Shown here one piece after another: positions 1 through 64,000 of a DNA stretch of 64,000 nucleotides. A program made the translations under genes and the position numbers. The notes under the pieces are model-generated. The model did not search any database, was not told the origin of the DNA, and worked only from the letters and a program-made list of their open reading frames with translations. The first letter of the stretch is position 1, and each line of letters starts with the position of its first letter. This DNA is from Asticcacaulis sp. SL142 (GTDB taxonomy: Bacteria; Pseudomonadota; Alphaproteobacteria; Caulobacterales; Caulobacteraceae), in the NCBI RefSeq assembly GCF_026625745.1, contig NZ_CP113061.1, forward strand, positions 2,257,501 through 2,321,500, written 5' to 3'.

Positions 1-1671
1 GGCACGCCCCACAGCCTTAAGGATGCGCAGGACGCCTGGAATCACGGCCGCATGGATAACTGGCCGGCCGCCAAGCACAATCATTCGCTCGGCTATTTTA
101 CCCGCGCCGACATCCCGTTCCAGTATGCGCTGGCCGATGCCTTTACGCTGTGTGATGCTTACTTTTGCGCCATGCATTCGGGCACCAATCCGAACCGGGT
201 ATTCCACTGGGCCGGTAAAAACGTCGGCCCTAATGGCCCCGTTATCGACAACGGCTATGACGACATGAAGCACGATCCCAAAGGCCACGGCGGCTATGAC
301 TGGACGACCTATCCTGAACGCCTGAGTGCCGCGGGTGTGTCGTGGCAGGTCTATCAGGACATGAAGGATAACTTCACCGACAACCCCCTCGTCGGCTTCA
401 AGACCTATCGCGCTGCGGACAAAGCGACCGGTGGCAAGCTGGCTGAATTGGCGAAGCGGTCGGTGCGCACCCGCGATCTGGATAAGCTCAAAGAGGATGT
501 GCTGGCGGGCAAACTGCCGCAGGTGTCATGGATCGTCGGCACGGCTGAGGGGTCTGAGCATCCGTCGACCTCATCACCCGCCCAAGGGGCCGATTATACC
601 GCCAAGGTGCTTGATGCCCTCACCGCCAATCCTGAAGTTTGGGCCAAGACCGTTTTCCTGATTAATTTCGACGAAAATGACGGCTATTTCGACCATGTGC
701 CGCCGCCCGCACCGCCATCCCTGGATGAAAACGGCACACCGCTCGGCTTTGCTGAAGGGGCGGAGCCCGAATATCATCAGGGCGACGATAAATATCGCAA
801 CCGTCCTTACGGCCTTGGCCCGCGCGTGCCGATGTATGTGATCTCGCCGTGGTCAAAGGGTGGTTATGTCGCCTCAGAAGTGTTCGACCATACCTCGGTC
901 ATCCGCTTTATTGAGGCCCGTTTTGGCGTATCAGAACCTAATATCTCCGCCTGGCGACGGGCCGTGTGCGGTGATCTGACCTCATGTTTCGATTTCAAAA
1001 CGCCCAATGACCAGCCGTTTTTTGCCGCCATGCCGCAAACCACGGAACTGGCCGACCGCGCCCGAAGCTTAAGCGGTGAGACCAAGCCGCAGGCGCCGGA
1101 AACTCTGGTTGCACCGGTTCAGGCACAGGGCCAACGGCCGCGCCGGACCACGCCCTATGACTTGGGGTGCGGTGTAACCGCTGATCGCCAGCTCAGCCTG
1201 ACCAATAATAGTCTCGCAGGGGCGGCTGTCTTTCATGTCTATGACATGGATAACCTGGCCGCCATTCCGCGCCGCTTTACGGTGAACGCCGGTAAGGCCG
1301 TCGCCATGCCGCTGAAAGATACCGTTAATCTGTGGATATCCGGCCCGAACGGGTTTTTCCGCCGGATCGAAGGGCAAGCCGCCTTCACCTGTGACTGGGG
1401 GCCAAAGGGACTGGAACTGCGTAATCTGACCAAAGCCCCGCTGACCGTCATTTTGCGCGACGAAGCCTACGGCGCCCCGGCCCAGACGATCGCCCTGACG
1501 CCGCAGGAAACCCGTCTGGTGACCGTTGATCTGGCCGCTAGCCATAACTGGTACGATCTGAGCCTGACTTCGGGTGCGAGTAAACTGCGCCTAAGCGGTC
1601 ATATCGAAGACGGCAAGCCATCCCTGTCTGATCCGGCAGGATTTGGCGCGGCCAGACTGGACCTGGCCTAA
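1..1671 (+). CDS. Phosphocholine-specific phospholipase C, 5' end outside the window
   Basis: The reading frame is open from base 1, so the N-terminus, including any Tat signal and the first metal ligands, is missing; about 556 residues are visible. Family knowledge: these exported enzymes cleave phosphatidylcholine or sphingomyelin to phosphocholine. Seen: HSGTNPNR, the EHPSTSSPAQGADY block, and the metal/active-site stretch NFDENDGYFDHVPPP, all typical of the phosphoesterase domain, followed by two beta-rich repeats of the C-terminal DUF756 type from about base 1130 to the end. The first in-frame ATG (base 52) lies inside conserved sequence and is not the start. It ends 86 bases before pheS and is unlikely to be functionally tied to it. 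Confidence 0.9.
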   Translation, partial: GTPHSLKDAQDAWNHGRMDNWPAAKHNHSLGYFTRADIPFQYALADAFTLCDAYFCAMHSGTNPNRVFHWAGKNVGPNGPVIDNGYDDMKHDPKGHGGYDWTTYPERLSAAGVSWQVYQDMKDNFTDNPLVGFKTYRAADKATGGKLAELAKRSVRTRDLDKLKEDVLAGKLPQVSWIVGTAEGSEHPSTSSPAQGADYTAKVLDALTANPEVWAKTVFLINFDENDGYFDHVPPPAPPSLDENGTPLGFAEGAEPEYHQGDDKYRNRPYGLGPRVPMYVISPWSKGGYVASEVFDHTSVIRFIEARFGVSEPNISAWRRAVCGDLTSCFDFKTPNDQPFFAAMPQTTELADRARSLSGETKPQAPETLVAPVQAQGQRPRRTTPYDLGCGVTADRQLSLTNNSLAGAAVFHVYDMDNLAAIPRRFTVNAGKAVAMPLKDTVNLWISGPNGFFRRIEGQAAFTCDWGPKGLELRNLTKAPLTVILRDEAYGAPAQTIALTPQETRLVTVDLAASHNWYDLSLTSGASKLRLSGHIEDGKPSLSDPAGFGAARLDLA

Positions 1672-1757
1672 GCGGGACACGGAAACATTTTTTGCTTTCA
1701 TGACGCGGGGCTTTCGCCTAAACAACCGGCCTGCAAAGGCTTTGAGTTGATCCGATC

Positions 1758-2831
1758 ATGAGCGATTATTCCGCGTTACAAACCGAAATCGAGGCTGAAA
1801 TTGCCGCAGCCCAGGACCTTGCCACGCTTGATGCCGTGCGCGTCTCGGCGCTGGGTAAGACTGGCCGCATTTCCGGCCTGCTGAAGACGCTGGGCGCCCT
1901 GCCGCCCGAAGACCGCAAAGCCACGGGGGCGGCCATCAATGCCGTGCGCGATCAGGTTCAATCCGCGCTCGATGCCCGCAAGGATGTACTTGAGGCTGAG
2001 CACCTGACCAAACGGCTTGAGCGCGAGCGCGTTGATCTCAGCCTGCCTTCGGCCCCTCGCCCCAAGGGCGGCGTCCACCCGACCATGCAGGTCATGGATG
2101 AGATGATTGCCATCTTCGCTGACATGGGCTTTGAGGTCGCCGAAGGGCCGGATATCGAAGACGATTTCCATAACTTCACCGCGCTCAATTTTCCGGAAAA
2201 GCACCCAGCGCGGGAAATGCACGATACTTTCTTTTTCCACCCCAATGAAGGCGGGATCAGGAAACTTTTACGCACCCACACCTCACCGGTGCAGATCCGC
2301 ACCATGATCTCTGGCAAGCCGCCGTTTCGCCTGATCGTGCCGGGGCGCGTCTTCCGCAACGATTCCGATCAGACCCACACCCCGATGTTCCATCAGATCG
2401 AAGGTCTGGTGATCGACAAAACCATCCACATGGGCCACCTGAAATGGGTGTTCGACACCTTTATCGCCCGCTTTTTTGAGACCGATAAGGTCATCACCCA
2501 GTTTCGGCCGCACCACTTCCCGTTCACCGAACCCTCGGCAGAGATGGATGTGCGCTATACCCGCAACGGCAATGAACTGAAAATCGGTGACGGCGACAAG
2601 TGGATGGAAATCTTAGGCTCCGGCATGGTGCATCCGAATGTGCTGACCGCCTGCGGGATCGACCCGAACGCGTATCAGGGCTTTGCCTTTGGCATGGGTG
2701 TTGATCGTCTGGCCATGCTCAAATACGGCGTGCCCGATCTGCGCGATATGTTCGCCGCCGATACCCGCTGGCTGAACCACTATGGCTTTAGCGGGTTTAG
2801 CGCACCGAATAACGCAAGCGGCCTAAGTTAA
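1758..2831 (+). CDS. pheS: Phenylalanyl-tRNA synthetase alpha subunit
   Basis: Makes the catalytic half of the alpha2beta2 enzyme that charges tRNA-Phe in the cytoplasm. The 357 residues match the usual bacterial PheS length. Seen: an N-terminal coiled-coil region (roughly residues 1-85) for tRNA binding, then the class II synthetase core with [10 protein letters not shown], the HDTFFF segment, [12 protein letters not shown], the motif-2 stretch [21 protein letters not shown], and the motif-3 region [17 protein letters not shown]. Followed after 49 bases by pheT in the usual order, with a small G/C-rich hairpin between them. Confidence 0.98.
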
Positions 2832-2838
2832 GTAAGAC

Positions 2839-2855
2839 GAGGGGTCACAGACCCC
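2839..2855. repeat. Short G/C hairpin between pheS and pheT
   Basis: A 7-bp perfect stem (AGGGGTC / GACCCCT) with an ACA loop, followed by TTGACCCC. There is no U-tract, so it is a poor intrinsic terminator. It shares the CCCTTGACCC tail with the hairpin at 8997-9016, suggesting both belong to a small dispersed hairpin repeat family rather than being gene-specific signals. Confidence 0.6.
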
Positions 2856-2880
2856 TTGACCCCAATACAAAGTCAAGAAC

Positions 2881-5343
2881 ATGAAATTCTCCCTAAGCTG
2901 GCTCAAAGATCACTTCGACACCGACGCCGACATAAATGCGGTAGCCGACGCCATGACCATGGCCGGGCTTGAGGTCGAAGACATTCACGATCCGGCCAAG
3001 CTGCTGAAACCCTTTAGCGTCGCCAAGGTCGTATCTGCCGCCCAGCACCCCAACGCCGACCGTTTGCAGGTCTTGCAGGTCGATACCGTCGACGGCCGCA
3101 AAGAAATCGTCTGCGGCGCGCCCAATGCCCGCGCCGGTATGACCACCATCTATGCGCCAATCGGGGCTTATGTGCCGGGCCTTGATGTCACCCTGGTCGA
3201 AAAGCCGGTGCGTGGTGTCATCTCCAACGGCATGATGTGCTCAGCCTCCGAACTGCAACTGTCCGATGAGAGCGACGGTATTTTGGAACTGTCCGACGAT
3301 CTGGCGGTCGGCACACCTGCCGCCGTGGTGTTTGGTGCCGAACCCGTCATCGATTTCGAAGTCACGCCCAACCGTCCCGACTGGCTGGGCGTGCACGGCA
3401 TCGCCCGCGACCTGGCCGCCACCGGTTTGGGCACGTTCAAGGATAAGGCCATAGAGCCGATCAGGGGCACCTTCCCGTCGCCGATTTCGGTCAAGGTCGA
3501 TGGCGACGCCTGCCCCTATTTTTCCGGGCGCGTTATTCGCGGCGTAAAGAATGGCCCCTCGCCCAAGTGGTTGCAGGATAAGCTGACCTCTATTGGCCTC
3601 AAGCCCATTTCGGCTCTGGTCGATATCACCAACTACCTGTCGTTCGACCGTGCGCGCCCGCTCCATGTTTATGATCTGGCCAAGCTGTCAGGAAATGTGA
3701 TTGAGGCAAACACAGGCAGGTATTTGCGTGATAAGCTTCATGGAGAAAATGCTGATAAATACCCAACCGCAGGCGTCCTCTTGCAGGCTATTGATGGTTA
3801 TTATTACCCAATAACTCTAGATACTTGCGTAATTTTGGCTGACAACGGCAAACAGATCCTAGGATTTGGCGGCGTTATGGGTGGGGAATCCACAAAAGTG
3901 GATGAGCAAACCACCGATGTCTTCCTCGAATGTGCCTGGTTCGACCCGATCCGCACGGCGCAGACGGGCCGTGACACCAAGATCACCTCGGATGCCCTTT
4001 ATCGCTTTGCCCGCGGCGTAGACCCGGAATCGGTCGTGCCGGGACTTGAACTGGCCACCCGTCTGATCCTTGACCTGTGCGGCGGCGAAGCCTCAGAGAT
4101 CGTCGTCGAAGGCGCGCCCCCTGCCCGCCGCGCCGATGTGACCTTCGATCCAGCCTATGTCGAGAAGCTAACCGGCCTTGAGGTGCCAAACGACCAGATT
4201 GAGACCATCCTGACCGCCCTTGGGTTTGGCGTGACGAAAACCCAAAATAGTTCCGGGCCGTGGACCGTCTCCGTGCCGTCCTTCCGCCGCGATGTAGACG
4301 GTAAGGCCGATCTGGTTGAAGAAGTCGCGCGCATCTATGGCTTCAACAAAATCCCATCGACGCCGTTACCGACGGTCGCACCAAAAAACGGCGGCGTCCT
4401 GACACCCCAACAAGCCCGCGCCCGCACGGCCCGCCGCGCTCTGGCGGCCTTTGGTTACAGCGAGGCGGTGACATGGTCGTTTATGCGTCAGGACTGGGCC
4501 AAACTGTTCGGCGGCGGCGACGATAAACTGGTGCTAGCTAATCCGATCGCCTCGGAACTGAACTGTATGCGCCCGTCCGTTCTGCCCAACCTGCTCGAAG
4601 CCGCCGGTCGCAATGCGTCTAAGGGCTTTGCCGGGGCGCAACTGTTTGAAATCGGGCCGGTCTATTTTGGCGATGAACCGAACGATCAGAAAACCGTGAT
4701 TACGGCGGTTAAGGCCCCAACCAAGGTGCGCCACTGGGGTGCCACCGGTGAGGATGGGTTGTTCGCGCTCAAATCCGACCTGATGCGCCTGCTGGAAGAG
4801 ATCAATGTGCCGGTGGCGTCCCTTCAACTGGTGCAGGGCTCAAACACGGCGCACTGGCATCCGGGTCGGTCGGCGCGCTTGCAACTGGGGCCAAAGCAGG
4901 TGCTGGCCGAATTTGGCGAACTGCACCCCAGCGTACTGAAAACCCTCGATCTTGACGGGCCGGTGACCGGCGGAGGCCATGTTGGTTTTGAGATCAGACT
5001 TGACCTGTTGCCGCAACCCAAGGCCAAATCCGGCAAATCGAAGGGCGCGCTTAGTATATCGAACCTCATGCCCCTGACCCGCGATTTCGCATTTGTGGCT
5101 GAGGATACTCTGGCCGCCGGTGATCTGGTGCGCGCCATCAAGAGTGCGGATAAGGCGCTGATTTCCGACGCTCAGGTGTTTGATATCTATACCGGCGCAG
5201 GCGTGGCTGAGGGTCACAAATCCGTGGCGGTCGAAGTCACCCTGACGCCGCAGGACAAGACCCTGACCGATGCCGATATCGAGGCCGTCTCGCAAAAGAT
5301 CATCGCTGCTGCGGGGAAAGCTGGCGCGACGCTCAGGTCATAA
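2881..5343 (+). CDS. pheT: Phenylalanyl-tRNA synthetase beta subunit, with an unusual AT-rich insert
   Basis: Partner of PheS; carries tRNA-binding and editing domains. Seen in order: the EMAP-II-like tRNA-binding domain (about residues 39-150, with [15 protein letters not shown]), the B3/4 editing domain ([17 protein letters not shown] upstream, [10 protein letters not shown] inside), B5 with the [17 protein letters not shown] stretch, the class II-like core, and a C-terminal ferredoxin-fold anticodon-binding domain. At 820 residues it is slightly longer than its relatives. Residues about 270-340 (bases about 3690-3903) include roughly 15-20 extra residues and use AT-rich codons unlike the rest of the gene, although the frame stays open and conserved flanks resume. 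The stop codon lies inside a perfect 20-bp tandem duplication. Confidence 0.97.
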
Positions 5344-5372
5344 GCTGTTTATTCAGGTCATAAGCTGTTTAT
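5333..5372. repeat. Perfect 20-bp tandem duplication across the pheT stop codon
   Basis: Two identical adjacent copies (5333-5352 and 5353-5372) of a 20-bp unit beginning TCAGGTCATAAG. The first copy contains the last pheT codons and its TAA stop; the second is now untranslated. The perfect identity indicates a recent slippage or unequal-repair event. Confidence 0.95.
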
Positions 5373-5490
5373 AAGGATGGCATTAGGAATATAGGCTTAA
5401 CGGCAACCATATATCTCCGTTGTTGAAAATCCTTAACCTTTGCGTGCCAGCCTCGTAATCCTTGCATAAGGGGCATACGGGGCGGCATCC

Positions 5491-7266
5491 ATGGACACGG
5501 CAGAGACGGTAGTACCGGACACTGACGCAAACGGCGCGGACAGGTCTGAACGCACGCCCGATATACATCCCGCCGCCGTCGCTATCGCAGCGGCCTCCCT
5601 GCTCTTGTCCGCCTGTGGCGGCGGAGGGGGCGGAGGTTCCGGTGGTGGCTCCGGTAGCGGGGTCAGCCCTCCACCCCCGCCGATCACACCGGTCAGCACC
5701 TCTCAGGCCGCACGATTCCTGCTGCAGGCGCAGTTTTCAGCCTCGGAATCCGATGTCAGCAGCGTTCAGTCCTTGGGCATCTCCGGCTGGCTCGACGCCC
5801 GCATGAACGAGGCACCGGGGCCAACGGGCGTGGCCTGGCTGGATTCGCGCGGCCACAATGCCATAACCTCTGAGCAGACCTATTTTAATCCGGTGTTCGG
5901 CGACTGGATGATCTGGAATCAGGTACTGACCAGCCCGGATCAGTTACGCAAACGCATCGCACTGGCCCTGTCCGAACATTTTGTGGTGTCGCTTAATCCC
6001 ATCGATGGCTTTTATCCGCCCTACTGCATCGCCGCCTATTGGGACATGCTGGCCCGAAACGCCTTTGGCAATTTCCGCACCCTGCTGGAGGACGTGACCT
6101 TAAGCGTGGCTATGGGCATGTATCTCAACACGCTCGGTAACGAGAAGGAAAACGCCCAAGGCCGGCAGCCGGATGAAAACTATGCCCGTGAGGTGATGCA
6201 GCTTTTCACCCTTGGTCTCTATCAGCTCAATAACGATGGCTCGATCAAGACGGATCTGCTTACCGGCGCCAAGCTTGAGACCTACACCCAGTCCGATGTC
6301 ACCAATCTGGCGCGGGTCTTTACCGGCTATGAGCGCGATCTGACCGGCGTGACGACCACGCCTAACCCGGTCCCCGGCCTGAACTACCCGATCCCCAATA
6401 CCCGCTACGTTACGAACCCGATGAAACTAACGGCCGGCAAACATTCGATGCTGGAGGTCAATTTTTTGGGGACAAATATCCCCGCAAATACCGAAGGCAC
6501 AGCCGCGCTCAAAACCGCACTCGATGCTTTGTTCAACCACCCCAATGTCGGGCCGTTCTTTGCGCGGGCCATGATCCAGCGGCTGGTGACTTCAAACCCA
6601 AGTGCCGCCTATATCAACCGGGTCGCGTCAGCGTTTAATAATAATGGCTCCGGCGTGCGCGGCGATCTCAAAGCCTTCTGGAAGGCCCTGTTTAACGATC
6701 CGGAAGCGCTCACGGTACCGACCGCCGACACGGCGGGTAAACTGCGTGAGCCGATGATCCGGTTCGTGCAATTGCTGCGCACGGCCGGATTTGCGTCTTG
6801 GAGTGGTAAATACGAAATCTATGACCTGACCAATCCTGATTTCGGTCTGGGCCAAAGCCCGCTGCGCTCAGGCTCGGTGTTCAACTTCTTCCGCCCCGGC
6901 TATGTACCGCCCAATACGACGCTGGCCGACCGCAATGCGGTGGCGCCGGAGTTCCAGTTGGTCAATGAAAGCTCGATCGCCAGCTATCTGAATTTCACAC
7001 TCCACGTCATGAAGAACGGTTATGCCGACATCGACCTGACCTATACCCGGCCGCTGACGATGGTGACGGATACGACGGCGCTGGTGAACTGGCTGAACCT
7101 TTACATGACCGGCGATCAGCTCTCGCCCGCCACGGTCAGCCTGATCAAGACCGCGCTCGATTCCGTGCCGGTCAGTGCCACCTCGACCGACGCCCAGAAA
7201 ATCGACCGCATGTGGTCGGCCTTCCTGCTGGTCATCGCCAGCCCTGAATATCTGATCCAGAAGTGA
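5491..7266 (+). CDS. DUF1800 domain lipoprotein
   Basis: A 591-residue exported protein. Seen: a 27-residue leading segment, a hydrophobic stretch ending in the lipobox LLSAC (Cys at about residue 42), then a Gly/Ser-rich linker and the DUF1800 domain, with the typical RFLLQAQFSASESDV start, QLRKRIALALSEHFVVS, DENYAREVMQLFTLGL and NFFRPGYVPP. The biochemical function of this family is unknown. It is almost always followed by a DUF1501 gene, as here with a 9-base gap, so the two are probably one operon acting in the cell envelope. The start at 5491 is the first ATG of the open frame; the long lead before the lipobox is common in this family. Confidence 0.88.
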   Translation: MDTAETVVPDTDANGADRSERTPDIHPAAVAIAAASLLLSACGGGGGGGSGGGSGSGVSPPPPPITPVSTSQAARFLLQAQFSASESDVSSVQSLGISGWLDARMNEAPGPTGVAWLDSRGHNAITSEQTYFNPVFGDWMIWNQVLTSPDQLRKRIALALSEHFVVSLNPIDGFYPPYCIAAYWDMLARNAFGNFRTLLEDVTLSVAMGMYLNTLGNEKENAQGRQPDENYAREVMQLFTLGLYQLNNDGSIKTDLLTGAKLETYTQSDVTNLARVFTGYERDLTGVTTTPNPVPGLNYPIPNTRYVTNPMKLTAGKHSMLEVNFLGTNIPANTEGTAALKTALDALFNHPNVGPFFARAMIQRLVTSNPSAAYINRVASAFNNNGSGVRGDLKAFWKALFNDPEALTVPTADTAGKLREPMIRFVQLLRTAGFASWSGKYEIYDLTNPDFGLGQSPLRSGSVFNFFRPGYVPPNTTLADRNAVAPEFQLVNESSIASYLNFTLHVMKNGYADIDLTYTRPLTMVTDTTALVNWLNLYMTGDQLSPATVSLIKTALDSVPVSATSTDAQKIDRMWSAFLLVIASPEYLIQK

Positions 7267-7275
7267 GGCCTTAAG

Positions 7276-8679
7276 ATGCACATCAACCGCTCAAAAGACC
7301 TGACCCGCCGCGCGTTGTTTAGCCGTGCCGCTGCATTGGGCGGAATGGGGGTGGCAGCACCCTTGGCCATGAATCTGGCCAGCTTTGGCGAAGCCGCCGC
7401 CTTCAACGCCACCGACTATAAGGCCATTGTCTGCATCTTTCTCTATGGTGGCAACGACCATGCCCATACGGTTGTGCCCTATGATGCCACCAACCATGCG
7501 CTTTACAGCACAATCCGCGGCAGCATTGCCTATGACCGGGCCGATCTTGCCGCCACCGCTTTGACCCCGACCGGTCAGACCCTGCCGCACGGCCTGCAAT
7601 ATGCCCTGTCGCCGTCCCTGCCGGGCCTGAAAGCCCTGTTTGATCAGGGCCGCCTCGGCGTGCAGCTTAATGTCGGGCCGCTGATTACACCGCTGACCCT
7701 GGCGCAATATGAGCACCCCAACCGCACGCTCTATCCTTTGCCGCCCAAGCTGTTTTCGCACAATGACCAGCAGTCGGTGTGGCAAGCGCTGGGCTCAGAG
7801 GGGGCGACCGTCGGCTGGGGCGGGCTGATGGGCGATCTTGCCCTGTCGTCCAATGGCCTGTCGACCATGACCTGCATTTCCGCCGCCGGTAACGCCGTCT
7901 TCCTGTCGGGCCAAAACGCGCTGCAATATCAGGTCGGCTCTAATGGCGCGGTCTCGATCGATGCCCTGCGCTATATCGCCACCGGCAATGACAATGTCCA
8001 GGATGCGCTCTATACCCTGCTGACTCAGGGCCGTACGCATGTGATGGAAGAAGAATATGCCAAGGTCGTCCGACGCAGCATCGACCTTCAGGGCACGGTC
8101 AATAATGCTATCGCCCCCATTAACCTGACCACCAATTTTAACCCGGATGGTCAGAACAATTCGCTGGCCAACCAGCTTAAAATCATCGCCCGCATGATCG
8201 GGGCCCGCAATACGCTGGGCACCAAACGCCAGATCTATTTCGCGTCGCTCGGCGGGTTTGATACTCATGACGGCCTGATGGAAGATCACCCAGGCCTGAT
8301 GGCGCGACTTGATGAAGCCATGCTGGCCTTTTATCAGGCCACCCTTGAGCTGGGGGTGGCTGATAAGGTCACCACCTTCACCGCCTCCGACTTTGGCCGA
8401 ACCCTGGCCTCAAACGGCGACGGCACCGACCACGGCTGGGGCGGCCACCATTTCATCATGGGCGGGGCGGTCAATGGCCGTAAATTCTACGGCACCGCGC
8501 CAACCGTATCCATCACCGACGATGAACAGGTGGGTCAGGGCCGACTTTTGCCAACCACCTCGGTCGATCAGTTTGCCGCGACCCTGGCGCGCTGGTTTGG
8601 GGTTTCAAACACCGAACTGCCCGGAGTTTTGCCGAATCTCGGCAACTTCGCCACGTCGAATCTGGGTTTTATGGTTTAA
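7276..8679 (+). CDS. DUF1501 domain protein with Tat-type signal
   Basis: A 467-residue protein of the DUF1501 family, which has a sulfatase/alkaline-phosphatase-like fold but no proven reaction. The N-terminus carries a twin-arginine signal (LTRRALFSRAAALGG) followed by a hydrophobic region and an Ala-rich cleavage site near residue 42, so it should be exported folded. Family blocks include IFLYGGNDHAHTVVPYD, FSHNDQQSVWQ, GGFDTHDG and TDHGWGGHHFIMGG; the His/Asp residues in the last two look like metal ligands. It is paired with the DUF1800 lipoprotein immediately upstream. Confidence 0.9.
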   Translation: MHINRSKDLTRRALFSRAAALGGMGVAAPLAMNLASFGEAAAFNATDYKAIVCIFLYGGNDHAHTVVPYDATNHALYSTIRGSIAYDRADLAATALTPTGQTLPHGLQYALSPSLPGLKALFDQGRLGVQLNVGPLITPLTLAQYEHPNRTLYPLPPKLFSHNDQQSVWQALGSEGATVGWGGLMGDLALSSNGLSTMTCISAAGNAVFLSGQNALQYQVGSNGAVSIDALRYIATGNDNVQDALYTLLTQGRTHVMEEEYAKVVRRSIDLQGTVNNAIAPINLTTNFNPDGQNNSLANQLKIIARMIGARNTLGTKRQIYFASLGGFDTHDGLMEDHPGLMARLDEAMLAFYQATLELGVADKVTTFTASDFGRTLASNGDGTDHGWGGHHFIMGGAVNGRKFYGTAPTVSITDDEQVGQGRLLPTTSVDQFAATLARWFGVSNTELPGVLPNLGNFATSNLGFMV

Positions 8680-8780
8680 ACCCGTTTACTCAACTTTTAT
8701 CCACAAGCTTAATCTTTCGAGCGCATTTTGAGCTTCAGACACTCGCATGCGGCGGGGGCTTTCATTTCGGATAGAGTATC

Positions 8781-8996
8781 ATGCTGGCATTAAACACAGC
8801 CATCGGTGGGCTGATGAGCGCACAGGCGCGCTTTGACAAAAGTGCGGTCAAAACGGTTCAGGACATCGCTCAGGGTAAGGATATCGTCAGCGATTTCGTC
8901 GATCAGATCCAGGCCCGCACCGCCTTTGAAGCCAATATCAGCGTCATCAAAACCGTCAACGAAACCACCGGTCGTTTGCTGGATATGAAGGCCTAA
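8781..8996 (+). CDS. 71-residue flagellar rod/hook C-terminal-like protein
   Basis: A small protein whose C-terminal half (IQARTAFEANISVIKT...LLDMKA) strongly resembles the C-terminal helix of flagellar rod and hook proteins (FlgC/FlgE/FlgG type: a Q-R-AFEAN block ending in LLDMKA). Its N-terminus (ALNTAIGGLMSAQARFDKSA) also resembles the start of that family. It therefore looks like the two terminal coiled-coil helices joined without the central domain. No other flagellar gene is in the window. Either a mini axial protein, an adaptor, or a reduced gene; function unproven. A hairpin follows the stop immediately. Confidence 0.7.
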   Translation: MLALNTAIGGLMSAQARFDKSAVKTVQDIAQGKDIVSDFVDQIQARTAFEANISVIKTVNETTGRLLDMKA

Positions 8997-9016
8997 CAAG
9001 GGGGCAAGCCCCCTTG
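8997..9016. terminator. G/C hairpin between convergent genes
   Basis: A perfect 9-bp inverted repeat (CAAGGGGGC / GCCCCCTTG) with an AA spacer starts one base after the stop of the small flagellar-like gene and lies 17 bases before the end of convergent pbpC. It lacks a U-tract, so any termination is likely weak. It shares its CCCTTGACCC tail with the hairpin at 2839. Confidence 0.55.
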
Positions 9017-9033
9017 ACCCGTAACTAAGCAAG

Positions 9034-11169
9034 TTATTCCACAGCCTTGACCCGCACTTTAACGTGGCGGACGCGGTCTTGGTCATCGACCACCGCCACA
9101 TCATAGAACCCTTCCTGAGCCGGATACCATAAGGGTGCGCCGTCGGCCTTGGGCAGGGCCTCGCCATTGACATACCATTGCAAACCCTTGCCCCGCGCCG
9201 ACAGTTTCAGGCCGCGCTTGAGCGTAAAATCGCCGTCCGCTCCCCGCGCACGTACCTCGACAAACACCGTTGATCCATCGGGCGGAAACAGGATCACCGG
9301 CCCGGCACTTACGGTTTTCATCTCTTTCAAGGCTTCCGGCGGGCGATCCGGCGTCAGCACATTCGGCAATTGCGCGGGTGCCTGCAACTGATCGACCACA
9401 TCGAACAATAAAGGTGCCGCCGCATCGCGTCCGGTCATGTCGGCCCGCGCCCCGCCATCAGGTCGCCCCGTCCAGACCAATATGGCATGTCCGCCCGCCA
9501 CCCCCACCGCCAAGGCATCACGATAGCCATAGGATGTGCCGGTCTTATAGGCCGGACGATTGGCCGATTTCATCAGCGCCCCCGGCAACCGCCCCGCCGG
9601 CGCAGGCGTCTCCCGCAATATCGCCAATGTTTTTTGCGCCGCCTCCGCCGTCATCAGTCGCGATCCAGGCTGATATGGCCGCAGCCGGGCCTCAGTTTCC
9701 GTCCAGGCCAGCGGCTTGACCACGCCATTGTCCCCCAAGGCCGCATAGAGCGACGCCAGATCAGACAGCTTAATCCCGGCTCCACCGAGCGCCAGCGCCA
9801 GACCGGCCTCCTTCAGCCCCGCCTTGGGCCGGATCAGATGAATACCCGCCCCGTCCAGCCTTGAGGAAAACCCTTCGGCCCCGATTCGGTTCAGCACCGC
9901 TACTGCCGGGACATTCAACGAATTGACCAGCGCGTCTTTGGCCGACACCTCGCCGTGGAATACCCGGTCGAAATTTTCGGGCTGATAGTCACCAAAGCGT
10001 GTCGGCACGTCCATCAGGCGGGTTTCGGGGGCGATCACGCCGTCTTCAAAGCCAATGCCATAGATAAAGGGTTTCAGGCTCGATCCCGGCGATCTGACCC
10101 GCTGCATCATATCGATCCAGCCCCCCGCGCGATCTAAACCACCGGAGCCGACACTGGCCCTGACAGCGCGGGTTTTGATGTCAACCACCATGATGGCGAC
10201 CGAACTGTTCAGGCCTTGTGCTGCCGCGGTTTGCCGCGCCAAGGCCTCCAGCCGCGCCTGCAACGGCGCATCGATGGTGGTGATGACCGTCGCCTCTAAG
10301 CCCCCGACCTGTCGCGCCAGACGGCCCGCCGCATGCCAGGCCAGCGCCGGAAAGGCCGCCCGGCGCGTCACCAGCGGTTCCTCCATCGCTTCTTGCGTCA
10401 CGGCGGGCGTAATCGCACCCCTATCTTGCAGGCGCAGCAAAACCTCATTGCGGGCATTCAGCGCGGCCTTGGGGTTACGGTCGGGACGACGCGCTTCGGG
10501 GGCTTGGGGCAGGGCAATCAGCAGGGCCTGTTCGCCAATCGTCAGGCTTTCCGGCTCATGGCCAAAATAGGATAGTGAGGCCGCGCGCACCCCCTCAAGG
10601 TTGCCGCCGTAAGGGGCCAGGGTCAGATAGATCGACAGGATTTCGCGTTTGGTGTAACGGGCCTCAAGCTGCACCGCCCGCACCACTTCGATCAGCTTGG
10701 ACAGGTAGGTGCGGTCCTTGGGTGACAACAACCGCGCCGTCTGCATGGTAATTGTCGATCCGCCCGACACTACGGAGCCTGCCTGAATATTAGAGGAAAA
10801 GGCCCGTATCAGCGCCAGCGGATCGGCACCGTGATGAAGATAAAAGCGCTCATCCTCGATGGTTAGCAAATGGCGCACAAAGCTTTTGTCCGTACGCTGA
10901 ATATCGGCCCTGATGCGCCAGCGCCCGTCATCGACCGGCAAGGCCCTCAGCCAGACGCCGTTGCGATCCAGCGCCACCGCCGAGGCCTTTTGGGCCTTGG
11001 ACATATCCGGCGGAAGGATAAAGTTCACCGCCGCGACGACCACCTGAACCGCGAGGAACCCGATCAGGGATTTGATGAGGATAGGTATCCTCCTCCCCTG
11101 TTTACGGGGGAGGTGTCGCCGGTTACCGGCGACGGAGGGGGCAAGCCACCTGACAAGCCACTGGCGCAT
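9034..11169 (-). CDS. pbpC: Penicillin-binding protein 1C
   Basis: A bifunctional murein glycosyltransferase/transpeptidase of the inner membrane; 711 residues. Seen: one N-terminal membrane segment (about residues 32-52), the glycosyltransferase motifs EDERFYLHHGADP and SGGSTITMQTARLL, the transpeptidase SxxK (SPGSSLKPFIYG), SxN (SLNVP) and KTG (YKTGTSYGYRDA) motifs, and the beta-rich PBP1C C-terminal domain. It lies directly downstream of the alpha-2-macroglobulin gene, the same pairing and order as yfhM-pbpC in E. coli. Oddity: the first 26 residues, start codon included, are encoded by a repeat element (11092-11222), and no good alternative start is visible downstream, so the cytoplasmic tail seems to be repeat-derived. 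Confidence 0.95.
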   Translation of the reverse strand: MRQWLVRWLAPSVAGNRRHLPRKQGRRIPILIKSLIGFLAVQVVVAAVNFILPPDMSKAQKASAVALDRNGVWLRALPVDDGRWRIRADIQRTDKSFVRHLLTIEDERFYLHHGADPLALIRAFSSNIQAGSVVSGGSTITMQTARLLSPKDRTYLSKLIEVVRAVQLEARYTKREILSIYLTLAPYGGNLEGVRAASLSYFGHEPESLTIGEQALLIALPQAPEARRPDRNPKAALNARNEVLLRLQDRGAITPAVTQEAMEEPLVTRRAAFPALAWHAAGRLARQVGGLEATVITTIDAPLQARLEALARQTAAAQGLNSSVAIMVVDIKTRAVRASVGSGGLDRAGGWIDMMQRVRSPGSSLKPFIYGIGFEDGVIAPETRLMDVPTRFGDYQPENFDRVFHGEVSAKDALVNSLNVPAVAVLNRIGAEGFSSRLDGAGIHLIRPKAGLKEAGLALALGGAGIKLSDLASLYAALGDNGVVKPLAWTETEARLRPYQPGSRLMTAEAAQKTLAILRETPAPAGRLPGALMKSANRPAYKTGTSYGYRDALAVGVAGGHAILVWTGRPDGGARADMTGRDAAAPLLFDVVDQLQAPAQLPNVLTPDRPPEALKEMKTVSAGPVILFPPDGSTVFVEVRARGADGDFTLKRGLKLSARGKGLQWYVNGEALPKADGAPLWYPAQEGFYDVAVVDDQDRVRHVKVRVKAVE

Positions 11170-11222
11170 TACCCCACCTTCCGGCCCGTCGGGCCTCCCT
11201 CCTCCCCTGCAACAGGGGAGGT
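11092..11222. repeat. MITE-like G/C hairpin element between alpha-2-macroglobulin gene and pbpC
   Basis: About 131 bp with C-rich/G-rich inverted ends. The right end is a perfect 9-bp hairpin (CCTCCCCTG / CAGGGGAGG, loop CAA, 11201-11221). The left end is a similar imperfect hairpin (from 11092). An inner palindrome (GTCGCCGGT / ACCGGCGAC, 11115-11133) sits between them. The layout is like the element at 39311-39487, although the interior differs. Such CTCCCC...GGGGAG elements are common between genes in Caulobacteraceae. It contains the pbpC start codon (11169) and ends 2 bases before the upstream gene's stop codon. Confidence 0.8.
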
Positions 11223-11223
11223 T

Positions 11224-14200
11224 TTACCGCCCTGCAATGGTCACTCGCGATCCCGCCGTACGGGCATAGAGATCGGCGCGGTAGAGGTCTTTCACCTCGG
11301 CGCCCGGCAGATAGAAATCCCCCGGCGTGGTCGCCCGCGCAATATAGGCCATGGCAAAACCATTGGCCGCACTGACATCAAGGGCGGCGACATAGCGGTC
11401 ATCGCGCGCTTCCTGCGCATCCAGCGCCGACAAGGTTCCCGCAAACCGGAACGGCCCAGCATTCGTGTCTTCATTGGTAAGCGTCGTCTCGATCTCAAAG
11501 CCCGCCGGCAGGGCATCGTCAACCACGATCGGGCGGGTCTGGGCATAGGATGACCGGCCCGAAATCACCACCAAAACCTTTTGACCTTGGGTCAATTGCG
11601 CCGGATTAATCCGCGCGCCATCGAGTGTGTAATAGGCTTTTTCCAGCGTAAAGCCCTTGCTCTCAGACGGTGGCCCCATCAGCGGATTACCCGTTACCGT
11701 CACCGTCCGCCACAGCGGGCCGGAACCGGTATTTTTGAAACGCGCCTGCGCCACCGCCCCGACATTATAACGCGCCAGCGACCCTTGTGATGGGATGATC
11801 GCCACCCCTTGCGCGTCGATTTTTATCGGCCCCGCAGCCTTAAGCATATAGGACGCCGCCCGCAGGATAAACGCCTGCTCCTGCGTGTTCAGCCGCTCAG
11901 GATCTTTCATGGAGGTTTCCAACCGTTTGGCCAGATCGGCGGCAATGCCAGTTTCCCCCGCTTCATAGGCCAGCGCCGTCACCCCGGCCAGATCACGCAG
12001 CGGCGATTGGTACCAGTCATGGGGGTCTTTATAGCCCAGCGCCTGCACCGCCTGTTTAAAGCCGGAGCGCGCACGCGCCTTATCGCCCATCATCGACAGC
12101 GCCGCCGCCACCTGCGCACGGGCCAAAGGTGAGCGCTCGGATTTGAACTGCACATCATGATACCAGCGCAGGCGCGCCAGATCACCGTTGCCGCCCTTAG
12201 CCATAACATAGAGCGCATAGGCCGAGGCGCGCGATCTGATCTGGGCGGTAATGTCGTCCTTTTGCAGACCGAACCAGCCGCCATCATAGGCTTTCAGCCG
12301 GTAATTGACTGATGTGAATCCATCCGGCCGCGACATATCACGCATGGCATTCATGGCCTTATCGAGTGCCTCTTGCGGTACATAGACGCCCTGTTTTTGT
12401 GCCTCAAGGATAAAGTCGGTAGCAAAGGCCCCGACAAACCCTTCGGCGGCACCGTCACCGGCTTTCCACAGACCAAAGGCACCGTCCGCCGACTGACGAT
12501 CCAGTATCCGGCCCACCGCCTGTTTGAGGATCATCTGACCGCGCGCCGAAGTTTTGGCATCGGTCAGGGACGGCGACACATAAAGCCACGGATAGGCGGC
12601 CGACGATATCTGCTCGGTACAGCCGTAGGGATAACGGTTGAGTGCTGCCGCCAGCGGCGTCGGATCGATACCGCGGAACGGCGAATAGGAGACCTGAATG
12701 CTGATCGTGCCGGGTTGCAAGCCCTCAAGCAGTGCGCGCGACGGCGCATAGGTCTGGTTCACGCCCTGTTGCTCGGTAAAGACCTGGGTGCGCGTGCCCC
12801 AGCCGTTGCGGGTTTGCAGTGGGTAGTCTTCGTTGAAGCTGTAACCCTCGGCCTTGAGCGACAGATTGACCGCCGAAATCCCGGCCCGCTGCGGGGCGTT
12901 GATTTCAATGGCTTCCTGAACCCGCTGGCCGGTGCCCAGATTAAAGGCTTTTTTGAATTGGACGAACAACCCTTTGAGGCCGGTCACCACCGCTTCGTAA
13001 AGGCCTGATCTGCCTTCGACATTATTAAGCTCCAGCGTGGCAAAAGCCTTATCGCCGGGGGCCAGAAAGCGCGGCAGGGCCAGTTCGGCTACCACCGGTT
13101 CGCGCACGGTGATCGTCTCCTGTGATGACCCCACCGCCTCATCGGTCCAGGCGACGGCCATGACCTTAAGCTCACCGTTGAATTTCGGCACCTTAAGCCG
13201 CACGATCGCCTTACCGTCAAAGCCGGTTTCCACCACGCCTGACCACAAGGCCACGGTCTTGATCGGGGTGACGGTCAGGCCTTCGCCGCCGATCTGATCG
13301 CCGCCATAGTTAAGCTCTGCCGGAGCCCCCAGATTGGGATCCAGCAGCCGGCCATAGTCATCGCGGTAATCGACCCCCAGCGCGCGCTTGCCAAAATACC
13401 AGCTTATCGGATCAGGGGCCTTAAACTTGGTCAGGTTGAGGATGCCCTGATCGACCACGGCCAGCGACAGACGCGCCCGTTCGCCCAGCTTGGCCCCTGA
13501 TACCTTGACCGGCACCTCAAGCCAGGCGTCGCCAGCCTTATCGATCACCGGCTTTTGCGGCGTGCCTTTCGGGGTATCGACGGCGACCGTTAATTTGCGC
13601 GATTTGGGATCGAGCGGCACATAGATCAGGCCCATCGCCCGGCGCGGCTTGGGGGAGGCGACCGGATCACGCGGCTGCATGACCGAGACCATGATATAGA
13701 CTCCGCCGCCCCAACTGGCATCGGATTTCAAGCGCACCGTCGTGCCGTCTTCACCCACGCGGACATGTTTCATGTCGATCAGACGGTCAGACGCGACCGC
13801 AATTTGCGCTTCGCCCTCATAGGGTGGTTTAAGGGTCAGAGTGATGGTGTCGCCCTGCACATAGGCTTTTGTGCCCGCCGACAAACGCACGAAATCGGGC
13901 GCATCAGCGGACTTGGCCGGATTACCCCAGCCGGAGGCAAAGCGCACGACGGTGCGCGCCCCCGTTTGGGGATGCTCGATCTCAAGCCGGTAATCGCCCC
14001 AGTCGAGATTACGGGCAAAGTTCAGGCCGGTACCCGCGTTGAGATCATAGTTCGTTTCCGACACGACCACATCGCGGGCGGTGCGCCGCCACGCCCAGCG
14101 GCCATCCTGTTGATACCAGTCGTAGTTCCAGTTCTCAGAGACCAGCCGCACCTTAACGCCAGAGGCCGCAATCTTTTGTCCCTGCGCATTGACCCCGATG

Positions 14201-16227
14201 ATATTGAACCCAAGACGCGGCGCTTCGTTACCCTTGGTGTCCTGAGCGTCGATCTTAACCCCCAGATAGAGCGGCTTTGTCCGTATACGGAGCGTCGCCG
14301 ATTCCTTGACCGGACGCCCACCCGGTTCAAACACCGATGAGGTCAACAGCACCGATAGCGGTTGATCCGTATCGCCCGCCACCGAGGCCTCCAGCGGGAA
14401 GGTCGCCTGCCCCTGACCGTCGGTGACGGTTTCGGGCAGATTGACATATTTTTCCTCAAACGGGTTTTGCTCATTGCCGAAGCGATAGTCTTTAAAGGCC
14501 GGGAAGGGGTTGGTGTCCGCCCGCACCCGCGCCTCACCGCCCACCGTCAGGCCGGAGCCTGTCGCCCCATAAAGGAACCGCGCATTGACCCGCACCGCGC
14601 GCGCTTCATCGGGCCGGGTCAGGGGTCTATCGGCATCGGCGGCAATATCGACGCCCAGCCGCTGAGGCGCGAAATCTTCGACCGCGAAGGCTGCCGAACC
14701 CGACGCCCCTTCGATCCCTTCGACCTCAAGCCGGGCCTGCCACTGACCGCGGGGGGACGATTTGGGCAGGGCGATATCGGCGGCGACATAACCGTTTTCG
14801 GACTTATCGAATTTCACCCGGAAGGCTTCGACCCCGGACGGACGGGTGACGATAAGCGCGCCCTTACGGTCCTTAAGGGCCTTACCCTGCGGATCGCGCA
14901 CCAGAGCGACCACATGCACTGTCTCCCCCGGACGATAGATACCGCGATCGGTATAGAGATAACCATCGACCATGCCCGCACCGGCACGGCCAGAGGTCAC
15001 TGCCTCATCCTGCCGCCCGCCGACGCCCTTGGCTGACAAATCAACCGGCGCCCGGTCAAGATCAAGGGCGGTGAAGTCTTCGGCGGGGCCATAGGCCATG
15101 ACCATCTTGGGCGTCAGTGCCCCTTCGCCTTTCAGCAGGGCCGGATTAAAGCGCACCCGCCCGTCGCTGCCGGAGCGTCCTTCGGCCAGATCTTCGCCGT
15201 TACGCGCCACTAAGGCCACGCGCACGCCGCTTAAGGGCTTGGCCGATTTCAGGGAGCGCACCACCACATCAAGGCCTGCCCCCGACGCCGGATTGCCGGA
15301 ATAGGTCATCAGCGCCATGTCGGTATAGAGTATCCAGCGACGCGCCTGAGCGGGCTGGTCATACTGCGCCTTATCGCGTCCACCCGACGCATCGCGCACC
15401 TTAATGACATAGGCGCCCGGTTTGAGGTTTTTCAGCACCGCCCCCAGCGGGAAAACCGTCGTAATCCGCTCACCATTGCCGGCGCGTACCGCCACCTTAC
15501 CCGACCAGACCTTACCGCCGTTTTCATTGGGGCTGTCTTCGCCCCATTCATAGTCGTAATCACCCTCTGAGACCGGATCGGGGGCGGAGATATTTTGCCG
15601 GACCAGATTGCGGTCCGCTACGCGCCAAACCTCAAAGTTAAGCGCGGTGACGTTGAGCGTTTCAACCGCCACACCGTCGGAATCTTCGCGCGGCAGGATG
15701 ACGCCTTCACCGGCAAAGCCGACATAGGGCGGCTTTTCACCAAAGGCAAAGTCAAGATCGACATTTTTCTCAAGCTTATCATTGCCCTTACCCGGCAGGC
15801 CTTTCAGCAGGGTGATGCGCCGGTCGGTAAATCCAAACCCGGATACACACAGGTTTGCCCCCTTGACCGACACGGCCGGGGCCGACGGTAATTCAGGCGA
15901 GACCAGCACATAATCGCCGTAGGGTTTCGACGGATCAAGGTCGCGGCTGAACTCGACGCAGGCGCGCGGTGACGCCGCTGAGGTATCCAGGCTTTGTTTC
16001 CAGACGGCAAACCCGGCCGGTTTTTTATCGGCGGCACGCGGGGCATTTTTGTCGCGTGGCTTACCATAGAGATTACCGACGGTCTCACTGATCGACACGG
16101 CCTCCGATGAGCGATTGACCCGCCCGCCGCCTTCGGTCGCCTTGGCGGTTAAGAACCCAACGCAAAACCCGGAGATAAGTACCGCCGCAGCCCCCGTGAT
16201 CACGGTACGGTTTTGCCAGTCGAACAT
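11224..16227 (-). CDS. yfhM: Bacterial alpha-2-macroglobulin, YfhM-like
   Basis: A 1667-residue periplasmic protease trap anchored in the membrane. Family knowledge: after proteolysis of a bait region the thioester becomes reactive and captures the protease; it works with PBP1C to protect and repair the wall. Seen: an N-terminal hydrophobic anchor (about residues 9-28) without a clear lipobox cysteine at the expected place, multiple macroglobulin-like beta domains including the VDGYLYTDRGIYRPGETVHV signature, and the thioester motif CTEQ near residue 1200 (YPYGCTEQISSAAYPW), followed by the alpha/alpha-barrel TED domain. E. coli YfhM is a lipoprotein, so the uncleaved-anchor look here is a difference. 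Likely co-transcribed with pbpC. Confidence 0.95.
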   Translation of the reverse strand: MFDWQNRTVITGAAAVLISGFCVGFLTAKATEGGGRVNRSSEAVSISETVGNLYGKPRDKNAPRAADKKPAGFAVWKQSLDTSAASPRACVEFSRDLDPSKPYGDYVLVSPELPSAPAVSVKGANLCVSGFGFTDRRITLLKGLPGKGNDKLEKNVDLDFAFGEKPPYVGFAGEGVILPREDSDGVAVETLNVTALNFEVWRVADRNLVRQNISAPDPVSEGDYDYEWGEDSPNENGGKVWSGKVAVRAGNGERITTVFPLGAVLKNLKPGAYVIKVRDASGGRDKAQYDQPAQARRWILYTDMALMTYSGNPASGAGLDVVVRSLKSAKPLSGVRVALVARNGEDLAEGRSGSDGRVRFNPALLKGEGALTPKMVMAYGPAEDFTALDLDRAPVDLSAKGVGGRQDEAVTSGRAGAGMVDGYLYTDRGIYRPGETVHVVALVRDPQGKALKDRKGALIVTRPSGVEAFRVKFDKSENGYVAADIALPKSSPRGQWQARLEVEGIEGASGSAAFAVEDFAPQRLGVDIAADADRPLTRPDEARAVRVNARFLYGATGSGLTVGGEARVRADTNPFPAFKDYRFGNEQNPFEEKYVNLPETVTDGQGQATFPLEASVAGDTDQPLSVLLTSSVFEPGGRPVKESATLRIRTKPLYLGVKIDAQDTKGNEAPRLGFNIIGVNAQGQKIAASGVKVRLVSENWNYDWYQQDGRWAWRRTARDVVVSETNYDLNAGTGLNFARNLDWGDYRLEIEHPQTGARTVVRFASGWGNPAKSADAPDFVRLSAGTKAYVQGDTITLTLKPPYEGEAQIAVASDRLIDMKHVRVGEDGTTVRLKSDASWGGGVYIMVSVMQPRDPVASPKPRRAMGLIYVPLDPKSRKLTVAVDTPKGTPQKPVIDKAGDAWLEVPVKVSGAKLGERARLSLAVVDQGILNLTKFKAPDPISWYFGKRALGVDYRDDYGRLLDPNLGAPAELNYGGDQIGGEGLTVTPIKTVALWSGVVETGFDGKAIVRLKVPKFNGELKVMAVAWTDEAVGSSQETITVREPVVAELALPRFLAPGDKAFATLELNNVEGRSGLYEAVVTGLKGLFVQFKKAFNLGTGQRVQEAIEINAPQRAGISAVNLSLKAEGYSFNEDYPLQTRNGWGTRTQVFTEQQGVNQTYAPSRALLEGLQPGTISIQVSYSPFRGIDPTPLAAALNRYPYGCTEQISSAAYPWLYVSPSLTDAKTSARGQMILKQAVGRILDRQSADGAFGLWKAGDGAAEGFVGAFATDFILEAQKQGVYVPQEALDKAMNAMRDMSRPDGFTSVNYRLKAYDGGWFGLQKDDITAQIRSRASAYALYVMAKGGNGDLARLRWYHDVQFKSERSPLARAQVAAALSMMGDKARARSGFKQAVQALGYKDPHDWYQSPLRDLAGVTALAYEAGETGIAADLAKRLETSMKDPERLNTQEQAFILRAASYMLKAAGPIKIDAQGVAIIPSQGSLARYNVGAVAQARFKNTGSGPLWRTVTVTGNPLMGPPSESKGFTLEKAYYTLDGARINPAQLTQGQKVLVVISGRSSYAQTRPIVVDDALPAGFEIETTLTNEDTNAGPFRFAGTLSALDAQEARDDRYVAALDVSAANGFAMAYIARATTPGDFYLPGAEVKDLYRADLYARTAGSRVTIAGR

Positions 16228-16450
16228 GTTTGCCCCGCCTTGTTTGCTGCACCATGACGCACCCCAAGGGTTTGCTCATCGGCAATATTTGTTGCAAAAG
16301 AATAGCTGATTTAATGAAAGATCAATCTTTGTTTTGTGAATTAACCAAATTATCTTACAGGAAGATTTAAACCCTTTTCAGGCACCCGATTTGGCCTGTG
16401 GGGTGAGGTTAAGACTTTCGGATCAGGAATAGCCTTTTGGGTAGACGGTT

Positions 16451-16954
16451 TTGAGTAATTTTTCCCGTGTCATGGCGTTGGTAGTGGATGATAACCATTA
16501 CATGCGGGTTATCGTCTGCACCATGTTGCGTGCCATGGGGATCACCAATATCCGCGAAGCCTCGGACGGGGCCGAAGCCCTTGAGATCGTGCGTGACTGG
16601 CGCCCTGACGTCATCATTGTCGACCTTGTGATGGAAACGATCGACGGTATCGAATTTACCCGGCTTTTGCGCACCGGCACCGACAGCCCGCACCCTTATG
16701 TGCCGATCATCATGATGACCGGCCACACTGACCGTTCCAAGGTCATTGCCGCGCGCGATGCCGGGGTCAACGAGTTTGTGGCCAAGCCCCTGACGGCGCA
16801 GGGCCTGATCAGCCGCATGAAAAGCGTCATTGAGAATGAACGCGCCTGGGTCAAATGCTCGACCTATACTGGCCCGGACCGCCGGCGCCGCAAAAATGCC
16901 GCCTATCCCGGACCATACCGGCGTGCCTCGGACAAGGCCGAAGGAAAAGCATAG
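16451..16954 (+). CDS. Single-domain response regulator (CheY-like receiver)
   Basis: A 167-residue protein with a receiver domain over residues about 8-128. Seen: the acidic pair (VVDDNHYMR), the phosphorylation site in DVIIVDLVM (Asp at about residue 57), T in MMTGHTD, and K in FVAKPLTA. A basic C-terminal tail with a TGPDRRRRK motif follows, seen in several alphaproteobacterial CheY-like proteins. There is no DNA-binding or enzymatic output domain. The start chosen is TTG at 16451, because MSNFSRVMALVVDD gives the usual spacing before the first strand; ATG at 16472 is the alternative. No partner kinase is nearby. Confidence 0.9.
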   Translation: MSNFSRVMALVVDDNHYMRVIVCTMLRAMGITNIREASDGAEALEIVRDWRPDVIIVDLVMETIDGIEFTRLLRTGTDSPHPYVPIIMMTGHTDRSKVIAARDAGVNEFVAKPLTAQGLISRMKSVIENERAWVKCSTYTGPDRRRRKNAAYPGPYRRASDKAEGKA

Positions 16955-17011
16955 GAACCCCCCAGTTTTTTTCGCCAAGATTTTTTATCGCCAAAGCTAC
17001 GGTTTCAGGCT

Positions 17012-17119
17012 ATGGCAAAGGCCATGAGCCAGTCCCAGATTTCCCCCGATCATCTCACCTCTTCTGACACGGTTTCCGCCGCATCAGGTGGTAAAACCTC
17101 GACCTTTGGCTTCCGAGAA
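17012..17119 (+). other. Out-of-frame 5' part of ubiE (frameshift)
   Basis: From ATG 17012 or 17024 the sequence reads a Ser/Thr-rich leader and then [11 protein letters not shown], the conserved N-terminal block expected in alphaproteobacterial UbiE, but in a frame one base off the rest of the gene. The frames meet at 17117-17123 (GAAGTCC): read with the G at 17120 removed, the protein runs on as [19 protein letters not shown]. In its own frame this segment stops near 17163. Confidence 0.8.
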
Positions 17120-17843
17120 GTCCGATGCGAAACAAAAGGTCAATCTGGTACACGGCGTCTTTAAAAACGTCGCGTCCAAATATGACGTGATGAACGATGT
17201 CATGTCGGTCGGTGTCCATCATTTGTGGAAAGACGCCGCCTGCGCGCGCCTCAATCCTCAGCCCGGTGAAATCATTGTCGATTGCGCGGGCGGTACCGGT
17301 GATATCGCCCGCAGGCTGGCTAAGCTGGCACGGCGCGCCAAAGCCAGACGTGGGTCGGACAAAGACGCCCAGATCCGCGTCATCGACTACAATCAGGCCA
17401 TGATTGAAGCGGGTATCGCCAAAGGCACTGAGCCGGAACTGACCTGGACGGTTGGAGACGCCATGAACCTGCCGCTCGATGACGCCAGCATCGACGCCTA
17501 CATCATCTCGTTCGGCATCCGTAACGTCGCTGATGTGTCGCAGGCCCTGCGTGAAGCCAAACGCGTGTTGAAACCCGGCGGGCGGTTCCTGTGCTTAGAG
17601 TTTTCGCATCCGAAATCAGGCGTGATCGCGTCAGTCTATGATGCCTATGCATTCAAGGTCATCCCGTTCATGGGCCAGATGGTGGCCGGTGACCGCGAGT
17701 CCTATCAGTATCTGGTCGAAAGCATCAAGCGCTTCCCCGATCAGGATCGTTTCGCGCAGATGTTAACTGAGGCCGGTTTTAAGCGCGCAACCTATACCAA
17801 TTTCACCGGCGGAGTCTGTGCGCTGCATCACGGATGGGCGTAA
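17088..17843 (+). CDS. ubiE: Ubiquinone/menaquinone C-methyltransferase UbiE; 5' end frameshifted
   Basis: SAM-dependent methyltransferase acting on the benzoquinol ring in ubiquinone synthesis. Seen: [26 protein letters not shown], the SAM-binding motif I ([13 protein letters not shown]), the NQAMIEAG acidic-loop region, the UbiE signature ISFGIRNV, and LEFSHPKS. The open frame can only start at GTG 17088, and its first residues ([10 protein letters not shown]) do not look like UbiE, whereas the neighbouring frame does. So the native start is probably 17012 or 17024, with a one-base shift at about 17120. If the shift is real, a protein from the GTG would still keep the whole catalytic core. 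ubiB follows after 9 bases. Confidence 0.9.
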
Positions 17844-17852
17844 GGCGGAGAT

Positions 17853-19385
17853 ATGGTTTCCACCTTGAGTTCCTTATCGCGCCTGATCCGCTCAGGGCTT
17901 GTGCTCCTAAAGCATGACGCCCTGATCCCGGTTGAGGTCAGCGATCAGTTGCCGCCGATCTGGCGCTTTCCGGCCAATGTGCTGCGCGCGTTGTTTGCCC
18001 AAAAAGGGACCAAGAAAGGCCCAAAACTGCGGGTCGGCATGCGCTATGCGGCCGCCTTTGAGCAACTGGGGCCGGCGTTTATCAAGCTGGGTCAGGTGCT
18101 GTCGACGCGGGCTGATATTTTCGGCGACGAATTTACCGACGATCTGCGTCACCTTAAGGATCAGTTGCCGCCGTTTCCCAAATCCGTGGCCGAACGGGCG
18201 GTGGCAGCTGCGTTAGAGCGCCCCGTCGATCAGCTATTCATCGAATTTGGCGAAGTTATAGGCGCCGCCTCGATCGCGCAGGCCCACCGGGCGGTCCTCA
18301 AAGACGGCCGCACGGTCGCGGTCAAGATCCTACGGCCCGGCATTGAAGACACCATCGCCCGCGACACCGCCATGATGCGGTTGGTGGCGAAGATGGTGCA
18401 CACCCTGTCGCCCGCCTCCCGCCGTCTGGAGCCACAGGCCTTTGTCGAAGCGGTCGCGAAATCGCTGTTGCTTGAGCTTGATCTGCGCCTTGAGGCCTCC
18501 GCCGCCGATGAACTGGGTAAAATCATCAACGAAGAATCGTTTATGAGCGCGCCCAAGGTGGTGTGGAGCTATGTCTCAAAGCGCGTCATGGTCACCGAAT
18601 GGGCGCGTGGCGTGGCCTTAAGCCGCCCGGACGCCCTGACCCAGCCCGGCATTGAGCGCAAGGCCATGGCCGACAACCTGATCCGGGCGTTTTTGTCGCA
18701 GGCGCTTAACCACGGTGTGTTCCATGCCGATCTGCACGAAGGCAATCTGTTCTGCGAAGCACCCGATAAGCTGATCGCCATCGATTTTGGCATCATCGGT
18801 CGGTTGAAACCCAAAGAGCGGCGCTATCTGGCCGAAATGCTGTGGGGGTTCCTGCAGCGCGACTATAAGCGCGTGGCCGAGGTTCATTTTGAAGCCGGCT
18901 ATGTCCCAAAGCATCAGGATGTCGATACGTTTGCGCAGGCCCTGCGTGCTGTCGGTGAGCCGGTGCTGGGCCTTGCCGCCACCGATGTGTCGATGGGCAG
19001 GCTGTTGCAGCAACTGTTTGAAATTACAGCGCAGTTTGACATGCACCTGCGGCCCGAACTGGTGCTGCTGCAAAAAACTATGGTCAGCGTTGAAGGTGTC
19101 GCGCGGCGCATGTATCCGACCCATAATCTGTGGGAAGCGGCAGAGCCCGTCGTTAAGGCGTGGATTTCGCGCGAACTGTCGCCCCTGGCCGAAGGACGCA
19201 GGCTGTTTGATCGGCTGGTCGAACGCCTGCGCGATGAAGAGGACGGCGAAAGCCTGCTGACGGTAGCCAATGCGCTCAAGATTCAGGAACTGAAAACCGC
19301 CTTAAGGCAGAGTCAAAGCCTGGGCGTTATTGCCATTGCCGCGTCTCTGGTGACCCTGGCGGCGGTGATCATACTATCACTATAG
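17853..19385 (+). CDS. ubiB: UbiB, atypical kinase-like protein needed for ubiquinone synthesis
   Basis: A 510-residue ABC1/ADCK/UbiB family protein with ATPase rather than protein-kinase activity; it supports the membrane-bound coenzyme Q complex. Seen: the family KxGQ motif in FIKLGQVLSTRADIFGDEF, an Ala-rich nucleotide loop (IGAASIAQAHRAVL), the VAVK lysine (GRTVAVKILRPG), HADLHEGNLFC in the catalytic loop, AIDFGIIG in place of DFG, and a hydrophobic C-terminal membrane segment (about residues 486-509). Directly downstream of ubiE, so probably one operon. It ends 8 bases from the convergent yraN. Confidence 0.96.
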   Translation: MVSTLSSLSRLIRSGLVLLKHDALIPVEVSDQLPPIWRFPANVLRALFAQKGTKKGPKLRVGMRYAAAFEQLGPAFIKLGQVLSTRADIFGDEFTDDLRHLKDQLPPFPKSVAERAVAAALERPVDQLFIEFGEVIGAASIAQAHRAVLKDGRTVAVKILRPGIEDTIARDTAMMRLVAKMVHTLSPASRRLEPQAFVEAVAKSLLLELDLRLEASAADELGKIINEESFMSAPKVVWSYVSKRVMVTEWARGVALSRPDALTQPGIERKAMADNLIRAFLSQALNHGVFHADLHEGNLFCEAPDKLIAIDFGIIGRLKPKERRYLAEMLWGFLQRDYKRVAEVHFEAGYVPKHQDVDTFAQALRAVGEPVLGLAATDVSMGRLLQQLFEITAQFDMHLRPELVLLQKTMVSVEGVARRMYPTHNLWEAAEPVVKAWISRELSPLAEGRRLFDRLVERLRDEEDGESLLTVANALKIQELKTALRQSQSLGVIAIAASLVTLAAVIILSL

Positions 19386-19392
19386 ATTGGCC

Positions 19393-19773
19393 CTATAGAC
19401 CCGGCATATCGATAAAAGCGTTTTTGATATGCACCGGCCAGGCCATTGGCCCGACGGCGTAAAGATCAATATTCAGATCAAAGCGCGACAGGTTTTTGCG
19501 TTTGGCCTGTAGCGATAACCCCGCCTGCCACAGCCGGTTTTGCTGATCGGGTGTGACGGCCTCAAGTGCTTCGGCCACCGTGCGGCGCTGCTTGACCTCG
19601 ACCATCGCCAGCCGGTTGCCTTTTAAGGCCAATATATCGATTTCCCCCTGCGGGATTTTCAGGCGAAACCCCAGTATGCGATAGCCTTTGAGCATTAAAT
19701 GTATCAAGGCGATATATTCGGCCCAGTGGCCGCGCCGGTGGGCCTTTGATCCGCGTTCTGATCTATTGGTCAT
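19393..19773 (-). CDS. yraN: YraN family (UPF0102) endonuclease-like protein
   Basis: 126 residues of the restriction-endonuclease-like UPF0102 family; cellular role uncertain. Seen: the AEYIALIHLMLKGYRIL helix, GEIDILALKGNRLAMVEVKQR with the D...E-x-K catalytic triad pattern, and AVTPDQQNRL. Its start overlaps the end of rsmI by 11 bases, the classic rsmI-yraN arrangement, which implies translational coupling. Confidence 0.93.
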   Translation of the reverse strand: MTNRSERGSKAHRRGHWAEYIALIHLMLKGYRILGFRLKIPQGEIDILALKGNRLAMVEVKQRRTVAEALEAVTPDQQNRLWQAGLSLQAKRKNLSRFDLNIDLYAVGPMAWPVHIKNAFIDMPGL

Positions 19774-20647
19774 GATCTTTCAGCTTCAGCGCGCGATTAT
19801 AAATCTCTTTGCGCGGCAGCCCATAAATCTGGGCCAGTTTCTGCGCGGCTTCCGACGGCGACAGGGTCTCCAGCGCCGATTTCAGCGCCTCATCGATATT
19901 GTCCCGCGACGGCGCCACATCCTCTGGTGGGCCCAGCACGACGACGATCTCACCCTTGGGCGCAAGCAAGGCCGGATCGGCCACCAGCGCGCTTAGGCGC
20001 CCGCGCACGCAGGTCTCATAAAGCTTGGTCAGTTCGCGGCATACCGCCGCGTCGCGGTCACCCAGAACCGCCAGCATATCACTCAAACTATCATGCAAGC
20101 GCGGGCCGGTTTCAAACAGAACTACGGTTGTGGCTAAGGATTTGAACTCGGCCAGAAAGCGCTGGCGAGCCGTGGTTTTGTTGGGCGTAAAGCCTGCGAA
20201 CATAAACCGGTCAGTCGGCAGACCGGCGATACACAGCGCCGCCAAAACCGACGACGCGCCGGGGATGGGGTGGATTTTCAAACCGGCGTCGTGCGCGGCC
20301 TGTACCAGCCGGAATCCGGGATCGGAGACCAAGGGTGTACCGGCGTCGGATATCTGCGCCACCACCTGACCTTCGCGCAGACGGTCAAGTATTTGCGGCA
20401 AGACCTGCGGCCCGGCATGGTCATCATAGCGCAGCAGAGGCTTTTTGATGTCGTAAGCCCCCAGAAGCTTTCCGGCCATGCGCGTGTCTTCGGCCAGCAC
20501 GACATCGGCGGCCCTCAAGACGTCGAGCGCGCGCAGGGTTATATCGCGCAGATTGCCGATCGGTGTCGCCACACAATAAAGACCGGGCTCAACAGGACGG
20601 GGCGGCGGAGCAAACAGGGATTCGGACATATCAGGACAATAACTCAT
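19763..20647 (-). CDS. rsmI: 16S rRNA 2'-O-methyltransferase RsmI
   Basis: Methylates the 2'-O of C1402 in 16S rRNA using SAM. Seen: the tetrapyrrole-methylase-type fold with YCVATPIGNLRDITLRALD at the N-terminus, AEDTRMAGKLL, ISDAGTPLVSDPGF, IPGASSVLAALCIAGLP and the FETGPRLHDSL block. The open frame starts at 20647, overlapping hemW by 17 bases; a second ATG at 20629 (MSESLFAPPP) would avoid the overlap and is a fair alternative start. Downstream yraN overlaps by 11 bases. Confidence 0.96.
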   Translation of the reverse strand: MSYCPDMSESLFAPPPRPVEPGLYCVATPIGNLRDITLRALDVLRAADVVLAEDTRMAGKLLGAYDIKKPLLRYDDHAGPQVLPQILDRLREGQVVAQISDAGTPLVSDPGFRLVQAAHDAGLKIHPIPGASSVLAALCIAGLPTDRFMFAGFTPNKTTARQRFLAEFKSLATTVVLFETGPRLHDSLSDMLAVLGDRDAAVCRELTKLYETCVRGRLSALVADPALLAPKGEIVVVLGPPEDVAPSRDNIDEALKSALETLSPSEAAQKLAQIYGLPRKEIYNRALKLKDHDQ

Positions 20648-21830
20648 AAAGCAGGCGATCCAAAACCACCCGGCCTTTGGGTGTGGCGCTCAGGCGATTA
20701 TTTTCGATGTTAAGAAAGCGGTCAGTGATCAGGCTCATGGCCCGCGCACGGATATCGAGGGTTTTAAACCGCTCAAGATCAACGCCGTCACGCAATCGCA
20801 GGCCCAGCATCAAAGCCTCCTCGTCGGCGGCTTCGGGGGTCAGGGCTTCCCGCGCGACACCGCTGCCAGTCATCTGAACCTGGGCCGTATAGGTCAGCAG
20901 ATCGGACAGGGCAACGGTTGCATAACGCACATCATTGATCGTCAAACGGCCATGCGCAGCCTCTTTATTGGGTCGCGGCTGCCCGTTTTCCCCATCCGTT
21001 GGTAGGGTCAAACGGCCGTGCGCTCCGGGGCCCACGCCGATATAATCGACACCCTCCCAGATAGCGCGATTATGAGCCGATTGAGCGGCGCGGCCCTTGG
21101 CATGGTTTGACACCTCATAGGCCTCAAACCCCAGACTTTCTAGGACAGATTGGGTCTTATTATAAAAGGCCTCGCCCATCTCAGGTGGCGGGATTTTGAG
21201 CGTACCGCGCCGCGCGGCACGCCCGAAGGCCGTCCCCGGCTCAAGGCTTAGCTGATAAGGCGAGATATGCTCGATCCCTAGCTGCGCCGCCAGCGTCAGC
21301 TCGTCGGCCCAGTCGGACAGGATCTGATCCGGCAGGGCATAGATCAGATCGATCGATACCCGTCCAAACACCGCTCGCGCCGTCTCAAGCCCGATCTGGG
21401 CCTCACGCGCCGAATGGTTGCGGCCTAAAAATTTCAGCGCCTGGTCATTCAGCGATTGCACCCCCAGCGACAGACGGTTGATGCCCGCCGCTTTGAACGC
21501 CTCATATCGCGCAATTTCCGCATCGGTAGGATTGGCCTCAAGCGACACCTCGATATTCCCATCGAAGGGAAACAAGGCCCGCGCCGTCGCCACAATTTCG
21601 GCCACCCATTCGGGCTTCATCAGGGACGGAGTACCACCGCCGAAGAAAATACTGACCAGATGGCGCGGCCCCAATAGATCCGCATGGGTTTTCAGATCGG
21701 TGAGAATGGCTTCAAACAGAGCGGTTTGACGCGCCGTTTGCCCGCGATCGCGTGTGACATTGAAATCGCAATAGGGGCAGATGCGCGAACAATAGGGCCA
21801 GTGCACATAAAGGGCGACTGTATTAATCAA
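20631..21830 (-). CDS. hemW: HemW, radical SAM heme chaperone
   Basis: 399 residues. HemW binds heme and a 4Fe-4S cluster and delivers heme to respiratory proteins; it is often misannotated as oxygen-independent coproporphyrinogen oxidase HemN. Seen: the CxxxCxxC motif as CSRICPYCDF, FFGGGTPSLM, VSLEANPTD, SLGVQSLNDQALKFLGR and DLIYALPDQ. The extra cysteine of true HemN (CxxxCxxCxC) is absent, consistent with HemW. It overlaps rdgB upstream by 8 bases and rsmI downstream by 17, a tightly packed operon. Confidence 0.94.
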   Translation of the reverse strand: MINTVALYVHWPYCSRICPYCDFNVTRDRGQTARQTALFEAILTDLKTHADLLGPRHLVSIFFGGGTPSLMKPEWVAEIVATARALFPFDGNIEVSLEANPTDAEIARYEAFKAAGINRLSLGVQSLNDQALKFLGRNHSAREAQIGLETARAVFGRVSIDLIYALPDQILSDWADELTLAAQLGIEHISPYQLSLEPGTAFGRAARRGTLKIPPPEMGEAFYNKTQSVLESLGFEAYEVSNHAKGRAAQSAHNRAIWEGVDYIGVGPGAHGRLTLPTDGENGQPRPNKEAAHGRLTINDVRYATVALSDLLTYTAQVQMTGSGVAREALTPEAADEEALMLGLRLRDGVDLERFKTLDIRARAMSLITDRFLNIENNRLSATPKGRVVLDRLLYELLS

Positions 21831-22434
21831 ACAGCGCGGCCTTTAACTGCTCAAACGCCAGATGGCGGTGGCTGATACTGTCTTTTTGCGCTTCGGGCAT
21901 TTCGGCAAAGGTGAGGCCGTAACCTTTGGGCTGAAAGATCGGGTCATAGCCAAAACCACCAGCACCTCTGGGGGTGACGATATCACCGTCGATGCGGCCT
22001 TCAAAAACCACCGCATGTCCCTCCGGCCACGCCACCGCCAAAGCACAGGTAAACCAGGCATGGGTGGTGAACTGCGCGTCATGGATCTGCGCCTGCAGCA
22101 ATTTGTGATCGATGATTTCCATGGCGCGGCGGAAATCCTTATCCGGCCCGGCCCAACGCGCACTATAGATACCCGGATCGCCTTTTAATGCGGTAATGCT
22201 GAGGCCGGAATCATCGGCCAGGGCCACGATGCCCGCCGTCATGGCCGCATGACGGGCCTTCAGGATAGCATTGCCGATAAAAGAGTTTTCCGTCTCATCC
22301 GGCTCCGGCACGTTCGCGTCTTTGGCGCTGATGACCACAAACCGCCCGCCAAGGAGGGATGATATCTCCTTCGCCTTGCCCGGATTGTGGGTGGCGGCGA
22401 TCAGTTCTTCACCGGAGATCAGTTTAAGGCTCAT
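21823..22434 (-). CDS. rdgB: RdgB/HAM1 family non-canonical purine NTP pyrophosphatase
   Basis: Removes dITP, ITP and XTP from the nucleotide pool to protect DNA. 203 residues, typical length. Seen: the N-terminal AATHNPGKAKEISSLL substrate motif, ADDSGLSITALKGDPGIYSARWAG, and the C-terminal GFGYDPIFQPKGYG followed by AEMPEAQKDSISHRHLA. First gene of the overlapping rdgB-hemW-rsmI-yraN set; its 150-base upstream region, shared with the divergent DUF2975 gene, should hold the operon promoter. Confidence 0.96.
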   Translation of the reverse strand: MSLKLISGEELIAATHNPGKAKEISSLLGGRFVVISAKDANVPEPDETENSFIGNAILKARHAAMTAGIVALADDSGLSITALKGDPGIYSARWAGPDKDFRRAMEIIDHKLLQAQIHDAQFTTHAWFTCALAVAWPEGHAVVFEGRIDGDIVTPRGAGGFGYDPIFQPKGYGLTFAEMPEAQKDSISHRHLAFEQLKAALFD

Positions 22435-22604
22435 GTAAGGCTCTGGCTATGGACGTTTGTTTCTTTGTAACGATGCGCCGCAAAATGAAAAGCCCCAAAT
22501 GTGACATCGCGCACATTACAAAACATTAGGTGGCGGCCCTTGTTAAAAATGATTATCGTGGCGCACCATCTGACACTTAGGTCTTGAGGTTTAAGGCAAT
22601 TTCC

Positions 22605-23126
22605 ATGCGGTTTTTAGGGCCCAGATCGATTTCCAGCCTGTTGAAGACGGCGCTGGATGTCGTCTATTTCGGCCTGTTCGGGCTGATTATCGGGCTTGTG
22701 CTGGCGACTTTGAGCCTTTTGTCCGTACCCACCCTCGCGACCGAAGTGGTCACCCGGCTAAATGTGTCCGTGCCGCTGGACGCCGGATCGCAAGCGGTAT
22801 TGCTGCTGGCCTTTGGGATATCGCTGGGCGGATATATGATCATCATGCACTGGACGCGGCAGGTGTTTCGTACGCTTGCCGAAGGCGATGTCTTTCACCC
22901 CGACAATACCCGCCGCTTACGCTGGATCGGGTTTGGTCTGGGCGGGCTGGAGGTCTTTGGATATGCCGCGCGGTTTCTGGTCGAACGCGCCTACGGCCTG
23001 CACCTTGAGCCGGTCTATGGTGTGCGGGCGGTCACGACATGGTTCTCGGTCTTGGTGGTATTTGTGCTGGCCGAGGTCTTTAAAGAAGGCGCACGTCTGC
23101 GGCAGGAAGCTGACCTCACGATATGA
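22605..23126 (+). CDS. DUF2975 membrane protein
   Basis: About 173 residues with four predicted membrane segments (around VVYFGLFGLIIGLVLATLSLL, AVLLLAFGISLGGYMIIM, the WIGFGLGGLEVFGYAARFLV region and TTWFSVLVVFVLAEVF), ending in EGARLRQEADLTI, the usual DUF2975 tail. The start is taken at ATG 22605, preceded by TAAGG, rather than the upstream TTG. The stop overlaps the next gene's start (ATGA), so it is translated together with the HTH regulator. This membrane protein plus Cro/C1 regulator pairing is widespread; its function is unknown. Confidence 0.85.
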   Translation: MRFLGPRSISSLLKTALDVVYFGLFGLIIGLVLATLSLLSVPTLATEVVTRLNVSVPLDAGSQAVLLLAFGISLGGYMIIMHWTRQVFRTLAEGDVFHPDNTRRLRWIGFGLGGLEVFGYAARFLVERAYGLHLEPVYGVRAVTTWFSVLVVFVLAEVFKEGARLRQEADLTI

Positions 23127-23335
23127 TCCGTATACGTCTTACCGAACTTCTGGCCCAGCGCAGGTTGTCGATCGTTGAATTGTCCGACCGCACCGGCATC
23201 AGCGTGCGCAACCTCGAAGTCCTGCGTGATCAGGCAGCGGTGGCGGTACGGCTGCGCACACTTGATGCGCTTTGTCGGGCGTTGAAGTGCCAGCCCCATG
23301 ACCTGCTGGAGTGGACCGAGACCACGCCCGAATAA
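23123..23335 (+). CDS. Small Cro/C1-type HTH regulator partnered with DUF2975
   Basis: 70 residues that are almost only a helix-turn-helix domain: LTELLAQRRLSIVELSDRTGISVRNLEVLRD, then a third/fourth helix RLRTLDALCRALKCQPHDLLEW, the YozG/XRE_26 family ending. Overlaps the DUF2975 gene by 4 bases. By analogy with other such pairs it may repress its own operon, but no operator is evident. Convergent with rph, whose stop is only 5 bases away. Confidence 0.88.
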   Translation: MIRIRLTELLAQRRLSIVELSDRTGISVRNLEVLRDQAAVAVRLRTLDALCRALKCQPHDLLEWTETTPE

Positions 23336-23339
23336 GTAA

Positions 23340-24092
23340 TTACTTTCCCAACGCTTTGTTTTGCAAGGCAAACAGCTCGGTCGCCCCGGCATGAGCCAGA
23401 TCGAACAGGGCATTAAATTCATCGCGTGAAAAGCCGCGCTTTTCGCCGGTCGCCTGAATTTCGACGGCATCGCCAGAGCCGGTGATAACGAAATTGGCGT
23501 CGGTTTCGGCGTTCGAGTCTTCTTCGTAGTCGAGATCCAGCACCGGTGTGTCCGCAAAAATCCCGCACGAAATGGCGGCGATCTGATCCAGAATCGGGTT
23601 TTTCGAGATGACTTTTTCGGCCAGCAGATAATTACAGGCCATCGACAACGCGACCCATGCCCCGGTAATCGCCGCGGTGCGGGTGCCGCCATCGGCCTGA
23701 ATAACATCGCAATCGATGGTGATCTGACGCTCACCCAACGCTTTCAGGTCAACGACCGCGCGCATAGACCGGCCGATCAGGCGCTGAATTTCCTGTGTCC
23801 GCCCGGACTGCTTACCGGCGGCGGCTTCACGGCGCGAACGGGTGTGGGTCGAGCGTGGCAACATGCCGTATTCGGCCGTGACCCAGCCCTGACCTTTACC
23901 TTTGAGGAAAGGCGGCACGCCCTGTTCGACGCTGGCGGTCACCAGCACCTTGGTATGACCGAACGAGACCATGCATGAGCCTTCGGCATAGCGCGTTACG
24001 CCGGTCTCAATCGTCACCGCCCGTAACTGATCCGGCTTGCGGCCAGACGGACGGATGGTTTTGAGCGCGTTTAAAGCTTCGAACTGAGACAT
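23340..24092 (-). CDS. rph: Ribonuclease PH
   Basis: A phosphorolytic 3'-to-5' exoribonuclease trimming tRNA 3' ends. 250 residues, a little over the common 237-240. Seen: [12 protein letters not shown]-like N-terminus ([19 protein letters not shown]), [70 protein letters not shown] and the [17 protein letters not shown] metal site. Divergent relation to hrcA is typical of alphaproteobacteria, with one small gene inserted between here. Confidence 0.97.
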
Positions 24093-24180
24093 GGACTTAA
24101 GACCCCGAAAACAATGGACCCTGCCGTATCAGGTCTGCCTGCAAATCACAACCCAAGGCGCTATCCAAGCCGAACGAGGG

Positions 24181-24537
24181 CTAATCCCGACGTTCGGGCA
24201 GTTTACGCGCCACCGAACAGTCCTGATTGGCGCAGATATAGGTGTCATTGTCCTTCAGGAAGATATTTTCGCTGCTGTCTTTGGTGATGCCGCGCTTTTT
24301 CCACTTGTCGGTGCGGATGATATCGGCCCGCAACGGCTCAACCCCTTTGTTGTCGGGGGCCGCCTCAGTTTCATATTCAGGCGGCAGAGGTTTAATGACC
24401 TCATCACTTTCACGCAGCGGGCCATAGACCTGCGTTTTGCCTGTATCCGGCTTTGACACCGTCAGCGCCACCGCCGATGCGGCCGCAAGCGTTGCCACCG
24501 CCATGACCGACGCCCGGATTATCCCCTTACCCATCAC
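24181..24537 (-). CDS. Small exported protein of unknown function
   Basis: 118 residues; I do not recognise the family. Seen: an N-terminal signal sequence (GIIRASVMAVATLAAASAVALTV), a Pro/Glu-rich middle, and a C-terminal part with two cysteines (YICANQDCSVARKLPERRD) that could form a disulfide in the periplasm. It sits between rph and hrcA on the minus strand, with 88 bases separating it from rph. The start could be either of two adjacent ATGs (24537 or 24534). Confidence 0.7.
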   Translation of the reverse strand: MMGKGIIRASVMAVATLAAASAVALTVSKPDTGKTQVYGPLRESDEVIKPLPPEYETEAAPDNKGVEPLRADIIRTDKWKKRGITKDSSENIFLKDNDTYICANQDCSVARKLPERRD

Positions 24538-24641
24538 CCCGCCTCCTTATGTATATGAGCGAGATTTTACCCCATTGATGGCATTTTGAAGACACAAAAA
24601 TATCTTTCCATAGGCCCATAAGAACCCTATCCTTAAAGGCA

Positions 24642-25724
24642 ATGATCAGATCCCCTTTAAGCGCATCTACTATATTATCGTCCGGCGCCTCCCTGACCGA
24701 GCTGGATGCGCGGGCCCGTGACATTTTCCGGCAGGTGGTTGAGACCTATCTGGAAACCGGGGAGCCGGTCGGATCGCGTACCTTATCGCGCAGTGGCGTG
24801 TCGCTATCTCCGGCCTCTATTCGCAACACCATGCAGGATCTGGCGCATCTTGGGCTTTTGTCCGCGCCGCACACCTCATCGGGGCGGTTACCGACCCATC
24901 ATGGACTTCGTTTGTTTGTCGATGGTTTGCTGGAGATCGGCGACCTGAGCGAAGACGCCAAACGCGATATCGAAGCCCGCCTGACCTCTAAAGGCCGCAG
25001 CTTTGATGTGGCCTTGCGCGAAGCCTCCTCCATGCTGTCGGGTCTGGCCGGTGGGGCGGGCGTGGTCATGACCCCCAGCTTTGAGGCCGGAGTCAAGCAT
25101 GTCGAATTTATCCTGCTGGGGCCGGATCAGGCGCTGGCGGTACTGGTCTATGATGACGGTCGGGTGGAAAACCGTTTAATGACCGTGGCGCTTGGAACCA
25201 CGCCGTCGGTGCTGATCGAAGCCTCGAACTATCTCAATGCCCGTATCCGTGGTCGCACACTGGGGGAGGCCAAGCGCGAACTGGCCGCTGAACTGGCCGA
25301 AGAACGCCAGAAACTGGATGAAGCGGCATCGGTTCTGATCAATCAGGGGCTGGCGGCCTGGTCGGGTGAAGAAGGTAATAAGCGCGCCCTGATCGTGCGC
25401 GGGCGGGCCAACCTGCTGGAGGCCTCTAGCCTGGATGACCTTGAGCGGGTGAGATCATTATTTGAAGATCTGGAGCAAAAAGAAGAGCTGATCGAGCTGC
25501 TGGATGATGTGAAAGACGCGCAAGGTGTGCGAATTTTCATCGGATCGGAATCGAAACTGTTTTCTTTATCCGGTTCGGCTGTTATTGCAGCGCCTTACAT
25601 GGCCGGTCAAAGTCAGAAGGTCGTGGGCGCCATCGGTGTAATCGGCCCGGCACGGTTGAATTACGCGCGGATCATCCCACTTGTTGACTACACCGCCAAA
25701 ATTTTAGGCCGCCTGCTGGACTAA
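24642..25724 (+). CDS. hrcA: Heat-inducible transcription repressor HrcA
   Basis: Repressor of class I heat-shock operons via CIRCE. 360 residues. Seen: the N-terminal winged-helix part ([28 protein letters not shown], then [19 protein letters not shown] and [12 protein letters not shown]), a GAF-like core, and the C-terminal [25 protein letters not shown] block. Followed by grpE after 92 bases, the usual hrcA-grpE order. No CIRCE sequence was found by eye upstream of this operon or of dnaK. Confidence 0.97.
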
Positions 25725-25816
25725 AGGCGGGTGGCTTAATTTGTTTAACGCGCATTTGATTCCGAAAACCGCTTACACTTTTCGGAATGCGCTCTGTGAT
25801 TTATCAAGGGACAGAT

Positions 25817-26437
25817 ATGACGGACGAGAATTTGGAAGAGGGCGGCGCGGATCTGGAGCAGGACGCCACCGAAATCTTGCTGACCGAACTTGAGGCGCTC
25901 AAAAGCGAGAACGCGGCCCTGAAGGAACAGGCTCTGCGCTATGCCGCTGAGGTTGAAAACGTCAAGCGCCGTACCGAGCGCGAAATGAACGACGCCCGCG
26001 CCTTTGCCATTCAGCGTTTCTCACGCGATCTTTTGGGCGTGGCCGACATTTTGGCGCGCGCCCTGCAATCGGCGCCGAAGGATATTGAAGACGCCGCGTT
26101 CAAGAACTTCGTGCTCGGCATCGACATGACCGAAAAGGAACTGTCGCAGGCCTTTGAGAAAAACGGCGTCAAGAAGGTCAACCCACTCAGGGGCGACAAG
26201 TTCGACCCGAACCTGCATCAGGCGGTGATGGAAGTCCCGGCCGAAGATGTGACCGGCGGTGCCGTCGTCAATGTGATGCAGACCGGTTATGAGCTGTTTG
26301 GGCGCATCATCCGCCCGGCCATGGTGGCGACCGCCGCCAAGACCTCAGCCAACACGGTAGCGGCTGCCGCCGCAACCAGCGCCTATGCCCATGAGACTGA
26401 CACCAGCGACGATCCGGCAGTTGATACAAAGGCGTAA
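25817..26437 (+). CDS. grpE: GrpE, nucleotide exchange factor for DnaK
   Basis: 206 residues. Seen: a long N-terminal coiled coil (ILLTELEALKSENAALKEQALRYAAEVENVKRRTEREM) and the C-terminal beta domain (FEKNGVKKVNP, FDPNLHQAVMEV, VMQTGYELFGRIIRPAMV). The start is ATG 25817, placed 6-10 bases after an AAGGGA ribosome-binding site; ATG 25787 is in frame but has no such site. The C-terminal tail after residue ~180 is Ala/Thr-rich and probably disordered. A strong terminator follows. Confidence 0.97.
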   Translation: MTDENLEEGGADLEQDATEILLTELEALKSENAALKEQALRYAAEVENVKRRTEREMNDARAFAIQRFSRDLLGVADILARALQSAPKDIEDAAFKNFVLGIDMTEKELSQAFEKNGVKKVNPLRGDKFDPNLHQAVMEVPAEDVTGGAVVNVMQTGYELFGRIIRPAMVATAAKTSANTVAAAAATSAYAHETDTSDDPAVDTKA

Positions 26438-26460
26438 GGTCTGAAAACATTTCGCACTTT

Positions 26461-26493
26461 AAGGGTGAGCCTCGCGGCTCACCCTTTTATTTT
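26461..26493. terminator. Strong intrinsic terminator after grpE
   Basis: A perfect 11-bp stem (AAGGGTGAGCC, 26461-26471, with GGCTCACCCTT, 26476-26486), a 4-base TCGC loop, and a T-rich tail TTTTATTTT. It ends hrcA-grpE transcription and contains the stop codon of the convergent gene ending at 26479. Confidence 0.93.
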
Positions 26494-27303
26494 GTGGATG
26501 CGGTAATGAAATTTCGGGGCCGTCGTTGCTGGTTTTGCCGCCATGGCCCGCACACGGTCTTCGGCCCCGGCGATCAAATCAGGGATCAGGTCGGCTTCGG
26601 GCAGGTTCTTCCAGTATTTTTTCGGCATTTCGGTCTGCATCATCTTCACCTTCAGACGCGCCGGATTGAAGATATTGGCAAAATAGGTTCGCCACAGATC
26701 ATCGGTGTCATCCACCAGTTCAGGATTGCGGGCGGGTTGGGCGGAGACCGTCAGGGCATCACCATCCCAGCTTGCTGATCCTTTCGGCGTGGCGATCACC
26801 CAGTCCATATCGGTGAAGCGCCGCTGAAAGAAACCGGCGGTGCGGCCGACGATATAATGATCCGGCTCAAACCAGGCCAGAAACTGTCGCCGGGCGCTTC
26901 CCTCCAGTGCGGGAAGTTCCTTGAAACGCACAAAGGCTTTCATCTTATGGCTGTCGCGCCCGACCGACTTGGCCATCTGATGGGCGCGGACCACATCAGG
27001 ATCGGTCGTGATGCTCAGCAGATGGCGCTCCGTCTGCAACCGCCACAGCAGTCTGTAGAGCACCGCATAAGCCGCCAGATCGGCATGACAGACCACAACC
27101 TGCGCACATTCGACAAAGGCACGCGGCACGGAAAAGGTGGCCTTGGTTTCAGCGATTGCTTTATCCGCGCCAAACAGATCGTCTTTCAGCGTCTCTCTGT
27201 CCAGCCATTCCACCGCGTCAGGCTGGATGCCCGCACAGAGCAGGTGTCGCGCGTGTTCGCGCCATTCCTCAAAATCCCCACGCCGGTCGATGACGATCCT
27301 CAT
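26479..27303 (-). CDS. DUF4130-type (TIGR03915) DNA-repair-associated protein
   Basis: 274 residues matching the family found either beside a radical SAM 'DNA modification/repair' protein or fused to a UdgX-like uracil-DNA glycosylase. Seen: the RGDFEEWREHARHLL start, FVECAQVVVCHADLAAYAVLYRLLWRLQ, VGRDSHKMKAFVRFKEL, FLAWFEPDHYIVGRTAGFFQRRF and the DMDWVIATPKGSASWDG end. There is no UDG domain here. The start overlaps the radical SAM gene's stop by 4 bases (ATGA), so the two proteins are translationally coupled. The activity is undescribed as far as I know; involvement in DNA damage is inferred from family context and the SOS box upstream. Confidence 0.88.
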   Translation of the reverse strand: MRIVIDRRGDFEEWREHARHLLCAGIQPDAVEWLDRETLKDDLFGADKAIAETKATFSVPRAFVECAQVVVCHADLAAYAVLYRLLWRLQTERHLLSITTDPDVVRAHQMAKSVGRDSHKMKAFVRFKELPALEGSARRQFLAWFEPDHYIVGRTAGFFQRRFTDMDWVIATPKGSASWDGDALTVSAQPARNPELVDDTDDLWRTYFANIFNPARLKVKMMQTEMPKKYWKNLPEADLIPDLIAGAEDRVRAMAAKPATTAPKFHYRIHKIKG

Positions 27304-28532
27304 AGCAGGCTCAACTGCTCCGGACGCGGCATGAACATGGCCTTGAGGTCACTGGCATCGAGCAGATTCATGGGTGTATGGCCGTCCGCCACCACAAACG
27401 CCTTGACCTTTTTCAGTGACACCTTGAGCCGGGCCAGATCCTCCATTTTCAGGCGCTTGTGACGACGTGTGGTCAGGATCGACATCACCGTCTTGACCCC
27501 AAAGCCCGGCACCCTCAGCAACATTTCTTTGTCAGCACGATTGATATCGACTGGAAAGCGATCACGGTTTGCCAGCGCCCAGGCCAGCTTTGGGTCAAGC
27601 TCCAGATCAAGCATGCCGTCCGCCCGACCGTGGGTGATTTCCGCAATATCAAAGCCATAAAACCGGTAAAGCCAGTCGGCCTGATAGAGCCGGTGCTCCC
27701 GCATCAGCGGCGGTTTGATCAGCGGTAGATGTTGCGAGGAATCCGGAATGGGACTGAAGGCCGAATAATAGACCCGCCGGAGTTGATAGCCGCCATAGAG
27801 CCGCGCGCTGGTGCCAAGGATGGTGGCGTCATTGGTGACATCGGCGCCGATGATCATCTGGGTCGACTGGCCCGCCGGCACAAAGCGTTTGCGGCGTTTG
27901 GTTTTCAGTGTCGGCTCCCGCGCTTCGTCGATCTTAAGCTTTAATTCGCCCATCGAGCGGCGAATATTGGCCGGATGTTTTTGCGGGGCGAACGCTTCAA
28001 CCCCGGCATCGGTCGGCAGTTCGATATTGATTGACAGACGATCAGCAAACAGGCCCGCCTCTTCGATCAGCTTAGCGGAGGCATCGGGGATGGTTTTGAG
28101 GTGAATATAGCCCTGAAAATTATGTTTGAAGCGCAGATCCCGCGCCACCCGCACCATTTCCTCCATCGTATAGTCCGATGAGCGGATAATCCCTGACGAC
28201 AGGAACAGCCCCTCAATATAGTTGCGCCGGTAAAACTCTAAGGTAAGCCAGATGACCTCATCGACCGTAAAGCGTGCCCGCTCAACATTGGACGACGAGC
28301 GGTTGATGCAATAGACGCAGTCATAGATGCAAAAATTGGTCAGCAGAATCTTGAGGAGGGAAATACAGCGCCCATCCGGCGCATAGGCATGACAGATACC
28401 TGACCCTTCGGTTGAGCCCAAGCCCCCGGATCGCGAGGAATCGCGTTTGGTCGTGCCGCTTGACGCGCACGAGGCATCATATTTGGCAGCATCCGAGAGT
28501 ATGGCCAACCGATGTTTGAGCGATTTTTTCAT
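27300..28532 (-). CDS. Radical SAM protein, putative DNA modification/repair (TIGR03916 type)
   Basis: 410 residues. Seen: the radical SAM cluster motif CIYDCVYC (CxxxCxxC) around residue 70, preceded by GRCISLLKILLTN; a further cysteine pattern in the N-terminal CASSGTTKRDSS...GICHAYAPDG segment; the ADVTNDATILGTSARLYGGY-like core; and a C-terminal helix-hairpin-helix (LLRVPGFGVKTVMSILTTRR) of the DNA-binding kind. The combination suggests radical chemistry on DNA. It overlaps the downstream DUF4130 gene by 4 bases. A perfect alphaproteobacterial SOS box sits 5 bases before its start codon, so LexA control is likely. Confidence 0.92.
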   Translation of the reverse strand: MKKSLKHRLAILSDAAKYDASCASSGTTKRDSSRSGGLGSTEGSGICHAYAPDGRCISLLKILLTNFCIYDCVYCINRSSSNVERARFTVDEVIWLTLEFYRRNYIEGLFLSSGIIRSSDYTMEEMVRVARDLRFKHNFQGYIHLKTIPDASAKLIEEAGLFADRLSINIELPTDAGVEAFAPQKHPANIRRSMGELKLKIDEAREPTLKTKRRKRFVPAGQSTQMIIGADVTNDATILGTSARLYGGYQLRRVYYSAFSPIPDSSQHLPLIKPPLMREHRLYQADWLYRFYGFDIAEITHGRADGMLDLELDPKLAWALANRDRFPVDINRADKEMLLRVPGFGVKTVMSILTTRRHKRLKMEDLARLKVSLKKVKAFVVADGHTPMNLLDASDLKAMFMPRPEQLSLL

Positions 28533-28536
28533 AATT

Positions 28537-28551
28537 GTTCATGATATGTTC
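28537..28551. promoter_or_regulatory. SOS (LexA) box, GTTC-N7-GTTC
   Basis: The plus strand reads GTTCATGATATGTTC, an exact match to the GTTC-N7-GTTC operator bound by LexA in alphaproteobacteria. It ends 5 bases upstream of the minus-strand radical SAM start codon, so bound LexA would block transcription or initiation. The next minus-strand gene upstream ends 15 bases away. Confidence 0.85.
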
Positions 28552-28565
28552 TTAATTCAAAGCCG

Positions 28566-28934
28566 TCAATCGGTTTTCGTAGATTCGGGCTTGGCTGCAT
28601 TTTGGGACGGGGTCAGGGCAATGGCCCGTCTGACCCGAACCATACCCTTAAGGATCAGATAGCCCAGCCCATAGAGCATCACCATCTGAAGCTGAACCTC
28701 AAGCTGGGTAATGGCCGGCACGACCATATCTCCGCCAAAGGTTAGCGGCCACAGCGCATCAATCAGGATCGCCAGCCCCAGACACATCAGGGCCTTGACC
28801 ATAAAATGCGCCGCCTTTGCCTGGAAAAGGCCGATAAGGCTCGCCACCACAATCATCGGTACGACATTGAGCGACGTACACGCGGCCCACACCCCGTCCA
28901 TAATCAGCCAAAGATATTCCACCATTTGCGACAT
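28566..28934 (-). CDS. Small membrane protein of unknown function
   Basis: About 122 residues with three or four hydrophobic segments (near VPMIVVASLIGLF, FMVKALMCLGLAILIDALW and LQMVMLYGLGYLILKGMV) and a polar C-terminal tail. I do not recognise the family. The start is set at ATG 28934 (MSQMVEYLWL), which has an AAGG site 8 bases before it; an upstream ATG at 28964 in the same frame lacks one. It lies 114 bases downstream of dut and just upstream of the SOS box. Confidence 0.68.
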   Translation of the reverse strand: MSQMVEYLWLIMDGVWAACTSLNVVPMIVVASLIGLFQAKAAHFMVKALMCLGLAILIDALWPLTFGGDMVVPAITQLEVQLQMVMLYGLGYLILKGMVRVRRAIALTPSQNAAKPESTKTD

Positions 28935-29048
28935 GGCTGCACCTTGGTTTGAGCGGCGACTCAAGATAACGCCGTTTTTCAGGGTGTCGCGTTTTGACGC
29001 CGCCGTAAAGGTTTTAGGCGTGCTGAATGTGTCACAGAAGCTAAATTG

Positions 29049-29501
29049 TTATCGTCCGGTGGAGCCAAACCCGCCTGCGCCGCGCACGGTATCGTCCAGG
29101 GTTTCAACCACTGTCCAATCGATGCGGGCGTGCTGAGCGACAATCATCTGGGCAATGCGGTCGCCGCGATTGATGACGAAATCTTCCGCGCCCAGATTGA
29201 TCAGAATGACGCCGACTTCGCCGCGATAATCGCTATCGACCGTGCCCGGTGAGTTGAGGCAGGTAATGCCGAACTTGAGCGCCAGCCCTGAACGCGGCCG
29301 CACCTGAATCTCATAGCCCAGCGGCACCGACATCTTAAGGCCGGTCGGGATCAGCGCCCGCTGCAGTGGTTTCAGCGTTATGGGCTTACCTTCGGGCACG
29401 GCGGCGCGCAGATCAAGCCCCGCCGAACCTTGCGTTTCATAGGCGGGTAATGGCAAACCGGCGGAATGGGGAAGCTGTACGATCTGGGCAGTGATGGTCA
29501 T
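29049..29501 (-). CDS. dut: Deoxyuridine 5'-triphosphate nucleotidohydrolase (dUTPase)
   Basis: Hydrolyses dUTP to dUMP, keeping uracil out of DNA and feeding dTMP synthesis. 150 residues, a standard trimeric dUTPase with all five motifs: [48 protein letters not shown], and the glycine-rich tail [11 protein letters not shown]. Only 7 bases separate it from coaBC upstream, the usual coaBC-dut operon. Confidence 0.97.
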
Positions 29502-29508
29502 TAATATC

Positions 29509-30714
29509 TCAAGTCAGTCGGTTAATTACATAGTGGGTGATGTCCTGCGCCACCTCGGCCTTAGTCAGGCGCTTGACCGCCGTCGGGCCGTGGGCATCAA
29601 TCAGCATCATATTGGTGGTGTCCTGATCAAAGACCTTATCGTCACCGACCTCGTTGGCAAAGATGGCGTCCGCGCCCTTGGTGCGCAGCTTGGTCTTGCC
29701 GTAGACTTCCAGATTCTGCGTCTCCGCCGCAAAGCCGATCACCAGGGTCGGGCGCTGCGTCGTGTGCAGCCCGACCGAGGCCAGAATGTCCGGGTTCTTG
29801 ATCAGGGTAAGGGTCAGTTCATCGTTGTTGGCGGATTTTTTCTGCTTATCCGTTGCCACGGTTTGCGCGCGCCAGTCGGAGACGGCGGCCACGCCAATAA
29901 AGGCATCGGCGGGCAAGTGGGCGTGGACGGCATCAAACATTTCAAGCGCCGTGCGGACATCAATGCGCTCCACCCCTTCGGGCGTGGGCAGAGATACTGG
30001 GCCGGAAATGAGCGTCACCGTGGCACCCTCAGACGCCAGCGCTTCGGCAATGGCATAGCCTTGCTTACCCGAAGAGCGATTGGTGATACCGCGCACCGGA
30101 TCAAGCGGTTCAAAGGTCGGGCCGGCCGTCATCAGGACATGCTTGCCATCCAGCGCACCCGTGCGGGGGTTAAGGTGCGCCATAATCGCCTTGAAAATGG
30201 TTTCCGGTTCGGCCATCCGGCCCAGACCAAATTCGCCGCAGGCCATATCGCCTTCTTCGGGGCCGACCATCAGGACGCCATCGGCGGTAAGGGTTGCGAC
30301 ATTGCGCTGGGTCGCCGCATGATGCCACATGCGCACATTCATAGCCGGGGCCATCATCACACGCTTATCGGTGGCCAGCAGTAGGGTGGCTGCCAGATCA
30401 TCGGCCAGACCATTCGCCAGTTTAGCCATCATATTGGCGGTCGCAGGCGCTGCCACCACCAGATCGGCGGAACGCGACAAGGCGATATGGCCCATTTCGG
30501 CTTCGTCATTGAGGTCAAACAGGTCGGTATAGACCTTATCATTGCTGAGCGCACCGGCGCTTAAAGGGGTGACAAATTCTTTGGCGGCCTCGGTCAGCAC
30601 CACGCGCACACCGATGCCCGCTGTCCGCAGCAACCGGATCAGGCTTAAGGATTTATAGGCCGCAATCCCGCCGCCGATGATCAGCAGAACGCGCTTTTGA
30701 GCCGGTGCGGCCAT
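29509..30714 (-). CDS. coaBC: Bifunctional phosphopantothenoylcysteine decarboxylase/synthetase
   Basis: Two steps of coenzyme A synthesis: CTP-dependent ligation of cysteine to phosphopantothenate (CoaB, C-terminal half) and FMN-dependent decarboxylation (CoaC, N-terminal half). 401 residues. Seen: [18 protein letters not shown] at the start, the [17 protein letters not shown] loop, [17 protein letters not shown], the CoaC-to-CoaB linker with [22 protein letters not shown], and KIKK-like lysine region near [18 protein letters not shown]. Followed closely by dut. Divergent from the lipoprotein gene at 30794. Confidence 0.97.
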
Positions 30715-30793
30715 GCCGTAATTCCCTTTTCCGGTGGCAGGTCTTATGACATATCTGGCTCCCTACATGGCCTGACGGGGGAGGAAAAGCAAG

Positions 30794-31402
30794 GTGGGCA
30801 GGTTTAAACCATTATGCTTATTTGGGTTTTTAGCGTTGTTTATCGCCGCCTGCGATGCGGGACCATCCGCCGTTTTGCCCGACGGTCAGGGCACGTCGCC
30901 GTCTGAGCAGATAGCGCCTGCCCCCAAACCGCCGGTCTGGGCCGAACCGGAAGCCGCACCAACCACGCCGCCACCTGATACCACCCCACGGCCTGCCCCC
31001 GCCTTTGACGGGCCGGTGCTTAAGGTCAAGGTGCCGAAACCCGCCGGTGAAATCACTCAGACCCGTTATGCCGACTGGCCGTTATGGTCGACCAACCGCA
31101 AATATTCGGCTTATGAAAATGCCACCTATCATTTCGAAAAGCACGGCCCAACCTTCGGCATTAAAACCTATGAGGATTACGTCGTGTTTGTGCATGGCTT
31201 CGTGCACACACCGCCCAAGGGCACCCAGACGATCATGCGCAATAATGGCGACACGCTGTTTTATGATCCGGCGCAAAACATATTTGCCGTCATGACCAAA
31301 AAGGGCGCGCCGCGTACCCTGTTTCAGCCCTATGAAGGGGCCGCCTATTGGCAGAAACAGAAAGAGATAGAGGCCGGACGGCGCACGATTAGGGAAGAGT
31401 AG
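30794..31402 (+). CDS. Lipoprotein with a polymorphic-toxin-like nuclease domain
   Basis: 202 residues. Seen: a signal sequence with lipobox FIAAC (Cys20), a Pro-rich linker (residues about 40-85), and a compact C-terminal domain at about 90-192 with YHFEKHGPTFG, TYEDYVVFVHGF, NNGDTLFYDPAQNIFAVMTK and RTLFQPYEGAAYW. That order resembles the C-terminal RNase domains of contact-dependent and other polymorphic toxins of the BECR (Barnase-EndoU-colicin-RelE) fold, where the H...KHG and the YDP-x-FAV strand are typical. This is recognition by eye and not certain. The gene starts with GTG after GAGGA. It has no neighbour that looks like an immunity gene, being flanked by coaBC (divergent) and glmM (convergent). 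Confidence 0.72.
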   Translation: MGRFKPLCLFGFLALFIAACDAGPSAVLPDGQGTSPSEQIAPAPKPPVWAEPEAAPTTPPPDTTPRPAPAFDGPVLKVKVPKPAGEITQTRYADWPLWSTNRKYSAYENATYHFEKHGPTFGIKTYEDYVVFVHGFVHTPPKGTQTIMRNNGDTLFYDPAQNIFAVMTKKGAPRTLFQPYEGAAYWQKQKEIEAGRRTIREE

Positions 31403-31453
31403 CGCACCCCAAAAAGTGTAAACGGTTTTTGGATTAAGGTGCGCGCTAAAAAG

Positions 31454-33076
31454 CTACACCATCGTTGCGGCGATGTCTTCAACCACCGATTTGACCAGCT
31501 TTTCATCATCACCTTCGGCCATGACGCGGATCAGAGGCTCAGTGCCGCTGGGACGCACCAGCACCCGGCCGGAGCCTTTGAGGGCGGCTTCACCGGCGGC
31601 AATGGCTTTTTTGACGACATCCTTTTCCATCGGATTTTCGCCTGAGAAGCGGACATTTTTCAGCAACTGCGGTACGGTATCGAACTGCTTGCCTAGCTCA
31701 CTCATCGGCTTGTCGGATTCGACCAGCACGGCCAGTACCTGCAAGGCCGCCATCAGGCCGTCGCCGGTCGTGGCATAGTCGCTCATGATAATGTGGCCGG
31801 ACTGTTCGCCGCCCAGATTAAAGCCGCCTTCGCGCATCCGCTCCATAACATAGCGGTCACCGACCTTGGTGCGCTCTAAACTCTGACCGTTTGACTGCAT
31901 CAGGCGCTCTAAGCCTAGGTTCGACATGACCGTCGCCACCAGCCCGCCGCCGCGCAGCAGACCCTTTTTCGCCCAGGCCGCCGCAATGATCGCCATGATC
32001 TGATCGCCGTCGATGACCTGACCTTTTTCGTCGCAGATCACCAGGCGGTCGGCATCACCATCGAGCGCAATCCCGATATCGGCGCGGTAGGTTTTGACGG
32101 CCTCGGCCATGGTCTGCGGATAGGTCGAGCCGCACTTATTGTTGATATTCAGGCCATCCGGCGACACCCCGATCGGAAACACTTCGGCGCCCAGTTCATA
32201 GAGCGCCAGTGGGGCCACCTTATAGGCCGCACCGTTGGCGCAATCGATGACGATGCGCATCCCTTTCAGGCGCAGATGGCGCGGAAACGACGCCTTGGTG
32301 ATCTCAACATAGCGCGACTGAGCGTCATCGACACGCACCACCCGCCCAAGCTGATGGGGTTCCGCCACGCCGTCCAGAATATTGCCATCCATGCGGGCCT
32401 CAATCGCCAGTTCAACCTCATCGGACAGCTTATAGCCGTCCGGCCCGAACAGCTTGATGCCATTATCGGCGAAGGCGTTATGGGATGCTGAGATCATCAC
32501 CCCCAGATCGGCGCGCATCGAGCGCGTCATCATCGCCACCCCCGGCGTTGGCAGAGGCCCGAACAGGCGCACGTCCATGCCGACCGAGGTAAAGCCCGCC
32601 ACCAGCGCCGGCTCAATCATATAGCCCGACAGGCGCGTGTCTTTGCCGATGACCACCAGATGGCGGCGATCGTCCGACGACATAAACATCTTGCCCGCCG
32701 CCATACCCACACGGTAGGCGACTTCGGCGGTCATGGGGAAGGTATTGGCGCGGCCACGGATACCATCGGTGCCGAAATATTTGCGGGTCTTGTTAAGGCT
32801 GGTCATGTGCGAGGCCAATTCTTCGTTTTTGGATTTGATCGGGTTAAAGCCGTAGAGCGTGAGCGCCGAGCGATAGTCGTTGATTTTCTGGGTCGCCAGC
32901 GTCACAAACGCCGCTTCCATCTTATCGACCGTTTCAGGACGCGGGGACTTGGTTTGGCCGTTAAGGGCGCGAAAGATGCTCGATTGCGCCACACCGGCGG
33001 CATCGGCCACATCCTTGATCGAAATGCCGGACGCGCCTAAAGCACTTAGCAATCTTTCCCACTTAGGTTCGCTCAT
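31454..33076 (-). CDS. glmM: Phosphoglucosamine mutase with an N-terminal helix-turn-helix domain
   Basis: Converts glucosamine-6-phosphate to glucosamine-1-phosphate for UDP-GlcNAc synthesis. The GlmM part starts at residue 91 ([21 protein letters not shown]) and shows the catalytic serine loop ([20 protein letters not shown]), the metal loop [14 protein letters not shown], the sugar loop EQSGHIIM, and the phosphate loop [12 protein letters not shown]. Residues 1-90 are extra: they read as an HTH domain ([39 protein letters not shown]) plus a linker. No stop or strong ribosome-binding site separates the parts, though ATG 32806 could give a normal-length GlmM. The gene is divergent from glmS. 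Confidence 0.95.
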
Positions 33077-33351
33077 CTAAAGGCTCCACAGCGTTTGTGC
33101 ACGTAATTTACAGCGCACGCATGACAATTGCAACAAAATCCAAATATTTTGCAAATTATTCATTGCGTAGATAAAATATAATCGCACAAAAATGTAAGCA
33201 TAAAATAAAAAATCTTTGTTATTCAGCTTAATGACCTCGGTTTCAGAAACTTTCTGTCACAGGGATTTATGGCGAAACTCATTTTTGTGTGCTAATAAAA
33301 AATCGCATATTCGCGCTACAGGTATAAAAATTTAACCCGGAGACCTCTCAT
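33077..33351. promoter_or_regulatory. AT-rich divergent promoter region between glmM and glmS
   Basis: 275 bases, far more AT-rich than the flanking genes, that must contain both promoters. It holds a near-perfect inverted pair of 12-mers, CGCACAAAAATG at 33183-33194 and CATTTTTGTGTG at 33280-33291 (one mismatch), and a related half-site TTTGTGC at 33094-33100. Two TTGCAA palindromes flank an AT-rich core near 33127-33155. These are candidate operators, perhaps for the HTH domain of the adjacent GlmM. No glmS ribozyme-like structure was recognised. Confidence 0.55.
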
Positions 33352-35193
33352 ATGTGCGGCATTATTGGCATTATCGGCAAATCTGAGGCCGCCCCGCGCC
33401 TGCTGGAATCCCTGCGCCGCCTTGAATATCGCGGCTATGACTCGGCGGGTATTGCAGTTGTCACGCCAAACGGAACCCAGCGCCGCCGCGCCGAGGGTAA
33501 GATCAAAAACCTTGAAGCCGTCATTGCGGATGACCCCATCACCGGTACGGTCGGCATCGGCCACACGCGCTGGGCCACCCACGGCGCGCCGAGTGTGCGC
33601 AATGCTCACCCGCATACGTCAGGTGCTGTGACCTTGGTGCACAATGGCATTATCGAAAATTTTGCGGAACTTAAAACTGAACTGATCACGGCGGGCCATG
33701 AATTTACCTCCGATACCGATACCGAAGTCATCGCCCATCTGCTTGATGCCACGCTGAAAACCGGCGTATCGATCAAGGACGGCTTCAAAGCGGTGCTCGG
33801 CCGTCTGCACGGCGCCTATGCGCTGGCGATCCTGATTGACGGCGAAAATGAGCTGATGCTTGGCGCGCGGCGTGGATCGCCTTTGGTTATTGGCTGGGGC
33901 GAGGGCGAGATGTTCTTGGGGTCTGACGCTCTGGCCGTCGGCCCGTTTACCAGTCGCGTCACCTACCTCGAAGAAGGCGACTGGGTCATCGTCACCCGCA
34001 CTGACGCCGAAGTGTTTGACCACAAAGGCTTTCGCGTCAACCGCCCCGCCACCACGGTTCCGGCGTCGGCGGCTTTGGTCGAAAAAGGTGCGTTCCGGCA
34101 CTTCATGGAAAAGGAAGTCCATGAACAGCCCGAAAGCTGCCAGCGCACCCTGTCGGCCTATCTCGATCCGGTCGGCAAATCCGTGCGCGCCGATATCAAG
34201 GCCAGCCTCGACTTCAAAGACATCACCCGCCTGCAAATCATCGCCTGCGGCACCGCCTATTATGCCGGCTGCATCGCCAAATATGCCTTTGAGAAAATCG
34301 CAGGACTGCCGGTCGATGTCGAAGTGGCCTCTGAGTTTCGCTACCGCACCCCGGCCATGACGGCAGGCTCTCTCGCCATGGCGGTATCGCAATCGGGCGA
34401 GACGGCGGATACCTTAGCGGCGCTACGCTGGTGCGCCGGTGAGGGGCTTAAAACCGCAGCGCTGGTGAACGTCCATACCTCGACCATGGCGCGTGAGGCC
34501 GATATCCTGTGGCCAACCCATGCCGGGCCGGAAATCGGCGTCGCCTCGACCAAGGCGTTTACGGCGCAATTGTCGGCCCTGCTGTCGTTGGTGGTCTGCG
34601 CCGCCGTTCAGCGTGGTAAGATCAATGCGGCTCAGGAAGCTCACTATGTGCAGTTACTGTTGGAGACCCCCGGTCTGATCTCGCATGCTTTGGTGATGGA
34701 TTCGGAACTGTCCAAGGTCGCGGCCATTGACCTGTCGAAATCAAGCGATGTCATTTATCTGGGGCGCGGGGCTATGTTCCCGCTGGCGCTGGAAGGCGCG
34801 CTCAAGCTCAAGGAAATCTCCTACATCCATGCCGAAGGTTACGCGGCCGGTGAGCTGAAACACGGCCCGATCGCGCTGATTGACGAAAAAACCCCGGTCG
34901 TGGTCATCGCCCCCGACGATGAACTGTTTGAAAAGACCGCCTCCAACGTGCAGGAAGTCGCCGCCCGTGGTGGCCGCGTCATCATGATCACCTGCGTGCC
35001 GGAAAAAGTCCCTGCCCTGTCCGGCGATGCGGCTAAGTCTTTGAAAATCATCAAGGGCCCAGCCTGCGATCCGTTCATCGCCCCGATCATCTATTCGGTA
35101 CCGATCCAGCTTCTGGCCTACCACACTGCCGTCCACAAAGGCACCGATGTTGACCAACCGCGCAATCTGGCCAAATCCGTGACGGTGGAGTAG
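33352..35193 (+). CDS. glmS: Glutamine-fructose-6-phosphate aminotransferase (isomerizing)
   Basis: First committed step to UDP-GlcNAc: makes glucosamine-6-phosphate from fructose-6-phosphate and glutamine. 613 residues. Seen: Cys2 as the N-terminal nucleophile after Met removal (MCGIIGIIG), GHTRWATHGAPS and the glutaminase fold; two SIS domains with IACGTAYYAG, VSQSGETADTLAALR and LGRGAMFPLALEGALKLKEISY; and the C-terminal DQPRNLAKSVTVE. AACCCGGAG ahead of the ATG is the ribosome-binding site. Divergent from HTH-GlmM, the enzyme of the next step. Confidence 0.98.
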   Translation: MCGIIGIIGKSEAAPRLLESLRRLEYRGYDSAGIAVVTPNGTQRRRAEGKIKNLEAVIADDPITGTVGIGHTRWATHGAPSVRNAHPHTSGAVTLVHNGIIENFAELKTELITAGHEFTSDTDTEVIAHLLDATLKTGVSIKDGFKAVLGRLHGAYALAILIDGENELMLGARRGSPLVIGWGEGEMFLGSDALAVGPFTSRVTYLEEGDWVIVTRTDAEVFDHKGFRVNRPATTVPASAALVEKGAFRHFMEKEVHEQPESCQRTLSAYLDPVGKSVRADIKASLDFKDITRLQIIACGTAYYAGCIAKYAFEKIAGLPVDVEVASEFRYRTPAMTAGSLAMAVSQSGETADTLAALRWCAGEGLKTAALVNVHTSTMAREADILWPTHAGPEIGVASTKAFTAQLSALLSLVVCAAVQRGKINAAQEAHYVQLLLETPGLISHALVMDSELSKVAAIDLSKSSDVIYLGRGAMFPLALEGALKLKEISYIHAEGYAAGELKHGPIALIDEKTPVVVIAPDDELFEKTASNVQEVAARGGRVIMITCVPEKVPALSGDAAKSLKIIKGPACDPFIAPIIYSVPIQLLAYHTAVHKGTDVDQPRNLAKSVTVE

Positions 35194-35339
35194 TTCGGAA
35201 AACGCACAGCGCAATAAACCTTATTGTTTCGTGATAAAATTTCCTAAAAATCACCCGATATCGGGATGACAATTCGCCATGATCGGGTATATGTGCAGGC
35301 CACATTAGCCCCCGCGTTCCCTGTCTGGATAGCTTTGTC

Positions 35340-36551
35340 ATGCGTGACTTTTACCGTATTCGCCGCCTACCGCCCTATGTCTTCGAAGAAGTCAACAAGG
35401 TGAAGGCGCGTCTGCGAGCGGCGGGCACCGACGTGATCGATTTCGGCATGGGCAATCCTGACATGGACACCGCCCCGCACATTGTTGATAAGCTGGTCGA
35501 GACGGTCAGAAAGCCCAAGACCCACGGCTATTCGGTTTCCAAAGGCGTGCAGGGTCTGCGCAAAGCTATGGCCGGTTATTACGACCGCCGTTACGGGGTT
35601 AAGCTCAATCCCGATACCGAAGTGGTCGCCACACTCGGTTCCAAGGAAGGCTTTGCCAACCTGGCTATGGCGATTACGGCCCCCGGCGATACGGTCATCT
35701 GCCCTAATCCGGCCTACCCGATCCATGCCTTTGGCTTTTTGATGGCCGGCGGCGTTATCCGCCACGTACCGGCCCTGTCGCCGGAGCAATATCTGTCGGG
35801 TATTGAGCGCGCCGTGAAACATTCCGTGCCGACGCCGTCGGTGCTGATCGTGTCTTATCCGTCCAATCCGACGGCCCAATGGGTTGATCTTGATTTCTAC
35901 AAAGAAATCATCCGCATCGCTGAAAAGCACGATCTGATCGTGCTGTCGGATATTGCCTATTCGGAAATCTATTTCGACAACAACCCGCCGCCGTCGATCC
36001 TTCAGGTCGAGGGCGCCATCAAGCGCTCGGTCGAGATCAATTCGCTGTCGAAGACCTATGCCATGGCCGGCTGGCGCGTCGGCATGGTGGTCGGTAATTC
36101 GGAAATCTGTGCAGCCCTTGCCCGCGTCAAGTCCTACCTCGACTACGGCGGCTTCACCCCGATGCAGGTTGCCGCCGCCGCAGCCCTTAATGGCCCGCAG
36201 GATAATGTTGAGGAAATCCGCAACATCTATAAATCGCGCCGCGATGTGCTGATCGATTCCATGAAGCGTGCCGGTTGGGATATTCCGCCACCACCTGCGT
36301 CAATGTTTGCCTGGGCAGAGATACCGGATAAGTTCAAGCATCTGGGCTCGATTGAATTCGCCAAGCTGCTGATTGAAGAGGCTCATGTCGCGGTCGCTCC
36401 CGGTCTCGGCTTTGGGGAATATGGCGAAGGCTTTGTGCGCATCGGGCTGGTCGAAAACGAGCACCGTATTCGCCAAGCGGCGCGCAATATCAAGAAACTT
36501 TTGCTACCTGACAGCAAGCCTGAACCTAAGCGCGCCGCGACACTCGCCTAA
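35340..36551 (+). CDS. alaC: PLP-dependent aminotransferase, AlaC type
   Basis: 403 residues of the class I/II aminotransferase family, closest in look to the alanine transaminase AlaC group, often labelled LL-diaminopimelate aminotransferase. Seen: the N-terminal RIRRLPPYVFEEVNKVKARLR, DFGMGNPDMDTAPHIV, the YPSNPTAQWVD motif, and the PLP-lysine stretch NSLSKTYAMAGWRVGMVVGN. The substrate is inferred from family, most likely pyruvate/alanine. The C-terminus is odd: right after the stop, the same frame carries a second copy of the tail-coding region (36555-36629). Confidence 0.85.
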   Translation: MRDFYRIRRLPPYVFEEVNKVKARLRAAGTDVIDFGMGNPDMDTAPHIVDKLVETVRKPKTHGYSVSKGVQGLRKAMAGYYDRRYGVKLNPDTEVVATLGSKEGFANLAMAITAPGDTVICPNPAYPIHAFGFLMAGGVIRHVPALSPEQYLSGIERAVKHSVPTPSVLIVSYPSNPTAQWVDLDFYKEIIRIAEKHDLIVLSDIAYSEIYFDNNPPPSILQVEGAIKRSVEINSLSKTYAMAGWRVGMVVGNSEICAALARVKSYLDYGGFTPMQVAAAAALNGPQDNVEEIRNIYKSRRDVLIDSMKRAGWDIPPPPASMFAWAEIPDKFKHLGSIEFAKLLIEEAHVAVAPGLGFGEYGEGFVRIGLVENEHRIRQAARNIKKLLLPDSKPEPKRAATLA

Positions 36552-36889
36552 AAACTGGCGCGTAATATCAAGAAGTTGCTGCTGCCGGAAACCAAATCTT
36601 CTGCGCGCGACAAAGCTGACGTGATCTGACAATATCCCTCTTACGGGAATTTAAAAACGGTCGTGACCCAATATGCGACAGTTTCGCGACTTAATGGTCA
36701 CATCCGCACCCGTTTACCTTATTTTATTGGGGTTAACGGGCGAAAAGGCTGGCTGCACCTTTGACTCCGGGTCTATATTAGGGTTCTATTAACGAATTGT
36801 GCATCGCACAAAACCGCTTCGATTTTTTATGCCCCCTATCGCATATTTATATCGGGTACGGCTTTATTGTGCCGGTTAAGGAGAACACA
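36552..36889. other. Intergenic region between aminotransferase gene and 75-residue gene
   Basis: Apart from the duplicated tail at 36555-36629 this 338-base stretch is AT-rich from about 36640. It contains a short inverted repeat TTGTGC-ATC-GCACAA at 36798-36812, resembling the TTTGTGC half-sites between glmM and glmS, and should hold the promoter of the gene at 36890. A ribosome-binding site AAGGAG lies just before that start. No other gene is visible. Confidence 0.6.
36555..36629 (+). pseudogene. Duplicated C-terminal tail of the aminotransferase gene
   Basis: In the same frame as the aminotransferase, one codon after its stop, the sequence reads LARNIKKLLLPETKSSARD and on to KADVI-stop. 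It repeats the gene's own AARNIKKLLLPDSK tail with many synonymous differences. It has no start or ribosome-binding site, so it is a 25-codon remnant of a second, diverged copy of the 3' end. Confidence 0.88.
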
Positions 36890-37117
36890 ATGGTCAGCCT
36901 TCAGTACGACTTGAGTTCAGAATCTGAGAGTGACGCTTTCTTCGGTGCGTTTTTCAAGTTTGTTGAAGCCGCTGCCGTGCAGGATGCGGATTCCATTTCG
37001 ATTCATTCCGATCCCGCCGGTGACCATCAGGTCAAGGTCATTACCTTTGAAGACGCGGGTCTGGCTGATCAGTTCGAGACCTATTGGTCGCAGCGCCGCC
37101 GCTGGTTGGGTCTTTAA
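36890..37117 (+). CDS. 75-residue acidic protein of unknown function
   Basis: I do not recognise the family. The protein is acidic (MVSLQYDLSSESESDAFF start) and mixed alpha/beta in appearance, ending in FETYWSQRRRWLGL, with no signal or membrane segment. The start at 36890 is chosen because of a strong AAGGAG site 7-8 bases upstream; the open frame runs further upstream without support. It precedes the glycosyltransferase gene by 42 bases and may be co-transcribed. Confidence 0.75.
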   Translation: MVSLQYDLSSESESDAFFGAFFKFVEAAAVQDADSISIHSDPAGDHQVKVITFEDAGLADQFETYWSQRRRWLGL

Positions 37118-37159
37118 CACCGGTCTTTAAATATTTACTGGTCTTTGCCATAAAGGCTT

Positions 37160-38428
37160 ATGCTTAATATCCGCAGTATTCCGCTCAAATACCGCCTGCC
37201 CCTCATTCATGGCGGCATTCTGGGACTGGCGCGCCTCAAATCCGGCCCATGGCGCAAAGCCGCCGACAGTGATGTGCCCACACCGGGGCCGGTGCTGGTC
37301 TCCGGTTTCCTGAACGAATCCTCCGGCATTGCCCGTGGCGGTCAGTTGTCGCTGAAAGGCTTTCAAGCCGCAGGTTACGCGCCTGTCGTTCACGATCTGC
37401 GCACCGCGTTTAAGCACTTTATTGATGGCAAGGCCCGCCTTCCCGACATGGCGCCCGGCGGTGTGTGGTATATTCATGCCAACTCCCCCGAAGTCATGGT
37501 CGCCTTCCTGGCCCATGCGCCGGATCAGTGGGCGGACCGCTACCGCATTGCCTATTGGGCGTGGGAAACGCCTAAAGCGCCCGATTATTGGGTATGGACG
37601 GCGGATTATCTGCATGAAATCTGGGTACCAAGCGTCTTTGTACGTGACGGGGTTAAACGTGCCTTTGAAGCCGCTAACCGGCCTGATCTGACGCCGCGTC
37701 TGCGGGTCATGCCGCACCCAATGTTTGATGTCGATCAGGCGCGCCCCGACCGCGACCGCTTTGGGTTGAGCCATGACCGGACTGAGTTTTTGTGTCTGTT
37801 CGATGCCAAATCGTCTTCGGCGCGCAAGAATCCGTGGGCGGTGCTGGAGGCGTGGATCAAAGCTTTTCCGGCCTCCTGTGATACGGCCCGACTGACCTTA
37901 AAAGTTCAGGACTTACGCCGAGATCCTGATATCGCCGCCCGCCTTGATAGCTATATGTCCGGGCGTGACGATATTCGCTTTTTCACCGAGCGCCTGAGCG
38001 ATACCGATATCAATAATTTCATGGCGTCGTTTGATGCCCTGATTTCGCTGCATCGTGCCGAAGGCTTTGGCCTGACGTTGGCCGAAGCCATGACGCTGGG
38101 GGTCAGCGTGATCGCCACCGGCTGGTCCGGCAATGTCGATTTTATGGATGAAGCGTCAGCTTATCTGATCCCGTCACGGCTGATTGAGATCAAAGACCCG
38201 ACCGGCACCTATGAGCCGTTCCGCCCGTTCTGGATTGCGCGCGACCATGAACAGGTCTGGGCCGATCCCGATGTGGATGCCGCCGCAGAGGCGATTGTGA
38301 GCGTCACCAATGATCCGGAGCTTAGGGCGCTAAAAGCGGACGCCGCCAAGGCTCGTATCCGCGATGTCAACGATGCCTGGACAGCAGAGGCTTTGAGCGC
38401 TTTACCTTTCAACGGTTGGCTAAAATAA
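37160..38428 (+). CDS. Glycosyltransferase (GT-B fold, GT4-like)
   Basis: 422 residues. Family role: transfers a sugar from a nucleotide donor, typically in cell-surface polysaccharide synthesis; acceptor unknown. Seen: an N-terminal half including SGFLNESSGIARGGQLSLKGF and WAWETPKAP, and the C-terminal donor-binding half with FDAKSSSARKNPWAVLEAW and the E-x7-E motif HRAEGFGLTLAEAMTLG, then ATGWSGNVDFMDE. No membrane segment. No other surface-sugar genes are adjacent, so the pathway cannot be named. Confidence 0.88.
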   Translation: MLNIRSIPLKYRLPLIHGGILGLARLKSGPWRKAADSDVPTPGPVLVSGFLNESSGIARGGQLSLKGFQAAGYAPVVHDLRTAFKHFIDGKARLPDMAPGGVWYIHANSPEVMVAFLAHAPDQWADRYRIAYWAWETPKAPDYWVWTADYLHEIWVPSVFVRDGVKRAFEAANRPDLTPRLRVMPHPMFDVDQARPDRDRFGLSHDRTEFLCLFDAKSSSARKNPWAVLEAWIKAFPASCDTARLTLKVQDLRRDPDIAARLDSYMSGRDDIRFFTERLSDTDINNFMASFDALISLHRAEGFGLTLAEAMTLGVSVIATGWSGNVDFMDEASAYLIPSRLIEIKDPTGTYEPFRPFWIARDHEQVWADPDVDAAAEAIVSVTNDPELRALKADAAKARIRDVNDAWTAEALSALPFNGWLK

Positions 38429-38490
38429 TTCAAAATCAAAAGTAAAATCGAGTGAAGGGCCTCCCCAAACCCGATTTTTCAAAACTGATC

Positions 38491-38531
38491 CCGTGAAAAG
38501 TACACTGAGCGCAGCGAAGGACTTTTTACGG
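38491..38531. terminator. Hairpin downstream of convergent dapB and glycosyltransferase genes
   Basis: An 11-bp stem with one G-T wobble (CCGTGAAAAGT, 38491-38501, with ACTTTTTACGG, 38521-38531) encloses the loop segment ACTGAGCGCAGCGAAGG. It lies 3 bases past the dapB stop in the minus direction and could terminate both genes. The loop sequence is a common repeat motif in many proteobacteria, so this may be a dispersed repeat as well. Confidence 0.65.
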
Positions 38532-38534
38532 AGG

Positions 38535-39290
38535 TCAATTAAACCCTAAAACGTCCTGCATGTCATAGGCCCCGGCAGGTTTATCTGCCGCCCACAGGGC
38601 GGCCTCGATAGCGCCCCGCGCAAACAGGGTGCGGTCACGCGCCGAGTGCGACAAGGTGATAATCTCGTCTTCCGACGCAAACAGCACGCTATGTTCCCCG
38701 ATAATGCCGCCGCCGCGAATGACGCTAAAACCAATCGTACCGTCCACGCGCTGACCGGTCAGGCCGTCGCGGGCGGCGACCTTGGCTTCGCCCAGATCGA
38801 CCTCACGACCGATAGCCGCCGCCTGCCCCAGCATCAGGGCAGTGCCGGACGGCGCATCGACCTTACGCTTATGGTGAGCCTCAAGGACTTCGATGTCCCA
38901 GTCTTCGGCGGGCAGCTTGGCCGCGGCCTGTTTGACCAGCCCCATCAGCATGTTGACGCCGAGCGAGAAATTACCGGCGCGCACAATGGTTACCCGATCG
39001 GTCAGGGTTTTCAGCGACTGTTCTTCGGCAGGCATCCAGCCGGTCGAGCCAATAATGTGCGCCAAAGGCTTGCCGCGGGTCTCGCCTTCGTCCGCACAGG
39101 CATGGGCAATGTCGATACTGGCATAGGGGGTGGTGAAATCGATGACCGCATCAGCCCCCGACAGGTCAATCACATCGCCCTTATCGAAGGCGGTTGCGAC
39201 CTCAAACCCGCGTTCATTCAGCACCTTAAGCACGGCCTGACCCATGCGCCCGCGCGCACCGGCAACTGCAAAGCGGAGGGTTTGGGTCAT
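38535..39290 (-). CDS. dapB: 4-hydroxy-tetrahydrodipicolinate reductase
   Basis: NAD(P)H-dependent step of lysine and diaminopimelate synthesis. 251 residues. Seen: the nucleotide-binding VAGARGRMGQAVL, DFTTPYASIDIAHAC, GSTGWMPAEEQ, NFSLGVNMLM, and the active-site segment EAHHKRKVDAPSGTALML. Transcribed away from dnaJ; a MITE-like element fills most of the 202-base gap upstream and may carry or separate its promoter. Confidence 0.97.
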   Translation of the reverse strand: MTQTLRFAVAGARGRMGQAVLKVLNERGFEVATAFDKGDVIDLSGADAVIDFTTPYASIDIAHACADEGETRGKPLAHIIGSTGWMPAEEQSLKTLTDRVTIVRAGNFSLGVNMLMGLVKQAAAKLPAEDWDIEVLEAHHKRKVDAPSGTALMLGQAAAIGREVDLGEAKVAARDGLTGQRVDGTIGFSVIRGGGIIGEHSVLFASEDEIITLSHSARDRTLFARGAIEAALWAADKPAGAYDMQDVLGFN

Positions 39291-39310
39291 GGAGGTGTCT
39301 CCGAATATTA

Positions 39311-39487
39311 AAGAACCTCCCCTCTTGGAGGGGAGCCGGGCGACCGGTGGCGGGGACCGCCAGCGTTAGCGCAGCGGTGGTGGGGTAACTACAGGCAACA
39401 AAATGAATTGTATAGGCAGTTTACCCCCTCTTTTATTTGATGTCATGACATCAAATAAAAGCTCCCCCTCCAAGAGGGGGAGTTCTT
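39311..39487. repeat. 177-bp MITE-like element between dnaJ and dapB
   Basis: The ends are 24-bp inverted repeats with two mismatches in the middle part: the left reads AAGAACCTCCCCTCTTGGAG and the right end is its near-exact reverse complement, finishing GGGGGAGTTCTT. Each end is also a hairpin (CTCCCCTC/GAGGGGAG at 39317-39335; CTCCCCCTC/GAGGGGGAG at 39462-39482). The interior has a 32-bp perfect palindrome at 39430-39461, centred on TGTCATGACA and AT-rich in its arms. There is no ORF. The right end lies 5 bases from the dnaJ stop codon. Confidence 0.85.
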
Positions 39488-39492
39488 AAGTC

Positions 39493-40656
39493 CTACTGCG
39501 CCGCAGCACCCGTGATATCTTCCCAGAAGCGTTTGGCCTTTTTCATAAAGCCCTGACTTTGGGAATTTTGCTCCTCTTCGGCCAAGGTCGCAAACTCACG
39601 CATCAGTTCTTTCTGGCGGGCATTGAGACGGGTCGGGGTTTCAACAAACAGTTCCACCAGCAGATCGCCTTTTTGGCGGCCATTAAGCGCCGGCATACCC
39701 TTGCCCTTGATCTTGACCTTGTGGCCGGTCTGCGCCCCTTCGGGGATAGCGACCTCCAGCTTGCATTGACCGTCGCAACCGGCCCCGCCCATCAGGCACG
39801 GCACTTCGATATTGCCGCCCAGCACCGCAGTCGCCATCGCCACCGGAATGGAACAATGCAGATCAAGACCGTCGCGTTCAAACAGGTCATGCTCGGCCAC
39901 GCTCAGGAAGATATAGAGATCACCCTTGGGGCCGCCGCGCGTTCCGGCCTGACCTTCGCCGGTCAGACGGATACGCGCACCGTCATCGACGCCGGCGGGA
40001 ATACGGACATTGAGCTTACGGTCGGCGCGCACCTGACCGTGACCGCGACAATTGGTGCAGGGGTCCTTGATGACCTGCCCCTGACCGTTACAGGTCGGGC
40101 AGGTGCGTTCCACCGCAAAGAAACCATTGGTAGAGCGCACACGGCCCTGACCGCCGCAGGTGTGACAGGTCTGAGGCTTTGAGCCCGCCTTAGCCCCAGT
40201 GCCGTCGCAGACCTCACAGGTAAGCGTCGTCGGCACATTGATTTCAACGTCTGCGCCGGTATAGGCCTGTTCTAATGAGATTTCGTAGTCAAAGCGGACA
40301 TCCGCGCCGCGCTGTGGGCCTTGGGGGCGACGCCCGCCGCCGCCAAAAATATCGCCGAACATTTCCGAGAAAATATCTTCGACATTGTCAAAGCCTGCGC
40401 CCCCGCGTCCACCGCCAAAGCCGCCTTGCTGGCCATTCACACCAGCATGACCATAGCGGTCATAAGCCGCGCGTTTGTTAGGGTCCGACAGTACCGAATA
40501 GGCTTCGTTGACTTCCTTGAAGCGGCCTTCGGCGTCGCCATCACCCTGATTACGGTCAGGATGATGCTCCATAGCCTTTTTACGAAAGGCCGATTTCAGC
40601 GCCGCATCGTCCGCATCGCGCGCGACGCCCAGAATTTCGTAATAATCACGCGCCAT
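39493..40656 (-). CDS. dnaJ: Chaperone DnaJ
   Basis: Hsp40 co-chaperone that delivers unfolded proteins to DnaK. 387 residues from the chosen start (MARDYYEILGV, ATG at 40656); the open frame extends 8 codons further to 40680 but that is not conserved. Seen: the J domain with HHPDRNQGD, a Gly-rich linker, four zinc-binding CxxCxGxG repeats (CEVCDGTGAK, CHTCGGQGRV, CPTCNGQGQV, CTNCRGHGQV), and the C-terminal substrate-binding domains. 149 bases downstream of dnaK, with a terminator between them. Confidence 0.97.
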   Translation of the reverse strand: MARDYYEILGVARDADDAALKSAFRKKAMEHHPDRNQGDGDAEGRFKEVNEAYSVLSDPNKRAAYDRYGHAGVNGQQGGFGGGRGGAGFDNVEDIFSEMFGDIFGGGGRRPQGPQRGADVRFDYEISLEQAYTGADVEINVPTTLTCEVCDGTGAKAGSKPQTCHTCGGQGRVRSTNGFFAVERTCPTCNGQGQVIKDPCTNCRGHGQVRADRKLNVRIPAGVDDGARIRLTGEGQAGTRGGPKGDLYIFLSVAEHDLFERDGLDLHCSIPVAMATAVLGGNIEVPCLMGGAGCDGQCKLEVAIPEGAQTGHKVKIKGKGMPALNGRQKGDLLVELFVETPTRLNARQKELMREFATLAEEEQNSQSQGFMKKAKRFWEDITGAAAQ

Positions 40657-40750
40657 GTGAGGACGTGTCCTTTGATTCAATCTTCTAACTTCTCTGCAAA
40701 AGCCATACCCAACCGCAGACCCACAGAGAGCTTAAACCCGCACTACTCAT

Positions 40751-40785
40751 AAAAAAGGGGAGTCTTCGGATTCCAAAGACTCCCC
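40751..40785 (-). terminator. Intrinsic terminator downstream of dnaK
   Basis: Read on the minus strand: a perfect 10-bp stem (GGGGAGTCTT / AAGACTCCCC, 40757-40766 with 40776-40785) with a 9-base loop, followed by six U (AAAAAA on the plus strand at 40751-40756). It lies 20 bases after dnaK, so dnaJ transcription probably depends on readthrough, giving less DnaJ than DnaK, or on its own promoter. Confidence 0.9.
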
Positions 40786-40805
40786 CTGTTTAGGTAAACG
40801 CCCGC

Positions 40806-42707
40806 TTAGGCGCTTTTCTTGTCGTCGCCGTCAACTTCTTCAAAGTCGGCATCAACGACGCCGTCGTCGGCCTGAGCCGCATCATCGGCCTCTTCGCCAG
40901 ATCCTTGCGCGGCATACATGGCTTCACCCAGTTTCATGGATGCGGTCAGCAGCGCCTGATGCTTAGCCTTGATATCTTCGACATCTTCGCCGTCCTTGGC
41001 CGACTTAAGGTCAGACAGGGCGGTCTCAATCGCCGCCTTGTCATCAGCGCCGATCTTGGCACCGAAGTCCTTGACGGCCTTTTCGGTCGAATGGATCAGG
41101 GCATCGGCCTGGTTGCGGGCTTCGATCAGGGCCTTGCGCTTTTCGTCCTCAGCCTTGTTGGCTTCGGCGTCCTTGACCATCTGCTCGATATCGGCATCCG
41201 ACAGGCCGCCATTGGCCTGAATACGGATCGAGTGCTCTTTGTTCGTCGCCTTGTCCTTGGCGTGAACCTGCACGATGCCGTTGGCGTCGATGTCAAAGGT
41301 CACTTCGATCTGCGGAATACCGCGCGGTGCGGGCGGAATACCGACGAGGTCGAACTGACCCAGCAGCTTGTTATCGGCCGCCATCGGACGCTCGCCCTGG
41401 AAGCAGCGGATCGTCACGGCCGACTGATTGTCATCAGCGGTCGAGAAGGTCTGCGACTTCTTGGTAGGGATGGTGGTGTTGCGTTCGATCAACGGGGTGA
41501 ACACGCCACCGAGGGTCTCAATCCCAAGCGTCAGCGGCGTCACGTCGAGCAGCAGCACGTCCTTGACGTCGCCTTGCAGAACACCGGCCTGAATAGCGGC
41601 ACCAAGGGCCACAACTTCGTCCGGGTTCACACCCTTGTGCGGCTCACGACCGAACAGGTTTTTCACGGCCTCAGCCACCTTCGGCATGCGGGTCATACCA
41701 CCGACGAGGACGACTTCGTCAATGTCGGACGCCTTCAGACCGGCATCTTTCATGGCTTGCTGGCACGGCGCGATCGTCTTCTGGATCAGATCTTCGACCA
41801 GAGATTCCAGCTTGGCGCGGGTCAGCTTGAGGTTCAGGTGCAGTGGACCCGACGCGTTCATCGAGATGAACGGCAGGTTCAGGTCGTACTGAGCGACCGT
41901 CGACAGTTCCTTCTTAGCCTTTTCCGCCTCTTCTTTCAGGCGTTGCAGGGCCAGCTTGTCGGAGCGCAGATCGACGCCGTTTTCCTTTTTGAACTCGTCA
42001 GCCAGATAGTCAACGACACGCATGTCGAAGTCTTCACCGCCGAGGAACGTGTCACCGTTGGTAGACTTCACTTCAAACACGCCGTCACCGATCTCAAGGA
42101 TCGACACGTCGAAGGTGCCGCCGCCGAGGTCATAAACCGCGATCTTCTTGTTGTGGTCTTTGTCGAGGCCGTAAGCCAGAGCAGCCGCCGTCGGCTCGTT
42201 GATGATACGCAGAACTTCTAGGCCCGCGATCTTACCGGCATCCTTGGTGGCCTGACGCTGGGCGTCGTTAAAATAGGCAGGCACCGTGATGACAGCTTGC
42301 GTTACCGTTTCACCCAGATAGGCTTCGGCATCTTCCTTAAGCTTCATCAGCGTGAAGGCGGAAATCTGCTGGGGCGAATAGTCCTTGCCGTGGGCCTTGA
42401 CCCAGGCGTCGCCGTTCGGGCCCTTGGAGATTTCGTAGGGCACCATGCCCTTGTCCTTCTCGACCATAGGGTCGTTGCTCTTGCGGCCAATCAGGCGCTT
42501 GATAGCAAAGAAGGTATTTGAAGGGTTGGTCACAGCCTGCCGCTTGGCGGGTTGGCCGACCAGACGCTCGCCGTCGTCCATAAGGGCAACCACGGACGGG
42601 GTCGTGCGCACACCTTCGGCGTTCTCAATAACCTTGGGATTCTTGCCATCCATTACGGCCACGCACGAATTGGTGGTGCCGAGGTCAATACCGATGATCT
42701 TGCTCAT
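40806..42707 (-). CDS. dnaK: Molecular chaperone DnaK (Hsp70)
   Basis: ATP-dependent chaperone, 633 residues. Seen: [38 protein letters not shown], the hydrolysis-loop [33 protein letters not shown], the linker [17 protein letters not shown], and the substrate-binding domain ([18 protein letters not shown]); the C-terminal lid ends in an acidic [11 protein letters not shown] tail. Heat-shock regulated in relatives; a possible sigma-32-like promoter lies about 220 bases upstream. Confidence 0.99.
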
Positions 42708-43084
42708 GAGGTTTAAGTCTACTCCGTTATGGCGAATGGGTTTATCGAGCCTTATGCGTTAAGCGCTGCGAATGTCCATCCCCGAAAAGCTGAAATTGAG
42801 GATTTTTTCAAGAGGTGTCTCCTGAAAACCTAAAGCGGATATGGGAACACTCATAGGATGCGCAAGGCCTATAGTCACAAATTTCTTACGGTCTTTCGGC
42901 CCGGAATTTCACAACCGCACCCATAGATATGTAGCCCATACGGTTTCACAAGAGGTTGCACATTGAAGGCGCACAGGGCAAAATAGGTTAATAAATCATA
43001 AGCCGTCTTAGCCTTACGCCCATTTACCATACCGCTTTTTTATAAAAATCGTGCCAGATCGTGCCCAAACTATTGGAGAGTTAT
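42708..43084. other. Divergent regulatory region, dnaK and dienelactone hydrolase
   Basis: 377 bases with no convincing gene. It must hold the heat-shock control of dnaK on the minus strand and the promoter of the hydrolase on the plus strand. I see one sigma-32-like candidate (42925-42952) but no CIRCE element. The last 10 bases carry the hydrolase ribosome-binding site (GGAGAG). Confidence 0.6.
42925..42952 (-). promoter_or_regulatory. Candidate sigma-32-like promoter for dnaK
   Basis: On the minus strand CTTG (42952-42949) and CATATCT (42931-42925) are separated by exactly 17 bases, near the CTTG-N17-CATATnT pattern of heat-shock promoters in alphaproteobacteria. It would start transcription about 210 bases upstream of dnaK, a long leader, and the -35 lacks the usual AAA directly after CTTG. 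Tentative. Confidence 0.35.
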
Positions 43085-44020
43085 ATGCCCCCCGTGCTTA
43101 ACCTGACGCGACCAGAAGGCGCCGAACCGCAGGATTTTCACCTAAGCCGCCGCGGCGTGGCCGGTCTTTTCTTTGCTGGCTACGCGCTGGCGACCGGGCC
43201 TGTCCATGCGCAGGCCATAACGACGCCCACTGACGGCCTGTTTACCCAGAGCCTGAAAATCAAGACCCTGCGTTCTGAAGGCAAATACGAGATCCCGCTT
43301 TATATTGCCATGCCGGAAAAGGCTAAAAACCGACCGGTGATCATCGTCGTTTCCGAAGTGTTCGGCGTCCATGACTATATCCGCGATGTCTGCCGCCGTC
43401 TGGCCCACAAGGGCTATGTCGCCGTGGCCCCTGATTTCTTTGCCCGCAAAGGCAATGCCGCCGCGGTGACCGACTTTGAAAAGATCAAGGATCTGGTTGA
43501 ACCCGCCACCAATCGTCAGGTCATGGATGATATGACCGCCACGCTGAACTGGCTCAAGACCGATCCGGATCTGGGTCAGAAACGCGCCATGTTTGGCAAG
43601 AAGAACTTTGCCGATATGAGCCGTGTCGGTGTTACAGGCTTCTGCTGGGGTGGTGCGGTAACCTGGATGGCCGCCGCCAGCATCCCGGACGTCAAGGCCG
43701 GTGTGGCGTGGTACGGTCGCCTGCAACGCCCGCCGGTCGATCAGTTCTTAGGCAAGGAAGATCGCAAATGGCCGCTCGATGTCGTGCCAGCCCTTAACAA
43801 GCCGGTTCTGGGCCTTTACGCCTCTGACGATGCGGGCATCCCGCAGGCCGATGTCGATAAGATGAATGCTGCCCTCAAGGCCGCTAACAAACCGTCCAAC
43901 ATCATCGTTTATCCGAGCACCAAACACGCTTTCCATGCCGACTATCGCCCCAGCTATGCGGAAGGCCCGGCCAAGCAGGGGTGGGAAGAGTTGCTAAAAT
44001 GGTTCGATAAATATCTTTAA
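43085..44020 (+). CDS. Dienelactone hydrolase family protein, Tat-exported
   Basis: An alpha/beta hydrolase of about 311 residues. Seen: a twin-arginine signal (LSRRGVAGLFFAGYALATG) with an AQA cleavage site near residue 43, so it is periplasmic. Then VVSEVFGVHDYIRDVCRRLA (the conserved E), the cysteine nucleophile in GVTGFCWGGAVTW, the acid in LYASDDAGIPQADV, and histidine in YPSTKHAFHADYRPSY. The substrate is unknown; such exported members need not act on dienelactone. The start is taken at ATG 43085, 5 bases after a GGAGAG site; GTG 43061 is an unsupported longer start. It is convergent with tetR, with a shared terminator. Confidence 0.88.
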   Translation: MPPVLNLTRPEGAEPQDFHLSRRGVAGLFFAGYALATGPVHAQAITTPTDGLFTQSLKIKTLRSEGKYEIPLYIAMPEKAKNRPVIIVVSEVFGVHDYIRDVCRRLAHKGYVAVAPDFFARKGNAAAVTDFEKIKDLVEPATNRQVMDDMTATLNWLKTDPDLGQKRAMFGKKNFADMSRVGVTGFCWGGAVTWMAAASIPDVKAGVAWYGRLQRPPVDQFLGKEDRKWPLDVVPALNKPVLGLYASDDAGIPQADVDKMNAALKAANKPSNIIVYPSTKHAFHADYRPSYAEGPAKQGWEELLKWFDKYL

Positions 44021-44030
44021 ACAGGCCTCA

Positions 44031-44062
44031 AATGCCGCCAGACTATAAGGTTTGGCGGCATT
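44031..44062. terminator. Bidirectional terminator between hydrolase and tetR genes
   Basis: A perfect 10-bp stem (AATGCCGCCA, 44031-44040, with TGGCGGCATT, 44053-44062) and a 12-base loop, with A-rich sequence before and T-rich after. It lies between two convergent genes and can end both. Confidence 0.8.
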
Positions 44063-44063
44063 A

Positions 44064-44687
44064 TCATTTGCACCCGTAAGCCGCGTAAAACACCTTAACC
44101 GCCGAGGTCACCTCAACATCGATTTCAGCTTCGCTGGGCGGTTCGCCGTAATTCATGAAACGCGCCTTGAGGTGGCGGTTCTGGCACAGGGCGATGAACT
44201 GATGGGCGGCCAGTTCGACATCATCAAATTTGAACTCACCCGCCGCTTCGGCCTTGCGCAAAAACTCCACCATACGTTCGGCACCTTTTTTGGGACCAGC
44301 CTGATAAAACAGTCTGGCGACATCGGGCCAGCGCTCGGCAATCGAGGTGATCAGACGGAAATTACGCTGAGTTTTTTCGCGGGTGGTGATGCGGGCATAT
44401 TTGCGGCCCCATGACAAAAGCGAGTCGCGATAAAGCCCCTTATCGGCCAGCAATAATCCCTCGATCTCGCTCTGGTGCACGGCGCAGTGGCGCTGCACGA
44501 ACGCTTCGACTAAATCTTCTTTGCTTTTGAAGTAGTTATATAGCGTGCCCTTGGAGCCGCCAAGACGCGCCGCAATGGTGGACATGGAGGCGGCGTCAAA
44601 GCCTTCCTCATAGAAAATCTCGCTGGCCACATCGAGGATGGCCTCACGGCGCGCATCTTTATCCAATTTTACCTTTTGATCCGGCAT
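44064..44687 (-). CDS. TetR family repressor of the adjacent efflux operon
   Basis: 207 residues: an N-terminal HTH (RREAILDVASEIFYEEGFDAAS, then MSTIAARLGGSKGTLYNYFKSKEDLVEAF), which is the canonical TetR DNA-binding fold, and a ligand-binding C-terminal domain. It is divergent from the NodT-EmrA-EmrB operon, and two copies of a palindromic operator lie in the 150 bases between them. By analogy the protein represses both directions until a pump substrate binds. Inducer unknown. Confidence 0.93.
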   Translation of the reverse strand: MPDQKVKLDKDARREAILDVASEIFYEEGFDAASMSTIAARLGGSKGTLYNYFKSKEDLVEAFVQRHCAVHQSEIEGLLLADKGLYRDSLLSWGRKYARITTREKTQRNFRLITSIAERWPDVARLFYQAGPKKGAERMVEFLRKAEAAGEFKFDDVELAAHQFIALCQNRHLKARFMNYGEPPSEAEIDVEVTSAVKVFYAAYGCK

Positions 44688-44747
44688 AGTCCTGTTTTCT
44701 ATACTTCACGGGCCGGTGTCAAACCCTGCCCGTTACAAAAACTTCAT

Positions 44748-44763
44748 CGTACCGTACGGTACG
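44748..44763. promoter_or_regulatory. TetR operator 1
   Basis: A perfect 16-bp palindrome CGTACCGTACGGTACG. It shares the core CGTACCGTACGGT with the site at 44811-44825. Close to the start of tetR (its ATG is at 44687), so probably responsible for autorepression. Confidence 0.82.
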
Positions 44764-44810
44764 GTCATTGACAAACTATCATGACAGGTATAAATGCGCA
44801 AGAAAAATGA

Positions 44811-44825
44811 CCGTACCGTACGGTT
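44811..44825. promoter_or_regulatory. TetR operator 2
   Basis: CCGTACCGTACGGTT, containing the palindromic core ACCGTACGGT (44815-44824). It ends 13 bases before the first efflux gene, so it would overlap or follow the promoter. The centres of the two operators are 64 bases apart, about six helical turns, allowing cooperative or looped binding. Confidence 0.82.
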
Positions 44826-44837
44826 GTTTTAAGGATA

Positions 44838-46226
44838 ATGCCTATGGATCGTCTTTTCCCTGAACGCCGGTTTAAATCGGTTCTTATTGTGTGTGTAAGC
44901 CTTCTGGCCCTTAGCGGCGGCGCAAATATCGCGACTGCTGCCCCCAAATCTGAGGCGCTCGATGTCGCCACCACCTTCAAGTTGCCCGCCCATCCGTTCT
45001 GGATGCGTTATGGCGACCCGCGGCTTGATCAGCTTATGTCCGACGCTATAAATACATCGCCGTCCCTGGCCGTTGCCGAAGCCCGTCTGCGCAAAGCCAA
45101 GGCCAGTTTCGACGGCTCTAAGGGTGCCGATGTGCCCGCCCTGTCGTTCCTCGGCACCGCCCAAAAGCTGAACTCATCGGGTGGCGCTGAAGGTGAAGAG
45201 AGTCTTAATCTCGATGAACTCGGCGTTGCCGGTCTGAACTTTGGCTGGGAACTGGACTTTTGGGGCAGGAACCGCGCTGCGGTGGCCGCCGCGTCCTCTC
45301 AATCTAAGGCGTCTGAGGCCGACATGGCTCAGGCCGGACTGATTCTGACCACGTCGATTGCCACCGCCTATATTGATCTGGCCCGTCTTTATGATGAGCG
45401 TGATCTGGCCCTGCGCGCCGTTGAGGTTCGCGGCGATAGTGCCAGTCTGGTGCAGCAAAAATTCGATAACGGCCTGACCAATCGCGCTGAACTGCAACTG
45501 GCCAATGCCGGTTCCGCCGCCGCCCGCGCCGACGTCAGTGCCATTGATGAGCAGATCGCCGCGACCCGCAATCTGATTGCGGCTCTGGCCGGTCGCGACC
45601 CGGATTACGGGCAATCTTTGACCCGTCCGGCGCTCAAAGCGCCCGCCACCTTTACCGTGCCTGAACGCATCGATCTTGATCTGATCGGTCGCCGCCCGGA
45701 TGTGGTCGCCGCCAAATGGCGGGCCGAGGCCTCAACCCAAGGCGTTAAACGCGCCAAGGCCGCCTTTTATCCCAATGTCAATCTGATGGCGTTTGTGGGT
45801 AAGGTCTGGCTGGGCGACTTAAGCGTAGAGGGCACCACCAATTCCAATATCGGCCCCGCCATCACCCTGCCCCTGTTCGATGGTGGCAAGCGCAAAGCCG
45901 ATCTGCGCGGTGCCAAGGCCGATAAGGACGCCGCCGTGGCAGATTATAACGCGGCCATCGTCAACGCCATGCACAGCGTCGCTGATGTGGTGGCGTCTGA
46001 GCGTGCCTTAGAGGGCCGCCTGAAGGACTCGCAATTGGCCCTTGATGGCTATGAAGAGGCCTACCGCCTGACCAAGCTGCGCTATGACGGCGGGCTTAGC
46101 AACTACACCACGCTATTGCAGGCCGAACAGAGCCTGCTGACCCAGCGCAAGACCGTCACCGATTTGAAATCCCGTGCCTTAAGCCTTGAGGTCGCGCTGG
46201 TGCGCGCACTTGGCGGCGACTACTGA
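44838..46226 (+). CDS. Efflux outer-membrane channel, NodT/TolC family
   Basis: 462 residues, two OEP repeats of an outer-membrane factor that forms the exit duct of the tripartite pump. Seen: a type I signal peptide (VLIVCVSLLALSGGANIATAAP), the FWMRYGDPRLDQLMSDAI entry, AEARLRKAKASFDGSKG, LGVAGLNFGWELDFWGRNRAAV, RAELQLANAGSAAARAD, and GPAITLPLFDGGKRKADLR in the second repeat. The lipobox common in NodT proteins is missing. First gene of the operon, 24 bases before emrA. Confidence 0.93.
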   Translation: MPMDRLFPERRFKSVLIVCVSLLALSGGANIATAAPKSEALDVATTFKLPAHPFWMRYGDPRLDQLMSDAINTSPSLAVAEARLRKAKASFDGSKGADVPALSFLGTAQKLNSSGGAEGEESLNLDELGVAGLNFGWELDFWGRNRAAVAAASSQSKASEADMAQAGLILTTSIATAYIDLARLYDERDLALRAVEVRGDSASLVQQKFDNGLTNRAELQLANAGSAAARADVSAIDEQIAATRNLIAALAGRDPDYGQSLTRPALKAPATFTVPERIDLDLIGRRPDVVAAKWRAEASTQGVKRAKAAFYPNVNLMAFVGKVWLGDLSVEGTTNSNIGPAITLPLFDGGKRKADLRGAKADKDAAVADYNAAIVNAMHSVADVVASERALEGRLKDSQLALDGYEEAYRLTKLRYDGGLSNYTTLLQAEQSLLTQRKTVTDLKSRALSLEVALVRALGGDY

Positions 46227-46249
46227 TTTTTACAGAAAGCGATACCCCC

Positions 46250-47419
46250 ATGTCCACACCCGCTTCCCCAACTGCTGATGCCGCTTTAAGCCCCGAAGCT
46301 AAAGTCGCCGTGGCCGCCAACCGCCGCAAGCGCCTTTTGACCTATCTGGCTGCCGGTGTAGCCGCTGCCGCCATAGCATGGGGCGGTTACTATCTTCTGG
46401 TCGGTTCGCACTATGTTGAAACCGACAATGCCTATGTCGGTGCCGAAACCGCGCAGGTCAATGCCCTTGTCCCCGGCCCGATTGCCAAGATCCACGTCAC
46501 GGATACGCAGGTCGTCAAGGCTGGCGATATTCTGGTCGAGCTTGATAATGCCGACGCCAGTATTGCTCTGGCCGAAGCCGAGGCCGATCTGGCGCTGGCT
46601 ACCCGCCGTGTACAAGGCTATTACGCGTCCGATGATGCCTTGCAGGCTCAGATGAACGCCCGTCAGGCCGAGATCACCGCCACCGACACCCAGATCAAGT
46701 CAGCCCAATCCGACTATGAGCGCGCCCAGATCGACCTTAACCGTCGCAAGGCTTTGATTGCGTCAGGTGCCGTCTCTCAGGAAGAATTGTCGACCGCCCA
46801 GAACCAATATGCCCGCGCGGCGGCGGCTCTGGCGGCGGCCCAATCGGCCAAGGCTCAGGCGCAGGCCACCTATCAGGCCGCCATTGGGTCGCGCGAAAAC
46901 AACAATGTCCGCATCGCCGGTTTCACACCGGGCGGCAACCCCGAAGTTCTGGCCGCCCAGGCCAAGGTCGATGCCGCCAAGCTGGCCTTTGAACGCACAG
47001 TCGTGCGCGCGCCCATGGACGGTATCATCGCCCGCAAGTCGGTTCAGGTCGGCCAGCAGGTGACGGCGGGTACGCCGCTGATGGCGGTCGTGCCGATCAC
47101 CCACGCCTATGTCGATGCCAACTTCAAGGAAGTGCAGCTTAAAAACGTCGTGCCGGGCCAGACGGTTGAGCTGACCTCAGACCTTTACGGCGACAGTGTC
47201 AAATTCCACGGCACGGTGCGCGGCATTTCCGGTGGCACGGGCTCGGCCTTTTCGCTGATCCCGGCCCAGAACGCGTCGGGCAACTGGATCAAGGTGGTTC
47301 AGCGCCTGCCGGTGCGTATCGACCTTGAGCCCAAGGAACTGGCCGCCCATCCGCTGCGGGTTGGCCTGTCGATGAAGGCGAAGATCGATATCGCTGACGC
47401 GCCTAAAGCCGTGAAATAA
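46250..47419 (+). CDS. emrA: Membrane fusion protein, EmrA/HlyD family
   Basis: 389 residues; the periplasmic adaptor linking the inner-membrane MFS pump to the channel. Seen: one N-terminal membrane helix (about residues 27-46), the barrel-sandwich hybrid with HYVETDNAYVGAETAQVNALVPGPIA, a long coiled coil, VVRAPMDGIIARKSVQVGQQVTAG, and AYVDANFKEVQLKNVVPGQTVE. The stop codon lies in a 12-bp direct repeat. Family knowledge: EmrA/EmrB/TolC exports hydrophobic drugs. Confidence 0.95.
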   Translation: MSTPASPTADAALSPEAKVAVAANRRKRLLTYLAAGVAAAAIAWGGYYLLVGSHYVETDNAYVGAETAQVNALVPGPIAKIHVTDTQVVKAGDILVELDNADASIALAEAEADLALATRRVQGYYASDDALQAQMNARQAEITATDTQIKSAQSDYERAQIDLNRRKALIASGAVSQEELSTAQNQYARAAAALAAAQSAKAQAQATYQAAIGSRENNNVRIAGFTPGGNPEVLAAQAKVDAAKLAFERTVVRAPMDGIIARKSVQVGQQVTAGTPLMAVVPITHAYVDANFKEVQLKNVVPGQTVELTSDLYGDSVKFHGTVRGISGGTGSAFSLIPAQNASGNWIKVVQRLPVRIDLEPKELAAHPLRVGLSMKAKIDIADAPKAVK

Positions 47420-47436
47420 CCTGCGCCGTGAAATAA
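47408..47436. repeat. 12-bp direct repeat at the emrA stop codon
   Basis: GCCGTGAAATAA occurs at 47408-47419, including the last codons and stop of emrA, and again at 47425-47436, with 5 bases between. It resembles the stop-codon duplication of pheT but is shorter. Confidence 0.85.
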
Positions 47437-47461
47437 ATTCTTATTATAAGGGAGCGCCATC

Positions 47462-49027
47462 ATGGCCTCACCCGCAACCACGGCCGGAACTGAACCGGCC
47501 ATGCCACCGCCGCTGACTGGTTCAACCTTGACCATTACGGCGATTGCGCTGGCGCTTGGCACCTTTATGCAGGTGCTCGATTCGACCATCGCCAATGTGT
47601 CACTGCCGACCATTGCCGGTAACCTGGGGGTATCCTCATCGCAGGGCACATGGGTTATCACCTCATTCGCCGTCGCCAATGGTATTTCTGTGCCGCTGAC
47701 CGGCTGGTTGATGGGCCGCTTTGGGGTGGTGCGCGTCTTTACCTTATCGGTACTATTGTTCACCTTCGCCTCGTTCCTGTGCGGCATCGCCTGGAATATC
47801 GAAGGGCTGATCGGGTTTCGCATCCTGCAAGGGCTGGTGTCCGGGCCGATGATCCCCGGTTCTCAGGCGTTGCTGATCATGATCTTTCCGCCAGAAAAAC
47901 GCGCGACGGCCCTGGCCATGTGGTCGATGACGACGCTGGTCGGGCCGATCTGCGGGCCAATTTTAGGAGGCTATATTTCCGATAACTATGCGTGGGAATG
48001 GATATTCCTGATCAATGTCCCGATTGGCATTTTCTGCGCCTTCGTCTGCTGGCAGAACATGAAATCGCGTGAGACCCCGACCCGCAAAGTGCCGGTCGAT
48101 ACCACCGGCTTTGCGCTGCTGGTCATATGGGTCGGTGCGTTACAGGTAATGCTCGATACCGGCAAAGAAGCCGACTGGTTCTCATCGCCCGCCATCGTGA
48201 TTGAGCTGATCCTCGCCATCGTCTTTTTCATCGCCTGGGTGATCTGGGAACTGCATGAGAAAAACCCGATTGTCGATTTGTCGATGTTTAAGAACCGTAA
48301 CTTTACGTTGGGCACCATAGCGCTCTGTATCGCCTACGCCATCTTCTTCGGGAACGGTTTGCTGTTGCCGGTCTGGCTGCAATCGAACATGGGCTATGTC
48401 GCGACCTGGGCAGGTCTCGTCGCAGCCCCCTCCGGCGTTGTGGCGGTGATCCTGACGCCCTTTGCGGCCCGGCTGTTGGGTAAGACCGACGCGCGCGTCC
48501 TTGCGACCTTTTCGCTCCTGATGTTTGCCCTGTCGTTCTTCATGCGCTCAGGCTACACGCCGGATGCCAATTTCACCGCGCTGGTCATACCGTTGCTGGT
48601 TCAGGGTGTGGCGATGTCGACCTTCTTCATTTCGATGATTACCATCTCTATGGCCGATGTTGCGCCCAATCAGACCCCGGCGGCTTCGGGGCTGTCGAAC
48701 TTTGCCCGCATCACCGCCGGCAGTTTTGCCGCGTCTCTGGCCACCACCCTCTGGGACCGTATGGAATCCGTACACCAAACGAGGTTGGCCGAGACCATGA
48801 GTTCCGGTTCACCCCTGTGGATCGAGGCCCTCCAAAAGCTACAGGCGGCGGGATTGTCGATGCAGCAGGCGGTCGGCGTGATCACCTCTCAGGTCATGTC
48901 ACAGGCCTACCTGCAGGCTGCGCTCGACTTCTTCCGGATTTCGGGCTGGCTGACGCTGTTGCTTGTGCCGCTCATCTGGTTTGCCAAAAAGTCGATGAGC
49001 AATGGTGCCGTTCACGCGGCCGATTGA
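47462..49027 (+). CDS. emrB: DHA2 family MFS drug transporter, EmrB-like
   Basis: 521 residues with the 14-helix pattern of the DHA2 drug:H+ antiporter-2 group. Seen: TFMQVLDSTIANVSLPTIAGNLGVS (the helix-1 motif of this group), GWLMGRFGVVRVF, LQGLVSGPMIPGSQALL and LVGPICGPILGGYISDNYAWEW (antiporter motif C). Final gene of the TetR-controlled pump; 42 bases after emrA, with an AAGGGAGCG site. Substrates cannot be inferred. Confidence 0.96.
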   Translation: MASPATTAGTEPAMPPPLTGSTLTITAIALALGTFMQVLDSTIANVSLPTIAGNLGVSSSQGTWVITSFAVANGISVPLTGWLMGRFGVVRVFTLSVLLFTFASFLCGIAWNIEGLIGFRILQGLVSGPMIPGSQALLIMIFPPEKRATALAMWSMTTLVGPICGPILGGYISDNYAWEWIFLINVPIGIFCAFVCWQNMKSRETPTRKVPVDTTGFALLVIWVGALQVMLDTGKEADWFSSPAIVIELILAIVFFIAWVIWELHEKNPIVDLSMFKNRNFTLGTIALCIAYAIFFGNGLLLPVWLQSNMGYVATWAGLVAAPSGVVAVILTPFAARLLGKTDARVLATFSLLMFALSFFMRSGYTPDANFTALVIPLLVQGVAMSTFFISMITISMADVAPNQTPAASGLSNFARITAGSFAASLATTLWDRMESVHQTRLAETMSSGSPLWIEALQKLQAAGLSMQQAVGVITSQVMSQAYLQAALDFFRISGWLTLLLVPLIWFAKKSMSNGAVHAAD

Positions 49028-49337
49028 TCCGCTAAATCAATCAGCCGTTTGACAGAGGCCGCCCGCTCCCCCTCCCCCCCAAGTAAGCGAGGTGGGCGGC
49101 CTCAACCCTAAGCATTTATCACGACCATTAGATGCTGGTGTTGCGTGTCACTCCTTCTGACGCCGACGGCGGACGGATTTGCAACCACCTAATCTGGGTC
49201 GGCATGCTATCTTGCCGTCATAGCTGCCCCGATCTTAATCCTGCCCCATCCTTGTCTGCCCAGAATCTATAGGGCCTTTGCAAGGTGGGATGCGGGCGCT
49301 ATAAAGAGGGTTCGTCACAGAGGGGAAGGCGCGCGCT
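49028..49337. other. Intergenic region after emrB
   Basis: 310 bases. It contains the terminator hairpin at 49055-49103, and after that AT/GC-mixed sequence with no gene. The last 20 bases include the AGAGGGGA site before the TTG start at 49338, so the promoter for the next two genes should be here. Confidence 0.6.
49055..49103 (+). terminator. Hairpin terminator for the efflux operon
   Basis: A perfect 10-bp stem, GAGGCCGCCC (49055-49064) with GGGCGGCCTC (49094-49103), around a C-rich loop. There is no U-tract, so it may be a repeat-derived attenuator more than a classic terminator. Its C-rich loop is reminiscent of the MITE-like ends elsewhere in the window. Confidence 0.6.
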
Positions 49338-50516
49338 TTGCGTATCACAGCATTGGCCATCTGGGCCGCTATGGCCGTGTTCAGCAGCCCCGTTGCGGCG
49401 CAGGCTGTCCCCGTGATCCATCAGCAGGTCTATGAAGGCACGCTCGGTAAACACCCCATTGTGCTGGAGATTTTGAGCACCCGGACGGATGCGGGGCAGG
49501 ACGTGTCGGCGGCCCGCTATTTCTATCGTCAGCACCGTGCCCATATTCAGTTGGGTGTGGAACGGCGCGGGGTGCGCCTGATCCTGCGCGAATATGACCC
49601 GGCCTGTTATCTGCAAAGCGATCAGTGTCCGGCAAAAGCCAGCTTTACCCTGACGCCGCGCCCTGATGGCCTGAGCGGACAATGGATCGCCGCCGGACGC
49701 TTAAGCGGTTTGCCGGTGATGCTGAAATCGGTCGGGGATCGCAAGGTGAGTGCCGTGATGCCAGTGCAGGAGGCGGCGGAGCTTTATTACGCCCTTGATG
49801 ACCTGAGCGACTATGAGGTCAGCGATAATCCCTATCTGTGGCGGCAACTGGCGGCCACGACCACCTACGGGCCGGAGGTGCGTACGGGCGCGGTCGGTTA
49901 TGTCATGGCGACCGATAAGGGCACCGGCATCCATTATCCACGCCTGTCGCGGCATCCGTCACTGGATATTCTGACGCGGGTCAACCGGCTGCTGGACCGC
50001 GAGCGCTACCGCATGACCCAGTACGGCCTCGATTGTCGTGCCCAATCCGAAGAGGCTGGTGGTGGCACTCTGGGCGGCTGGGAGGATTATGACTCTGAGG
50101 TCAGCTTTATCACCGAAACCGTCATGGCCATTCGCGAAGGCGGCTCGACATACTGTGGCGGGGCCTATCCCAATAACAGTTTCCGGTATGCACTCTATGA
50201 CCTGCGCCGCGGTGAGGTTCTGGATATCAACCGGCTGCTGAAACTGGATGGGCCGGAATATGGCCATTTACTGGCCAAACTACAGCCGGGATCGGCCTAT
50301 GACCTTAAACAGCAAGCACCAGAGGACTGTCTGGGTGAGGGCTTTGACCACGACTACAGCCTGTCGTTCAACGATAAGGGGCTGGTGTTTTCCCTGACCG
50401 ATCTGCCCCATGTGATCGGGGCGTGCATGGGTGATTACTATGTCGTGCCCTATGCTGACCTCAAAGGGCTGTGGCGACCGGAGGCGGTGCTCTATTTTCC
50501 GCGCCGGATATCTTAA
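49338..50516 (+). CDS. Periplasmic protein of unknown function
   Basis: 392 residues. Seen: a signal peptide (ALAIWAAMAVFSSPVAAQA) and a mainly beta domain with cysteines that may pair (YCGGAY, CLGEGFDHDY, CMGDYYVVPY). The C-terminal third (EGGSTYCGGAYPNNSFRY, YDLRRGEVLDINRLL, PYADLKGLW) is loosely like DUF3298/RsiV-type exported domains, but I am not sure. It starts with TTG at 49338 behind AGAGGGGA; ATG at 49374 would cut the signal peptide. The next gene starts 5 bases after its stop. Confidence 0.65.
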   Translation: MRITALAIWAAMAVFSSPVAAQAVPVIHQQVYEGTLGKHPIVLEILSTRTDAGQDVSAARYFYRQHRAHIQLGVERRGVRLILREYDPACYLQSDQCPAKASFTLTPRPDGLSGQWIAAGRLSGLPVMLKSVGDRKVSAVMPVQEAAELYYALDDLSDYEVSDNPYLWRQLAATTTYGPEVRTGAVGYVMATDKGTGIHYPRLSRHPSLDILTRVNRLLDRERYRMTQYGLDCRAQSEEAGGGTLGGWEDYDSEVSFITETVMAIREGGSTYCGGAYPNNSFRYALYDLRRGEVLDINRLLKLDGPEYGHLLAKLQPGSAYDLKQQAPEDCLGEGFDHDYSLSFNDKGLVFSLTDLPHVIGACMGDYYVVPYADLKGLWRPEAVLYFPRRIS

Positions 50517-50521
50517 GGTTC

Positions 50522-51820
50522 ATGATGCTGAAATATCTGATGGTCATCGCGGCACTTTTGTTTGCACCTCTGGTTCAGGCGCAGTCCGTAGAGGCGATCG
50601 ATAAGGTCTGGGCCGGGCACAGTGTCGGCTTTGCGGTCACGACCTCAGCCTCCCACATTTACGTCGCCTATTATGATGCGAACCGCCAATTGAGCGTGGC
50701 GCAACGCCCGCTCAACAATCCGGCCCACTGGGTTTATCATAAGGTCGATACCTGGCTGGGCTGGGACAGTCATAACCTGATTGCCATCGCCCTTGATAAA
50801 GACGGTGCCGTTCATGTGGCGGGCAATATGCATGTCGACCCGCTAACCTATTTCCGTAGCGATCCGTCCGGCGATGTCCGCACCCTAAAGCGCGTGCCGG
50901 TCATGGTTGATGCGGCCAAAGAGACCGCCATGACCTATCCGGTGTTTCTGAAAGATGATGCCGGTCAGCTGATCTTCAAATACCGCGATGGCACATCCGG
51001 CCGGGGCAACGAAATCTACAATATCTATGATGAAACAATGGGTAGTTGGAAGGCGCTGACCTCGGCCCCGCTGGTCGATGGTGAGGGCAAGCGCAATGCC
51101 TATTTCGTCGGGCCGGTGCAGGGGCCGGACGGGCTTTTCCACATAGCCTGGGTATGGCGCGACAGCCCGCACGCTGAAACCAATCATGACTTAAGCTATG
51201 CCAAAAGCCGCGACCTGATCAACTGGCAGGCCGCCGATGGCCGCCCGCTTGCCCTGCCGATACGTCTATCCGAGGCCGATATCGTTGATCCGGTGCCGGT
51301 CAAGGGCGGGATGATCAACAATAATACGGTTGTGGGGTTCGATGATCAGGGGCGCGTCCTGATCACCTACCATAAGCATGATCAGGCCGGCAACACCCAG
51401 ATCTGGGTGGCGCGGCGTGAGGGCAACCGCTGGAACCGGCGTCAGATAAGTGACTGGCAGGGCTATCGCTGGGATTTCAAAGGCACGGGCTCTCTGAACA
51501 GTGAACTCTTTGTCGAAGGGGCGCGCCCGCTGGATCAGGGGCGGTTGGTGGTGCGGGTCGTTCGTCTGGGGCAGGCCATAGAGTTTGTCATCAATGCGGA
51601 TAATCTCAAACTGATCGAAGAACGCACAGTCGCGTCCGTTGCGGATCGCTTGAAAGCCCGCATCGCAGTGCCGGACGGTCAGCAGATCAATACCGTTGAG
51701 ACCAAAGGCCCGAAAGGCGAGGTCTATGTGCTGGCCTGGACGGCACGACCGCCCAATCGTGATCGGCCCTCAGATAATATTCCACCCGCCTCTGATCTCA
51801 TGCTTTTCCATAACCCCTGA
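50522..51820 (+). CDS. Exported BNR_4 domain protein
   Basis: About 432 residues. Seen: a signal peptide (YLMVIAALLFAPLVQAQS) and a beta-propeller-like region with the BNR_4 hallmarks (HSVGFAVTTSASHIYVAYYD, DKDGAVHVAGNMHVDPLTYF, AYFVGPVQGPDGLFHIAWVW, FDDQGRVLITYHKHD). Family members bind or act on carbohydrates in several bacteria, but the reaction is unknown here. The start at ATG 50522 (also ATG 50525) follows AAGG; upstream in-frame codons to 50471 lie inside the preceding gene. Confidence 0.85.
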   Translation: MMLKYLMVIAALLFAPLVQAQSVEAIDKVWAGHSVGFAVTTSASHIYVAYYDANRQLSVAQRPLNNPAHWVYHKVDTWLGWDSHNLIAIALDKDGAVHVAGNMHVDPLTYFRSDPSGDVRTLKRVPVMVDAAKETAMTYPVFLKDDAGQLIFKYRDGTSGRGNEIYNIYDETMGSWKALTSAPLVDGEGKRNAYFVGPVQGPDGLFHIAWVWRDSPHAETNHDLSYAKSRDLINWQAADGRPLALPIRLSEADIVDPVPVKGGMINNNTVVGFDDQGRVLITYHKHDQAGNTQIWVARREGNRWNRRQISDWQGYRWDFKGTGSLNSELFVEGARPLDQGRLVVRVVRLGQAIEFVINADNLKLIEERTVASVADRLKARIAVPDGQQINTVETKGPKGEVYVLAWTARPPNRDRPSDNIPPASDLMLFHNP

Positions 51821-52108
51821 ACCAGATTAGTTTTGGCTTCGGCTTGTATAAAAACTAACACATCAGATTTATTTGAAAAATAAGTCTCAATTATACATCT
51901 TAAGACTTGACCTTTGCCACCTTAGACCTGAAATTACGGCCTAAGGGCGTATTTTCGTTATGCCTGTTCCCCAAATACGCTCAAAGATCGGTCTCCTGAG
52001 ACTTGTACAGAGTTTGAGTGTTGCGTTTGCCGACCGGGCTTTCGCAGCCGAAGGGGTGCGCTTTACGCGCAATACACCGATCATAATTCAGGAGAGGCCG
52101 CCCGACGC

Positions 52109-53824
52109 ATGGATCATCATAATATCTCGCTGATTACGACGATTGCCTGGGGGTTTGGGCTGGCGCTGGTGTTTGGCTTTATTGCTGAGCGCATCAAGCT
52201 GCCGGCACTGGTCGGGTATCTGGTGGCGGGGTTTCTGATTGGTCCGGCCACCCCCGGCTTTGTCGCAGATGCCGGTATAGCCTCGCAGCTTTCTGAGATT
52301 GGCGTCATGCTGCTGATGTTTGGGGTGGGATTACACTTCTCGCTCAATGATCTGATGTCGGTGCGGCGTATCGCCCTTCCGGGAGCGATTGTGCAAATGG
52401 GACTGGCGACGGCCTTAGGTGCCGGGATGGCTATGATGTGGGGCTGGGCTGTCGGGCCTGCGATTGTGTTTGGCCTGTGCCTGTCCTGTGCCTCGACCGT
52501 GGTGCTGCTCAAGGCGCTAGAGGCTCGTAACCTGATCGATACCATGAACGGTAAGATCGCGGTCGGCTGGCTGGTGGTCGAAGATCTGGTGACCGTTCTG
52601 GTGCTGGTGCTGCTGCCGCCGCTGTCGGGCCTGTTGTCAGGCAAGGAGGCGACCGTGTCGGCGGGCATCTGGGTCACGATCGGCCAGACCCTATTGCAGG
52701 TCGGGGCGTTCATCGCCCTAATGCTGATTGTCGGTAAGCGCGTCCTGCCGTGGATATTATGGCAGGTGGCGCGCACCGGATCGCGCGAACTGTTCACCCT
52801 GTCGGTGGTGGCGGTGGCCATTGGGATCGCTTTCGGAGCGGCGGAACTGTTTTCAGTGTCGTTTGCGCTGGGGGCATTCTTCGCAGGCATGGTGATGCGC
52901 GAATCTCAGTTCAGCCACCGGGCCGCCGAAGAAACCCTGCCGCTGCGCGATGCCTTTTCGGTGTTGTTTTTCGTCTCGGTCGGCATGTTGTTCAAGCCGG
53001 AAATTATCCTGACCCAGCCGCTTCAGGTTCTGGGTGTGGTCGCTATTATCGTCATCGGTAAATTCATTGCCGCGGCCGGGCTGGTGTTGTTCTTCCGCTA
53101 TCCGCTCAAGACGGCGCTGACCGTATCGGCCAGTCTGGCGCAGATCGGTGAGTTCTCGTTTATTCTGGCCGGTCTTGGCATGTCGCTGAACCTGCTGCCG
53201 CCGGAAGGCATGTCGCTGGTGCTGGCGGGGGCGATTATCTCTATCGCGCTTAACCCGTTCGTGTTTGCCGGTATTAAGCCCTTTGCGGGCTGGTTGACGA
53301 CACATACCAAAATCGGTCGCACGCTTGATCAGCGCGAAGACCCCTATGCCGAACTGCCCGAAACGACAGAGGCAAAATACCTCAAAGGGCAGGTGGTTCT
53401 GGTGGGCTTCGGCCGGGTGGGCAAACGCATTGCTGATGCGCTGGAGTCCCAGAACATCGCCTATGTGGTCGCCGAGCAAAACCGCGAACGGGTCGAAGAC
53501 CTGCGCCAGATGGGCAAGGTGGCCGTATCGGGCGACGCCACCGAAGCCGAAGTATTGATTCAGGCCCACATTCAACATGCCGCCATGCTGGTTATCGCCA
53601 CGCCGGATTCGCTTAATGTCCGCCGGATGAGCGAGATCGCCCAAAGGCTTAACCCCGGTATAAAACTGGTGATCCGTACCCACAGCGAAGATGAGATGAA
53701 CTTTATCCGCGAAGAAAAACTAGGCACAGTCTTCTTTGGTGAGGAAGAACTCGCCAAGGGCATGATCCGGCATATTCTGGGCGCCTTTGGACCGGAGCCC
53801 CATACTGAACATAAGGCCGCCTGA
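52109..53824 (+). CDS. Cation:proton antiporter with TrkA-N domain (KefC/YbaL type)
   Basis: 571 residues of the CPA2 family. Seen: about 12 membrane helices with FGLALVFGFIAERIKLPALVGYLVAG, EIGVMLLMFGVGLHFSLNDL and GLCLSCASTVVLLKALE (family core), then a C-terminal Rossmann regulatory domain (RCK_N) with VVLVGFGRVGKRIADALE. It likely exports K+ or Na+ in exchange for H+ and is gated by nucleotide binding. The overall architecture is closest to YbaL, without the ancillary KefF gene nearby. Confidence 0.93.
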   Translation: MDHHNISLITTIAWGFGLALVFGFIAERIKLPALVGYLVAGFLIGPATPGFVADAGIASQLSEIGVMLLMFGVGLHFSLNDLMSVRRIALPGAIVQMGLATALGAGMAMMWGWAVGPAIVFGLCLSCASTVVLLKALEARNLIDTMNGKIAVGWLVVEDLVTVLVLVLLPPLSGLLSGKEATVSAGIWVTIGQTLLQVGAFIALMLIVGKRVLPWILWQVARTGSRELFTLSVVAVAIGIAFGAAELFSVSFALGAFFAGMVMRESQFSHRAAEETLPLRDAFSVLFFVSVGMLFKPEIILTQPLQVLGVVAIIVIGKFIAAAGLVLFFRYPLKTALTVSASLAQIGEFSFILAGLGMSLNLLPPEGMSLVLAGAIISIALNPFVFAGIKPFAGWLTTHTKIGRTLDQREDPYAELPETTEAKYLKGQVVLVGFGRVGKRIADALESQNIAYVVAEQNRERVEDLRQMGKVAVSGDATEAEVLIQAHIQHAAMLVIATPDSLNVRRMSEIAQRLNPGIKLVIRTHSEDEMNFIREEKLGTVFFGEEELAKGMIRHILGAFGPEPHTEHKAA

Positions 53825-53856
53825 GTTTAACGCCCTAAAGCCCAAACGCTTCCGGA

Positions 53857-53866
53857 CAAGCGCTTG
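53857..53866. promoter_or_regulatory. Palindrome CAAGCGCTTG upstream of glucokinase-like gene
   Basis: A 10-bp perfect palindrome inside GACAAGCGCTTGCAAG, of the centre-symmetric CG kind used by LacI/GalR-type regulators. It lies 119 bases before the start codon. A candidate operator only; no such regulator is in the window. Confidence 0.3.
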
Positions 53867-53920
53867 CAAGGGATTTACGCCTTAAGGTTTATTATTTCTT
53901 TCTTATGAAATGGGACCGAT

Positions 53921-53979
53921 ACTCCTGATCCATAAATGGGCGCATCAGACGCCACGCAGGGACAAGTAACATCAGGAGT
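53921..53979 (+). promoter_or_regulatory. Leader inverted repeat able to mask a ribosome-binding site
   Basis: ACTCCTGAT (53921-53929) is exactly complementary to ATCAGGAGT (53971-53979), which holds the AGGAG ribosome-binding site of the glucokinase-like gene 5 bases before its ATG. Pairing would put the site in a 9-bp stem. The 41-base loop could fold or bind a factor that opens it. Confidence 0.5.
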
Positions 53980-53984
53980 ACGCA

Positions 53985-54929
53985 ATGGGCGATCAGGTTC
54001 TGTTGTGCGATCTGTCTATGGGATCGCATGTCAATCTGGCTCTGGCCGATCCGGGCCACAGGCCTCAGTTGGCGGAACAATATGAATGTGCCGGCCGCAG
54101 CGATCTGGACGGCGCGATCCGCGACTTTCTCAAACGAAAGGACAATCCGCGCCTGAAAGGGGCGGCGGTGTCCTCGCGCGGTTGGGAGGATGACGGCATC
54201 ATCCATTTGCCCGAAGGTAATATGACCTTATCGCGCGATGAACTGCGGCAGTTGCTGGATATTCAGCGGGTCAATCTGGTCAATAATTTCGTGGCGCGGG
54301 CCTTGGCCATTCCGAGCTTGAAGCGCAATGAGCGGTCAAAAATCTGCGGCGGTGAAAACGCCGAAGAGACCGTAATTGCCGTGCTGGGGCCGCACTATGG
54401 TCTGGGGCTGGCAGCCCTTGTGGCTGATGGTGCGGGCGGCTGGACGGCCCTGCCCGGTGAAGGCGGGCACTCGGATTTGCCGGTGAAAACAGACCGCGAA
54501 TGGGCTGTCCTTAAGGTGATGCAACACCGCTTTGGCAACGTATCACGCGAGATGGGCATTTCGCTGAACGGCCTCGTTGCGGTGTGGGAAACGCTCAGCC
54601 TGATTGACGGCGTGCCGGTGACAACGACGGATGCGGCAGGCGTGGTTGAACGGGCCCGCGCCGGCGACCGGCGTGCGCTGGAGGCTATTGGTATCGTGAC
54701 CGACTGGCTGGCGGGGATGGCCTCGGATGTCGCCCTGATCATGGGGGCGCGCGGCGGGATCTATCTGACCGGAGCCTTGCTGGATCTGATCGATGATCTG
54801 TTCGATGCGGAACGCTTTTGCCGGGGCTATCTCAATAAAGGCACATTCGCAGATTATGTGCATGATATTCCGGTATTTAGAACCACAGCCCGCCAGATGG
54901 AAATCACCGGACTGGCGACATTATTTTAA
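53985..54929 (+). CDS. Glucokinase-family protein lacking catalytic residues
   Basis: 314 residues clearly homologous to the E. coli Glk type along its length (AIP at 108-110, GEGGH at 158-162, YVHDIPV near the C-terminus, the family AIP/GLG/GEGGH spacing). But the phosphate loop DIGGTNxR is LLCDLSMGSH (residues 6-15), the catalytic Asp of the INDF motif is Asn101 (LVNNFVA), GxGTGLG is GPHYGLG, and SGPGL is SLNGL. It is therefore probably inactive as a kinase, and may be a sugar-sensing or scaffolding pseudoenzyme. Its start has an AGGAG site in a potential hairpin. A strong terminator follows. Confidence 0.8.
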   Translation: MGDQVLLCDLSMGSHVNLALADPGHRPQLAEQYECAGRSDLDGAIRDFLKRKDNPRLKGAAVSSRGWEDDGIIHLPEGNMTLSRDELRQLLDIQRVNLVNNFVARALAIPSLKRNERSKICGGENAEETVIAVLGPHYGLGLAALVADGAGGWTALPGEGGHSDLPVKTDREWAVLKVMQHRFGNVSREMGISLNGLVAVWETLSLIDGVPVTTTDAAGVVERARAGDRRALEAIGIVTDWLAGMASDVALIMGARGGIYLTGALLDLIDDLFDAERFCRGYLNKGTFADYVHDIPVFRTTARQMEITGLATLF

Positions 54930-54986
54930 GGTTCGCGCCCTATGACATAAATTTTATTCCAAATAGCATCCCACATCGCGAAGCGG

Positions 54987-55028
54987 CGTGCTATGAAGCC
55001 CCTTAGCCGTGTCGCGGGTTTTTTTTAG
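54987..55028 (+). terminator. Intrinsic terminator after glucokinase-like gene
   Basis: CGCGAAGCGGC pairs with GCCGTGTCGCG (one mismatch, one wobble) and is followed by GG and eight T. A good factor-independent terminator signature, ending about 26 bases before the next gene. Confidence 0.8.
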
Positions 55029-55053
55029 CCATTTATCCTAAGAGTATATTTTG

Positions 55054-55293
55054 ATGAGTATCCGATTATATGACAGCGCCTGGGTCCGTATCGAAGGGGC
55101 TGAACAACCGCTTCAGGCCTTTAAGGACCGTCAGAACCCGGCCCTCTTCCATATTGGCGACTATCGCTATGATGTGGATGGTATTGTGGCCAAGGGTACC
55201 GAAGGCGCACCAAAAATTCTGGGCATCCTAAGCCTTCAGGCCATGCGTGAGGCCGGTATACGCCCAAACTACAATTCCGATATCAATCCCTGA
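55054..55293 (+). CDS. 79-residue protein of unknown function
   Basis: I do not recognise the family. Hydrophilic, mixed beta with the blocks YDSAWVRIEG, FHIGDYRYDVDGIVAKG and LSLQAMREAGIRPNY. No signal or membrane segment. ATG 55054 is taken as start; the region is open three bases upstream (TTG) with no better site. A T-rich stretch before it makes a promoter there plausible. Confidence 0.68.
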   Translation: MSIRLYDSAWVRIEGAEQPLQAFKDRQNPALFHIGDYRYDVDGIVAKGTEGAPKILGILSLQAMREAGIRPNYNSDINP

Positions 55294-55419
55294 TCCTTAG
55301 TGTAACGCAAATGTAACAGCCATGGCTCTGTAGGAGGCGTGGTTACATTTTAAAGCGCGATGGTCTGGCAAAGCCCAAAAAGCGTCCCATATAGGCGGTG
55401 TCCCGAAAGGTTTACCGCC

Positions 55420-55839
55420 ATGTTCTCATCCATCAGAACGATTATTGCCGCCAGTCTGCTGAGCGCCTTGCTTACCGTGCCATCGCTTGCTGAGCCTGTA
55501 GCGCGGCCTGAGGTCAGCGGGTTTGACACCGTTATGGTCGGCGGTACGCGCGTGACCGCGCTCTACAAGGGCTATGTCAGTGGCGTGCATCGGGATCAGG
55601 TCGCCCATGCCTATACCCGTCTGATATCGGCAAATATGACATCGCCATCACCTCTGACGCCGCAGATTGCCGCCTTTGTGGTCGATGATGGCACTAAGGT
55701 CACTCTGGTTTGTGTTGACGGCGTTGAGCCAACCCCTGCTGTGCGCGGATATCTCATGAGCAGTCTGGTCGCCGCAGGCTATGCCCCCGAAGATATTGAT
55801 GAAATCCGCGTGGCTGACAAAGGCGACGCCGCACTGTAA
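55420..55839 (+). CDS. Exported N-terminal remnant of a metallo-beta-lactamase-fold protein
   Basis: 139 residues with a signal peptide (TIIAASLLSALLTVPSLAEP). The rest (VGGTRVTALYKGYVSGVHRD, SPLTPQIAAFVVDDGTKVTLVC, LMSSLVAAGYAPEDIDEIRVADKG) reads like the first part of exported MBL-fold hydrolases, in which a DEVxITHxHxDH motif would follow. Here the sequence stops at exactly that point: DEIRVADKGDAAL-stop, so the HxHxDH metal site and the rest are missing. Either a decayed gene or a small new protein. ATG 55420 is used, after GAAAGG; an upstream in-frame GTG/ATG region is unsupported. It is adjacent, end to end, to the convergent lactonase. Confidence 0.6.
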   Translation: MFSSIRTIIAASLLSALLTVPSLAEPVARPEVSGFDTVMVGGTRVTALYKGYVSGVHRDQVAHAYTRLISANMTSPSPLTPQIAAFVVDDGTKVTLVCVDGVEPTPAVRGYLMSSLVAAGYAPEDIDEIRVADKGDAAL

Positions 55840-56934
55840 TTATCTTAGCGGCACGATCATCACCGGCTTGGGCAGGGCAAACTTAGCGGGCGTCGCGGCC
55901 AGTGATCCGTCGGTATTGATGTGAAACGTGCGGATGTCGTTGCTCCTCTGGTGGGCGACCAGCAGGCGTTTCTCATCCTCAAGCAACAGGAAAAAGCGTG
56001 GCCAGTCACCACCGGTAGAAATGGTCTGAAGCGGTGTAAGCTGCCCATCGGCGTGGATGCGGAACACGCTCAGGCTGTTATGGCCGCGATTGGTCATGTA
56101 GAGGGTGTCGCCCGCCTAATTTATCTGAATGTGGGCGGCAAATGACTTTTCCTTATAATCGGCAGGCAGGGTGGAAACGGTCTGGAGTTCCGTCAGGGTG
56201 CCGTTTGCTTCGCGCTCAAGAGCGATGACGGTATTGGCATATTCGGTCACTACATAGGCAAACCGTCCATCCGGCGAAAAGGCCAGATGGCGTGGGCCTG
56301 AACCCACCGGTGTTTTAAAGGCGCGGGTCGCCGCGCCGATCGCCCCGGTCTTGATATCATAAGGATAGGCACGCACTTCGTCGTGGCCCAGATCGACCAT
56401 GTAGATTTTGTCGCCTTCGGGTGACCATTGCACCCAGTGGGCATGTCCCATCTTTGTGGCGTCCGTCCCCTTAAGCACGTCCGGGTCGCTCTGAATGGCG
56501 CCGCTTGCCGCATCAATCTTAAAGACCGACACGATATCGCCGTGATAATTGGCCACCGCCAACCGGGATTTGTCAGGGCTGAGCGCCAGATAGCAGGGCG
56601 AGCCCGCCAGAGATGACACATAGCCCAGCGGCATCAGGGTCATATGATCTTCGGACAGTTTAAAAGCCCCGACCTGACCGGTATCGGCCTCACCCGTCAC
56701 ATAGAGGCGGCCATTGTCAGCATCGTAAAGCGCAAAGGACGCATTTTCTATCGATTCAAATGACTTGATGATGGTGAACTCATCGCGGTCTGCGTCAAAC
56801 GTCAACAGCTTCATGCCTTTGAAGGCGCCGTCGCTATAGGCACCGGTCAGAAGCTGTGTTTCGGCCTGAGCGCCGATGGCTGTAAGGCTAATGACGGCGC
56901 AGGCTATAAGGGCGGACATGAAGGGGTTAGACAT
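55840..56934 (-). pseudogene. Lactonase (6-phosphogluconolactonase-like, PF10282) broken by one stop codon
   Basis: A seven-bladed propeller lactonase with a signal peptide (MSALIACAVISLTAIGAQAE). The frame runs from 56934 to a TAG at 56116-56118 and then continues unbroken in the same frame to a TAA at 55840: ...SFAAHIQIN-stop-AGDTLYMTNRGHNS.... The joint matches family consensus on both sides (AAHIQIS-DG-LYVSNRG), so one nonsense mutation splits the gene. The C-terminal 92 codons hold about two blades. Seen blocks include HWVQWSPEGDKIYMVDLG and GSGPRHLAFSPDGRFAYVVTE. The start is M at 56934, with AGGA just before. Either a pseudogene or a stop that is read through. Confidence 0.85.
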
Positions 56935-57289
56935 GGAATTCCTGGGGGTTTGCAGCATCTGTTTTTATGTTCGCGCAGCCTAGTCGCAGGTCAGGGTTTA
57001 GGGAAGGGCGTAAATTTTCAAACACAGACTTATATAGGACCAATTTGGCCGCTCCCGTAACGTAACCGCAAAAATATCCGCAGGACATTGTTTTGGCTGA
57101 AATTTGAATGCCCTTAAGACAAAAGCAACATATTAAAGGGGTTAGGCTACATTTATAGGTGAACTTAAGCGCGCCCGATACGTCGCTTAAGCGATCCGTT
57201 TTGAATTTGACGGATGCATACCAATATAATAGATATTCTATCAGACTGGCGGCACGCAAAAGACCGCCCTGAATGGCGGAGCGCGCAGA
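56935..57289. other. Intergenic region upstream of gntR
   Basis: 355 bases, AT-rich, without a convincing gene. It contains an 8-bp inverted repeat (CTTAAGCG-N12-CGCTTAAG, 57164-57191) and a further short one (ATAGATATTCTAT near 57229), both possible regulator sites ahead of the gntR gene, and the promoter region of the divergent lactonase. Confidence 0.6.
57164..57191. promoter_or_regulatory. Candidate operator, CTTAAGCG inverted repeat
   Basis: Perfect 8-bp arms (CTTAAGCG / CGCTTAAG) with a 12-base spacer, about 100 bases before gntR. Repeat length and spacing are compatible with a dimeric regulator, but GntR/HutC operators usually have shorter spacing, so the link to the adjacent GntR is weak. 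Confidence 0.35.
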
Positions 57290-58027
57290 ATGTCGTTTAT
57301 CGAGGCGGTTGGACGTCTGCACAAAGAAGATCCGGCACCCCTTTACCTGCAACTGCAAAAAGTGCTGCGTGAAGCGATCAAAAACCGGATTATTCTGGCC
57401 GAAGATGCCATCCCGCCGGAGCGCGACCTGGCCGAAGATTTCGAGGTTTCACGCATTACGGTGCGTAAGGCGATTGATGGCCTGGTCTCTGAGGGACTGC
57501 TGACCCGCCGCCGAGGGGCGGGCACGTTTGTGGCCACCCGCGTCGATAAAAGTCTCTTCAAACTGTCGTCCTTTTCCGAAGACATGATCTCACGCGGGCG
57601 TAAGCCCCACAGCGTTTGGGTGTCTAAATCCGCAGGGGCCGTGACACCGGAAGAAGCCCTGTCTCTGGGCCTGTCACCGGGGTCTCTGGTCTATCGGTTT
57701 CACCGGATCCGCTATGCCGATGATGCGACCATGGCGCTCGAATATTCGACCATACCCGGCTATTGCCTGCCCTCGATTGAGGCGGTTCATAACTCACTGT
57801 ATGAGGCACTGGAGCGGGCGGGGCATCGACCGGTTCGGGCCCTCCAGCGTCTGCGCGCCATCTCCTTTACGAGCGATCAGGCCGAAACGCTCGGTATCCG
57901 GGCCGGTGATCCGGGTCTGTTTATCGAGCGTCGTGGGTTCCTGTCCGACGGTCGTGCGGCTGAGTTCACACAGTCCTACTATCGTGGTGACGTCTACGAT
58001 GTCATCGTGGAACTAAATGATATTTAA
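57290..58027 (+). CDS. GntR family regulator, HutC/UTRA subgroup
   Basis: 245 residues. Seen: the winged helix (PLYLQLQKVLREAIKNRIIL, ERDLAEDFEVSRITVRKAIDGL, GLLTRRRGAGTFVAT) and a C-terminal UTRA sensor with FSEDMISRGRKPHS, LVYRFHRIRYAD and EYSTIPGYCLP. Members of this group sense amino sugars or other small metabolites. The next gene is an N-acetylglucosamine-kinase-like gene, which suggests amino-sugar control, but the intervening 350 bases show no clear shared operator. Confidence 0.92.
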   Translation: MSFIEAVGRLHKEDPAPLYLQLQKVLREAIKNRIILAEDAIPPERDLAEDFEVSRITVRKAIDGLVSEGLLTRRRGAGTFVATRVDKSLFKLSSFSEDMISRGRKPHSVWVSKSAGAVTPEEALSLGLSPGSLVYRFHRIRYADDATMALEYSTIPGYCLPSIEAVHNSLYEALERAGHRPVRALQRLRAISFTSDQAETLGIRAGDPGLFIERRGFLSDGRAAEFTQSYYRGDVYDVIVELNDI

Positions 58028-58381
58028 GTTTCAAATAGTTGGCATTGGTTACATGTCCAATATGAAACCAATCACAATGATCACATGGCTTGCACGATCT
58101 AAGGCCCGTGCACAAAGAACACTTAATCACTGCAAACGCCTTTATCAAAAGGGCTTTTAAGGTCTGATTTATGTGCGCCGCTTCAATTGCCAATATTTTC
58201 TGGACAAGGCAACCATTATACAATTTTACTAAATAATACCAAAGCGGCAAATAGGTTATATAGCGACCCTTATAAGAGGCATTGTGCAATCCATGGAAAC
58301 CACATCAGTCCCAACCTATCTCTATATCCTGTTCTTTGCTATTATGGGCTTCAAAGCAGGCACCCGAAAGGTCGCCGGAAA
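58028..58381. other. Intergenic region between gntR and the kinase gene
   Basis: 354 AT-rich bases. An inverted repeat ATTGGTT (58044-58050) / AACCAAT (58066-58072) with a 15-base spacer lies just after the gntR stop. The open frame of the following gene extends back through this region to 58187 but has no start signal there. Promoter of the kinase operon expected; nothing else seen. Confidence 0.6.
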
Positions 58382-59302
58382 ATGAAGCCGATTATGTTCT
58401 ATATTGGTATTGATGGTGGCGGCACCAAATGCCGGGCACGTCTGCGCGCGGAAGCACCTTCGGGCTTGACCGGTGACGGAGCGTTGCTGGGCGAAGGAGT
58501 TGGCGGATCGGCCAATATCCGGCTGGGGCTGGATCTGATCTGGACCCACATCCTTGATGCCATCGACGGGGCTTTGGCGCAGGCTCACCTGACGCGCGCG
58601 ATTTTCAGTGACACCAGCCTTGGCCTGGGTCTGGCAGGGATTACCACCGCTACCGATTGTGAACGCACCATCGCGGCGGGCCCACGCTTTGCCTTTGCGA
58701 ATGCCGCCACCGATGCCCATGCCGCCTGTCTTGGGGCGTTTTCAGGCCGTGATGGCGCCATCATGATTACCGGCACCGGCTCGGCGGGCTACGCCTGGGT
58801 TGGCGGGCGCGGCCATGCCGTTGGCGGCTGGGGGTTTGAGGTCAATGACGATGCCTCGGCGGCGGTGCTGGGGCGCGAAGCGATCCGCGCGGCCCTGCAT
58901 GGCTTTGACGGGCTGGCCCCGCACACCGCCTTTACCCGCGCGGTCATGGCCCACTTTGGCGGTCATCCGTCGGATGTCGTCAAATGGGCGACGGTTGCGC
59001 GCCCCGGCGATTACGGAACCCTGGCCCCCATGATCATGTCCCATGCGGCGGATGGCGATCTGATTGCTGTCGGCATAGTTGAGCGCGCCGCTCAGGATCT
59101 GGGGAAATATCTGGCGCGGCTTAATGAGATCGGCGCGCCGAAAATCTGTCTGGTCGGGGGTATGGCCGATGCCTTAACGCCGTGGCTGGCGCCCTGGACG
59201 CGGTCGGTGTTGGCGGTGCCGGAACATGATGCCATTGAGGGGGCCATTCTGCTGGCTCAGGGGGCTCCCAACGGCATGGATGTTGAGACGGTGATGTCAT
59301 GA
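58382..59302 (+). CDS. BadF/BadG/BcrA/BcrD-type kinase, N-acetylglucosamine kinase-like
   Basis: 306 residues. Family: ATP-dependent sugar kinases with an actin-like fold, closest here to the GlcNAc kinases (NagK type) found beside amino-sugar regulators. Seen: FYIGIDGGGTKCRARL (phosphate 1), GLAGITTATDCERT, GAIMITGTGSAGYAWVGG (phosphate 2) and ICLVGGMADALTPWL (adenosine). The start is ATG 58382 (MKPIMFYIGIDGG), not the long upstream frame. Its stop overlaps the start of the truncated cutC (ATGA). Confidence 0.88.
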   Translation: MKPIMFYIGIDGGGTKCRARLRAEAPSGLTGDGALLGEGVGGSANIRLGLDLIWTHILDAIDGALAQAHLTRAIFSDTSLGLGLAGITTATDCERTIAAGPRFAFANAATDAHAACLGAFSGRDGAIMITGTGSAGYAWVGGRGHAVGGWGFEVNDDASAAVLGREAIRAALHGFDGLAPHTAFTRAVMAHFGGHPSDVVKWATVARPGDYGTLAPMIMSHAADGDLIAVGIVERAAQDLGKYLARLNEIGAPKICLVGGMADALTPWLAPWTRSVLAVPEHDAIEGAILLAQGAPNGMDVETVMS

Positions 59303-59529
59303 CGGCGATCTGGCACGAAATCTGTGTCGATAGTCCCGCCGGATTCATAGCGGCGGTCGAAGGTGGCGCTGACCGGATAGAGCTGTGTCTGGGTTTAAGT
59401 GTCGGCGGTGCGGTTTATGCCGTGGACGGGCTTGAGATCGTCACGGCCATGGTTGAGCGTGCCGCCGGGCAGCGGCCTAATCTATATTCACCAAAAGTCC
59501 GGCATGGTCTGAAAACGGCTGCGGAATAA
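59299..59529 (+). pseudogene. cutC: Truncated copper homeostasis protein CutC
   Basis: Only the first part of CutC is left: WHEICVDSPAGFIAAVEGGADRIELCLGLSVGGA matches the conserved start (about 55 of roughly 240 residues). After VERAAGQRP the frame runs into sequence that is the antisense of the endonuclease gene's 3' end and stops at 59529. The break is near 59475, next to the endonuclease stop (59477). It is translationally coupled to the kinase by ATGA. CutC normally adopts a TIM barrel, so this product should be inactive. Confidence 0.88.
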
Positions 59530-60223
59530 TGCTAAGGTCAAGCCGCGTCTCTAAGCCCGGGGTATAGAGGCATAGATCAAGCGTGTGCTGCCACTGATGA
59601 AAGGTGAAGGTCGCCTCATCGCGCCGGTTGAGCAGTCTTAAGCGACCTCCCGCCAGCAGGCTGTCGAGTTCGCCCAGACCACCCAGCGTATTGAAATCCC
59701 CCAGCACTATGACCTCGCCGCCAATGCCTGCGACCAGTTCGGCGATCTCTTCAAACTGGTTCTGGCGGACGACGGGTTTGAGCGAAAAATGAGCGAACAG
59801 CACCGTCAAACCCGTATCCATCTCGATACGGTAGATCAGGCGTTTGGTGCCATGGCGAAAATAGAGACGGGAAAACGGATAGGCTGCGCGCGCCAGAAAG
59901 CCGTTGCTTTTGCCCTCGTGGAACGGCAGGCGCGAAAACGGGCTGCCCTCACCATATTTGTCGGCAATATCAAAGGTGTCGTACTGGGCGCATTGCAAGG
60001 CCTTGATCTGGTTAAAAAAACCTGAATGGAGTGATCCCCGGTCAACCTCGACCAGACAGCACAGGTCAGGTTTTTCAGCCTCCATGATCTGGCGGAACTG
60101 CGCCAGCACCCGGCGTTGCTGCGCGGGGGCCTGATACAGGTGGCGATAGACGCGCGTAACGTGGTGATACAGGCTGCCGCTGATGCCGGTCGCATAACCC
60201 AGATTGCTGAACAGAATTTTCAT
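59477..60223 (-). CDS. Endonuclease/exonuclease/phosphatase family protein (YbhP-like)
   Basis: 248 residues of the EEP superfamily. Seen: MKILFSNLGYATG, EAEKPDLCCLVEVDRGS with the catalytic Glu, VLFAHFSLKPVVRQNQ, VIVLGDFNTLGG and FSDHAGLLV with the C-terminal D-H pair. It sits 1 base after the PLD-type gene; E. coli has the same pair (ClsB and YbhP), so a phospholipid or related substrate is possible rather than DNA. The 3' end overlaps the truncated cutC on the other strand. Confidence 0.85.
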   Translation of the reverse strand: MKILFSNLGYATGISGSLYHHVTRVYRHLYQAPAQQRRVLAQFRQIMEAEKPDLCCLVEVDRGSLHSGFFNQIKALQCAQYDTFDIADKYGEGSPFSRLPFHEGKSNGFLARAAYPFSRLYFRHGTKRLIYRIEMDTGLTVLFAHFSLKPVVRQNQFEEIAELVAGIGGEVIVLGDFNTLGGLGELDSLLAGGRLRLLNRRDEATFTFHQWQHTLDLCLYTPGLETRLDLSIIPQPFSDHAGLLVNID

Positions 60224-60224
60224 C

Positions 60225-61283
60225 TTACAAAGCCTGAGAGATCATGGCGCCAAGCCGCCCGATCAGCCGGTTGTGCCAACGTGTTTTCACGACTGTGGCT
60301 GATCCGGCGGGCAGGGCATGACGGCAATCTTCTTCAAACTGTGCGGCCAGCAAAGCCACATCGCCAGGATCGCGCATCACCAGATTACATTCGCGGTTCA
60401 GGATCAGGCTTAAGTGATCAAAGTTGCAACTGCCAAGGGTCGCCCAATCGTCGTCGATTACGGCGTATTTAGCGTGTAGCACCGTCGGCTGATAAAGACG
60501 CACGTCATAGTCCAGCCGCCGCCACTGCCCCAGCAGAGCATGGGTGATGAGATCGGCTATGGCGACATCGGTATGTTGCGACAGTAGAAGACTGATCTTG
60601 ACCCCGCGGCCTTGCGCATCTCTGAGGGCACGGCGCAGGCGCTTGGGCGGAAAGAAATAAGGTGTGGCCAGCCGGATCGAATGGCGGGCCGTCATAATGG
60701 CGGCCAACAGTGCCTCATAAAGCGGCCGCTGTCCGCCCTTGGGGTTTTGCGCCAGATAAACCCCGCCGCGATTGCCGCCGATGATGCCCGGATCACCGTC
60801 CAGTTGCCCGTCATCCAGATCGCGCCACAGTACATCAAAATCGCGTCGGGCGGCGATGGCAGCCGGGCCTTCGAGGGCGACCATAGTGTCGCGCCAGTGG
60901 CGCATATACTCGGCCATGCACATGCTGCCGAGATAGGTTGCGCTATCATCGACATGCAGCAATTTGGCGTGGGTTCGCGGAAACAGGCCCCCGATCCGCA
61001 CAAAGCGACGCGGCTTCTGCATATGATAGAATATGACTTTGGCACCGGATTTGCGGGTTTCGTCCAGCACCTTACTGGTCAGCAGGGTGCGGCTGCCGAA
61101 CGCATCCAGCACAATGCGCACCTTGACCCCTTCACGCGCTTTGCGGGCCAGAAGGCCCAAAAAGCGCTGTCCGACCTCATCGTCGCGCACGATGTACTGT
61201 TCGAAATCAATGCAGGTGGTGGCCTGTTCACAGGCCTGCGCCATCGCGGCCCAGGCGTCAGCACTTTTCAGGTAAAACTTCAT
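60225..61283 (-). CDS. Phospholipase D/cardiolipin synthase family protein (ClsB-like)
   Basis: About 352 residues with two HKD motifs: HAKLLHVDDSATYLGS and HAKYAVIDDDWATLGS, each with the following G/S/N residues. PLD enzymes of this type make cardiolipin or phosphatidylethanolamine/glycerol exchange products at the membrane. There is no N-terminal membrane helix, as in ClsB. The start is set at MKFYLKSADAW (61283), which has a GAAGG site 10 bases before it; the frame is open up to 61334. Next to the YbhP-like gene. Confidence 0.88.
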   Translation of the reverse strand: MKFYLKSADAWAAMAQACEQATTCIDFEQYIVRDDEVGQRFLGLLARKAREGVKVRIVLDAFGSRTLLTSKVLDETRKSGAKVIFYHMQKPRRFVRIGGLFPRTHAKLLHVDDSATYLGSMCMAEYMRHWRDTMVALEGPAAIAARRDFDVLWRDLDDGQLDGDPGIIGGNRGGVYLAQNPKGGQRPLYEALLAAIMTARHSIRLATPYFFPPKRLRRALRDAQGRGVKISLLLSQHTDVAIADLITHALLGQWRRLDYDVRLYQPTVLHAKYAVIDDDWATLGSCNFDHLSLILNRECNLVMRDPGDVALLAAQFEEDCRHALPAGSATVVKTRWHNRLIGRLGAMISQAL

Positions 61284-61346
61284 AGCGGATAAACCTTCAT
61301 CGCCTGAGCCTATCCGTACTCTGATTAAAAACACATAGTCTTTTAG

Positions 61347-62252
61347 CTACTCCCGCCGTTCCGGGCCTGTGCGCGATCTGGCCTTTTCGCCAAAGCCTTC
61401 GATCGCCAGCAACAGCCAGGACGCATCGTCATGCAGCTTAAAGCGCGTATGCTTGATGCCGTGGGGATCGTCGGTCTCGATGCGGCGCAGTTCAGAGATG
61501 ATGGTATCGTCTTCTCCGGCAATCAGGCGGCGCTTAATGTCGTGCAGGCCGCCAATGACATAGTTTTCCCACAGGTCGTAAAATCCGTCGGTAGCCAGCA
61601 AAATATAGCTGATATCGGCGGCCTTAAGATATTCGGTTTTCAGCCCCTCAAGGCAGACCGGATCAAGCGTCAGCACCCAGTATCCATCGGGTGTGTTCAT
61701 CAGGGCGCGGTTCTGCCGCAGGACTGGATTGATCTCTTCGCGGGCGGCCTTAAGATCAGGCTCGGCCTGCTGAGCCTGCACCTTACGCAGGGCCTCTAAC
61801 GCGCTGTTGTCGAGCGCTTCCAGCGGGCCGCCACCGTACACCTTATAGCCGCCGACTTTGTCAAACACATAGGCCTTCACATCGGCCAGATGCGACAATT
61901 CCACATCCTCACCATTAACCCGCACCAGCGACAAACCGGCGGATGGCCTTGCAAAGGCTTCAAGGTCGGCGTTGTGGGTGGCACGTCTATAACCTTCACC
62001 GACCGCTTCGATGGCGTGGCTTAAAGCATCGAGTGTGTCGACTTCCGGGTCGTTGGTAAAGGTTTCGGTCAGAAAGCCGGACATCGCCCCGACCAGCCAT
62101 TCGGCGTCCGTCTTATCGCTGAATTTGGAGGGCCCAAGTCCGGTTGCCCCATCCATCAACCACGCCGCGTCGCCGACGTAGCCCAGACGGTCTTCATTAC
62201 GCGGGTTCCCGGCATAGGAACCTTCGGACAGGATTTTAAGATGGGTTGTCAT
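61347..62252 (-). CDS. PP2C-type serine/threonine phosphatase
   Basis: 301 residues of the PPM/PP2C family. Seen: SYAGNPRNEDRLGYVGDAAWLMDGATG (motifs with metal-binding Asp residues), an SHLADVKAYVF strand, LLATDGFYDLWENY (metal Asp), and DDASWLLLAI near the end. Cytoplasmic, with no extra sensor domain. It starts behind AAGGAGGCG and lies 63 bases upstream of the PLD gene, so the three minus-strand genes probably form an operon. No partner kinase or anti-sigma target is in the window. Confidence 0.9.
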   Translation of the reverse strand: MTTHLKILSEGSYAGNPRNEDRLGYVGDAAWLMDGATGLGPSKFSDKTDAEWLVGAMSGFLTETFTNDPEVDTLDALSHAIEAVGEGYRRATHNADLEAFARPSAGLSLVRVNGEDVELSHLADVKAYVFDKVGGYKVYGGGPLEALDNSALEALRKVQAQQAEPDLKAAREEINPVLRQNRALMNTPDGYWVLTLDPVCLEGLKTEYLKAADISYILLATDGFYDLWENYVIGGLHDIKRRLIAGEDDTIISELRRIETDDPHGIKHTRFKLHDDASWLLLAIEGFGEKARSRTGPERRE

Positions 62253-62635
62253 GGTCTGCGCCTCCTTACGCGTTGGCCTGAGACGGGGTCGGGTGGTATT
62301 TTAACCTAAATCTCTGCGCGCGTCACCGTGATCACATCGCCGTTGAAAAATTCGATACTTCAAAAGCGCGTCATAAAAGCCACAGGGCAGGTTTTGTTAA
62401 AAGACTGAAATATATGAATTTTGTGAAAAACAATCCGCAGACTGATAATTGTTTAATTAACAATATTTATATTGCGCTGCCAAAAAACATGTGTGAGCCT
62501 GTGGGTTCTCCAAGAGCTGAACCCAAGGCTGCATAAGCAGTCAGTGATCCCGCGCAACCTTTTGCGTGTGCGAGTTTGTGCGTCCAAAATGGGTCTGGGT
62601 TTGGCATGGGTTTGTTGTGTTCAGGGGATAGATTT
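62253..62635. other. Intergenic region upstream of the TonB receptor
   Basis: 383 bases, very AT-rich between 62390 and 62480. It contains an inverted repeat ATTGTT-N5-AACAAT (62448-62464), a possible operator for receptor expression, and promoters for both divergent genes. No coding sequence found. Confidence 0.6.
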
Positions 62636-64000
62636 ATGACGACACATAAAAGAGTGACAGGGAAAGCCGGAATTCATCTGGCTTTATTGGCGACGGCTTC
62701 GGTCGCAGCGCTAAACATGGGTGCTGCCTTGCCCGCCATGGCGCAGGAAGATCCGGCCGCCGATGTAACGGAGGTGATTGTCACCGCCACCCGCCGCGCC
62801 ACCAGCGTGCAAAAAGTGCCCTATAATATTTCGGTTATTGGGGCCAGTGACCTCAGCACCAAGGGCATTACCGAGCTGTCTGAACTTTCGCGCGCGATAC
62901 CGGGATTGTCTGTGCGCGATGTCGGCTCACGCGATGATGCCTCCATCATCCTGCGCGGCCTGTCGGTCGATCCGCTGCGGGCCTCAACCCTGGGCGATAA
63001 CGGCTCGGTGGCGACCTATATCAATGACACGCCGGTCACCAACCAGCCCAAGATATTCGACATCGAACGCGTCGAAGTGCTGCGCGGGCCGCAGGGCACA
63101 CTCTATGGCTCCGGCTCATTGGGCGGGGCGATCCGCTATATCGTGGCCGATCCGAAGATGAAGTTTGAGGCCTCTGCCGGTGGCAAGGTGTACCAGATCA
63201 GTGAAGCCGATGACGTCTCATACGAAGTCAACGGCATGATCAATATGCCGCTGGTCGAAGACAAACTAGCCGTGCGGGTTGCTGCGCAGTACCTTGATGA
63301 CTCAGGCTTTACCGATTATCCGTTTGTTCTGACTGGCCCCAAGACCGACCTCGATTTCGAACAGCGCACCACGGCGCGGGCATCGCTTCTGTGGACGCCG
63401 ACTGAGAATTTCGAGGCGACCTTAAGCTACTATACCGACAATTCTAAATCCGGTGGCCGCACCGGCGGCAATCCCGGTTTTGCCCTGCTGCCGCCCGCCG
63501 ATGGCACCGGCGATGGCTACAGCCACTCCTATCCGTCTTATAACTATGCGGCCAATGCTGGTAAGGTTTTGGGCGATTACGATATCGGTCTGCGCTTCGA
63601 AGAACCCTATTCGATGCACTATCAGTTAACCGCCTTAGAGATGAAATATGATCTGGGCTTTGCCGATTTGATTTCTTCGACGTCTTACACCAAAAAAACC
63701 GGCCTTGGGCATCGTGACCAGACCGACCTGTTGTTGGGCTTAGGCTTCGGCTACGAAAGCTATCCCGATTTCCGCTCATTCACGACCGAGCTTGATGATT
63801 TCGAGTCCGCCGTGCAGGAACTGCGGCTGGTGTCCAGTGACGGCGGCAGCTTTGATTATGTGGCTGGCCTCTACTATGCCAACGAAGGCACCTGGGGCAC
63901 ATCGTCGGAATATACGCCGGGCTTCACCCAGTTTATCGGGGCGACGCGTACCGATGATCTGGAATATTTCGCCAAGTCTGATGTGCTCTACAGCGAGTGG
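62636..64000 (+). CDS. TonB-dependent outer-membrane receptor, 3' end outside the window
   Basis: 455 residues visible, running off the end. Seen: a signal peptide ending in AMAQE; an N-terminal TonB box-like segment (DVTEVIVTATRR); a plug domain with SVQKVPYNISVIGA, LSELSRAIPGLSVRDVG and RVEVLRGPQGTLYGSGSLGGAIRYI; then beta-barrel strands. The plug resembles the large group of alphaproteobacterial receptors with LRGPQGTLYG, which take up oligosaccharides, vitamins or iron complexes. The substrate is unknown; no transport or degradation genes are visible next to it. Confidence 0.94.
   Translation, partial: MTTHKRVTGKAGIHLALLATASVAALNMGAALPAMAQEDPAADVTEVIVTATRRATSVQKVPYNISVIGASDLSTKGITELSELSRAIPGLSVRDVGSRDDASIILRGLSVDPLRASTLGDNGSVATYINDTPVTNQPKIFDIERVEVLRGPQGTLYGSGSLGGAIRYIVADPKMKFEASAGGKVYQISEADDVSYEVNGMINMPLVEDKLAVRVAAQYLDDSGFTDYPFVLTGPKTDLDFEQRTTARASLLWTPTENFEATLSYYTDNSKSGGRTGGNPGFALLPPADGTGDGYSHSYPSYNYAANAGKVLGDYDIGLRFEEPYSMHYQLTALEMKYDLGFADLISSTSYTKKTGLGHRDQTDLLLGLGFGYESYPDFRSFTTELDDFESAVQELRLVSSDGGSFDYVAGLYYANEGTWGTSSEYTPGFTQFIGATRTDDLEYFAKSDVLYSEW

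Follow-up and report, generated by a model that had tools for sequence, protein, structure and literature searches.

We report here that the phosphoglucosamine mutase GlmM of Asticcacaulis carries an N-terminal helix-turn-helix (HTH) head in a fusion that is real and conserved, and that palindromic elements in the spacer between its gene and the divergent glmS gene accompany the fusion and are lacking where it is absent. From these sequence comparisons, we consider it reasonably likely that HTH-GlmM is an autoregulatory trigger enzyme whose XRE/Cro-like head would bind the glmS/glmM spacer, probably repressing glmS. With slightly less assurance, we propose that GlmM serves in this one genus as a single-target transcription factor for two steps, its own (glmM) and the one before it (glmS), and that this role, along with its operator, has been gained or lost on more than one occasion.

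A GlmM with an N-terminal extension faces glmS

The window analyzed, to which all positions refer, is a 64,000-nucleotide stretch of the Asticcacaulis sp. SL142 genome. The fusion gene lies at positions 31454 to 33076 on the minus strand, and a Shine-Dalgarno-like GGAG (33084 to 33087, minus strand) is found 7 nt 5′ of its ATG at 33076. The single frame of 540 codons (540 amino acids) and the complete GlmM described in the earlier note were both confirmed. The GlmM part (31457 to 32806, minus strand) contains four PGM_PMM Pfam domains, and residues 101 to 538 match the TIGR01455 (glmM) profile with 611.4 bits against a curated cutoff of 447.55, covering profile positions 1 to 439 of 442. This full-length match places the protein in the family and predicts phosphoglucosamine mutase activity. 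The ISASHN loop (residues 195 to 200; 32477 to 32494, minus strand) is invariant from I195 to N200 across 11 aligned rows; we take its SASHN to be the active-site serine loop. A search of the genome indicates that the fusion is its single GlmM, as the next match is only 27% identical, over residues 123 to 475.

On the other side of the spacer is glmS (33352 to 35193, plus strand), which encodes the preceding pathway step and is the proposed target. The divergent arrangement and the AT-rich spacer noted earlier held up, at 275 bp and 65% A+T. A divergent glmS is found upstream in 19/19 fused loci and 9/11 unfused loci.

The head matches an XRE/Cro-like helix-turn-helix

Comparison of the 90-residue domain with HTH profiles, which the earlier note had proposed, gave a match to Pfam HTH_3 (PF01381) over residues 15 to 57 (32906 to 33034, minus strand), with an E value of 1.1e-7 and 32.2 bits when the first 90 residues were searched alone. 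With the whole protein the score was 28 bits against a gathering cutoff of 23, so the head belongs to the HTH_3, or XRE-like, family. The Pfam LacI model was also considered and was rejected, scoring 22.4 bits against a cutoff of 27. In the predicted structure of residues 1 to 95 (mean pLDDT, 83; 94 over residues 11 to 30), helices span residues 5 to 16, 20 to 27, 31 to 38, and 47 to 74, with an extra, low-confidence helix at 79 to 94. The first 90 residues had been described as resembling an HTH; that description stands for approximately residues 5 to 60, and the remainder is better read as a mostly helical linker. This linker (residues 61 to 90; 32807 to 32896, minus strand) is predicted with low confidence past residue 80, has one fixed length in 19 rows, and has a mean dN/dS of 0.285. 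Within the recognition-helix region, A30, S32, S33, F35, R36, A37, and G40 are invariant in 10 aligned rows.

A fold search of the PDB with the head model returned no match at an E value of 0.001 or better. The top row by E value was HNF-1A (E value, 0.16; probability, 0.66; root mean square deviation [rmsd], 11), and weak matches were seen to 3qq6, 6jq1, and 2cro (E value, 0.17 to 0.28; probability, 0.94 to 0.98; rmsd, 2.1 to 2.4; 51 to 54 columns).

The fusion is seen in one genus

We surveyed 199 genomes of the family, 25 of them in the genus Asticcacaulis and 174 in other genera. An extension in line with GlmM is present in 19 of the 25 Asticcacaulis genomes, with 63 to 100% identity over 90 residues. 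One of these 19, G153, is counted as fused for the extension and spacer and omitted from the coding-sequence counts and trees, which include 18 fused genomes; in this metagenome-assembled genome the GlmM match stops at residue 358 although the frame stays open for 725 codons, which probably reflects a frameshift or a fault in the assembly. The extension has no match in six members of the genus, five of which (G052, G080, G085, G124, and G149) have a complete, unfused GlmM. The sixth, G141, was left out of the unfused count because contig ends cut both glmM and glmS. In G080, glmM and glmS lie approximately 430 kb apart on one contig.

The earlier note had suggested looking for the fusion in other Caulobacterales, and among the 174 family genomes from other genera none was found, with GlmM itself detected in 171 of them (E value, 1e-100). 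Weak matches to the head in seven of these genomes fall in open frames of 359 to 399 amino acids, too short to be fusions. Searching genome contigs recovered 11 loci with the extension and the start of GlmM, all titled Asticcacaulis, along with 10 further weak HTH matches elsewhere. When 385 genomes of the class were searched with an N-terminal profile at an E value of 1e-8, only the SL142 genome matched. Across a phylum sample of 398 genomes, GlmM was found in 393. We then considered 16 long GlmM frames (12 of length at least 520 among the phylum matches listed and 4 longer ones from the family) and read the upstream frames for all 16; Pfam detected no HTH in the 10 that were scanned. As for the origin of the head, phage sequences gave no match and plasmids gave 54 weak ones (best 20 of 54 at an E value of 1e-2 and 41% identity, some annotated as LacI family). 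As far as seen in these samples, the fusion appears confined to one genus.

The extension is protein-coding and in frame with GlmM

The earlier note had raised the concern that homologs might lack the domain through a bad start call. The codon in question, ATG 91 (32804 to 32806, minus strand), sits where unfused GlmM starts and is ATG in 18 of 18 genes examined, which is what one would expect if the true GlmM began there and the extension were an artifact. The comparative evidence runs the other way. All 90 residues are present in each of the 19 fused genomes, and the length of the extension is identical in all 19 aligned rows. Of 19 fused genes, 11 have a Shine-Dalgarno-like word (GGAG, GAGG, or AGGA) 5′ of the first ATG; 5′ of ATG 91, such a word is found in 1 of 18. 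Among nine representatives (36 pairs), mean dN/dS was 0.14 for residues 1 to 60, 0.29 for residues 61 to 90, and 0.18 for residues 1 to 90, compared to 0.11 for GlmM residues 98 to 530 and 0.93 for the joint at residues 91 to 97; these ratios are only rough because mean dS is approximately 0.9 to 1.2. In ten closer pairs, dN is likewise far below dS over residues 1 to 90. On these comparisons, the 90-residue extension is protein-coding and under purifying selection. Because the extension has a fixed length in 19 genomes, a dN/dS of 0.18, and Shine-Dalgarno-like words favoring the first ATG, we reject a wrong start call, to which we assign almost no probability. A second, shorter GlmM product may also be made from ATG 91, which is not preceded by a conserved Shine-Dalgarno-like word.

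Palindromic spacer elements accompany the fusion

An alignment of 19 fused and 4 unfused spacers suggested shared dyads. The proposed operator near glmS, O1 (TGCGATTTTTTATTAGCA; 33290 to 33307, minus strand), is present with exact spacing in 19/19 fused spacers. The dyad TGC-N12-GCA occurs in 8/8 lineage representatives, and no dyad was common to all 8 in 40 dinucleotide shuffles. Together with a third piece with conserved letters (TCGCCATAAA here, mostly TTGCTATAAA or ATGCTATGAA in other genomes; 33266 to 33275, minus strand), O1 forms a composite site, TGC-N10-TAGCA-N15-YGCYA. The composite is found in all 19 fused spacers, a count that is in-sample because the pattern was chosen from those spacers, and in 8/8 lineages compared to 0 of 500 shuffles. 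Since shuffles take no account of shared descent, the identity of the flanks among the 8 lineages (31.5%) serves as the comparison for descent. At letters not fixed by the pattern, identity was 54% in O1 and 71% in the third piece, compared to 43% between the two; over all letters, fixed ones included, it was 74% and 79%, respectively.

Genome-wide, every fused genome (19/19) contains exactly one match to the composite pattern, always in the glmS/fusion spacer, and the pattern is absent from the locus in 5/5 resolved unfused members of the genus. The third piece differs in the four unfused members with the divergent pair. Three of the genomes without the fusion (G052, G085, and G124) have one composite match each, away from glmM, and the other three (G080, G141, and G149) have none. 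The matches in G085, G124, and G052 (loci L081, L087, and L089) fall on a TTAGCACTC...GAGTGCTA element, which in our judgment resembles CIRCE. A backward control pattern has, by our count, 17 matches in 12 of the 25 genus genomes, so the number of matches is not unusual in itself and only their position is informative. Among the 174 genomes of other genera, the composite matched in 9 and the control in approximately 28; seven of the nine had glmM coordinates listed (all but G045 and G070), and in these seven the match was not at glmM.

A second proposed operator, O2 (CGCAATGAATAATTTGCA; 33150 to 33167, minus strand), lies 73 bp 5′ of the fusion ATG. Its pattern, GCNAT-N6-WTTGC, is found 36 to 73 bp 5′ of the fusion ATG in 17/19 fused spacers and in 0/4 unfused spacers, and in 7 of 8 lineages compared to a mean of 0.09 and a maximum of 1 in 500 shuffles. 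The two spacers missing O2, L036 and L037, are the shortest of the fused ones (185 and 184 bp) and keep the composite site. The centers of O1 and O2 are 129 to 182 bp apart.

Two minor observations concern these searches. By eye, O1 letters and recognition-helix residues shift together between two groups of fused genomes, a change on one branch to which we give no weight here. At L198, L203, and L214, a TGCAATCNNCNGATTGCA palindrome beside an A-run, possibly a terminator, lies shortly 3′ of a long frame, which Pfam identifies as MutL in L203, and a similar match occurs in G133.

Promoter signals and other readings of the spacer

The TAGCA at one end of O1 is also found in 3/4 unfused genus spacers (the fourth has TATCA) and at 4/5 other-genus loci, at varying distances from glmS, and by this comparison is older than the fusion. 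Its sequence on the glmS strand is GCTA, and Caulobacter housekeeping promoters have a GCTA-like −10 element; the box is probably the −10 of the glmS promoter. O1 would then be a putative operator grown over that promoter. The elements seen with the fusion alone are O2, the third piece, and the TGC arm of O1. A scan of positions 32700 to 33500 for sigma-70-like promoters gave four matches at 33121 to 33177, all on the plus strand in the direction of glmS, with 1.0 expected from shuffles, and none in the direction of the fusion. Two of the four overlap O2 (33148 to 33177), and the glmS promoter may therefore sit elsewhere than O1. An RNA element was also sought between 32700 and 33700; the single Rfam match (E value, 0.93) scored 14.1 bits, below the gathering score of 40, and was taken as chance.

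These signals, with a box kept outside the fused genomes and every sigma-70-like match pointing toward glmS, are what would be seen if the conserved elements were core promoter boxes or the site of another regulator, the HTH having some other role or target. We regard this as improbable, though it deserves more weight than the other alternatives: the four unfused Asticcacaulis genomes that share the divergent arrangement have neither the TGC arm nor the third piece nor O2, and the composite site is restricted to this spacer in every fused genome, which would not be expected of a general promoter or of a site for a broadly acting regulator. A different possibility is that the extension is a module for protein-protein contact, localization, or stability that has kept the HTH fold without binding DNA. 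GlmM does act by protein contact in Bacillus, where it inhibits the cyclase CdaA (passages of PMC8573169), and our full-length structure model (pLDDT of only 39) neither places the head on the dimer nor says anything about DNA binding. The invariance of the recognition-helix residues in 10 rows and the palindromes that accompany the head make this quite unlikely.

It is more doubtful still that HTH-GlmM acts in trans on other genes, with the glmS/glmM spacer being incidental. A relaxed 18-base pattern, TGCRAT-N6-WTWGCA, gave 36 matches in 9 fused genomes compared to 12 for the backward control, matched the spacer in 7 of the 9 (not in G014 or G109), and has 2 further matches in the SL142 genome. 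Of those two, one coincides with the apparent start codon of a small frame and the other falls within an MFS-type gene; further matches to the relaxed pattern were the palindromes 3′ of mutL. Paired matches within 200 bp were seen at the glmS spacer alone (4/9 genomes).

A possible mechanism for HTH-GlmM

A trigger enzyme carries a DNA-binding domain in the same polypeptide, has an operator at its own gene or at another gene of the pathway, and binds DNA to control transcription in dependence on its substrate or product. In HTH-GlmM, the domain is seen as a profile match and a candidate operator is present in the spacer; DNA binding, transcription control, and its dependence on a ligand are predicted. 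The idea in the earlier note of an enzyme that binds DNA and adjusts glmM and glmS gains independent comparative support, in that the elements are in all 19 fused spacers, absent at the locus in the 5 resolved unfused genomes, and, as the composite, nowhere else in fused genomes. Because a DNA-binding head goes with a matching conserved site between its gene and glmS, the enzyme probably helps to set its own supply.

In Bacillus, the GlmM dimer is held by contacts between domains 1 (passages of PMC8573169). Given a dimer joined in this way, heads adjoining domain 1 could offer two HTHs to the TGC-N12-GCA palindromes. HTH-GlmM bound at O1 would repress glmS because O1 overlaps TAGCA, the probable −10, and binding at O2 would control transcription of the fusion itself (autoregulation). 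Occupancy of GlmM by its substrate or intermediate might alter its affinity for DNA, such that the supply of amino-sugar phosphates would feed back on glmS and glmM. This ligand signal is guessed from what PutA and BirA do.

Relation to known systems

In bacteria for which the control is known, a ribozyme, small RNAs, or separate repressors govern the entry of sugars into the precursors of peptidoglycan and lipopolysaccharide. GlmM binding to the glmS/glmM spacer, if true, would add another solution, in which a single protein senses, catalyzes, and regulates. The DNA-binding domain of PutA is a ribbon-helix-helix, and the head of BirA is a winged HTH. Escherichia coli PutA likewise is an enzyme with a DNA-binding domain, and its only binding target, according to passages of PMC8249747, is the putA/putP spacer, which separates putA from a divergent gene of the pathway; the enzyme and pathway are different, and DNA binding by HTH-GlmM is predicted. 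Feedback by amino sugars through HTH-GlmM would parallel the action of proline through PutA. BirA, a group II biotin protein ligase, is also an enzyme with control over its own pathway and a DNA-binding head at the N terminus, and group I ligases do not have this head (PMC4016012). BirA is a ligase, whereas HTH-GlmM has an XRE/Cro-like HTH on a phosphosugar mutase and is seen in one genus. The Bacillus GlmM that inhibits CdaA shares with it a second, regulatory role, but the inhibition is protein-protein, and that GlmM is unfused and has no DNA-binding part (passages of PMC8573169). The XRE/Cro (HTH_3) repressors SinR, DdrO, and 434 Cro resemble the head in fold, with weak PDB matches (E value, 0.17 to 0.28), but are separate regulators with no enzyme part.

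No HTH-GlmM appeared among the papers listed when an open-access library was searched. Passages of PMC8249747 name five E. coli trigger enzymes, of which GlmM is not one, and in those of a paper on Caulobacter peptidoglycan recycling (PMC13046382) it is mentioned once, in a table, with no such regulation described. The kind of mechanism is already known; the enzyme and the record of gain or loss inside one genus are apparently new. Since fused and unfused species share one genus, the effect of the head is open to study by comparing or exchanging natural forms.

The fusion and the composite site changed state together

We constructed a species tree of 28 genomes, including 18 fused ones, from two marker proteins, which we take to be PheT and a PbpC-like protein. 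The marker tree rejects a single clade for the 18 fused genomes (AU P value, 9e-6), as does a tree with GlmM and GlmS added (AU P value, 4e-5). Two changes of state are forced by well-supported branches and three occur on the best trees; a tree of GlmM only also gives three, with weaker support. Because the species tree rejects a single fused clade, the fusion and the site changed together more than once, and whichever history holds, each change took in the composite site as well as the fusion.

Plain counting of changes gives no preference for one gain with losses over repeated gains by transfer. We favor an early gain followed by losses as the reading of these sequences because all fused lineages share one junction, one linker length, and one operator and because of how GlmM starts in one unfused genome, G149 (L046). 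There the protein begins MSATPNQRKYF, spaced as the fused proteins are after Met 91, and the other unfused GlmM proteins read start with MSTRKYF, MSQRKYF, or similar, four residues shorter. The start in G149 is possibly a scar of HTH loss.
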